Assembly: GCA_017651225.1 (NCBI GenBank)
Contig: JAGCDF010000049.1
Coordinates: forward strand, 1 to 32,832
Reading direction: 5' to 3'
DNA length: 32,832 nt
DNA from: Bacteroidales bacterium
Lineage (GTDB): Bacteria; Bacteroidota; Bacteroidia; Bacteroidales; UBA932
Shown: piece after piece, positions 1 to 32,832 of the stretch
How the letters are laid out: every line of letters begins with the position of its first letter
Position numbering within the stretch: the first letter of the stretch is position 1
The notes under the pieces: model-generated
What the model was told of the DNA's origin: nothing
The model's database searches: none
Seen by the model: only the letters and a program-made list of their open reading frames with translations
Translations under genes and position numbers: made by a program

Positions 1-1260
1 GTTGTTGTGGGTCGGATCTCTCGGGATCAGCTCAGGATTGGTAGCATAGTGCTCCTGCATACCGCCCGGGGTGTCCTCGATGCGGGAAATGTAGGCCGGG
101 GTGAGCGGGTCGATGGAGACCACGGAGTTCAGCACGGAACCGTAACCATTGGAGACGGACTTGCGGCTCCACTTCTCGATCGAGTTGTTGGTGGAGACGT
201 TGAGCCACTTGAAGATCTGGTAGTCAGCGTTGATCTGAGCGGTCAGACGGTTGTACACATCCTTCTTGCCGACGAAGATACCATCGTTGTCGACGAAGTT
301 GAGGGAGGTGAAGAAGTGACCGTTGCGGTTACCACCCTGGAAGGTGATACCGTGCTGCTGGCTCCAGCTGGGCTGGAAGGAAGCATCATACCAGTCGGTA
401 TCCTGGCCATTGTAGCCGTTCTGTGTCAACTTCTCCTGGGAGAGGTTACCGATGGCGGTCTGATACTCAATATATTCCTGTGCGCGGAAGATGTCAGCCT
501 TCTTGCCGAGCGTCTGGAGGGTGAAGCGGCCGTTGTAGGACACGGAGGAGTGGCCTTCCTGGCCCTGCTTCGTGGTGATGAGCACGACACCGTTACCAGC
601 CTGCGCACCGTAGATGGCGGCGGAGGCGGCGTCCTTCAGGACCTCCATAGACTCAATCATAGTAGGATCGAGGTACTGGATGTTGTCAACCTTCAAACCA
701 TCAACGATGAGGAGCGGTCCGATGTTACCGGAGTTCGAGGAGTAACCACGAACACGGATATCGGCACCGGAACCCGGAGCGCCGGAGGAGTTGATGATCT
801 GGATACCGGCGGCCTTACCCTGGAGGGCGGCGGCGGCATCCGTCGTGGAACGGTTCTGCAGGTCTTCCGAACGGACGGAAGCCACAGCACCGGTCAGGTC
901 GCTCTTCTTCTGGACACCGTAACCGATAACGACGGTTTCTTCCAGCATCTCGGTGTCGTCCTCGAGCACGATGGTCATGCCGTTGGCGGCAGCCACGCGC
1001 TTGGTGGCGTAACCGATGCAGGAAACCTCAAGCGTGGTGCCGGGAGCAACACGAAGTTCAAATTTACCGTCGAGACTGGTCGTGGCGCCGGTGGTGGTGC
1101 CAGGGACCATCACAGCTGCGCCGATCACCGGCTCGTTGCCGGCATCTACGACAGTACCGCGGATGGGAGCATTCTGGGCAAGAGCTGAGCTCATTCCCAA
1201 GAGACTCGCGGCAAAGATCATGGCAATCGTTGCCGCTTTCGCAAACAGTTGTTTGGTCAT
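1..1260 (-). CDS. SusC-family TonB-dependent receptor, N-terminal part (runs off left edge)
   Basis: Outer-membrane receptor that, with a SusD-like lipoprotein, imports oligosaccharides using TonB energy. The 420 codons seen start at the ATG ending at 1260. They give a signal peptide (about residues 1-29, ending SSALAQ), a carboxypeptidase-regulatory-like domain (about 33-105) and the TonB-box/plug junction with EETVVIGYGVQKK near residue 107. The plug domain follows, with the family motifs GKAAGIQI, IRVRGYSS, PLLIVDG and EVLKDAASAAIYGAQAGNGV. The beta-barrel lies outside the window. The frame is open throughout. The neighbouring hybrid two-component regulator and GH97 enzyme suggest a polysaccharide utilisation locus. 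The SusD partner would lie beyond the left edge. The substrate cannot be read from this part. Confidence 0.95.
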   Translation of the reverse strand, partial: MTKQLFAKAATIAMIFAASLLGMSSALAQNAPIRGTVVDAGNEPVIGAAVMVPGTTTGATTSLDGKFELRVAPGTTLEVSCIGYATKRVAAANGMTIVLEDDTEMLEETVVIGYGVQKKSDLTGAVASVRSEDLQNRSTTDAAAALQGKAAGIQIINSSGAPGSGADIRVRGYSSNSGNIGPLLIVDGLKVDNIQYLDPTMIESMEVLKDAASAAIYGAQAGNGVVLITTKQGQEGHSSVSYNGRFTLQTLGKKADIFRAQEYIEYQTAIGNLSQEKLTQNGYNGQDTDWYDASFQPSWSQQHGITFQGGNRNGHFFTSLNFVDNDGIFVGKKDVYNRLTAQINADYQIFKWLNVSTNNSIEKWSRKSVSNGYGSVLNSVVSIDPLTPAYISRIEDTPGGMQEHYATNPELIPRDPTHNN

Positions 1261-1317
1261 AGAATTAATAATATTTGGTTAAAAGGGTTTGCGGGTCGTC
1301 TGAACTATTCAGACACG

Positions 1318-1350
1318 CAAATATAAGAAGAACTTTGCGAATTTGTTCAA
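1318..1350 (-). promoter_or_regulatory. Bacteroidota-type promoter of the SusC gene
   Basis: On the minus strand TATATTTG (1318-1325) matches the TAnnTTTG -7 box exactly, and TTTG lies 22 nt upstream. The predicted mRNA starts near 1311. Its first bases form an inverted repeat, GTCTGA-N5-TCAGAC (1298-1314), about 40 nt before the start codon, which could be a 5' stabilising or regulatory hairpin. Confidence 0.65.
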
Positions 1351-1453
1351 AAAAGTTGCATTTATTTTAAAAATTGGCGCATTGAATTATTAAAGATTTT
1401 AAAAAAGTGTCAAATTTTAAAATGATTGAACCCTGATTTAAAGGAATATTCGC

Positions 1454-1461
1454 TAACTTGC
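1454..1461 (+). promoter_or_regulatory. Possible -7 box for the hybrid two-component gene
   Basis: TAACTTGC, 22 nt before the ATG, resembles TAnnTTTG with one T missing. This is a weak match and the only candidate seen in the AT-rich 1261-1483 intergenic gap. Confidence 0.3.
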
Positions 1462-1483
1462 ACCCCAGATTAAAAAAGTCCCG

Positions 1484-4400
1484 ATGAGACGCATTTTACT
1501 CCCCTTCCTGCTGCTTGTCGGCCTGCTCGCCAGGCCCGTCCAGGCCGCATCGTACTACTACTTCGGCCACTTCACCACCCACGAAGGGCTCCCCTCCAAC
1601 ACCATCCACTGTACCTACCAGGACCGCTTCGGCTTCGTCTGGATCGGTACGCGCGACGGCCTGACCCGCTTCGACGGCTACGATTTCCGCAGCCCGGACC
1701 CGGCGTTGGGCGGCACGGACATCACGACCCTGGCCACGGTGGACATCGCGGAGGACGAGGACGGGCTGATCTGGTTCAGCACGTCGGAGGGCGTCGGCTA
1801 CTACGACCCCTTCACCGGGAAGACGGAGCGTCTCGGCCGGCTGGGCACCGGCACGAGCTATGACCTCCAGCCGGACCGGAAGGGCAGCATCTGGCTCACA
1901 GGCGACAAAGTCTACCGCTACTTCAAGGCGTCGGGCGAAGTCAAATCCTACACCTGCGGCACCAGTTTCCCCCGCAAAATCGCCGTCGACTCCAACGACG
2001 TCGTGTGGGTGCTATCGGCCGGCGGCACGCTCTACACCTACAACAAGCGCAGCGACGAGCTCGAAGAGACGAGCCTGGCGCTGCACCTGACCGATATTGA
2101 GCCGGCGGAGAACGGCAATCTGCTGGCCGCCACGACGGACCAGGTCCTGCTCATCACCACGACCAACCTCAACCTGACCGCCACGGAGGTTTTCACCACG
2201 CGGGGAAGGGGCCTGGAAGTCAGGGGGATCCTCGAGCGCACCCCCGGTGAATACTGGATCGCCTCATCCCACGGCCTCTTCATCCAGAACCTGAACACGA
2301 AAGAGCTCATCGAACTGCACCCCCAGGACGCCGACCCGCACTCCCTGTCCGCCAATCTGGCCACGAGCCTGAACAAGGACCGCCAGGGCAATGTCTGGAT
2401 CGGCACCTACTACAACGGTATCAACATCTGGGAGGACAAGCAGGACGCTTTCATGCTGTTCTACCCCAACCCGAGCCCCCGCTCCATGATCGGCTCCATC
2501 GTCCGCTCCATCATCACGGACGACGACGGCAACATCTGGTTCTGCACCGAGAACGGCGGACTGAACTTCATCTCCGCCAACCGCGGCACCAATGAGAGTT
2601 ACGAGATCATCCCGTCGCTGAACATGCAGCAGCTCTCCGCTGACGGGGACGACCTTTGGATCCACACCTTCGGCAGCGGCGTATTCCGCTACGACCGCAA
2701 GCGCCACGTCGTCAAGAAGCGCTACCACGTGTCCGGCGCCAACGGCTGCGGCCTGCGCACCTCCGACGGGCGCATCTTCACGGGCGGCCAGCGCAACCTG
2801 TACGTCCTGGATCCCGGGCAGGACGAATTCGTCCCGGTGGAACCTCCCTGCAATGAATTCGTCCACTGCCTGTTCGAGGACAGCCGCGGCAACCTCTGGA
2901 TCGGCACCTACGGCAACGGCTTCCTCTGCCGCGACAGCGGCGGCAACGGTCTCTCCCACCTCACCGTGGATTCCGACCGCGGCCTGACGGCCGACCGCAT
3001 CACCTCCTTCTTCGAAGACAGCAAGCACCGCGTCTGGATCACCACCGAAGGCGGCGGCCTCTGCTATACGGACCCCAACCCCAACCTGTCCAACCTCCGG
3101 CTGCACGCCTTCCCTTACTCCGAGAGTTTCAACAACAACGTGACCTGCGCCGTGGCGGAAGACGAGGACGGCGTCCTCTGGGTCTCCACCACCCGCGGCA
3201 TCGTCCGCATCGACGGGGAGACGCTCCACGTCCAGGGCTACATCGAGGACCGGCAGCAGATCCTCGGCTCGCAGTTCTCCTACGGCGCCTCGCTGATGAC
3301 GCGCAGCGGCTACATCTTCATGGGCAACACCCAGGGCCTGGCGGGATTCTCGCCGAGCAAGATCAAAAAGGCCGCGATGAACCACGCCCTTTACATCACG
3401 GACATCGAAGCCACCAACGCCGAGCGCACCCTCCGCCTGCACGAGAACGGCCGTTCCACCATCCGGACCAGGCACCTCAACGTCAAGTCCCGCGACGCCT
3501 CCCTGCTGACCATCAGCTTCGCCACGCCCGACTACTCCGTCATCCGCCAGACGACCTTCACCTGGACGCTGAAACGCAACGGCCGCGTGTTCCTCTCCGC
3601 CCCCAACACCACGGAGAACCACGTCAACTTCACCGGCCTGCGTCCGGGGCATTACACCTTCGACGTCGCCATCCTCGGCTCCGAGAACGACGACGCGCAG
3701 CAGACCCTGGAGCTCTACATCGAGGCGCCGGCCCTTTGGAGCAAGACGGCCAAGATCATCTACCTCGTCATCCTGCTGGGCCTGCTGGCGCTCTTCTTCT
3801 ATGAACTGGAGATGCGGCGCCGCCGCGAACGCGCCCGCCACCTGACGCGGATGGAGAACCAGAAGCAGAAAGAAATCTACGACGCGAAGATCAACTTCTT
3901 CACCAACATCACCCACGAGATCCGCACCCCGCTGACGCTGATCAAGATGCCGCTCGACAAGCTGATCGAGGAGAAGAACTACACGCCGGAGTCCGAGAAG
4001 GACCTGCTGACCATCCAGGCCAACACCGACCGCCTGCTCAGCCTGACCAACCAGCTGCTCGACCTGCGGCGCATGGAGAAGAACGAGATCAAGCCGGTCT
4101 TCCTCAAGGAGGACCTCTGCGCGATCGTCCGCAAGTCCTTCCGCTACTTCGAGCAGATGGCCGAGGAGCAGAAGATCACGCTGCGCGAGGATATCCCCGA
4201 CCAGCCGTTCGAGGTCATGTGCGCCCGCGACTCCGTGGAGAAGATTGTCAGCAACCTGCTCTCCAACGCCGTCAAATACACCAAGGACCGCATCGAGCTG
4301 TCCCTGAAGCCGTCCGCCGACGGCAAGACCGCCATCCTGCGGATCGACAGCAACGGAGAGAAGATCCCCGCCCGCGAGAGCGAGAAGATCTTCGAGGTGT

Positions 4401-5383
4401 TCTACCAGGTCGGCGAGGAGCGCAAGAGCCAGGGCACCGGTCTCGGCCTGGCCTTCGCCCGCACCCTCGCCTCGCTGCACAACGGCAAGCTCTACCTCGA
4501 CACCAGCGCCGCCGACCGCAACTCCTTCGTGCTGGAGCTGCCCGTGGAGCAACAGCAGCAGATCCGCATCGAAGACCGCAAGACGGCCGACGACGACACG
4601 CGCAACGCCGACTTCGACAGCAGCCGCCACACGCTGCTCCTCGTCGAAGACTCCGCCGAGATGCGCGGCTACCTGGCCGGCGAGCTGTCCGACGAGTACA
4701 ACATCGTCACCGCCGCCAACGGCCAGGATGCCGTAGAGAAGCTGCAGGAAGAGCGCATCGACCTCGTGGTCAGCGACATCATGATGCCGCTGATGGACGG
4801 CTGCCAGCTCTGCAACTACATCAAGACCAACATGGAGTTCAGCCACCTGCCCGTGCTGCTGCTGACCGCGGCCGTGGGCATGGAGACCCGCCTGCAGACC
4901 CTCGAGGTGGGCGCCGACGGCTACATCGAGAAACCGTTCCCGATCGCCCTGCTGCGCGCCAACATCGCCAGCCTGTTCAAGAACCGCGACATCGCCTACA
5001 AGCAGTTCACCGACTCCCCGCTCACGCACTTCAACAGCGTGAATTCCAGCAAGATGGACGAGGAATTCATGGAGAAGTTGCACGGCATCGTGATGAAGCA
5101 TATGGCGGAGCAGGACCTCAGCATCGAGACGCTCACGACCCTCATCGGCACGAGCAAGAGTACGCTGTACCGCAAGGTGAAGGCCAACACCGGCCTCAAC
5201 ATCAACGAGTACATACGACTCTGCCGCCTGAAGCAGGCGGCAGAGATGCTGTCTTCCCAGAAATACCGGGTCAACGAAGTGGCTTACATGGTCGGCTTCT
5301 CGTCACCGTCGTATTTCGCGACCAGCTTCCAGAAGCAGTTCAACATTTCGCCTTCGGCGTTCGTGAAGAACCTTAAAGATTAA
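1484..5383 (+). CDS. Hybrid two-component system sensor/response regulator (HTCS, AraC output)
   Basis: One-protein signalling system of 1299 aa. A periplasmic sensor detects a glycan fragment, and a cytoplasmic AraC domain activates nearby genes. Order seen: signal peptide (1-21); periplasmic propeller with repeated WIGT-type Reg_prop motifs (about 25-660, e.g. GFVWIGTRDGLTRFDG, GNLWIGTYGNG); Y_Y_Y domain (about 680-745); membrane helix (about 759-776). Next come a HisKA domain with phospho-acceptor His811 in FFTNITHEIRTPL and a HATPase domain with N-box NLLSNAVKYT (about 924) and G-box GTGLGLAF (about 984). A receiver domain follows with Asp1098 in VVSDIMMPLMDG, then a C-terminal AraC HTH (about 1200-1297). 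All catalytic residues are present. Its last 11 bp overlap the end of the convergent GH97 gene. Likely targets are the flanking susC and GH97 genes (inference from position). Confidence 0.96.
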   Translation: MRRILLPFLLLVGLLARPVQAASYYYFGHFTTHEGLPSNTIHCTYQDRFGFVWIGTRDGLTRFDGYDFRSPDPALGGTDITTLATVDIAEDEDGLIWFSTSEGVGYYDPFTGKTERLGRLGTGTSYDLQPDRKGSIWLTGDKVYRYFKASGEVKSYTCGTSFPRKIAVDSNDVVWVLSAGGTLYTYNKRSDELEETSLALHLTDIEPAENGNLLAATTDQVLLITTTNLNLTATEVFTTRGRGLEVRGILERTPGEYWIASSHGLFIQNLNTKELIELHPQDADPHSLSANLATSLNKDRQGNVWIGTYYNGINIWEDKQDAFMLFYPNPSPRSMIGSIVRSIITDDDGNIWFCTENGGLNFISANRGTNESYEIIPSLNMQQLSADGDDLWIHTFGSGVFRYDRKRHVVKKRYHVSGANGCGLRTSDGRIFTGGQRNLYVLDPGQDEFVPVEPPCNEFVHCLFEDSRGNLWIGTYGNGFLCRDSGGNGLSHLTVDSDRGLTADRITSFFEDSKHRVWITTEGGGLCYTDPNPNLSNLRLHAFPYSESFNNNVTCAVAEDEDGVLWVSTTRGIVRIDGETLHVQGYIEDRQQILGSQFSYGASLMTRSGYIFMGNTQGLAGFSPSKIKKAAMNHALYITDIEATNAERTLRLHENGRSTIRTRHLNVKSRDASLLTISFATPDYSVIRQTTFTWTLKRNGRVFLSAPNTTENHVNFTGLRPGHYTFDVAILGSENDDAQQTLELYIEAPALWSKTAKIIYLVILLGLLALFFYELEMRRRRERARHLTRMENQKQKEIYDAKINFFTNITHEIRTPLTLIKMPLDKLIEEKNYTPESEKDLLTIQANTDRLLSLTNQLLDLRRMEKNEIKPVFLKEDLCAIVRKSFRYFEQMAEEQKITLREDIPDQPFEVMCARDSVEKIVSNLLSNAVKYTKDRIELSLKPSADGKTAILRIDSNGEKIPARESEKIFEVFYQVGEERKSQGTGLGLAFARTLASLHNGKLYLDTSAADRNSFVLELPVEQQQQIRIEDRKTADDDTRNADFDSSRHTLLLVEDSAEMRGYLAGELSDEYNIVTAANGQDAVEKLQEERIDLVVSDIMMPLMDGCQLCNYIKTNMEFSHLPVLLLTAAVGMETRLQTLEVGADGYIEKPFPIALLRANIASLFKNRDIAYKQFTDSPLTHFNSVNSSKMDEEFMEKLHGIVMKHMAEQDLSIETLTTLIGTSKSTLYRKVKANTGLNINEYIRLCRLKQAAEMLSSQKYRVNEVAYMVGFSSPSYFATSFQKQFNISPSAFVKNLKD

Positions 5384-7295
5384 TCACCAGCACAGCGCCG
5401 TCGTTCTTGGCGATGCTGATCGGTTTTTTCGGTGCAGGGGCGGCCTGAAGGCCGTCCTTGCCCGTATTATATACCCGGGCTGTACCGCCCAGGCGCGCCT
5501 CCACGGCCTTCACATCGAGCTTCACGGGCTCGTCGCCGGCGTTGATCGCCGCGACGTACCAGGTCGCGCCCTGGCGGCGCGCCAGCACGATGTAGCGGCC
5601 GGGATAGCCGTCGATCAGGCGCGTCTCGTCCCAGGTCGTCGGAACCGCCTTCATGAAGTCGATCGCGACCGCGGGCGCGTCCGTAAGGTTGTTGGGCGTG
5701 AGCGCGAAATTCTGGATCGGATTCTGGTAGAGCACCGCCACGGCGAGCTCGGCCGCGTCCGTGGTACGGCGCTGCGTGCCGAACACGCGGCCGCCGGGGC
5801 CCGGGGCGCCGTTGGCGCGGTTCAGGCGCTTGTTCAGGAACACGCCGCCGAACTCCATGCAGCCCACCGTGTTGCGCAGGAAGGGGTGCAGGGCGGCATT
5901 CTGCGACTCGATGTCGCACTGATACTGCCCGAAGACCATATTCTCGGAAGCCAGGACGGCCTCGCTGCCCACATAGTTCGGATACATGCGCTCCCAGCCG
6001 CGCGGCAGGGTGGCGCCATGGAAGATACACATCAGGCCGTGGTCGTCGGCGTCGCTGAGGATCTCCTCGTACAGGCGCATCGTCTCCTGCTTGTCGCCGC
6101 CGAAGAAGTCCACCTTGATACCCTTCACGCCGAGGCTTTCCAGCCAGCGCATCTCAGGCTTGCGCACGATCGGATCGCACATCACGTTCACCGGGCTCTG
6201 GACGATATCGTTCCACCAGCCGCTAGAAGCGTACCACAGGAACACGTCCACACCCTTGCTGCGGGCATAGCCCACCAGGTCGCGCATGCCGTCGCGGCCG
6301 AAGACACCGTCCCAGCCCGCGTCGATCAGGATATAGGGCCAGCCCAGCTCGGCCGCGAGGTCGATATAGGCCTTCTGGTCCTTCTCGTTCATGCTGGCGT
6401 CCTGCCAGACGATCCAGCTCCAGGTGCTCTTGCCGTAGCGATAGGCACGCGTGGTCGTGTAGCGGGGCTCCACCACGTCGAAGGCGATGGTCGTCTCCAC
6501 GATCGGGGCAAGTCCGTCGCCCACCGTCAGCGTCCGCCAGGGCGTGGCGCCGGGCAGCGCGAAGCCGGGCTCCACGGTGCCGTTGCCGTTGTTCTCCTCC
6601 GGCATCGGGAACGCGATGGTGTAGCCCTCGGCCGCGTCGTAGTCGGACAGGTGGGAGGCGCAGTAGCGGCTGTCCACGCCGGTCTCGCTGAGCAGCACCC
6701 AGCCGTCATCGCCCACGCGGAACAAGCAGGGGAAGGTGAAGCCGTGGCCGTAATGCGAGCGCTCCGTGAGCGGAACGTCCAGCCGGTAGGTCTCCTCGTA
6801 GCTGGGCTTGCTGCGCTTCCAGCCGATCATCGCGTCGCTCTGCGGCGTCAGGAAGCCCGTCGTGCCCTCCGGGAAACGGAAAGCCGTCGATTCGGCGAGC
6901 ACACGCACGCTGCCCGTATCGCCCTCGCGCGGGATGATATAACGGAAGGCGGCGTCGTTCGCTGTCAGGTGCCACTCGATGTCGAGCTTGCGTCCGTCGG
7001 GGTTCTGGCAATGCAGGACGGTGCGCACGGCCGCGTGGTCGATGTGCGAGGTCTTGATGCGGTCGAGCACATAGGTGTCGCGGATCTGCTCCGTGTCCTC
7101 GGAAATGATTTCGAGCTTGGAGTAGTCGACTTCGTTGGTCCGGAGGCCCAGCAGGGACGGAGCCACGAACGTTTTGCCGTCATAGGCGACGGAGTAGCGG
7201 AGTTGTCCGGCGGTGTCCTCGAAAGACACCTGGAGCCGGGCGTCGGGGCCGGACAGGACCGGCAGCAGCGACAGAAGAACGGTTAAAAGATGCAT
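5373..7295 (-). CDS. Glycoside hydrolase family 97 (alpha-glucosidase/alpha-galactosidase type)
   Basis: Exported alpha-glycosidase of 640 aa with a short N-terminal signal sequence (about 1-20). Family GH97 has an N-terminal beta-sandwich, a TIM barrel and a C-terminal sandwich. Visible family segments are WSWIVWQD, YILIDAGWDG, FLWYASSGWWND, VKGIKVDFFGGDKQETMRLY, FHGATLPRGWERMYPN and GSEAVLASEN. GH97 splits into inverting alpha-glucosidases (SusB type, which use Glu bases) and retaining alpha-galactosidases (an Asp nucleophile). Asp396 in KVDFF and Glu445 in GSEAV are candidate nucleophile and acid/base. The length of about 640 aa is nearer the retaining subgroup, but the specificity is an inference. 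It lies beside the HTCS and SusC genes, with the HTCS gene convergent and overlapping by 11 bp. A weak -7 box (TATCTTCG, 7315-7322) lies 19 nt upstream. Confidence 0.92.
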   Translation of the reverse strand: MHLLTVLLSLLPVLSGPDARLQVSFEDTAGQLRYSVAYDGKTFVAPSLLGLRTNEVDYSKLEIISEDTEQIRDTYVLDRIKTSHIDHAAVRTVLHCQNPDGRKLDIEWHLTANDAAFRYIIPREGDTGSVRVLAESTAFRFPEGTTGFLTPQSDAMIGWKRSKPSYEETYRLDVPLTERSHYGHGFTFPCLFRVGDDGWVLLSETGVDSRYCASHLSDYDAAEGYTIAFPMPEENNGNGTVEPGFALPGATPWRTLTVGDGLAPIVETTIAFDVVEPRYTTTRAYRYGKSTWSWIVWQDASMNEKDQKAYIDLAAELGWPYILIDAGWDGVFGRDGMRDLVGYARSKGVDVFLWYASSGWWNDIVQSPVNVMCDPIVRKPEMRWLESLGVKGIKVDFFGGDKQETMRLYEEILSDADDHGLMCIFHGATLPRGWERMYPNYVGSEAVLASENMVFGQYQCDIESQNAALHPFLRNTVGCMEFGGVFLNKRLNRANGAPGPGGRVFGTQRRTTDAAELAVAVLYQNPIQNFALTPNNLTDAPAVAIDFMKAVPTTWDETRLIDGYPGRYIVLARRQGATWYVAAINAGDEPVKLDVKAVEARLGGTARVYNTGKDGLQAAPAPKKPISIAKNDGAVLVINL

Positions 7296-7324
7296 AACAG
7301 TGGTAGATTTTGGGCGAAGATAAA

Positions 7325-7358
7325 CAAAAAAAGGAAGATAAGCTACCGTTTATCTTCC
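7325..7358 (-). terminator. Intrinsic terminator of nrdDG
   Basis: On the minus strand GGAAGATAA-N8-TTATCTTCC is followed by a run of T. The left arm of the stem lies in the last codons of nrdG, so the stop codon sits in the loop. A GH97 promoter-like box follows at once. Confidence 0.8.
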
Positions 7359-7813
7359 AGTCCTTTGTGCCAGAAGCGAAAAGTGATGTCCTCCCCGTGG
7401 TGGTAGAGGCGCTGGTTGGTGGTCGGGCTGTTCAGCGGGCCGTCCGCCTCCACATAGGGGCCGACCTTCACATAGTCGAACGCAGCGTAGATCTCCGGCT
7501 CCACCTCCGGACGGCCGGAATAGACGGCGCGCTCCACGTCCGGATGCGCCGTGCGCAGGTGCTCCGCAATGCCCAGCAGGGCCTGCGGGTCCTTGCCCTC
7601 TCCCAGCAGCAGGAAGCAGTTGATCCCGAAGTTGTCGGCGATGAGCTTGTCCACGACGGCGGGCGTCAGCTCCTCGCCGATGTCCCGCTTCAGGAACGGC
7701 GAGTGGCACCCGGGACAAGAACCCCGGCAGTTGCTGATTTCAACTGCCAGGGTCACTTTGTCCGGTATTTCCTCCAGGACTACGTCCGTGAGCTCCGGGA
7801 TGTACTTGATCAT
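7343..7813 (-). CDS. nrdG: Anaerobic ribonucleotide reductase activating protein (radical SAM)
   Basis: Activase of 156 aa that uses a [4Fe-4S] cluster and S-adenosylmethionine to generate the glycyl radical on NrdD. The start MIKYIPELTDVVLEEIP is chosen because its ATG overlaps the nrdD stop as ATGA; a longer open frame upstream is out-of-phase nrdD sequence. The cluster motif is CRGSCPGC (CxxxCxxC), and LLLGEGKDPQALL follows. The length equals the usual NrdG size. It is translationally coupled to nrdD and ends in an intrinsic terminator. Confidence 0.95.
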   Translation of the reverse strand: MIKYIPELTDVVLEEIPDKVTLAVEISNCRGSCPGCHSPFLKRDIGEELTPAVVDKLIADNFGINCFLLLGEGKDPQALLGIAEHLRTAHPDVERAVYSGRPEVEPEIYAAFDYVKVGPYVEADGPLNSPTTNQRLYHHGEDITFRFWHKGLEDKR

Positions 7814-10008
7814 GCGGTCGGTACGTCCTTCGGATTGTAGAAGCGGTGCTGGGCCTCGATCTGGCGCGGCTCCGCGAAGGAGGAAACGCGCTTGAGGTAG
7901 CCGATCACACGCGTGAGGTAGTCGAGGTTCTCGCTGCCGCACTTCGGGCACTTGGTGAGCGTGTCCTTGCTGATGTGGCCGCAGTCGTTGCAGACCGTGT
8001 TGCGGCAGTTGAAGGTGAAGTAGTTGGTGCCGTAGTGGGCCGCCGTCTTCAGCAGGCTGCGGTACTGCTCCTTCGTCAGGTGCTCCGCGATGTTCATGTG
8101 GAGGGCGGAGCCGCCGTCGAGGTACTTCACGAAGTCCTCGCCGTGGAGCTTGAACTTGTCGATCATGGACACCTCAACATCCTCGGGGTTGTAGAAGTAG
8201 GAGCTGTAGAGGTTGTGCTTCTCGGAGACGAAGTAGCCGTCCTTCTTGTCCCACTTGTAGTTCTTGGCGGCGAGGTTCTCGGCCGGCACGAACTCGGTGT
8301 TGAACATGGCGTCCGGGGTGCGGTCCTTGCGGTTGGCGATGTTGATGGTCTCGAGGATCGTGTTCACGAAATCGCCGTACTCGGGATTCGGGGAAACCTT
8401 CAGGCCCAGGAACTCGGCGGCCTCGGTCAGGCCGTTCACGCCCACGGTCAGGTACTGCTTCTTCATGTCGATGAAGCCGGCCTTGTAGACGTCGAGCATG
8501 TCGGCCTTGAGGAAGTCCTTGATGATCTCGTTGAAGGCGATCTGGTACTTGTGCACGCGCTCGGTCATCTCGCGGATGTCCTTGTCGATGTAGTTGTTGT
8601 AGAGATCCTCTTTGTCGTAGAAGTGGGAAACGGGGTTGAGGGGCTTGCCGGCCTCGAGGTTCACGCCGCGGCGCTCCTGGAAGTAGCGGCGGACGGCGTC
8701 CTGGATCAGGCGGTTCAGGTTGATGGTCATCACGGACTTGGAGCCCGTGGCCACGGAGGCCGTACCCATCGAGTACTGGTGGGTGGTATGGTTGTGGCCG
8801 TCCTCCTTCTGGATCTCGTTGCGGAGGCGGCAGCAGCTGGACAGGGAGTCCGGGCTGTTGGAAAGGTAGCAGAAGAAGCTGTGGCCCTTGGACCACATCT
8901 CGGCCGTGAAGTCAGCATAGTCCTTGTCGGCGAAGTCGTCGCCGCCGTCGGTCAGCAGGGCCATCGTCTCCACCGGGAAGGTGAGGATGTAGTTGTTGCG
9001 CTCCTCGTTGAACCAGTTCATGAAGTGGCGCTGCAGCCAGTCGAGGGTCTCCCACTTCGGCTTCGTCCCGTCCGGGAAGTAGAAGTCGCCGAACACGCCC
9101 TCGAAGTAGGGCTTGTCGAAGTAGCCGATGTTCCAGAACACGGTCTGGTAGCCGCGGTTGCCGGCCGGCATGTTCATGGAGTGGACGACCTGCTGGAAGT
9201 AGTTGTCGATGACCTTCACCAGGGTGCGCTGCTTGACGTTGTTCTCCACGATGTCGTTCAGGTGGTCGAGGTAGTCGTCACCGTAGTCCTTGCGGATGAA
9301 GTAATCCAGGTACATCAGGAATTCCGGCGTGGCCACGGCGCCCATGAACTGGGAGGATACGGAGTAGACGAGGTTGATGAACTCGCCGCAGAAGCTCTTG
9401 AGGTCGGTGGGGGCGATGGACACGCCGCCCAGCTCCTTCAGGCCGCTGACGAGGAAGGGATACATCGTGATGGCGACGCAGTACGGGAAGCCCGGGGTGC
9501 CGGACTCGTCGTGCTTGTAGAGGACGTGCGACTCCAGGTCCTTGATGTACTGGTCCGCGAGGGCGCGGCCGTACAGGGCCTTGATCTTGTCCTGCATGAT
9601 GTAGCGGTTCTGCTTGATGTTGTTCTCCTTGTAGAGCTCGTTGCCCAGCGTGACGATGTTCTTGCGGGTCACGTTGGCGTTGGCGTCGAACTTGGAGCCC
9701 GTCGCGGCGTTGGACGCCTTGATGTAGTCCTTGATGAAGTCGCGCTTCTTGCGGAGGTCGAGGTCGGCGTCGAACTTGTCGATGTAGGCATGCGCGACCT
9801 TCTTGTTCACAGACATCAGGGATTCCTCGACCTGGCGGCGGATCTCGCGGCTGGTAATCCCCTCATAGACATACAGGTTGTTAATGATGGAGACGACGAT
9901 CGAATCGTCACAGTATTCTCCTGCAGTTTTGTAAGCCTCGTGGATACCACGGGCCAGTTTGGCTTTGTCGAACTCTTCAAAAGAGCCGTTGGTTTTACGT
10001 ACGTCCAT
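7810..10008 (-). CDS. nrdD: Anaerobic ribonucleoside-triphosphate reductase, class III
   Basis: Glycyl-radical enzyme of 732 aa that reduces NTPs to dNTPs without oxygen. It begins with an ATP-cone allosteric domain (about 1-90, VRKTNGSFEEFDKAKLARGI). The large catalytic barrel contains GTPGFPYCVAITMYPF, NMPAGNRGYQTVFWN and LSSCCRLRNE. Near the C-terminus is a zinc site with two CxxC pairs (CNDC and CPKC). The glycyl-radical loop is RVIGYLKRVSSF, with Gly703 as the expected radical site. The length is normal. It is the first gene of the nrdDG operon and is preceded by its own promoter-like box, which indicates a strictly or facultatively anaerobic lifestyle. Confidence 0.97.
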   Translation of the reverse strand: MDVRKTNGSFEEFDKAKLARGIHEAYKTAGEYCDDSIVVSIINNLYVYEGITSREIRRQVEESLMSVNKKVAHAYIDKFDADLDLRKKRDFIKDYIKASNAATGSKFDANANVTRKNIVTLGNELYKENNIKQNRYIMQDKIKALYGRALADQYIKDLESHVLYKHDESGTPGFPYCVAITMYPFLVSGLKELGGVSIAPTDLKSFCGEFINLVYSVSSQFMGAVATPEFLMYLDYFIRKDYGDDYLDHLNDIVENNVKQRTLVKVIDNYFQQVVHSMNMPAGNRGYQTVFWNIGYFDKPYFEGVFGDFYFPDGTKPKWETLDWLQRHFMNWFNEERNNYILTFPVETMALLTDGGDDFADKDYADFTAEMWSKGHSFFCYLSNSPDSLSSCCRLRNEIQKEDGHNHTTHQYSMGTASVATGSKSVMTINLNRLIQDAVRRYFQERRGVNLEAGKPLNPVSHFYDKEDLYNNYIDKDIREMTERVHKYQIAFNEIIKDFLKADMLDVYKAGFIDMKKQYLTVGVNGLTEAAEFLGLKVSPNPEYGDFVNTILETINIANRKDRTPDAMFNTEFVPAENLAAKNYKWDKKDGYFVSEKHNLYSSYFYNPEDVEVSMIDKFKLHGEDFVKYLDGGSALHMNIAEHLTKEQYRSLLKTAAHYGTNYFTFNCRNTVCNDCGHISKDTLTKCPKCGSENLDYLTRVIGYLKRVSSFAEPRQIEAQHRFYNPKDVPTA

Positions 10009-10075
10009 ATTGCTTTTGTTGATTATTCTGCGGTCAGCACTACTAGGCGTTCCCTTCAGAGGGGCGCTCGAAGTA

Positions 10076-10083
10076 CAAATTTA
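10076..10083 (-). promoter_or_regulatory. nrdD promoter -7 box
   Basis: TAAATTTG on the minus strand is an exact TAnnTTTG match and gives a leader of about 60 nt before the nrdD ATG. No clear TTG sits at the expected -33 spacing. I could not identify a regulator site. Confidence 0.5.
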
Positions 10084-10171
10084 GTCTATCTCGGGTGCAA
10101 AAGCCCGGGGACAAACCTGTTTTTTTCAACAGAGTTATTAACAAGTGCTGTCTGCGCGCAGGAGAGCGGGG

Positions 10172-11548
10172 TCAGGCCGTGGTGAGCCGCGTTTTCATCC
10201 AGCGGCCACGGGCAATGCGGACGGCAAAGATGAGCCCCTTGACGCAGAGTTCGGTGGCCATGGCGAACCAATAGCCGACCAGGCCGTAGCGCGGGATGAG
10301 ATAGAGCGCGAGACCGAGGCGTATCACCCACATGCTCAGCAGGTTGATCAGCGATGGGACCAGGGTGTCGCCCGCGCCGATACAGCAGCCGTAGGCCACG
10401 ATGCTCACGCCGTAGAGGAGCTCCGCCCAGGCCTCGATGCGAAGGCACCTCACGCCCAGCGCGATCACTTCCGGGTCCTGGCTCAGCAGGCCCATGATCT
10501 GCGGGGCGAAGAGCCACATCAGCACCGCCAGGAAGGCCATCATCGAGGCGCCCGTGCCGATGGTGATCCAGGCGAAACGCTTCGCCATGTCGGGGCGTTT
10601 CGCGCCCAGGCTCTGGCCCACGAGCGTGGTGGCGGAATCCTCCAGGCCGTAGCCCGGGAGGTAGCAGAAGCCTTCGGCGATGATGGCGAAGGAATTGGCG
10701 GCGATGGCGATGGTGCCGAGCGGCGCCACGAGCACGGTCGCGGCGATGTAGGCGCCGCGCGAGATGAGGTTCTGGATCCACAGCGGCCAGCTGATGCCGA
10801 AGGCCTGCCGGGACACCTGCCGGCGCTCCGGTTCGGTGGGGCGCACGTACCCGTCCTGGCGGAGCTCCCGGCTGCGCCGCACGGTGTACCAGAGCAGGTA
10901 GGCGCCGGCCGCGGCCGTGGCGAGGCCCGTCCCCAGGGCGGCGCCCTCCACGCCCAGGCCGAGCACGAAGATGAACAGGTAATTGAAGACGACGTCCAGC
11001 CCGCACATCGCGACGCTGAGGATGCCCGGCACCTTCGCGTTACCGCTCGCGATGAGCGTGGCCTCGCAGAAGACCGCCAGCTGCAGCAGCGGCAGGAACA
11101 GTGCGTAGATCAGGAAGTAAGCCGACGCGTCGGCGAGGATTTCCGGCGTGCCGCCGAGCCAGTGCGGCAGCGCGCGGTGGATGGCCACGGCCAGCAGTGC
11201 GAGCAGCACGCTGACGCCGAGGGCCGCGATCACGCCGTGGCGGAAAATGCGCTTCGCGCCGACGAAATCTTTCGCCCCGCAGCGGTGCGCGATCTGCACG
11301 CTGAAGCCGGAAGAGGTGGCGTAGCAGAAGCTGCCGAAAATCCAGGTGGTGCTGCTGACCAGACCGATGGCGGCAGCCTGCTCGGAGCCGAGCCGCCCGA
11401 CCATCGCCGCGTCGATGTAACTCATCAGGCACATCGCGAGCTGGGCCATGATGGACGGCCATGCAAGCAGGAGGGTGAGCTTGAACTGCTCACCCCCGCT
11501 CATCGGCTCGCCTCCGCGGAGACGGGTCAGCAGTTCGTCTTTGGTCAT
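10172..11548 (-). CDS. MATE family multidrug/toxin efflux transporter
   Basis: Inner-membrane antiporter of 458 aa that exports drugs or cationic compounds using Na+ or H+. The sequence is a run of about 12 hydrophobic segments in two homologous halves. Family signatures include AWPSIMAQLAMCLMSYIDAAMVGRLG in the first helix region, ATSSGFSVQIAHRCGA, and the mirrored ISRGAYIAATVLVAPLG, SATTLVGQSLGAK in the second half. Its ATG overlaps the TGA of the upstream lipoprotein gene (ATGA, 11545-11548), so the two are probably co-translated. The substrate is unknown. Confidence 0.93.
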   Translation of the reverse strand: MTKDELLTRLRGGEPMSGGEQFKLTLLLAWPSIMAQLAMCLMSYIDAAMVGRLGSEQAAAIGLVSSTTWIFGSFCYATSSGFSVQIAHRCGAKDFVGAKRIFRHGVIAALGVSVLLALLAVAIHRALPHWLGGTPEILADASAYFLIYALFLPLLQLAVFCEATLIASGNAKVPGILSVAMCGLDVVFNYLFIFVLGLGVEGAALGTGLATAAAGAYLLWYTVRRSRELRQDGYVRPTEPERRQVSRQAFGISWPLWIQNLISRGAYIAATVLVAPLGTIAIAANSFAIIAEGFCYLPGYGLEDSATTLVGQSLGAKRPDMAKRFAWITIGTGASMMAFLAVLMWLFAPQIMGLLSQDPEVIALGVRCLRIEAWAELLYGVSIVAYGCCIGAGDTLVPSLINLLSMWVIRLGLALYLIPRYGLVGYWFAMATELCVKGLIFAVRIARGRWMKTRLTTA

Positions 11549-12108
11549 TCAGCCCGGCTGAGCGTCATGCAGACATCGCCCTCGGTGGTCGCCAGGACCA
11601 GCGAGTCAACATCCAGTTGCTCAATGGTATAGAGCAGCGTGACCTTGCCATCGGGGCTCGTCGGGTCCGCGGCCGTCAGGATCAGGCTGTCGCCGTCGAG
11701 CGACCAGTCCCGCAGGTTCAGGTCCGCCAGGCCCACGGCCCGGGCGGAGCCGTCCTCGGCCAGCACGAGGCCCACTTCGGTCGGGCCCGTGCAGTCGCGC
11801 CAGATGCCCGGCAGCAGCCGGTAGGCGGACGGCGTCGTGATGTCGAGCCGCACGGCGCGGAGCGTCTCCCCGTCGGGGAGCGTCTCGTAGGCGATCCGGA
11901 CCTCGTCACCGGACAGCACGCCCGGCACCAGCATCGGGTCCGTGCCCAGGGTGCTCACGGTGACGGAGCCGCCCTCGGGCGTCTGGACGGTGACGGAATG
12001 GATGGTGGCGTCAACGACGCAGCCCTCCACGGTCGGGAGGGAGGACTGGCGGCAGCCGGCAGACAGGAGGACGCCGACGGCCAGAACGGCAAGGATTTTC
12101 CGGATCAT
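11545..12108 (-). CDS. Lipoprotein, NlpE-like/lipocalin-like
   Basis: Envelope lipoprotein of 187 aa. The start at MIRKILAVLAV is preferred over an in-frame ATG at 12132 because the latter overlaps the promoter box. Signal peptide with lipobox LSAGC (Cys19). The first half (VEGCVVDATIHSVTVQTPEGGSVTV) looks like a small OB-like sheet. The second half (LLPGIWRDCTGPTEVGLVLAEDGSA) resembles the lipocalin-like domains of Bacteroidota lipoproteins; this family call is by eye. Coupled to the downstream MATE exporter by a 4-bp overlap, so it may sense or assist at the envelope (inference). Confidence 0.75.
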   Translation of the reverse strand: MIRKILAVLAVGVLLSAGCRQSSLPTVEGCVVDATIHSVTVQTPEGGSVTVSTLGTDPMLVPGVLSGDEVRIAYETLPDGETLRAVRLDITTPSAYRLLPGIWRDCTGPTEVGLVLAEDGSARAVGLADLNLRDWSLDGDSLILTAADPTSPDGKVTLLYTIEQLDVDSLVLATTEGDVCMTLSRAE

Positions 12109-12129
12109 AGTGCACATTTTTGAAACATA

Positions 12130-12158
12130 CAAAGATAAGAAGTTTTTGGCAATCCCAA
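12130..12158 (-). promoter_or_regulatory. Promoter of the lipoprotein-MATE operon
   Basis: On the minus strand TTG (12156-12158), 18 nt, TATCTTTG (12130-12137). The -7 box ends 21 nt before the chosen ATG. It lies inside the divergent purA promoter region. Confidence 0.75.
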
Positions 12159-12176
12159 GAAAAATAACTACCTTTA
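12146..12176 (+). promoter_or_regulatory. purA promoter
   Basis: TTG (12146-12148), 20 nt, then TACCTTTA (12169-12176), one mismatch from TAnnTTTG. Its -33 element falls between the -7 and -33 boxes of the divergent lipoprotein promoter, so the two probably compete for RNA polymerase. Confidence 0.6.
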
Positions 12177-12210
12177 AGGTTTGGATTGAAATAACTAATT
12201 ATTGTTGATT

Positions 12211-13476
12211 ATGAAGAAAATCGATGTCGTGCTCGGGCTCCAGTGGGGCGACGAGGGAAAAGGCAAGGTGGTCGATGTCCTGACCCCTGATTACAAGGTA
12301 ATTGCCCGCTTCCAGGGCGGCCCCAACGCCGGCCACTCCCTGGTGTTCGACGGCGACCACTTTGTGCTCCATACCGTTCCTTCCGGCATTTTCCGCAAAG
12401 ACTCCGTCAACGTCATCGGCAACGGCGTCGTCATCGACCCCGTGATCCTGATGGACGAGATCCGCGCCATCGAGCAGAAGGCCGGCGACATCACCGGCAA
12501 ACTGCTCATCTCCAAGCGCGCCCACCTCATCCTCCCGACGCACCGCATGCTCGACGCGGCCTCCGAGGCCGCCAAGGGCAAGGGCAAGATCGGCTCCACG
12601 CTGAAGGGCATTGGCCCGACCTACATGGACAAGACCGGCCGCAACGGCCTGCGCATCGGCGACGTCCTCTCCCCCGAATTCAAGAATCGCTACGAGACGC
12701 TGAAGCAGAAGCATTTCGGCCTGCTGGCGCAGTACGATTTCCAGTATGATATCACCGACTACGAGAAACAGTGGCTCCAGGCCGTCGAAGACCTGAAGCG
12801 CTTCCCCTTCATCGAGAGCGAGCTGGTGGTCAACGACTACCTCGCCAAGGACGTCCCGGTGCTCGCCGAGGGCGCCCAGGGCTCGATGCTCGACATCGAC
12901 TTCGGCACCTACCCCTTCGTCACCTCCTCCAACACCATGACCGCCGGCGTCTGCACGGGCCTCGGCGTGGCCCCGAACCGCGTGGGCAAGGTGATGGGTA
13001 TCTTCAAGGCCTACTGCACCCGCGTGGGCAGCGGCCCCTTCCCGACCGAGCTCTTCGACGAGACGGGCGAGCAGCTCCGCCAGATCGGCCATGAGTTCGG
13101 CGCCACCACGGGCCGTCCCCGCCGCTGCGGCTGGCTGGACCTCGTCGCGCTGAAGTACGCCGTGATGATGAACGGCGTGAGCGAGCTCATCATGATGAAG
13201 TCGGACGTCCTCAACACTTTCAAGACCATCAAGGTGGCCGTCGCCTACGAGATCGGCGGCAAACAACTGGATTACTTCCCCTTCGAGAGCGGAGAGGAAG
13301 TAACGCCTGTTTACAAGGAGTTCAAGGGCTGGGACTGCGACATCTGCGGCGTGCGCAGCTACGAGGACTTCCCGCAGGAGCTCAAGGATTACGTCGCCTT
13401 CATCGAGAAGGAGACCGGCTGCCCGGTGAAGATCATCTCCGTCGGTCCCGACCGCAAGGAGATCGTCCTTAGATAA
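12211..13476 (+). CDS. purA: Adenylosuccinate synthetase
   Basis: Cytoplasmic enzyme of 421 aa that joins IMP and aspartate with GTP to give adenylosuccinate, the first committed step to AMP. The start MKKIDVVLG is used because the upstream in-frame TTG has no support. Signatures: [11 protein letters not shown] (GTP P-loop), [43 protein letters not shown] (in part) and [13 protein letters not shown]. The length is typical. Its product is the substrate of PurB, whose gene is encoded convergently; the last 8 bp of the two genes overlap. Confidence 0.97.
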
Positions 13477-14764
13477 TGCCGACGCGCTTAAAGATATAGT
13501 CGACGTTTTTGAAGTAGTACTCGAGGGTGAAGCAACTCTCGAGTTCTTCTTTTGTCAGCTGCGCCATCACACCGGCGTCGGCGAGCAGGAGCGTCTTGTA
13601 GTCGAGCCCCTCGGACCAGGCCTTCATGGCAATCGGCTGCACGGTGTCGTAGGCCGTCTCGCGGGCGAGGCCCTTGCCGATCAGGGCGTTCATCACGCGC
13701 TGGGCGAAGATGACGCCGTTGGTGCGCCAGATGTTCTTGATCATGTTCTCCGGATAGACCGTCAGGTTCTCCAGGATGCCCTTGAAGCGGGTCAGCATGT
13801 AGTCGAGCAGCTCCGTCGCGTCCGGAAGGATGATGCGCTCCGTGGAGGAGTGGGAGATGTCGCGCTCGTGCCAGAGGGCGACGTTCTCGCAGGAAGCGGA
13901 CATGTAGCCGCGCATCACGCGGGCGCAGCCGCAGATATTCTCGCTGCTGATCGGGTTGCGCTTGTGCGGCATCGCGCTCGAGCCCTTCTGGCCCTTGCGG
14001 AAAGCCTCTTCGGCCTCGCGGACCTCGGTCCGCTGGAGGTTGCGCACCTCGAAGGCCATCTGCTCCAGGGTGGAGGCGATGACGGCCAGGGTGGCGATGT
14101 AGTAGGCGTGGCGGTCGCGCTGCAGCACCTGCGTGGAGATGTCGGCGGAGGCGATGCCGAGCTTCTCGCAGACGTAGTCCTGGATGAAAGGGGGGATGTT
14201 GGCGAAGTTGCCCACGGCGCCGCTCATCTTGCCGGCCTCGACGCCCTGGCGGGCGTACTGGAAGCGCTCGATGTTGCGCTTCATCTCTTCGTACCACAGC
14301 GCCCACTTCAAGCCGAAACTGGTGATGTCGGCGTGGATGCCGTGGGTGCGGCCGATGCAGGGAGTGTCCTTGAACTCCAGCGCGCGCTTCTTAAGCACGG
14401 CGAGGAAGTCCTCGAGGTCCTGCAGGAGGATCTTGTCGGCCTGCTGGAGGAGGTAGCCATTGGCGGTGTCGACCACGTCGGTGGAGGTGAGGCCGTAGTG
14501 GACCCACTTGCGCTCCTCGCCGAGGCTCTCGCTGACGGCGCGGGTGAAGGCGACCACGTCGTGACGGGTCTGCTCTTCGATCTCCTTGATGCGGTCCACC
14601 TTGAAGGTGGCGTTCGCGCGGATCTTGTCCACGTCTTCGGCCGGGATGACGCCCAGCTTGCTCCAGGCTTCGCAGGAGAGGGTTTCGACTTCGAGGTAGG
14701 CGTTGAACTTGTTCTCTTCGGTCCAGACGTCCCTCATCACTTTTCGGGAATATCTTTCAATCAT
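13469..14764 (-). CDS. purB: Adenylosuccinate lyase
   Basis: Fumarase/aspartase-superfamily lyase of 431 aa that cleaves SAICAR to AICAR and adenylosuccinate to AMP, releasing fumarate. The start [20 protein letters not shown] overlaps the purC stop (ATGA). Motifs: [30 protein letters not shown] and the superfamily signature [11 protein letters not shown]. It acts directly after PurC and again after PurA. All conserved segments are intact. Confidence 0.97.
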
Positions 14765-15702
14765 TTTTTCAGGAATGCGTTGATGTTGGATTCGATACGG
14801 GCAGCGGCGTCCGCGTCGGAGGCGGGGACGAACTTCTCGCCGGTGATGTGCTCGTAGAGCTCCACGTAGCGGTCGGTGATGCCGGCCACGACGGCGTCGG
14901 TCATCTCCGGCACCTGCTGGCCGGCCTGGCCCTGGAAGCCGTTGGCCATCAGCCACTCGCGCACGAACTCCTTGGAGAGCTGCTTCTGGCGCTCGCCCTT
15001 GGCGAGGCGCTCCTCGTAGCCGTCGGCGTAGAAGTAGCGGGAAGAGTCGGGCGTGTGGATCTCGTCCATCAGGATGATCTTGCCGTCACGCTTGCCGAAT
15101 TCGTATTTCGTGTCCACGAGGATCAGGCCCTTGCCGGCCGCGATCTCCGTGCCGCGCGCGTAAAGGGCGCGGGTGTATTTCTCGAGCTGCTCGTAATCCT
15201 CGCGGGAGACGATGCCCTGCGCGATGATTTCCTCTTTGCTAATGTCCTCGTCGTGCCCCTCGGCGGCCTTGGTGGTCGGCGTGATGATGGGCTCCGGGAA
15301 GCGCTGGTTCTCGACCATACCTTCCGGCAGGGCTACGCCACAGAGGGTGCGCTTGCCGGCCTTGTACTCGCGCCAGGCGTGGCCGGTGAGGTAGCCGCGG
15401 ATCACCATCTCAACCTTGAAGGGCTCGCAGCGCCAGCCGATCGTGGCCATCGGATCCACCTCTGCGATCTTCCAGTTCGGGAGGATGTCGGCCGTGGCGT
15501 CCAGGAACTTGGACGCTATCTGATTGAGGACCTGACCCTTATAAGGGATGCCCTTCGGCAGGACGACGTCGAAGGCGGAGATGCGGTCGGTGGCGACCAT
15601 CACGAGGTAATCGGAGCCAATGCTGTACACGTCACGGACTTTGCCGGTGTACTTGGCAACCTGTCCGGGGAAATGAAAATCAGTGCTGAGGATAGCTTTC
15701 AT
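14761..15702 (-). CDS. purC: SAICAR synthetase (phosphoribosylaminoimidazole-succinocarboxamide synthase)
   Basis: ATP-dependent ligase of 313 aa that adds aspartate to CAIR in de novo purine synthesis. Signatures: [26 protein letters not shown] (in part), [43 protein letters not shown] and [29 protein letters not shown] (in part). The long form, about 310 aa, is the usual Bacteroidota variant. It is first in the purC-purB operon and coupled by a 4-bp overlap. A possible -7 box, TAACTTCG (15725-15732), lies 22 nt upstream. Confidence 0.97.
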
Positions 15703-15736
15703 GATACTGTTTGAAATTGTGCCACGAAGTTACTTG

Positions 15737-15759
15737 TTTTTTCTCACTCCGAGAAAAAA
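15737..15759. repeat. Inverted repeat between divergent purC and radical SAM genes
   Basis: TTTTTTCTC-N5-GAGAAAAAA is a perfect 9-bp dyad between the two divergent promoters. It could be an operator or just A/T-rich promoter context. Confidence 0.4.
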
Positions 15760-15765
15760 ATTTGC

Positions 15766-15773
15766 TATTTTTG
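15766..15773 (+). promoter_or_regulatory. -7 box of the radical SAM gene
   Basis: TATTTTTG matches TAnnTTTG exactly and lies 36 nt before the ATG. No well-spaced -33 TTG was found. Confidence 0.5.
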
Positions 15774-15809
15774 TCCAGCGTTTTTCAACACTTTTTCAAC
15801 ACCTGAAGC

Positions 15810-16565
15810 ATGTTACGCGAGGAAACGGTTTTCGGTCCGATCCACAGCCGCCGGCTGGGGTCGTCGCTCGGCATCAATCTGCTGCCGCGCCAGGGCAAGA
15901 TCTGCAATTTTGACTGCATCTACTGCGAATGCGGCTGGAACAAGGACGGCCGGGACGACAAGGTCCTCCCCACCGCCACCCAGGTGCGCTCCGCCCTGGA
16001 GGACAAGCTGGCCGCCTGCATGCTCGAAGGCACGCCCATCGACTCCATCACCTTCTCCGGCGACGGCGAGCCGACCCTCAACCCCGAGTTCCCCCGCATC
16101 ATCGACGACACCCTGCAGCTGCGCGACGCTTATTATCCGAATGCGAAAGTCTCCGTGCTGTCCAACGCCACGCGCGCCCACATCCCGGAGGTCGCCGCGG
16201 CGCTGAAGAAGGTCGACAATCCCATCCTGAAGATCGACGCCCCGACCGATGAACTCGTCGCGCGCATCAACCACCCGGCACCCGGCTACAGCCTCTCGCG
16301 CGTCGTGGAAGCCCTGCGCGGCTTTGACGGGGACTTCGTCCTGCAGACGATGTTCCTGCGCAGTCCGGACTTCGACTCCTCCAGCCCCGAGGTGCTCGAC
16401 GGCTGGATAGCCATCGTCCGCGACTTGAAGCCCCGCCGCATCATGGTCTACACCATCGACCGCCCCACCCCCGCCACGGGCCTGGAGAAGTTCACCGTCG
16501 AGCAGATGCGCGCCCTCGTCCAGCCCCTTCTCGACGAAGGCTTCAAAATCGATATTAAAGGTTAA
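15810..16565 (+). CDS. Radical SAM Fe-S protein (COG0731-type)
   Basis: Cytoplasmic protein of 251 aa with the radical SAM cluster motif CNFDCIYCECGW (CxxxCxxC, about residues 33-40). It also has the GGE-like SAM-binding strand TFSGDGEPTLNPEF (about 85-98) and a normal half-barrel pattern after it. It resembles the widespread family of wyosine-synthase-like radical SAM proteins of unknown substrate (known to me only as a family resemblance). It stands alone between purC and the flotillin operon and is closed by a strong terminator. The reaction cannot be assigned. Confidence 0.85.
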   Translation: MLREETVFGPIHSRRLGSSLGINLLPRQGKICNFDCIYCECGWNKDGRDDKVLPTATQVRSALEDKLAACMLEGTPIDSITFSGDGEPTLNPEFPRIIDDTLQLRDAYYPNAKVSVLSNATRAHIPEVAAALKKVDNPILKIDAPTDELVARINHPAPGYSLSRVVEALRGFDGDFVLQTMFLRSPDFDSSSPEVLDGWIAIVRDLKPRRIMVYTIDRPTPATGLEKFTVEQMRALVQPLLDEGFKIDIKG

Positions 16566-16570
16566 TTCTT

Positions 16571-16636
16571 CCAGCCGCCGCAGCGCGACAGGCAGCGGCA
16601 GCTGCCTGCAAGCAAGAGCGGCTGGAAAATATTTTT
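16571..16636 (+). terminator. Terminator after the radical SAM gene (nested hairpin)
   Basis: Outer stem CCAGCCGC (16571-16578) pairs with GCGGCTGG (16618-16625). Inside it a second perfect hairpin, CAGGCAGC-GGCA-GCTGCCTG (16589-16608), gives a stacked structure followed by AAAATATTTTT. Confidence 0.7.
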
Positions 16637-16657
16637 GCGAAATTTTGCAAATAATTA

Positions 16658-16686
16658 TTGTTTTTCAATAAATTTTTATATCTTTG
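16658..16686 (+). promoter_or_regulatory. Promoter of the NfeD-flotillin operon
   Basis: TTG (16658-16660), 18 nt, TATCTTTG (16679-16686), both consensus. The -33 element lies in an inverted repeat, TTATTG-N5-CAATAA (16655-16671). Confidence 0.75.
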
Positions 16687-16712
16687 CAGAAACAAACCAA
16701 GATTTTTGCCTT

Positions 16713-17366
16713 ATGATTGACTGGTGGAACTCCCTTGAACCTGCGATGAAAGTCCTCTGGGCCGTGACCCTCTCGGCTTCGCTGGTCTTCGTCATCCAGA
16801 CCGTGATGACCTTCCTCGGCGCCGCCGGGGACACTGACTTCGACATCAACACCGATATGGACACCGCCGGGCCGAGCGACGTCGGCGACGGCTCCGTGGA
16901 CGTGGGCGCTGACGTCGAAACGGGCGAGTCGGGTCATCTCGGCACCGGGATGAACCTGCTTACCTTCCGCAACTTCATCAACTTCCTGATCGGCTTCGGC
17001 TGGACGGCCATCCTGCTCAAGGACAGCATCCCCTCCACGGGCCTGCGCATGCTGATTGCCATCCTGGTCGGCATCGTGCTGGTGGCCATCGTGATGCTGC
17101 TCTTCAAATGGCTGACCGACATGCAGCAGTCGGGCAACATCAACGTCTTCAAGTCCGCCGTCGACTGCGAGGGTACGGTCTACCTGACCATCCCCGGCGA
17201 GCGCGCCGGCGAAGGCAAGGTGCAGATCACCATCAACAACGCCGTGCGCGAGTACGCGGCCGTGACCGACGGTCCGACCCTGAAGACCGGCCAGCGCATC
17301 CGCGTCGTGGAAGTTATCAGCGCCAACACCCTGCTCGTCGAAGAAATCAATTCCGTTATCATTTAA
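16713..17366 (+). CDS. NfeD-like (YqiJ/YuaF-type) membrane protein, flotillin partner
   Basis: Inner-membrane protein of 217 aa. Start MIDWWNSLEPAMKVLW; an upstream ATG overlaps the promoter and is rejected. There is a first helix (about 10-30), then an acidic, Asp/Gly-rich loop (about 36-72, DTDFDINTDMDTAG). Two more helices follow (about 83-100 and 108-132, MLIAILVGIVLVAIVMLLF). A C-terminal OB-fold domain (about 145-215, CEGTVYLTIPGERAGEGKVQITIN) ends the protein. NfeD-type OB proteins are typically encoded beside flotillins and are thought to work with them in membrane microdomains. The flotillin gene starts 16 bp downstream. Confidence 0.8.
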   Translation: MIDWWNSLEPAMKVLWAVTLSASLVFVIQTVMTFLGAAGDTDFDINTDMDTAGPSDVGDGSVDVGADVETGESGHLGTGMNLLTFRNFINFLIGFGWTAILLKDSIPSTGLRMLIAILVGIVLVAIVMLLFKWLTDMQQSGNINVFKSAVDCEGTVYLTIPGERAGEGKVQITINNAVREYAAVTDGPTLKTGQRIRVVEVISANTLLVEEINSVII

Positions 17367-17382
17367 AACCCCAATAAGTATT

Positions 17383-18759
17383 ATGGAACTTTATCTCATC
17401 CTCATCATCGTGGGCGTGCTCTTCGTGACCTTCACGGCCATCCTCGCCCGTTACAAGCGCTGCCCTTCGGACAAAGTGCTCGTCATCTACGGTAAGACCG
17501 GCCGCGACGCTTCCGCCAAGTGTATCCACGGCGGCGCCGCCTTCATCTGGCCCGTCTTCCAGAGCTACCAGTTCCTGGACCTCACCCCGATCTCCATCGA
17601 GTGCAACCTGACCAACGCCCTGTCCAAGCAGAACATCCGCGTGGACGTGCCCTGCCGCTTCACCGTCGGTATCTCCACGGAGCCGGAGAGCATGACCAAC
17701 GCCGCCGAGCGTCTGCTCGGCCTGAACATCGACGACATCCGCAACATCGCCACGGATATCCTCTTCGGCCAGCTGCGTCTGGTCATCGCAACCATGGACA
17801 TCGAGGAAATCAACGCCGACCGCGACAAGTTCCTCGCCAACGTGTCCACGAACGTGGAGGCCGAGCTCCGCAAGATCGGCCTGAAGCTCATCAACGTGAA
17901 CGTCACCGATATCCGCGACGAGTCCGGCTACATCGAGGCCCTCGGTAAGGAAGCCGCCGCCAAGGCCATCAACGACGCGAAGAAGAGCGTCGCCGAGCAG
18001 AACCGTTACGGTGAGACCGGTAAGGCCGTGGCCGACAAGGACACCCGTATCAACGTGGCCGCCGCCGACGCCGACGCCGTCAAGGGTGAGAACACCGCCA
18101 AGATCGAGATCGCCAATTCCGACGCCCAGCGCCGTGAGAAGCAGGCCGAGGCCGAGCGCCTCGCCGTCGCTGCCGAGAAGGTGCAGGCCGCGAAGGCCCT
18201 CGAGGAGGCCTACAAGAGCGAGCGCGACGCTGAACTTGCCCGCGCTGAGCGCGAGAAGGCCACCCAGCAGGCCAACATCGTCGTGTCCGCCCAGATCGAG
18301 AAGGAGAAGGCCATCATCGAGGCCGAGGCCGAAGCCGAGCAGCTCCGCCGCAAGGCGAAGGGTGAGGCCGACGCCATCTTCGCGAAGATGGACGCCCAGG
18401 CCCGCGGTACCCTCGAGATCCTGGCCAAGCAGGCCGAAGGTTTCGGCCAGCTCGTAGCGGCCGCCGGCGGCGACGCCCAGCAGGCCATCACGATGCTCAT
18501 CACCGACAAGCTGCCCGAGCTCGTCAAGACGCAGGTCGAGGCCGTCAAGGGCATCAACATCGACAAGGTCACCGTCTGGGACAGCGGCAAGAGCGAGAAC
18601 GGCAAGACCGCCACGGCCAACTTCGTGTCCGGTCTGATGGGGTCCGTCCCGCCGCTCGAGGAGCTGTTCAAGATGGCCGGCATGAGCCTTCCGGGCTACC
18701 TGAAAGGCGAGGCCAAAGAGGCCCCCGCTCCGGCGGAGGAAGTGAAACCAGCGGAATAG
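17383..18759 (+). CDS. Flotillin-like SPFH protein (YqiK/YuaG type)
   Basis: Membrane scaffold protein of 458 aa. An N-terminal helix (about 1-22, LYLILIIVGVLFVTFTAILA) is followed by an SPFH/Band 7 domain (about 28-200, VLVIYGKTGRDASAKCIHGGAAF). A long Ala/Glu/Lys-rich coiled coil follows (about 190-345, with many EAE and AER repeats, as in flotillins). The C-terminal oligomerisation part ends PAPAEEVKPAE. Flotillins organise membrane domains and membrane fluidity. Co-transcribed with the NfeD-like partner upstream and a small XRE regulator 4 bp downstream. Confidence 0.92.
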   Translation: MELYLILIIVGVLFVTFTAILARYKRCPSDKVLVIYGKTGRDASAKCIHGGAAFIWPVFQSYQFLDLTPISIECNLTNALSKQNIRVDVPCRFTVGISTEPESMTNAAERLLGLNIDDIRNIATDILFGQLRLVIATMDIEEINADRDKFLANVSTNVEAELRKIGLKLINVNVTDIRDESGYIEALGKEAAAKAINDAKKSVAEQNRYGETGKAVADKDTRINVAAADADAVKGENTAKIEIANSDAQRREKQAEAERLAVAAEKVQAAKALEEAYKSERDAELARAEREKATQQANIVVSAQIEKEKAIIEAEAEAEQLRRKAKGEADAIFAKMDAQARGTLEILAKQAEGFGQLVAAAGGDAQQAITMLITDKLPELVKTQVEAVKGINIDKVTVWDSGKSENGKTATANFVSGLMGSVPPLEELFKMAGMSLPGYLKGEAKEAPAPAEEVKPAE

Positions 18760-18763
18760 CTTT

Positions 18764-18970
18764 ATGATCGTCGTTAATGTAGATGTGATGCTTGCCCGGC
18801 GGAAAATGTCCTCCGGGGAACTCGCCGAACGCGTGGGGATCACAGCTGCAAACCTCTCGATCCTCAAAACCGGCAAAGCCAAGGCTATCCGCTTCTCCAC
18901 GCTAGACTCCCTCTGCGCAGCGCTGGACTGCCAGCCCGGCGACCTGCTCGAATTCCGACCGGATCCTTGA
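18764..18970 (+). CDS. Small XRE/Cro-type transcriptional regulator
   Basis: 68 aa, nearly all one helix-turn-helix: MLARRKMSSGELAERVGITAANLSILKTGK, then the FSTLDSLCAALDCQPGDLLEF tail typical of YozG-like Cro/CI proteins. It starts 4 bp after the flotillin stop, so it is the third gene of that operon and may autoregulate it (inference). It is followed by a strong terminator. It could regulate elsewhere. Confidence 0.85.
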   Translation: MIVVNVDVMLARRKMSSGELAERVGITAANLSILKTGKAKAIRFSTLDSLCAALDCQPGDLLEFRPDP

Positions 18971-18989
18971 GATCCGATCCGCTGAAAAC

Positions 18990-19022
18990 GGGGTGCAAGT
19001 TTTCTTGCACCCCATTTTTTTT
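18990..19022 (+). terminator. Strong intrinsic terminator
   Basis: GGGGTGCAAG-TTTT-CTTGCACCCC, a perfect 10-bp stem, followed by A and eight T. It ends the flotillin operon. Its 3' arm also contains the TTG at -33 spacing of the next promoter. Confidence 0.93.
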
Positions 19023-19032
19023 GCTATCTTTG
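19005..19032 (+). promoter_or_regulatory. Promoter of the cobalamin-riboswitch transcript
   Basis: TTG (19005-19007), 17 nt, TATCTTTG (19025-19032). The -33 element is inside the upstream terminator stem. Transcription should start near 19038, just before the riboswitch. Confidence 0.65.
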
Positions 19033-19039
19033 CGCCGAA

Positions 19040-19150
19040 GTTTGTGGTGCGTTGCTTTTGCAACCGTAAAGGGGAATCCGGTGAGAGCCCGGAGCTGTGC
19101 CCGCAACGGTAAGATTTCCATCGAGTCCGAATACCTGCCACGAACGAAGT
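19040..19150 (+). ncRNA. Cobalamin (AdoCbl) riboswitch
   Basis: Conserved core AGGGGAATCCGGTGAGAG...CCCGGAGCTG...CCCGCAACGGTAA, then GTCCGAATACCTGCCAC as the B12 box. Between it and the btuB ATG are GGTGGCC-N8-GGCCGCC (19159-19180) and a small hairpin TTAGC-GAC-GCTAA (19180-19192) beside the start codon. This suggests translational control by blocking ribosome access; no T-run terminator is seen. It represses the downstream transport genes when B12 is plentiful (family knowledge). Confidence 0.93.
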
Positions 19151-19194
19151 TGATACCGGTGGCCCGGGGTCAGGCCGCCTTAGCGACGCTAATT

Positions 19195-20991
19195 ATGTTC
19201 TTTTCTACCTTATTGATTGCGGCGGGTCTGCTGGTGGCAGAAACGCCGGATACCCTCCAGGCCGTCACCATCGTGGCCGACAAGGGTGTCGTGGTGTCCA
19301 GGACGGACACCCTTGCGCTGCGCGCCGACGGGACGGCCGCCCAGGCGCTCCTTCGTTTTCCCGGACTTTCCATCAGTGACTACGGCGGACTCGCCGGCCT
19401 GAAGAGCGTCAGCCTCCGTGGCCTCGGCACCGCCCACACCGACATCTACCTCGACGGCGTGCGTGTCAGCAACTTCCAGAGCGGTCAGAACGACCTCGGC
19501 ATGCTCCCGATGGAGACGCTCGGCATCGCCGTGGTGGACTACGCGCAGAACAGCGTGTCCTTCCGCACCGCGAAGCCGGTCTTCGGCGACCGCATCTTCG
19601 GCGGCCAGGTGGGCCTGCAGGCCGGTTCCTTCGGCACCTGGATGCCCTCCGCCCGCTTTGATATCAAGGCTTCCGAGCGCGTGAGCGTCAGCGCCCACGC
19701 CGCCGGCGTCATCACCAAGGGCGACTTCCCTTACGGCGCGAACAACGAGCGCCGCACGGGCAATGACCTCAGACAAATCCGCGCCGGCGCCGACGTCTTC
19801 GGCGTCCTTGACGGCGGTGACTGGCACGCCAAGGCCTACTACAACGCCTCCGACCGCGGCACGCCCGGCTCCCTGAGCTGGCCGTCCTCCGACCGCCAGC
19901 AGGACAGGAACTTCTTCCTGCAGGGCGCCTTCCGCAAGGCTTTCTCCGACCTGTACACCCTGAATCTCAGCGCCAAGGCCGCCTGGGACGACCTCTTTTA
20001 CAAGAGCGAGTGGGGCGACAGCGACTACAACTTCAGCGACTTCCAGCTGAACGCCTCCCACGGCTTCCGCCTGACGGACTGGTGGAGCCTCTCGCTGGCC
20101 ACGGACATCGAGCGCGGCTCCCTGAAGTCCACCGGCTACAACGCCGCCCGCACGGCTGCCATCGCGGCCATCGCGACGGCCTTCCGCCTGGGCTGGTTCA
20201 GCGCCGACCTCGCCGTGGAGTACCGCGGCACCTTCGACAAGGGGCAGAAAGCGCTGAACAGCGTCTCCCCTTCCCTGGACCTGCGCTTCACCATCTTCGA
20301 GGGCTTTGACCTCGTCGCCTTCGGCCGCCGCGCCTTCCGCGCCCCGACCTTCAACGAGCTCTACTACCCCGGCTACGGCAACCCGAACCTCAAGCCCGAG
20401 GACGCCTGGCTCGCCGACGTGGGCATCGATTTCCACCGCGGCCTGTGCGAGAACTGGACGCTCGGCATCAAGGTGGACGGCTTCTACAACTCCCTGCAGA
20501 ACAAGATCATCTCCGCGCCGTCGGCCGACGATCCCTACGTCTGGCTGCCGTACAACGTCGGCAAGGTCGAGGCCAAGGGCATCGACGCGGCCCTGAGCCT
20601 GCGCTATGACGACGGCCGCTTTGCCGGCGGCTTCTCCGCCCGCTACGCCCGCCAGTCCGCGCTCGACAAGACCCCGGACAGCTACACCTTCGACCAGCAG
20701 ATCCCGTACGTGGCCAAGAACACCGTCGTGCTCGCCGCGGACGCCGCCATCGCCGGCTGGCGCCTCGACGCCGTCTGGAACTGGCGCGGCGGCCGCTTCG
20801 ATGCCTCCGGCGAAATGCCGGACTGGAACACGCTCGACCTCACGCTGCGCAAGGATTTCACCCTCGGCAACGTCGGCGTGCTTTCGCTGAACGTCACGGC
20901 CCGCGACCTGCTGAACTGCCGCTACGAACTGGTGCGCGACTACCCGATGCCGGGCCGCTCCTTCCTCGGCGGATTCACCTTCAAGTTCTAG
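19195..20991 (+). CDS. btuB: TonB-dependent vitamin B12 receptor, BtuB-like
   Basis: Outer-membrane receptor of 598 aa. The start MFFSTLLIAAGLLVAETPD is preferred; a longer in-frame reading begins inside the riboswitch. A short signal peptide (about 1-16) is followed by TonB box DTLQAVTIVADK and the plug domain (about 40-140, ALLRFPGLSISDYGGLAGLKSVSLRG..TDIYLDGVRVS). The beta-barrel ends with the aromatic terminus GGFTFKF. The RAFRAPTFNELYYPGYGNPNLKPE segment is the usual BtuB/siderophore receptor hallmark. The cobalamin riboswitch directly upstream makes corrinoid uptake the most likely role. The permease gene follows after 4 bp. Confidence 0.92.
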   Translation: MFFSTLLIAAGLLVAETPDTLQAVTIVADKGVVVSRTDTLALRADGTAAQALLRFPGLSISDYGGLAGLKSVSLRGLGTAHTDIYLDGVRVSNFQSGQNDLGMLPMETLGIAVVDYAQNSVSFRTAKPVFGDRIFGGQVGLQAGSFGTWMPSARFDIKASERVSVSAHAAGVITKGDFPYGANNERRTGNDLRQIRAGADVFGVLDGGDWHAKAYYNASDRGTPGSLSWPSSDRQQDRNFFLQGAFRKAFSDLYTLNLSAKAAWDDLFYKSEWGDSDYNFSDFQLNASHGFRLTDWWSLSLATDIERGSLKSTGYNAARTAAIAAIATAFRLGWFSADLAVEYRGTFDKGQKALNSVSPSLDLRFTIFEGFDLVAFGRRAFRAPTFNELYYPGYGNPNLKPEDAWLADVGIDFHRGLCENWTLGIKVDGFYNSLQNKIISAPSADDPYVWLPYNVGKVEAKGIDAALSLRYDDGRFAGGFSARYARQSALDKTPDSYTFDQQIPYVAKNTVVLAADAAIAGWRLDAVWNWRGGRFDASGEMPDWNTLDLTLRKDFTLGNVGVLSLNVTARDLLNCRYELVRDYPMPGRSFLGGFTFKF

Positions 20992-20995
20992 TTTT

Positions 20996-21784
20996 ATGCT
21001 GCTGAGTCTGCTCTACGTCCTGCTGTCCGGGATCGCGCTCCCGGTCGGAGGCATCCAGATGCAATATTTGTGGCGCAACCAGCTCGGGGACGTCTATTCC
21101 CTCGGGCTGGGCAGCGCCGCCTGTCTGGGCGCCGCGGCCGCCACGATGTCGGGCTGGTGCTCGCTCACCGTCGGATCTTTCGTCTGCACGCTGATCTGCA
21201 CCATCATCTGCTTCTTCGTGACGCTGCGCGTCTCCACGCAGAACCTGATCACCTTCGGCATCATCTTCGGCACCTTCATCGGCTCGCTCGGCACCATCGT
21301 GGTCACGAACGCGCCCACGGGCGACCTGCTCAAGCAGTACTACCTCTGGGGCGCGGCCAACTTCCACCTGGAAGGCGTCACCACCGGGGACATCATCTTC
21401 TCGCTGGCGCTGTTCGCGCTCGGCTTAGCCGCCGCGCTCGGCTCGCACCGCGACCTGACGCGCCACTTCAACGGCGAGATCGAGCTGCCGGCGTGGCGCA
21501 AGGCGGTCGCCCTGACGATGATCATGTTCCTCGTAACCTCGGCCGTGAGCATCTGCGGCACCATCGGATTCATCTCCCTCGGCGTGCCGAACCTCAGCCG
21601 CATCATGTGCAAGAGCACGGACATCCGCAAGCACTACCTGCTCTCCAGCGCGATGGGAGTCGGGCTGCTGCTGATCACCTATTTCGTGGTGGAATACGTG
21701 AACTTCGGAATCTACCTGCCGGTCAGCGCCACGATGGCCATCATCGCGCTGCCCCTGACGGTGTTCCTGTTCACCAGGAAATAA
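20996..21784 (+). CDS. FecCD/BtuC-like ABC transporter permease, N-terminally short
   Basis: Inner-membrane permease of 262 aa for corrinoid (by context) import. The sequence begins at what is normally the second membrane segment (VLLSGIALPVGGIQMQYLWRNQLGDVYSLGLGSAACLGAAAA). It continues through the coupling-loop region (GVPNLSRIMCKSTDIRKHYLLSS) to a normal C-terminal helix. Typical family members have about 330 residues, so the first helix and following loop (about 60-70 aa) are missing. There is only a 4-bp gap to btuB, so no upstream exon-like remnant exists in this frame. No ATPase (BtuD) or binding protein (BtuF) follows; the next gene is on the other strand. Confidence 0.82.
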   Translation: MLLSLLYVLLSGIALPVGGIQMQYLWRNQLGDVYSLGLGSAACLGAAAATMSGWCSLTVGSFVCTLICTIICFFVTLRVSTQNLITFGIIFGTFIGSLGTIVVTNAPTGDLLKQYYLWGAANFHLEGVTTGDIIFSLALFALGLAAALGSHRDLTRHFNGEIELPAWRKAVALTMIMFLVTSAVSICGTIGFISLGVPNLSRIMCKSTDIRKHYLLSSAMGVGLLLITYFVVEYVNFGIYLPVSATMAIIALPLTVFLFTRK

Positions 21785-21797
21785 AAAACGCCCAGGT

Positions 21798-21823
21798 GTC
21801 ATCCTGAGCGCAGCGAAGGATCT
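21798..21823 (+). repeat. Dispersed intergenic repeat, copy A
   Basis: GTCATCCTGAGCG..GCGAAGGATCT. A diverged copy occurs at 32629-32654, with an inverted partner. This resembles a common REP-like motif of Bacteroidota. It reaches the stop codon of the FMN-binding gene. Confidence 0.6.
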
Positions 21824-22199
21824 ATTTCGCCTTTTTGGCGGCCTCCTTCAGGCCCAGGCGAATGTTTTCAATGACAGCCTTCGAAGAGTAAGTGGCACCG
21901 CTCACGGCGTCCAGCTTCACTTCGGAGGCTTCTTTGACGGTCTTGCCGATGAGCGCCGTGAAGATGGAGCTCTCCTTGACCCGCTGGAAGAAGCCGGGGG
22001 TCTCGACGTTCGGCAGGGCTTCGATCTTCTCGATCTTGCCGTCGGTGACGGTGATTTCCACGGGCGTGGGGCCGGCGTAGCCGAGGACCTCCTTGCCCAG
22101 TTTCTCGGTATTGATGACAACCGTCTTCGGCTTCTTGTTCGCTGCCGCGACGTTCAGGCACACGCAGGCGCCCAGGAGAATGATCATAGCACGTTTCAT
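21822..22199 (-). CDS. Exported FMN-binding domain protein (flavinylation motif)
   Basis: Exported protein of 125 aa: signal peptide (about 1-20), then a single FMN-bind domain as in NqrC/RnfG. The flavin-attachment motif DAVSGATYSS is complete, with Thr103 the expected covalent FMN site (ApbE-type transfer, family knowledge). Such small domains serve in extracytoplasmic electron transfer or in fumarate/urocanate-type reductases. Cys12 in LLGAC could make it a lipoprotein, but the hydrophobic stretch before it is short, so signal peptidase I cleavage is more likely. No partner oxidoreductase or ApbE gene lies nearby. A consensus promoter ends only 5 nt before the ATG. Confidence 0.85.
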   Translation of the reverse strand: MKRAMIILLGACVCLNVAAANKKPKTVVINTEKLGKEVLGYAGPTPVEITVTDGKIEKIEALPNVETPGFFQRVKESSIFTALIGKTVKEASEVKLDAVSGATYSSKAVIENIRLGLKEAAKKAK

Positions 22200-22204
22200 G
22201 GTCG

Positions 22205-22235
22205 CAAATTTAGTAAGAATTCAGGCTTCTGGCAA
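22205..22235 (-). promoter_or_regulatory. Promoter of the FMN-binding protein gene
   Basis: Minus strand TTG, 20 nt, TAAATTTG (22205-22212). It ends 5 nt before the ATG, so the mRNA should have almost no leader. Confidence 0.65.
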
Positions 22236-22248
22236 TCCCCAATAATGA

Positions 22249-22905
22249 TTATTCCGCGTCCAGTAGCGCCCGCAGTTCCTGCGCCGTGTCGACAATGCGC
22301 GGCGCGGCGGCGAGCTGCTCCCGCGTGCGGAAGCCCCAGCTGACCGCCACGCAGTCCACGCCCGCGGCGGTGGCAGTGGCCATGTCCGTGGCGGAGTCGC
22401 CCACCATCAGCGTTTCCCGCAGGGAGACGCCCGCGCGCGAGCGGATCTCCGCCACGATGGCCGGGTCCGGCTTGAGCGGCACGCCCGGCCGGCCGCCGAG
22501 GATGGCCGCGAAGCGGATCTCCGGGAACATCCGGCCGACCAGCTTCTCCGCGCCCGCCTGGAACTTGTTGGATGCGACGCCCAGCTCCACGCCGGCGGCC
22601 TGCAGCTCCTGGAGCAGCTCCCGGACCCCCGGGTAGGGGCGCGAGCGCTCGTCGATGTGTTCGATATAGTATTGCAGGAAGACCTCCAGCAGCGCGTCCA
22701 GCGCCTGCTCATCTTCGCGCATCGCCTCCGGCATGGCCTGCTTCATCAGGTTGCGTACGCCGTGCCCCACCATGCTCCGGAAGGCCTCCGGCGCGTGCTG
22801 CGGCAGGCCTTTCGCGGCCAGGGCGGCATTCGCCGCCGCGCCCAGATCCGCAATCGTGTCGACAAGGGTGCCGTCGAGATCAAAAATGACCAACTTGTAT
22901 TTCAT
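22249..22905 (-). CDS. gph: HAD-family phosphatase, phosphoglycolate phosphatase-like
   Basis: Cytoplasmic HAD hydrolase of 218 aa. Start MKYKLVIFDLDGTLVDTIAD; the longer open frame upstream crosses the promoter. Motif I DLDGTLVDT (Asp9, Asp11), an alpha-helical C1 cap with GHGVRNLM, motif II GVASNK, motif III Lys in PLKPDPAIV and motif IV GDSATDM. The order and length fit phosphoglycolate phosphatase (Gph), but the substrate within this large family is uncertain. The -7 box TATCTTTG (22910-22917) lies only 4 nt before the start. Confidence 0.85.
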   Translation of the reverse strand: MKYKLVIFDLDGTLVDTIADLGAAANAALAAKGLPQHAPEAFRSMVGHGVRNLMKQAMPEAMREDEQALDALLEVFLQYYIEHIDERSRPYPGVRELLQELQAAGVELGVASNKFQAGAEKLVGRMFPEIRFAAILGGRPGVPLKPDPAIVAEIRSRAGVSLRETLMVGDSATDMATATAAGVDCVAVSWGFRTREQLAAAPRIVDTAQELRALLDAE

Positions 22906-22909
22906 GCCG

Positions 22910-22917
22910 CAAAGATA
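22910..22917 (-). promoter_or_regulatory. -7 box of the HAD gene
   Basis: TATCTTTG on the minus strand, perfect match, 4 nt before the ATG. The start codon is fixed by the DLDGT motif at residue 9, so the transcript should be leaderless or nearly so. Confidence 0.6.
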
Positions 22918-22941
22918 CAGCCAATTTTCTTGGAAAATCAC

Positions 22942-22971
22942 TTGCAGGTTCGAAAAAAAGTAGTACCTTTG
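22942..22971 (+). promoter_or_regulatory. tRNA-Ala promoter
   Basis: TTG (22942-22944), 19 nt, TACCTTTG (22964-22971); the mature tRNA begins 12 nt further on. Confidence 0.75.
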
Positions 22972-22983
22972 CATTCCACAAAC

Positions 22984-23056
22984 GGGGTATTAGCTCAGTT
23001 GGTAGAGCGTTTGAATGGCATTCAAAAGGTCAGGAGTTCGATTCTCCTATGCTCCA
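22984..23056 (+). tRNA. tRNA-Ala, anticodon GGC
   Basis: 73 nt cloverleaf. Acceptor GGGGTAT/ATGCTCC, D arm GCTC-AGTTGGTA-GAGC, anticodon stem TTTGA/TCAAA with loop ATGGCAT (anticodon GGC, reads GCC/GCU), T arm AGGAG-TTCGATT-CTCCT, discriminator A. CCA is not encoded. A terminator follows directly, and degenerate element-like sequence begins right after, so this tRNA may be an integration site. Confidence 0.95.
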
Positions 23057-23058
23057 CA

Positions 23059-23083
23059 AAAGGCGCTGATTATCAGCGCCTTT
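23059..23083 (+). terminator. Terminator after tRNA-Ala
   Basis: AAAGGCGCTGA-TTA-TCAGCGCCTTT, a perfect 11-bp stem, followed by ATTGTTTTA. Confidence 0.75.
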
Positions 23084-23424
23084 ATTGTTTTACGCAGAAA
23101 TCTACGCATAAAACGATATCTATTCTTTACATAAGAGTTAAGAATTTAGTACCATTTTAGTACCCACCTCTCATTTAAAATGACTGTTGGAGTTAGAAGG
23201 AAAGACAAGATGAAGGTACAGTATTGTATTACGGCTATCAAAGCAAAGAAAACAAAACAGGAGGCTTGATGACCTCCTGCTAAATTTGCCCCAAGACTAC
23301 GTGGCGGAATTACTTCTAGAGCGAGGGCCTCGCGGGCGGGGACTTTTGCGCGACTCGATTACCCATCCGTATCACGGTGTTACTATCTCGTTGCAAAGTT
23401 AATGACTAATTATTTAACCACAAA
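23084..23424. other. Degenerate stretch next to the tRNA (possible integrase scar)
   Basis: No intact gene. Contents: TACGCA twice, 12 bp apart (23091, 23103); TTTAGTACC twice, 11 bp apart (23145, 23156); and a short frame from the ATG at 23180 beginning MTVGVRRKDKMK that stops after 29 codons. Then comes a perfect hairpin CAGGAGG-N8-CCTCCTG (23258-23279) and an open stretch ending LQS at 23402. Helically phased repeats beside a tRNA, followed by a short basic N-terminus, resemble integrase arm sites and the start of a tyrosine recombinase. This is an inference from layout, not homology. CAAAGTTA (23394-23401) would be a -7 box on the minus strand. Confidence 0.4.
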
Positions 23425-23768
23425 ATGAAACAATATAAATATCCTGACGCTAGACAGATAATTGTCTCCGGTGATATCCGTGGTGACTTCAAAACACTTG
23501 TTTTTAAACTGTGCATACAATAGGATGTACGGACACATTGCTTATCGTTGCAGGAGATTGTGGCTTTGGCTTCGATAAACCTGGCTATTACGATCGGATT
23601 TATAATACTGTTGCCGGCCGACTTCGCAAAGCTAACAATTGGATTGTTTTTGTAAGAGGGAATCATGATAATCCGGCTTATTATGCCGAAGAAAGGATTA
23701 ATCATGCTCGTTGGATAACTGTTCCAGACTATAGCATTATTTCTGTCTGTGAACATAATAATCTATGA
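23425..23768 (+). pseudogene. Metallophosphoesterase, frameshifted and truncated
   Basis: The first frame reads MKQYKYPDARQIIVSGDIRGD...FKLCIQ and stops at 23521-23523. The next frame continues the same fold with TDTLLIVAGDCGFGF, GYYDRIY, RLRKANNWIVFVRGNHDNPAYY and WITVPDYSIISV, then ends at 23768. Together they are the N-terminal part of a calcineurin-like phosphoesterase: GDIHGD (here GDIRGD, with the metal-ligand His replaced by Arg), GDCG and GNHDN motifs. The C-terminal half with the remaining metal-binding His residues is missing. AT-rich compared with the core genes. Clearly inactive as one protein. Confidence 0.8.
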
Positions 23769-23825
23769 AAGCTGATTCTTTTTTTCAAACAGCCACCGCC
23801 CCTTTCCAGAACGGTGGCTGAGCAT

Positions 23826-24089
23826 TTATGGCTTAAGAAGAATCCAATGGCCTCCATTGGCTGGTCCTTCTCGTTCAACCTCCACTCCTTTCATTTTAGC
23901 GATGTGCCATTCAATAGTTTTGGGAGTCACACCGATCTCCTTTGCCATCTCCTGAATGGTCACTTCGGGATTTCTACCTATTATTTCCCTAATTTTTATC
24001 CTAGTTTTTACCCTAGTTTTTCCCTGATTATTTGAATTGTCAGTCTCCTTCCCAGGTGAACTGGTGGACTGAACAAGTCGCAGCGTTAG
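23826..24089 (-). pseudogene. C-terminal winged-helix remnant
   Basis: Open minus-strand frame with no good start codon. It encodes a DNA-binding winged helix: KIREIIGRNPEVTIQEMAKE, IGVTPKTIEWHIAKMKG, then GPANGGHWILLKP and stop at 23826-23828. In Bacteroidales such domains end AlbA/RecG-like ATP-binding regulators and Fic proteins (family resemblance). Everything N-terminal to it is absent: the frame runs into the convergent amidase fragment at about 24.09 kb. So this is a deletion scar from a larger gene. Confidence 0.65.
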
Positions 24090-24528
24090 CTATGAAACGG
24101 ACATCTCCCTGCCCGAGCGCTGCCGTCGAGTAAACGAGTGCTGCCGCCAGCTGGGCAAAGACAACGTCCTCCTCATCTCCATCCACTGCAACGCCGCCGG
24201 CCGTGGCGACCGCTGGCTCACCGCCCGCGGCTGGTGCGCCTACACCACCCGTGGCAACACCCGGGCCGATGCCCTCGCCACCGCCCTCTACATCGCCGCC
24301 CAGATCCATATCCCGGACCACCGCCTCCGGATGGACTGGACCGACAAAGACCCCGACATAGAGTCGAATTTCTACCTGCTGCCCCACACCGCGTGCCCGG
24401 CAGTCCTCACAGAGAATATGTTTATGGATGCAAAGGCCGATTGCGACTTCCTCCTCTCCCCGGAAGGCCAGCAAGCCCTCATCGACCTTCACGTCACCGG
24501 CATCAAATTCTATCTCGCCATCCGCTGA
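24073..24528 (+). pseudogene. N-acetylmuramoyl-L-alanine amidase (Amidase_3) fragment, copy 1
   Basis: The open frame begins just after a stop at 24070-24072 and has no start codon before the conserved part. It retains SYETDISLPERCRRVN, LLISIHCNAAG (zinc-ligand His), RGWCAYTTRGNTRADALA, and CPAVLTENMFMDAKADCDFL up to a normal C-terminus. The N-terminal 60 or so residues with the DPGHG zinc ligand and the catalytic-site Glu region are missing, so it cannot be an active peptidoglycan amidase. A second truncated copy at 30207-30548 is closely similar. Such amidases are common cargo of Bacteroidales mobile elements and prophages. Confidence 0.8.
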
Positions 24529-24561
24529 TACCAACCGCTTATCGCCCGTCACCCCACACGC

Positions 24562-24600
24562 AAAACCGCCGCCCTCCCATCCGGAAAGCGGCGGATTTGT
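24562..24600. terminator. Bidirectional terminator between amidase fragment and operon end
   Basis: CCGCCGC (24566-24572) pairs with GCGGCGG (24588-24594), flanked by AAAA and ATTT. It serves the convergent operon that ends at 24617, with T-rich sequence on both strands. Confidence 0.6.
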
Positions 24601-24616
24601 CATTCTCTGGGTGTGG

Positions 24617-25468
24617 TTACTTCTTGCGCAGGTTGTTCAGCAGCCCCTCAAAGGCATTGACACCCTCGTTGACGGCTTTCTCAATGTCATCATGGGATAC
24701 CTTGTTCTGGCTGGCTTCACCTGCCTCCTTGGAGGTCCTGCCCAGCAGGCCTTCCAGCTGCGACATCATTTCCACTTGCTTGGACATGTCGTTCACCACG
24801 AACTTATACCCCTGCGGCAGTTCAAACACCTCGGGATAGGGATTGCTCAGGTGGATGTTCCGCAGATAGGTCTTGATGCCGCTCTCGTCTTTCAGGATGA
24901 CGATACCGGTCTCCAGGTCCGTGTACGTGGTCTCAGACCAGGCTCCGCTGTCTTCAGTGTGGATAACCCGGCGCATATGGCACCAGCGGCCGGCTTCCGG
25001 CACAATTTCCACCTTGGCCTCATTCTGGGTGCGGGTCGTTGTCATCGTACCGGCCACCGCCTTTAGGGCATCGGTCGGAATCTTGGTGATGGTCTTTGTC
25101 TCATCGTTGATCTTGTAGATGGCCAGGCTGTCCGGAATAGAGAGTTCCTTGAGGATTTCCTGTTTGCCGGTGGCGGGATTCACGCCGAAACTTACGGTGT
25201 ATTCCCGTTTTGTCACAGCGTCATAGAACACCTTGGCCGGGTAGCCTTCATTGCTGATTCGATAGGCGCAGTACGTGACGGTAACAGCAGGCTCCCGGAG
25301 CTCCGGTTTCTCGCTGTTGTCATTCTTCGGCAATCCCAGAGCCACCTCGCCCGCGCTTTTCGGCACGTCAAAATAGGTGTAGGGGTTGGGAACGCCGCCC
25401 GTACCCTGGGCAAGGGCTGCACTGCACGCCATAGCGAGCAGGGACTGTATCAAGAGGGTCTTTTTCAT
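24617..25468 (-). CDS. Secreted protein of unknown function (operon gene 5)
   Basis: 283 aa with a signal peptide (about 1-21, ending AALAQ). The mature part is mixed beta sheet: YCAYRISNEGYPAKVFYDA, REYTVSFGVNPATGKQEILKE, then GRWCHMRRVIHTEDSGAWSETTYTDLETGIVILKDESG (in part). Next is PYPEVFELPQGYKFVVND and an amphipathic helix-rich tail (about 225-283, ending FEGLLNNLRKK). The RRVIHT..TTYTDLETGIVILK arrangement is like the recurring beta-hairpins of LolA/DUF4412-type envelope proteins; this is a visual impression only. Last gene of the five-gene operon; its ATG overlaps the preceding stop by 4 bp. I do not recognise a family. Confidence 0.75.
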   Translation of the reverse strand: MKKTLLIQSLLAMACSAALAQGTGGVPNPYTYFDVPKSAGEVALGLPKNDNSEKPELREPAVTVTYCAYRISNEGYPAKVFYDAVTKREYTVSFGVNPATGKQEILKELSIPDSLAIYKINDETKTITKIPTDALKAVAGTMTTTRTQNEAKVEIVPEAGRWCHMRRVIHTEDSGAWSETTYTDLETGIVILKDESGIKTYLRNIHLSNPYPEVFELPQGYKFVVNDMSKQVEMMSQLEGLLGRTSKEAGEASQNKVSHDDIEKAVNEGVNAFEGLLNNLRKK

Positions 25469-26322
25469 TTCTTTGCAGGTTTGTCAGTGAATGCGGTAAC
25501 CTCCCACAAGGCCACGTTATTGACGTTCATACCGGCAGCGCCGCCGGATTTCACAACCTTGTAGAGGAAGTCATACTGCGCATCCACGTAATATTTCTTT
25601 TCGATGTGTTTTCTCACGCCCAGCAGGTTTTCGTCCACCTCTGTCTCAATGACCTTGACGGGACGGCCGCACAGCGTGGTTTCACTTTGGGCATAGGAGG
25701 CACCTGCGTGATAGTTCAGCGGGCCGTGGTCGCCTTGCGTCATCCAGTTCAGCAGGTAGCTTTCTGCGGTCTTGTCATCCGTATGTGAGCGGGAAAGCTT
25801 GCCATTCATATACTGCTTCACGTGACGTTTTCCGTCTGCGGCGAATTCACAGACCGTTTCCACAACAGTACCGGAAGCCTCTTCGGTACGGATGCGCACG
25901 GTATTGCCCGTCCGGCTTACAATATGCCTTGCATCTGAAGATGCGTCGCGCTTTCCGCTCATCGAATAGGTATAACTCTGGATCGTCATTGAGAAGTCCC
26001 GGTCATACCACATTCCCGACGCAGCGGGAATCTCATCCGGTTCTTGTTCCGCCTGCTCTACCTCTGCAGCTTCCTCTTCTGCCTGGTCTCCCAATTCTTT
26101 TGCAAGAGCCCCTATCAAATCCTTGAGGAGGCCTTTACCTTCTTCCAGGATCTGCGACGGTTCTTTCCCGGAACTGATGGGCGTAGCCGTAGTCGCCGGT
26201 TCCTCCTGCACCACCTCGGGCTGGACATCATCCTGATTGGCAGTTTTTCCCTGCCGGTTCTCGTTGAACCCGCAGGAGGAAACGATGATGGATAAGCCCA
26301 GTAAGAGGAGAATCCTTCTCAT
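25465..26322 (-). CDS. Lipoprotein of unknown function (operon gene 4)
   Basis: 285 aa. Lipoprotein signal MRRILLLLGLSIIVSSCG with Cys17. A linker rich in Gln and Glu (about 18-100) contains a predicted helix (ILEEGKGLLKDLIGALAKEL). The C-terminal sheet domain (about 105-285) includes MWYDRDFSMTIQSYTYS, SGTVVETVCEFAADGKRHVK, TTLCGRPVKVIETEVDENLL and KKYYVDAQYDFLYKVVKSGG. This last half parallels operon gene 5 (a CGRPVKVIET-like strand, then a YYVDAQ/TYTDLET strand), so the two may be distant paralogues (inference). The start overlaps the preceding gene's stop by 1 bp. Probably anchored in the outer membrane. Confidence 0.75.
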   Translation of the reverse strand: MRRILLLLGLSIIVSSCGFNENRQGKTANQDDVQPEVVQEEPATTATPISSGKEPSQILEEGKGLLKDLIGALAKELGDQAEEEAAEVEQAEQEPDEIPAASGMWYDRDFSMTIQSYTYSMSGKRDASSDARHIVSRTGNTVRIRTEEASGTVVETVCEFAADGKRHVKQYMNGKLSRSHTDDKTAESYLLNWMTQGDHGPLNYHAGASYAQSETTLCGRPVKVIETEVDENLLGVRKHIEKKYYVDAQYDFLYKVVKSGGAAGMNVNNVALWEVTAFTDKPAKK

Positions 26323-26942
26323 TACTTGTTAAGCTGCTTGTCAGCTTCTTTGACAGCCTCTTCAACCGACTTGGTGATACCGTCGATGAAGGTGGCCTCA
26401 ATATAGTTGCCCTTCGGAGCGTAAATCTTGCATACCCAGAACTGGTCCTTCATACGGTAGCACCATTTGGGTTCGGTTGCCGTGAGGATCTTGTTCAGGT
26501 CAGCCTCGTCCAGTGCGTGGGCCGGGTCGTCATTGGAAAATCCGAAGCCGAGGACGTTCTTGCCATCCTGGGACTTGGACTTGGTGAAATCATACAGTTT
26601 GCGGATATAGGCTTCCACCTCTTCGGGGGTATAAGCGCCTTCGGCCTTCTTATAAGTGACCCTGGCCATATGACCGGGCTCGGGCATACCGCTGAACTCG
26701 GTTTTGGCGGCATCGTAGGGAGCGTCGAGCTTCACGTCAGCGAATTTGAAACCATAGTCGCGCTGGATCACAGCCTCGAACTGCTCGTTCGGAGTCATAT
26801 CCTTATAGGCCTTGGCAGCAGGTTTGGCGGCTTCCTTGGCGGGTTCATTATTAGCAGCGGCTTTCTTGTTGTTGGAATTGCCACCGCAAGATACCGCAGC
26901 CAGCAGGGCTGCAAACAGGAGGATGTTCGTTAATTTTTTCAT
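26322..26942 (-). CDS. Lipoprotein of unknown function (operon gene 3)
   Basis: 206 aa with lipobox LAAVSCGG (Cys19), an Ala/Lys-rich linker (KKAAANNEPAKEAAKPAAKA), then a single mixed domain (about 45-206). Recognisable stretches are PNEQFEAVIQRDYGFKFADV, HMARVTYKKAEGAYTPEEVEAYI (in part), WCYRMKDQFWVCKIYAPKGN and YIEATFIDGITKSVEEAVKEAD (in part). No family recognised. It lies 11 bp downstream of the OmpA-like gene and 1 bp overlapping the next lipoprotein gene, so it is co-expressed with both. Confidence 0.75.
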   Translation of the reverse strand: MKKLTNILLFAALLAAVSCGGNSNNKKAAANNEPAKEAAKPAAKAYKDMTPNEQFEAVIQRDYGFKFADVKLDAPYDAAKTEFSGMPEPGHMARVTYKKAEGAYTPEEVEAYIRKLYDFTKSKSQDGKNVLGFGFSNDDPAHALDEADLNKILTATEPKWCYRMKDQFWVCKIYAPKGNYIEATFIDGITKSVEEAVKEADKQLNK

Positions 26943-26953
26943 GATTAGTGTAT

Positions 26954-28273
26954 TTATTTTTTGATGAATTCAACTCTGCGGTTCTTGGCCTTGCCCTCGT
27001 CGGTGCTGTTATCAGCAATGGGTTCGTGTGAGCCTTTACCAACTGCCGTGAGACGGGAGGCATCAATGCCATTGGACACCAGTGCGGCCACGATGGCCTC
27101 AGCACGTTTCTGACTCAGTGGATCGTTGACGGCATCAGAGCCAGTCTTGTCGCAATGGCCCTGGACCTCAAATTTGAGGGAAGGGTCGTCCTGCATCAGC
27201 TTGGTGATACGGTTGATTTCCACGGCGGCCTCCGGTTTCAGAGTGGCCTTGCCGGTGTCGAAGGTGATGGCATAGGTGACAATCTTTCCCTCGCTGGCCA
27301 AACGGTCGTACAGCGGCACGGCACCCTTGCAAATCTTGAAGTTGGTAAGATATACAGTTTGGTTACCGTTTTCCATCATGATATTGAACCATCCCGGAGC
27401 CATGGACACATTGGGGAGATTGATGTGCCTCTCGCCGTCAAAATACACCTTGAGCGCCCGCTTGTTGAAGGAGATAGCAATGTGGTGCCACTCGTTCGGG
27501 GACAGCAGCAGACCGTCCTTTGTGCCCTGGTTCCTGCCGGTGGAGGACTGCCAGGCCCATTCCAGACGGCCGTCGTCGATGCACTTGTGGATGTAGAAAC
27601 ACTCCTTCATCTTATCTTCCGGAGCCAGGAAGGTGAAATACAACCAGGTATTGTAGCCGGTCTTGTCATCCGGCCACAGCCAGTCGAACTCCACGGTAAA
27701 GACGTCGCCGAGGAAATTCAACGGTTGCTTCATCAGCGGGAACACCTTGGTCCAGCGCTTGTTGAACACCATTGCCTTCTTGCCGCCGACTTCCACCACC
27801 TCGGTCTCTCCGTCCATCAGTTCCCACATGGAGGGGAACTCTCCCAGCTGCTCGCCATCCATCGGATCATCGAAGATCACCTCGTCGCCGGGGACGAAAT
27901 CGCTCTTGGCATAAGCCGTCGCAAGAGCCTTGTTCTGGGGAGCCTGTCCGGCCTGTGCAGCAGCGCCTTCCGGCTTCTTGGCTCCGCACTCCGTGCAGAA
28001 TTTGCCCGTATTCACGTGGCCGCACTCCGGGCAGGACCAGTTGCCATCGGTTGCTGCCGCCGCTGCGGGTGCGGTCTGCTGCTCGGTCTGCGTCTTATCT
28101 TTCTTGACTACTTTTCCATCCAACACATCATTGACACCCTTCTCCACTTTCTTTCCCACGTTCTGTTCAACAGCGTTCTTGGCCCTGTTGCCCAGGCGTT
28201 CCAATAAACTTTGTGCGTTCGCGCTCGCGCAAGTCAGCGCAGCAGCGGTAATGAGTAGTACGATCTTTTTCAT
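26954..28273 (-). CDS. OmpA-family protein with zinc ribbon and LamG-like domain (operon gene 2)
   Basis: 439 aa. Signal peptide (about 1-20), amphipathic helix (LLERLGNRAKNAVEQNVGKKVEKG, in part, 22-48), then a four-cysteine zinc ribbon CPECGHVNTGKFCTECG (Cys81, 84, 93, 96). A concanavalin/LamG-like sandwich follows (about 130-315, VFTVEFDWLW, EWHHIAISFNKRALKVYFDG). The C-terminal OmpA domain (about 333-439) has AITFDTGKATLKPEA, VQGHCDKTG, LSQKRAEAIVAAL and KNRRVEF, the peptidoglycan-binding pattern. So it can tether the outer membrane to peptidoglycan. The zinc ribbon is a cytoplasmic-type fold in an exported protein, which is unusual. It lies 24 bp after the small LuxR gene, and no separate promoter is seen. 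Confidence 0.88.
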   Translation of the reverse strand: MKKIVLLITAAALTCASANAQSLLERLGNRAKNAVEQNVGKKVEKGVNDVLDGKVVKKDKTQTEQQTAPAAAAATDGNWSCPECGHVNTGKFCTECGAKKPEGAAAQAGQAPQNKALATAYAKSDFVPGDEVIFDDPMDGEQLGEFPSMWELMDGETEVVEVGGKKAMVFNKRWTKVFPLMKQPLNFLGDVFTVEFDWLWPDDKTGYNTWLYFTFLAPEDKMKECFYIHKCIDDGRLEWAWQSSTGRNQGTKDGLLLSPNEWHHIAISFNKRALKVYFDGERHINLPNVSMAPGWFNIMMENGNQTVYLTNFKICKGAVPLYDRLASEGKIVTYAITFDTGKATLKPEAAVEINRITKLMQDDPSLKFEVQGHCDKTGSDAVNDPLSQKRAEAIVAALVSNGIDASRLTAVGKGSHEPIADNSTDEGKAKNRRVEFIKK

Positions 28274-28297
28274 ATCAATTGGGAGTTAAACAAAGAC

Positions 28298-28522
28298 TTA
28301 GACAAGATTTTGCTCTATGGCAAAACGGATGAGCTGAGCTGTGGTTTCCACTTTGAACTTCTTCTTTAACTTCATCCGGTACCACTTGATTGTTGCGAAT
28401 TTTAACCCCGTCGCTTCAGCAATCTGGGCGCTGGTTTTTCCATCGCTGATCATGCGGATAATCTGGTGTTCCGTCTTGGAAATCCGGATGGTATTTTCGT
28501 CTTCTGTGATAACCATACTCAT
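28298..28522 (-). CDS. Small LuxR-family HTH regulator (operon gene 1)
   Basis: 74 aa, essentially a bare LuxR/GerE helix-turn-helix: ISKTEHQIIRMISDGKTSAQ, IAEATGLKFATIKWYRMKLK, then KKFKVETTAQLIRFAIEQ. It has no sensor domain. The recognition-helix region TIKWYR matches that of the divergent TPR-LuxR protein, so both may bind the same palindromes. First gene of the five-gene operon. A near-consensus box (TACTTTG, 28541-28547 on the minus strand) lies 19 nt upstream. Confidence 0.88.
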   Translation of the reverse strand: MSMVITEDENTIRISKTEHQIIRMISDGKTSAQIAEATGLKFATIKWYRMKLKKKFKVETTAQLIRFAIEQNLV

Positions 28523-28570
28523 TGCGTTTATTTCACATTACAAAGTACGTGATTATCAAGGAGAAAAACA

Positions 28571-28608
28571 CCATCCAAAGGGATGGTATCCTCTATCCGT
28601 TTGGATAG
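28571..28608. promoter_or_regulatory. Two tandem palindromes, candidate LuxR operators
   Basis: CCATCC-AAAG-GGATGG (28571-28586) and CTATCC-GTTT-GGATAG (28593-28608). Both are perfect 6-bp half sites with 4-bp spacers. Their centres are 22 bp apart, about two helical turns, so two dimers would sit on one DNA face. They lie 39 bp upstream of the TATCTTCG box (28647-28654) of the TPR-LuxR gene and about 24 bp upstream of the small LuxR box. Confidence 0.6.
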
Positions 28609-28646
28609 AAATATGCATTATTTTAGGGTGTACGCGCGAAATGTTG

Positions 28647-28654
28647 TATCTTCG
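28647..28654 (+). promoter_or_regulatory. -7 box of the TPR-LuxR gene
   Basis: TATCTTCG, one mismatch from TAnnTTTG, only 4 nt before the ATG at 28659. So the mRNA would be nearly leaderless. This supports the start MKKFLLT over longer in-frame starts. Confidence 0.5.
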
Positions 28655-28658
28655 TAGT

Positions 28659-29861
28659 ATGAAAAAGTTCCTTCTCACCTGCCTGTTTTTCTGCCTGCTC
28701 GGGGCTGCGTTGTCCCGTGCCCAATACATCGACCACCGGGACCACGAACTGGACTCCCTGGAACGTTTTGTCATCGGCTGGACGCCAGAAAGAATCGCCG
28801 CATCCGACGACGAAGACTGTACAGCGCTGGCGGAAGCCTATTCCGGGCTGATGTGGGGGTATATGCAGATCAACCCCGACCGGGGATTGTTTTTCGGGCG
28901 GAAACTGCTGGCGCTGGGGATTCGCAAGGACTGGCTCTGGCGGCAGTTCGACGCCAATCGCGTCATCGGCCAGTATCACTATGCGAAGGGACAATACGAC
29001 AGCGCCTTCTTCTACTACAATGCCGCGCAGGCCGTCATCGACCGTATGCCCGGCCGTTACGAGCAGGCGAACATCGACGATGTCCAGTCCCAGCTGTATG
29101 GGACTGTCGGCAATCTGTACAATGTCCTGGACTCCATCCCCAAGGCCATGGAATACTACCGGAAGGCCGGGGAAATCTTCGAGCGATACGGCTGGCTGAA
29201 CAACAGTTCCGTCCTCTATCACAATATGGGCGAGACCTACCTGGAAGCAGGAGACCTCCAGGAAGCCGGAATTTGCTATGAAAAGGCCCTGCAGTATGGG
29301 CAGGAAGCGGCCGACTCCCTGCTGATCGCCGATGCCCTCTCAGGCCTGGGAGCCCTCTATCTGGAAGAAGGCAGGACCTACCAGGCGCTTCGTCATCTCC
29401 AGGAAGCCGACGCATACTACTCCACCCATCAGGACCAGGAATTCGGCCGACGCATCGAGGCACTCGACCTGATCGGCAGAGTGTTGAAGGCGCAGAAACG
29501 CCAGTTATGGGCGATGGTGGCCGGCGGTTTTGTCATCATCCTGCTGCTCACCGGTTTCGTCCTCTTACTGCTGCGCAGCCGCCGCCTGCGCAAGGAAAAG
29601 GACGCGGCTGACGAAGTCATCGACCAGGCCCTCGAACAAGCAGCGCCACGCATCGTTCTGGAGAACGATGCCGACCTCACCGACCGCGAGCGCGAAATCC
29701 TGCCCCTTCTGGCCGAAGGCCTCACCAGCAACCAGATAGCCGACAGACTCTACCTGTCGCAACCCACCATCAAATGGTATCGCAGGCGTCTGCTGGATCG
29801 CTTCGATGCCAAAAACACCGCCGAAATGCTCTCCAAAGCCCGCGAACAGGGGTTGCTATAG
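28659..29861 (+). CDS. Membrane-anchored TPR-LuxR transcription regulator
   Basis: 400 aa. Signal sequence MKKFLLTCLFFCLLGAALSRAQ, then four or more tetratricopeptide repeats (about 90-275, e.g. YHYAKGQYDSAFFYYNAAQ, LYNVLDSIPKAMEYYRKAG, LYHNMGETYLEAGDLQEAG, LGALYLEEGRTYQALRHLQ). A single membrane helix (about 284-304, MVAGGFVIILLLTGFVLLLL) leads to a short basic coil and a C-terminal LuxR HTH (about 340-400, LTDREREILPLLAEGLTSNQ, IADRLYLSQPTIKWYRRRLL). The TPR part is thus outside the cytoplasm and the HTH inside. Divergent from the five-gene operon, with two palindromes between them. A periplasmic signal reaching a membrane-tethered DNA-binding domain is inferred. This TPR-TM-LuxR architecture is common in Bacteroidota. 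Confidence 0.88.
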   Translation: MKKFLLTCLFFCLLGAALSRAQYIDHRDHELDSLERFVIGWTPERIAASDDEDCTALAEAYSGLMWGYMQINPDRGLFFGRKLLALGIRKDWLWRQFDANRVIGQYHYAKGQYDSAFFYYNAAQAVIDRMPGRYEQANIDDVQSQLYGTVGNLYNVLDSIPKAMEYYRKAGEIFERYGWLNNSSVLYHNMGETYLEAGDLQEAGICYEKALQYGQEAADSLLIADALSGLGALYLEEGRTYQALRHLQEADAYYSTHQDQEFGRRIEALDLIGRVLKAQKRQLWAMVAGGFVIILLLTGFVLLLLRSRRLRKEKDAADEVIDQALEQAAPRIVLENDADLTDREREILPLLAEGLTSNQIADRLYLSQPTIKWYRRRLLDRFDAKNTAEMLSKAREQGLL

Positions 29862-29912
29862 CCCCATCTCAGGCACAGCATCCCTTCATAATACCACCTG
29901 CCATCCGCCGCT

Positions 29913-29963
29913 GTCCACCACTGTCCACCCTGTCCACTCCGTCCACCGGTGGACAAAGTGGAC
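29913..29963. repeat. GTCCAC repeat array ending in a palindrome
   Basis: GTCCAC occurs at 29913, 29923, 29932 and 29941 (spacing 10, 9, 9 bp). The last copy is half of the perfect palindrome GTCCACCGGTGGAC (29941-29954), and an inverted GTGGAC follows at 29958. The inner copies pair as a hairpin with symmetrical 3-nt interruptions (29932-29963). It lies 50 bp after the TPR-LuxR stop. It may be a terminator, a multimeric protein-binding site or an element end. Confidence 0.55.
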
Positions 29964-30054
29964 GGAAGGGTTTAGGCCGATGTCAATGATTCGGGCCGAT
30001 GGTGCCCAGCTCCAACGGCAGTGCTGATGCCAGGGTCGATAAAGGAAGCGGTAC

Positions 30055-30113
30055 TTGCTGGTCTGTCAGTTTGGTTCTCCGCTGCGCTCCGCCCCAAACA
30101 GCCAGACCAGCAA
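30055..30113. repeat. Long inverted repeat (hairpin 1)
   Basis: TTGCTGGTCTG-tca-GTTTGG pairs with CCAAAC-agc-CAGACCAGCAA: 17 paired bases around a 3-nt internal loop, with a 19-nt terminal loop. Confidence 0.55.
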
Positions 30114-30134
30114 CCTCCATTGCCACCCTTCGCT

Positions 30135-30182
30135 GTGAGACTGTGTCAGTTGCCGCCACGGCGTCAACCGCCACAGACTCAC
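30135..30182. repeat. Long inverted repeat (hairpin 2)
   Basis: GTGAGACTGTGTCAGTTG and its partner CAACCGCCACAGACTCAC match at 15 of 18 positions across a 12-nt loop. It directly precedes the second amidase fragment. The 29862-30206 gap otherwise holds no gene that I can support. Confidence 0.5.
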
Positions 30183-30206
30183 GGCCGCCCCCGCGCTCCA
30201 TTGGCC

Positions 30207-30548
30207 TGCGCCGCCGGCCGAGGCGACCGCTGGCTCACCACACGCGGCTGGTGCGCCTACACCACCCGTGGAAACACCCGGGCCGATGCCCTTGCCACCT
30301 CCCTCTACACCGCCGCCCAGGCCCACCTCCCCGGCCAGCGCCTCCGCACCGACTACACCGACGCCGATCCCGACCTCGAGAAAGACTTCTACCTCCTCCG
30401 CCACACCGCCTGCCCTGCCGTCCTCACCGAAAACCTCTTCATGGACAACCCCGCCGACTGCGCCTTCCTCCTCAGCCCCGAAGGCCAACAGGCCCTCGTT
30501 GACCTCCATGTCGACGGTATTTGCGCCTACCTGGCCTCCGTCGCGTAG
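30207..30548 (+). pseudogene. N-acetylmuramoyl-L-alanine amidase fragment, copy 2
   Basis: Retains only the C-terminal part: AAGRGDRWLTTRGWCAYTTR, GNTRADALATSLYTAAQAHL, TDADPDLEKDFYLLRHTACP, VLTENLFMDNPADCAFL and stop at 30546-30548. Similarity to copy 1 (24073-24528) starts abruptly at the position matching CNAAG. The sequence before it is the hairpin region, not amidase, although the frame is open. The zinc-binding N-terminus and the SIH motif are gone, so it is inactive. It is in the same orientation as copy 1, with the LuxR divergon between them. Confidence 0.75.
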
Positions 30549-30570
30549 CCATCGAAATGGTCGAATGACA

Positions 30571-30620
30571 CTATCCCGGGCGAAATGTAGGGCAAATACG
30601 CCCTGTTTCGCCCGCTATAG
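30571..30620. repeat. Left-end hairpin, also at the ATPase gene's 3' end
   Basis: CTATCCCGGGCGAAATGTAG-GGC and GCCCTGTTTCGCCCGCTATAG form an imperfect hairpin around AAATAC. The ATPase stop codon lies inside the right arm, so it may also terminate that gene. Confidence 0.6.
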
Positions 30621-32036
30621 GAACAGGTCTGCCATGGTGACCTGACTGTTGACTACATCGGAATAACCGTTCCTATCCAAGCCGTAGGTGGTGATGAATG
30701 TGATGAACAATCCCTTTTTGGTTCCGGTCTCCCGGCGAAATGCTTCGCTGCGGTTGTTCAGTTTGAGGAATTCGTCTTTTGAAATGGCGTATGTCCCGTT
30801 GGAATACTTGACCTCGCAGAGATTGATATTCCCGTCAGCCCTGTCGATGGCCAGGTCCACCTGGGCGCCCTGGGGAGATTCAGTGCTGCGCCAGGAATAA
30901 TACTGGGTAAGGATGCGGTCCACGCCAATGGCTTTCAAGATCTGCGGGATATGTGCCATCGCCACCCGCTCAAAGGCAAGGCCGTACCATGTGTTTTGTA
31001 CAGGAGTGTTCAGCGTATTGCTCCAGTAGCGAGCGTCGGTTATCCTCTTTGTGAGGAAGGTCTGGTGGAAGATGGAGTAGAAGTCCACCAGCTGGTACAG
31101 GCCGCCCGTCGCCCTTACGCTCTTACCAATCAAGTTGTAATAGCGGATGAAGTCACAGTTGACCAGGTCTTCCAAGATGTCGCCGAAGTGGCCGTTGTCG
31201 TTGACTTTCAGTTTCTTTGCAAGCTCTCCGCGTGTCATTCCTTTCCGGCTTCCGGAAAGGGTCTTGATGACAGCCTTGTATTTGTCAGGGCTGCTGAACA
31301 ACGATTTGTAGAGCCGGTCGAATTCCCTTGCCAGGGGTGCCTCTTTCCCGAAAAATAGCTTGTCAACGTTCTCGGTAAGGCTCTTGTTCCTGTCCAGCAT
31401 ATCCAGGTAATAAGGTACGCCGCCAATAATCATATAAGTCTGAAGGACGCTGATGTCAGTCCATCCGAACCCACTCAGGCGGAGGTATTCGCGTGTCTCA
31501 CCCAGCGTGAACGGGAAAAGGTGTTTTTCGTGGGTGATCCTGTCGTGCAATCCGCCTTTGTTGTCGATGATGTTCCGGATGATCCAGGAGGTGGCGCTGC
31601 CGCAGACAATCAGGAAGACTTCGGGATGTTTGCTGCCCCAGGTGTTCCAGAAACGGTCCACAGCCTTAACCAGGCTGCTCTTGGGAGTAGCCAGACAGGG
31701 CAGTTCGTCTATGAATACGACCAGACGCTTACCGGGGACAAGTTTTTGCTCAAGCAGGTCCCGGAGCGCTTCGAATGCATTCATCCAGGAACGGGGTTTA
31801 CGCCCTTTGTATCCGCATCTGCGAAGGTCTTCTGTAAAAGCGGCGAGTTCTTCCTCCTGTGTCCCCCCGATGATGCCAGAGGTGGAGAATGCATATTCTC
31901 TGCCGAACAAACTATCCACAAGGAAAGTCTTTCCCACGCGCCTTCTGCCATAGACGGCAATGAACTCCGGCTTTCCGGAATCGTAGTATCTCTTGAGTTC
32001 GGCAATTTCTTCCTGCCTACCGAATATATGGTCCAT
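30615..32036 (-). CDS. AAA ATPase with C-terminal DUF234-type nuclease-like domain
   Basis: 473 aa from the ATG at 32034-32036 (MDHIFGRQEEIAELKRYYDS). A TTG start 18 bp upstream (32052-32054) would overlap the -7 box and is rejected. Walker A GRRRVGKT (about residue 30), Walker B LVVFIDELP (about 108), then sensor-like VCGSATSWII. A winged-helix region follows (about 270-310, SGSRKGMTRGELAKKL). The C-terminal part has GAQVDLAIDRADGNINLCEV then KYS, the (D/E)xK-like core of the DUF234 domain found in archaeal-type ATPases. Such ATPases are abundant and often multicopy in Bacteroidota and Archaea; their role is unclear. Promoter box TATCTTTG at 32052-32059 on the minus strand. Sits alone between inverted repeats. 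Confidence 0.88.
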   Translation of the reverse strand: MDHIFGRQEEIAELKRYYDSGKPEFIAVYGRRRVGKTFLVDSLFGREYAFSTSGIIGGTQEEELAAFTEDLRRCGYKGRKPRSWMNAFEALRDLLEQKLVPGKRLVVFIDELPCLATPKSSLVKAVDRFWNTWGSKHPEVFLIVCGSATSWIIRNIIDNKGGLHDRITHEKHLFPFTLGETREYLRLSGFGWTDISVLQTYMIIGGVPYYLDMLDRNKSLTENVDKLFFGKEAPLAREFDRLYKSLFSSPDKYKAVIKTLSGSRKGMTRGELAKKLKVNDNGHFGDILEDLVNCDFIRYYNLIGKSVRATGGLYQLVDFYSIFHQTFLTKRITDARYWSNTLNTPVQNTWYGLAFERVAMAHIPQILKAIGVDRILTQYYSWRSTESPQGAQVDLAIDRADGNINLCEVKYSNGTYAISKDEFLKLNNRSEAFRRETGTKKGLFITFITTYGLDRNGYSDVVNSQVTMADLFL

Positions 32037-32051
32037 ATCCAAAAATTTTCC

Positions 32052-32059
32052 CAAAGATA
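32052..32059 (-). promoter_or_regulatory. ATPase gene -7 box
   Basis: TATCTTTG on the minus strand, 15 nt before the ATG. The inner repeat CCGGGCGAAAT (32077-32087) occupies the place of the -33 element, so the repeat may also be the operator. Confidence 0.65.
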
Positions 32060-32167
32060 ATCAAAATTACATTCTTCCGGGCGAAATATATTAAAAAATT
32101 ACTACAAATCGCCCGGGATAGTGTATCTCAAAATCGTCTATCAATAGATTATATCCAGAAAAAACCG

Positions 32168-32175
32168 TATCTTTG
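32168..32175 (+). promoter_or_regulatory. -7 box of the small exported protein gene
   Basis: TATCTTTG, perfect match, 5 nt before the GTG start, suggesting a leaderless message. Confidence 0.55.
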
Positions 32176-32180
32176 CTTTC

Positions 32181-32591
32181 GTGAAGCGTATCGCCGTCAT
32201 ATTGATTACTTTCCTGTCACTCTTGCTGAGTGGCCGTGATGTGTCAGCGGCGGTATCTTTCCGTGCCGAACCTGGCACTTCTCTGTCGGCCCAAATCAAT
32301 GATTCCATCTCCAAGGGTTTCCCTGCCTCGTTAGGGCGGGAGATGTGTTTCGCCATGGCAGGAGGGAATGCCTTCTCGGGCAATACCACCAGCCATGGCA
32401 GTTCCGTACGTCTTTCCCAGACAGGCCGCAGGATCAATCCTTCCACCAAAACTTCTTTCAAGATCATTAAAGCCGGCAAGGTGATTGACGGGCGCGGATA
32501 CGTCTTTCGGGGGTTCTCGGTTTTCAGGCTGGTCCCCGACCTGTTTTCATTCAATCAGCACCTTCACCTGATGGGCATACTGCGATTGTAG
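32181..32591 (+). CDS. Small exported protein of unknown function
   Basis: 136 aa from a GTG start: (M)KRIAVILITFLSLLLSGRDVSA signal peptide, then a basic, Ser/Gly-rich mature part. This includes EMCFAMAGGNAFSGNT, GSSVRLSQTGRRINPSTKTS, FKIIKAGKVIDGRGYVFRGF and RLVPDLFSFNQHLHLMGILRL. No in-frame ATG occurs before residue 55, so GTG is the only sensible start; the promoter box ends 5 nt before it. Similar small proteins seem to occur in other Bacteroidales, but I know no function. A near-equal-length frame lies on the opposite strand, so coding direction rests on the signal peptide and promoter. Followed by an inverted repeat at 32593-32654. Confidence 0.55.
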   Translation: MKRIAVILITFLSLLLSGRDVSAAVSFRAEPGTSLSAQINDSISKGFPASLGREMCFAMAGGNAFSGNTTSHGSSVRLSQTGRRINPSTKTSFKIIKAGKVIDGRGYVFRGFSVFRLVPDLFSFNQHLHLMGILRL

Positions 32592-32592
32592 C

Positions 32593-32654
32593 AGATTCTT
32601 CGTCACTGCGTTCCTCCGGATGACAATTGTCATTCTGAGCGTAGCGAAGTATCT
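32593..32654. repeat. Inverted pair of the dispersed repeat (copy B)
   Basis: AGATTCTTCG..GGATGAC (32593-32624), AATT, then GTCATTCTGAGCG..GCGAAGTATCT (32629-32654). The right half is a diverged copy of 21798-21823. Two facing copies make a hairpin that may act as a REP-type transcript end. Confidence 0.6.
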
Positions 32655-32674
32655 GTCACATTCAATCACAGTCT

Positions 32675-32832
32675 ATGACCGCATTATTCCTTATCCTCAT
32701 AGCCGTCGTCATCCTGACGAGTATCTGGCTCAATACCGTCTCCTCCCGGATCGGAGTGCCTGCCCTGTTGGCGTTTATGCTGCTGGGTATATTGTTCGCG
32801 AACAATGGCCTGTGGCCTGTCCGCTTCGACAA
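32675..32832 (+). CDS. Potassium/proton antiporter (CPA1/NhaP2-like), N-terminus only
   Basis: The first 52 codons are visible and run off the right edge: MTALFLILIAVVILTSIWLN, then TVSSRIGVPALLAFMLLGILFANNGLWPVRFD. The SSR-GVPALL-FMLLGILFA pattern with a following GL..RFD is typical of the first two helices of K+/H+ antiporters with later TrkA domains. The end of the family cannot be checked here. It follows the repeat pair by 20 bp; no -7 consensus is seen in that gap. Confidence 0.75.
   Translation, partial: MTALFLILIAVVILTSIWLNTVSSRIGVPALLAFMLLGILFANNGLWPVRFD

Follow-up and report, generated by a model that had tools for sequence, protein, structure and literature searches.

Membrane one-component regulators such as ToxR and CadC combine a sensor in the periplasm with DNA binding in the cytoplasm within a single protein, and the stand-alone GerE protein exemplifies regulators that consist of a bare GerE/LuxR helix-turn-helix (HTH). 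We know of no general DNA-recognition code for LuxR-type regulators. For FimS-FimR of Porphyromonas gingivalis, the published account describes a TPR sensor domain located in the periplasm, surface genes under positive control, and a FimS signal that is still not known (PMC11053733). Here we analyze a gene block within a 32,832-nucleotide stretch of Bacteroidales DNA (contig JAGCDF010000049.1, hereafter the window), and consider it quite probable that this block belongs to a modular cassette family that combines a one-component regulator with a TPR sensor (TPRX), a matched operator, and exchangeable envelope cargo, and that has a FimS-like origin. The bacteria hosting these cassettes are probably Cryptobacteroides; in the open papers searched, no account was found of such modules or of LuxR proteins in Cryptobacteroides.

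Results

Two LuxR-type regulators and an envelope operon

The block contains 5 genes on the minus strand, which encode a small stand-alone LuxR/GerE HTH protein of 74 aa (lux, 28298..28522), an exported OmpA protein (26954..28273) with an N-terminal stretch bearing a CxxC motif, a LamG-like domain and an OmpA domain, lipoproteins A and B (lpA, 26322..26942, and lpB, 25465..26322), and a secreted protein (sec, 24617..25468). The tight five-gene operon claimed in an earlier note on this DNA is correct in both genes and spacings: gaps of 24 bp (lux to the OmpA gene) and 11 bp (OmpA gene to lpA) are followed by overlaps of 1 bp (lpA/lpB) and 4 bp (lpB/sec). The divergent TPR-LuxR regulator was likewise borne out. 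TPRX (28659..29861, plus strand, 400 aa) starts at 28659 and not at the longer ORF start at 28341, and comprises a signal peptide, a TPR sensor predicted to be periplasmic, a hydrophobic segment (residues 282–310), and a C-terminal LuxR HTH. The operator and the two-component link described below are absent from the earlier note.

Both regulators belong to the GerE/LuxR HTH family (PF00196; lux 45 bits and TPRX 51 bits, cut-off 23.5). Pfam gave no kinase family on TPRX and no receiver domain on lux, where GerE alone exceeded its cut-off, and it listed no autoinducer-binding domain on either protein, so that neither classifies as a quorum-sensing LuxR. TPRX does not classify as MalT either, since TPR_MalT reached 27.1 bits against a cut-off of 45 and no ATPase was listed. 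The FimS model NF053520 aligned with TPRX residues 120–254 at 36.5 bits, far under its cut-off of 600. A hydrophobicity cut was passed by the N-terminus of 41 of 106 TPRX proteins and by the segment before the HTH in 94 of 106, and the predicted topology places the TPR domain in the periplasm and the HTH in the cytoplasm. In comparison with the GerE/LuxR family, lux is a bare HTH and TPRX ends in one, but both lack autoinducer and receiver domains, and lux has as its partner a membrane regulator whose helix matches its own. Like ToxR and CadC, TPRX would unite sensing and DNA binding in one membrane protein, but the domain order is opposite, with the HTH of TPRX at the C-terminus, and this HTH is LuxR-type, whereas those of ToxR and CadC are winged.

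Pfam identified OmpA (PF00691, 88 bits) and Laminin_G_3 (34.6 bits) in the exported OmpA protein. The Asp and Arg of the OmpA motif, which have a role in peptidoglycan binding, are present in all 45 family members longer than 350 aa. The zinc ribbon that had been claimed alongside these 2 domains amounts to a motif, CPEC...CTEC (best Pfam match 14.9 bits, cut-off 27.3), and the strict CxxC...CxxC pattern occurs in 12 of the same 45 proteins. Sec, lpA, and lpB remained under every cut-off in Pfam and NCBIfam, in agreement with the statement that 3 exported products match no family. Relatives of lpA in other modules form clusters F4 and F28; only these were counted, because many of the 31 proteins that first carried a broader lpA label matched in the lipoprotein signal only. 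A member of the sec family is present in 10 modules. A LolA/DUF4412-like fold considered for sec and lpB was not borne out by weak profile matches: a related NZR protein gave the one DUF4412 match (E 0.024), a mixed alignment of 9 members gave PepSY in 2 (best E 0.0037) and a DUF3108-like match in 1, and the profile comparison of sec with lpB returned a probability of 21%.

The block recurs as a modular family with shuffled cargo

We found 116 TPRX modules, mostly in ruminant-gut Bacteroidales, that are non-redundant by identity across a 100-aa TPRX stretch. TPRX is shorter than 370 aa in 10 of them, and the HTH is present in 115. A divergent neighbour, defined as a nearest called upstream gene on the opposite strand, occurs in 94 modules; in 87/94 this neighbour encodes lux or belongs to a listed cargo family, and the gap exceeds 300 bp in 6/94. 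No small LuxR was found in the called upstream operon of 62/116 modules, a figure to be read with the undercount of lux by operon calling, as in L117, where the small LuxR sits downstream of TPRX. By a crude prediction, 142 of 200 cargo proteins are exported versus 328 of 786 products of flanking genes. Recurring as it does in this modular family, the arrangement of the block is more than chance, and the pairing of LuxR proteins with exported cargo that the earlier note treated as a unit recurs across this family. The same note had proposed the recurrence of one gene order as a check; the five-gene order occurs only in the window among the 116 modules, and a fixed order across TPRX modules was rejected, the cargo being shuffled.

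A predicted operator between the divergent genes

Two predicted operator dyads (no strand assigned) lie between lux and TPRX, CCATCC-AAAG-GGATGG (28571..28586) and, 22 bp from it, CTATCC-GTTT-GGATAG (28593..28608). A predicted -7 element of the lux/cargo promoter, GTACTTTG, is located at 28541..28548 on the minus strand, and one of TPRX, TATCTTCG, at 28647..28654 on the plus strand, only 4 nt before the ATG, and therefore the TPRX mRNA is possibly leaderless. The 94 divergent modules yielded 91 gaps of 60–400 bp. A perfect 6-4-6 dyad is present in 58 of these (shuffles: mean 5.0, maximum 11), and the other spacers from 0 to 11 gave dyads in 2–14 gaps. Of the 73 gaps long enough to test the spacing, 56 place the cargo -7 box at one fixed distance from the dyad, with CAAA beginning exactly 30 bp ahead of it and 26 bp in between (shuffle maximum 7). 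Where a gap holds 2 dyads, the second is 22 bp away in 15 of 18 pairs. We also took anchor-chosen 16-mers, available in 54/91 regions and selected without regard to pairing, although the 30-bp offset was itself learnt from the dyads: 276 of 324 arm pairs were complementary, and 2000 re-dealings reached at most 243. A dyad was found by pattern in 78/91 gaps and in none of the remaining 13. In the genome that carries the block, the 21-bp pattern, at most 2 mismatches being allowed, matched the 2 module gaps and one overlapping chance pair. In co-directional modules the dyad is different and less perfect, and TTTG is not always present.

Dyad arms follow the recognition helices in sequence

Among 72 TPRX proteins of 370–440 aa, which also form the tree set (L222 was excluded as unclassed), a GGG right arm accompanies Glu369 in 32/32 cases versus 0/40 in the others; with small LuxR proteins carrying Glu at the 369 position, the figures are 19/19 versus 0/22. 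Met376 or Gln376 is common to TPRX and lux in 2 other operator classes. The first operator classing had one exception, L245, and the final rule, which reads the right arm of whichever dyad is nearer the cargo, has none but was chosen after L245 had been seen. Of 404 TPRX columns, 369 ranks highest, and 376, 368, and 367 are among the best nine; TPR columns 79, 98, 155, 267, and 75 are also within the top seven. The tree changes underlying this match are few (2 for TPRX, 4 for lux), and the independent-pairs test for TPRX had 1 supported pair and could not have reached significance. At the level of sequence, the dyad arms follow the recognition-helix residues of both regulators.

This result bears on which protein uses the dyad. 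It might serve only the small LuxR, or some other regulator, as operator, with TPRX a mere neighbour acting elsewhere; in 42/94 divergent modules the first divergent gene is lux, and by the right-arm rule the lux helix always fits the operator class. However, the dyad is also present in modules without a called lux (L190, L199, and L121), and the TPRX helix matches it in lux-less modules too, which makes this explanation quite improbable. A doubtful but more plausible alternative is that TPRX and lux are antagonists at one dyad, a repressor and an activator forming a switch and not an amplifier. Such a switch would fit the helix residues that both proteins share and the dyad pairs, spaced by 22 bp, of the window and other modules; against it stand the many modules without a called lux and the position of the dyad, which lies close to the -33 region on the upstream side of the -7 box, where activators are usually found. 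From this position we infer activation rather than repression by TPRX. Of the earlier proposal that the 2 LuxR proteins switch on the block, the control part agrees with a dyad that lies upstream from the cargo promoter and tracks both helices, and the switching-on is suggested by position.

Several modules can occur in one genome. Reading all 56 helices, 1 of 24 within-genome module pairs is of the same helix class versus 7.3 expected (P 0.0004); an earlier test that left out 14 unreadable helices gave 0 of 11. Several cassettes thus seem able to work in one cell without cross-talk.

Cassettes exchanged between similar flanks

The block lies between two 5'-truncated Amidase_3 pieces on the plus strand (24097..24507 and 30249..30524), the truncated amidase copies of the earlier note, which form direct repeats of 306 bp with 81% identity. 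On a related contig, L231, the flanks of the window surround another cassette, with a TPRX 45% identical, other cargo, and another operator class. A different module lies beside the same tRNA-Ala in L206, and beside this tRNA-Ala in G112 and G081 no match to TPRX, LuxR HTH, or OmpA was found. These comparisons support reading the block, previously suspected to be transferable cargo, as an accessory cassette. It might instead be an ordinary vertically inherited envelope operon, with the amidase repeats a chance local duplication: in 21 of 22 locus pairs with DNA common to both flanks TPRX is at least 64% identical, and the tRNAs around the modules show no obvious excess. The single exception is L231 with the window, and this pair, together with the loci beside the tRNA-Ala, renders vertical inheritance without mobility unlikely. 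That cassettes are exchanged between similar flanks might also suggest that the dyad serves recombination or insertion and is no operator, but the dyad sits within the module, its spacing to a promoter element is fixed, and its arms track residues of the regulators, so that we give this idea very little credence.

Neither flank feature is general. Besides the window, only L231 has an amidase flank, and tRNA integration was rejected as a rule because 25 tRNAs across the 1.54 Mb around the modules are no obvious excess, with usual genome tRNA density as the yardstick. Inspection by eye of the genes called in the window recognised no recombinase.

Kinase relatives outside the genus

In the genomes G118, G181, and G285, which are Bacteroidales outside the genus, a TPRX-type sensor is carried by a histidine kinase (kinase families were confirmed in all 3) accompanied by a LuxR-type (receiver-GerE) response regulator. 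These pairs resemble TPRX modules in the YSDHRNR signature, the TPR sensor, and the divergent lipoprotein gene, and differ in that the sensor and the DNA-binding domain sit on two proteins, linked through kinase and receiver. A C-rich dyad is similarly placed, with 27, 27, and 28 bp, respectively, between it and TTTG (26 bp in TPRX modules), and position 369 is occupied by Glu, Glu, or Asp. NF053520 covered part of the TPR region in 2 of these relatives, at 35.3 and 59.6 bits, again far under its cut-off.

Discussion

We propose that TPRX is an inner-membrane one-component regulator whose periplasmic TPR domain would read an envelope signal and whose cytoplasmic LuxR HTH would bind the dyad between the divergent promoters. 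Bound at the dyad, whose centre is approximately 38 bp upstream from the TTTG G (near -42), it would activate the lux/cargo promoter in a class-II-like manner, and it may also adjust its own promoter. The small LuxR, where present, would use the same operator through its matched helix and amplify or tune the response, and the cargo would constitute an envelope set of exported proteins. Each cassette would carry its own operator variant, thereby keeping paralogues insulated, and regulator, operator, and cargo would be exchanged together between genomes.

TPRX resembles FimS-FimR in the periplasmic TPR sensor and in the positive control of surface genes, which for TPRX is a proposal. It differs in that TPRX has no kinase, lux no receiver, and the cargo is not the fim cluster. 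Judging from the kinase relatives, TPRX probably derives from a FimS-like two-component system that collapsed into a single protein, the TPR kinase/response-regulator pair having lost its kinase and receiver. We are evenly divided over the broader scenario, in which this collapsed sensor kept a detached HTH co-regulator and radiated into exchangeable envelope cassettes with mutually orthogonal regulator-operator pairs per cell.

The 72 regulator-operator pairs, with the second regulator as an internal check, offer a concrete LuxR recognition code to test. The modules would also link the FimS-type sensor class to a version contained in one protein, which should be more accessible to study. For uncultured gut Bacteroidales, the TPRX modules suggest several exchangeable envelope programmes side by side.

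The window block and its regulator

The six genes that the earlier note had described, with their gaps, were all found in the window: an operon for a small LuxR/GerE HTH protein of 74 aa (lux), an OmpA/LamG protein, two lipoproteins (lpA and lpB) and a secreted protein (sec), and the divergent TPR-LuxR regulator, named TPRX here. No Pfam or NCBIfam family scored above its cut-off with lpA, lpB or sec. TPRX (400 aa, start at 28659) has a hydrophobic stretch at its N-terminus, then TPR repeats, a second hydrophobic segment (residues 282–310), the sequence RSRRLRKEK and finally a C-terminal GerE HTH; because of this order, the TPR part is predicted to be periplasmic and the HTH cytoplasmic. Among 106 TPRX proteins of at least 370 aa, the hydrophobic segment before the HTH was present in 94 and a DHR-type motif near the N-terminus was kept in 93. 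The N-terminus passed the same hydrophobicity cut in only 41, perhaps partly owing to wrongly called starts. Elsewhere in the window, a cobalamin riboswitch (19028–19156, 61 bits) directly precedes a 598-aa gene at 19195 that by eye resembles a TonB-type receptor.

Modules recur with variable cargo

TPRX matches at E ≤0.001 were found in 68 of the 101 genomes of the window's genus (its own included), and 39 of those 101 had matches at E ≤1.8e-58, as counted from the match list. A scan of named genomes left 80 of 140 relatives, titled as MAGs of Bacteroidales, Bacteroidia or similar, many with rumen, omasum, reticulum, abomasum or horse faeces in the title. After duplicate removal, 116 modules were mapped, of which 94 have a gene diverging upstream, 17 are co-directional and 5 undetermined. 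Their called operons contained a small LuxR in 54 modules, an OmpA/LamG protein in 49, an lpA relative (clusters F4 and F28) in 20, a sec relative in 10, an lpB-type protein in 10, a 41–48 aa peptide in 9 and a lipoprotein of about 490–800 aa (clusters F16, F29 or F121) in 8. BspA-type repeats were present in the tested F16 and F121 members; the F29 member gave nothing. Nine related 41–48 aa peptides share the pattern EYLAPExEV (loci L180:2259–2387, L122:3504–3635 and seven further modules), several lying between lux and a gene for a large lipoprotein; the one tested had no Pfam match.

The nearest relative (locus L114, G008:C48), whose TPRX is 87% identical over the sensor part, has the order lux-lpA-sec without OmpA or lpB, and a second module in the window's own genome (contig C28) consists of lux-OmpA-F8 with a divergent TPRX. 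In 12 genomes, 16 matches at E ≤4e-15 were read as small LuxR genes, a count that leaves out three weaker short-frame matches; 15 lie inside TPRX modules, and the remaining one (L052) adjoins an OmpA gene at a contig end. Other arrangements were also seen: L055 (G008:C42) combines a co-directional TPRX with two small LuxR genes, the short contig of L205 carries two TPRX of differing helix class (QTIKWYRM and QTIKWRRQ), and in L042 and L053, which belong to other families of the order, a conserved 262–269 aa gene is followed by an OmpA/LamG relative and then by a conserved exported protein.

Probable exchange of modules between common flanks

The earlier note had proposed that the block (24617–29861), lying between two truncated amidase pieces (24097–24507 and 30249–30524), may be transferable. 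Both flanks of the window are matched by locus L231 (JAEEQF010000132.1), the left one at 83% over 508 bp and the right one at 91% over 243 bp, and the amidase end of L231 matches the window's right amidase piece (93% over 312 bp). The TPRX of L231 is nevertheless only 45% identical to that of the window, and the locus has a CTAAAC operator with sec-like, lpA-like and F22 cargo. Locus L206, aligned to the tRNA-Ala side of the window in pieces summing to 4295 bp, carries a module of the TTATAC class. Two further genomes, G112 and G081, have the window's neighbourhood up to that tRNA-Ala, and no TPRX, LuxR HTH or OmpA match was found in the 9.7 kb and 4.1 kb, respectively, beyond it. On these grounds, the window block counts as accessory. 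To the right of the second amidase piece, positions 30615–32036 encode a 473-aa protein with, by eye, an AAA-type ATPase-like beginning.

A putative operator at fixed spacing

Perfect dyads of two 6-bp arms around a 4-bp spacer occur in 58 of 91 divergent gaps, against a mean of 5.0 and a maximum of 11 in 100 dinucleotide shuffles; other spacers from 0 to 11 bp occur in 2–14 gaps each. In 56 of 73 cases (shuffle maximum 7), the start of CAAA lies exactly 30 bp ahead of the dyad, which leaves 26 bp between them; on the cargo strand this CAAA is the TTTG of a predicted sigma-ABfr -7 box. PMC7366714 describes the promoter elements as TAnnTTTG at -7 and TTTG at -33. Gaps with two dyads have them at 22-bp spacing in 15 of 18 pairs, as does the window (28571–28586 and 28593–28608). 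When 16-mers were chosen by anchor for less circularity (54 of the 91 gaps; the anchor's 30-bp offset itself came from the dyads), 276 of 324 arm pairs were complementary, and none of 2000 re-dealings exceeded 243. Searched with up to two mismatches, the window's own genome matched its 21-bp pattern in the two module gaps and in a single overlapping chance pair, and nowhere else. Towards TPRX, TAnnTTYG occurs no further than 22 nt from the start in 48 of 91 gaps (shuffle maximum 6); in 38 of them it ends 4–5 nt ahead of the start codon, so the TPRX mRNA may be leaderless. Co-directional modules such as L153, L155 and L247 have a further putative operator, CCACAT-N4-GTGTGG, whose distance to TTTG is unchanged, and a differing TPRX helix, TVLWYR.

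The recognition helix matches the operator class

The main arm classes are CCACCC, CTATCC/CCATCC/CTATAC, CTAAAC and TTATAC. Recognition-helix residue 369 of TPRX is Glu in 32/32 cases with a right arm starting GGG and in 0/40 with other arms; the same position of the small LuxR is Glu in 19/19 and 0/22, respectively. Where both proteins are present, both have Met at position 376 in the CTAAAC class (3/3) and both Gln in the TTATAC class (3/3). Of 404 TPRX columns, column 369 ranks first by normalised mutual information; columns 376, 368 and 367 are within the top nine, and the remaining five are TPR columns. The weight of the match is limited by the few state changes behind it, 2 on the TPRX tree and 4 on the lux tree, and significance was out of reach in an independent-pairs test. 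The free lux tree (60 columns) needs 5 label changes, and a single lux clade was not rejected (p-AU 0.75), in which case the lux and TPRX matches would represent separate lineages. In multi-module genomes (56 modules), 1 of 24 pairs was of the same class versus 7.3 expected (P 0.0004). This scarcity fits insulation between modules; it could also owe something to the loss of duplicates of one class or to contigs that are missing.

Relatives with kinase domains

A search of 198 genomes of the order gave three standout matches outside the genus (G118, G181 and G285; E ≤4.6e-65), the next-best being at E 2.9e-26. Each of the three is a TPR protein that bears a YSDHRNR signature together with HisKA_3 and HATPase domains; a receiver-GerE regulator comes next, and the gene on the divergent side encodes a product that starts, by eye, like a lipoprotein. 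G285 and G181 have TCCCCC-AAAT-GGGGGG (5/6 pairs), separated from TTTG by 27 bp, and their residue at the 369 position is Glu; G118 has CCCCCA-CAAT-TGGGGG (6/6 pairs, 28 bp) and Asp, its dyad lying within the longest kinase ORF, yet upstream of the start indicated by the signal peptide. The distance is thus 27–28 bp in these relatives compared with 26 bp in TPRX modules. These relatives point to TPRX as a two-component pair condensed into a single protein, a direction that we infer because the range of TPRX is narrow.

Altogether, the observation in the earlier note stands, and the outline of its interpretation, an envelope sensor and two LuxR proteins switching on a cell-surface set, holds in part. 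The stronger result is an envelope cassette family with a conserved operator grammar and, probably, a recognition code.
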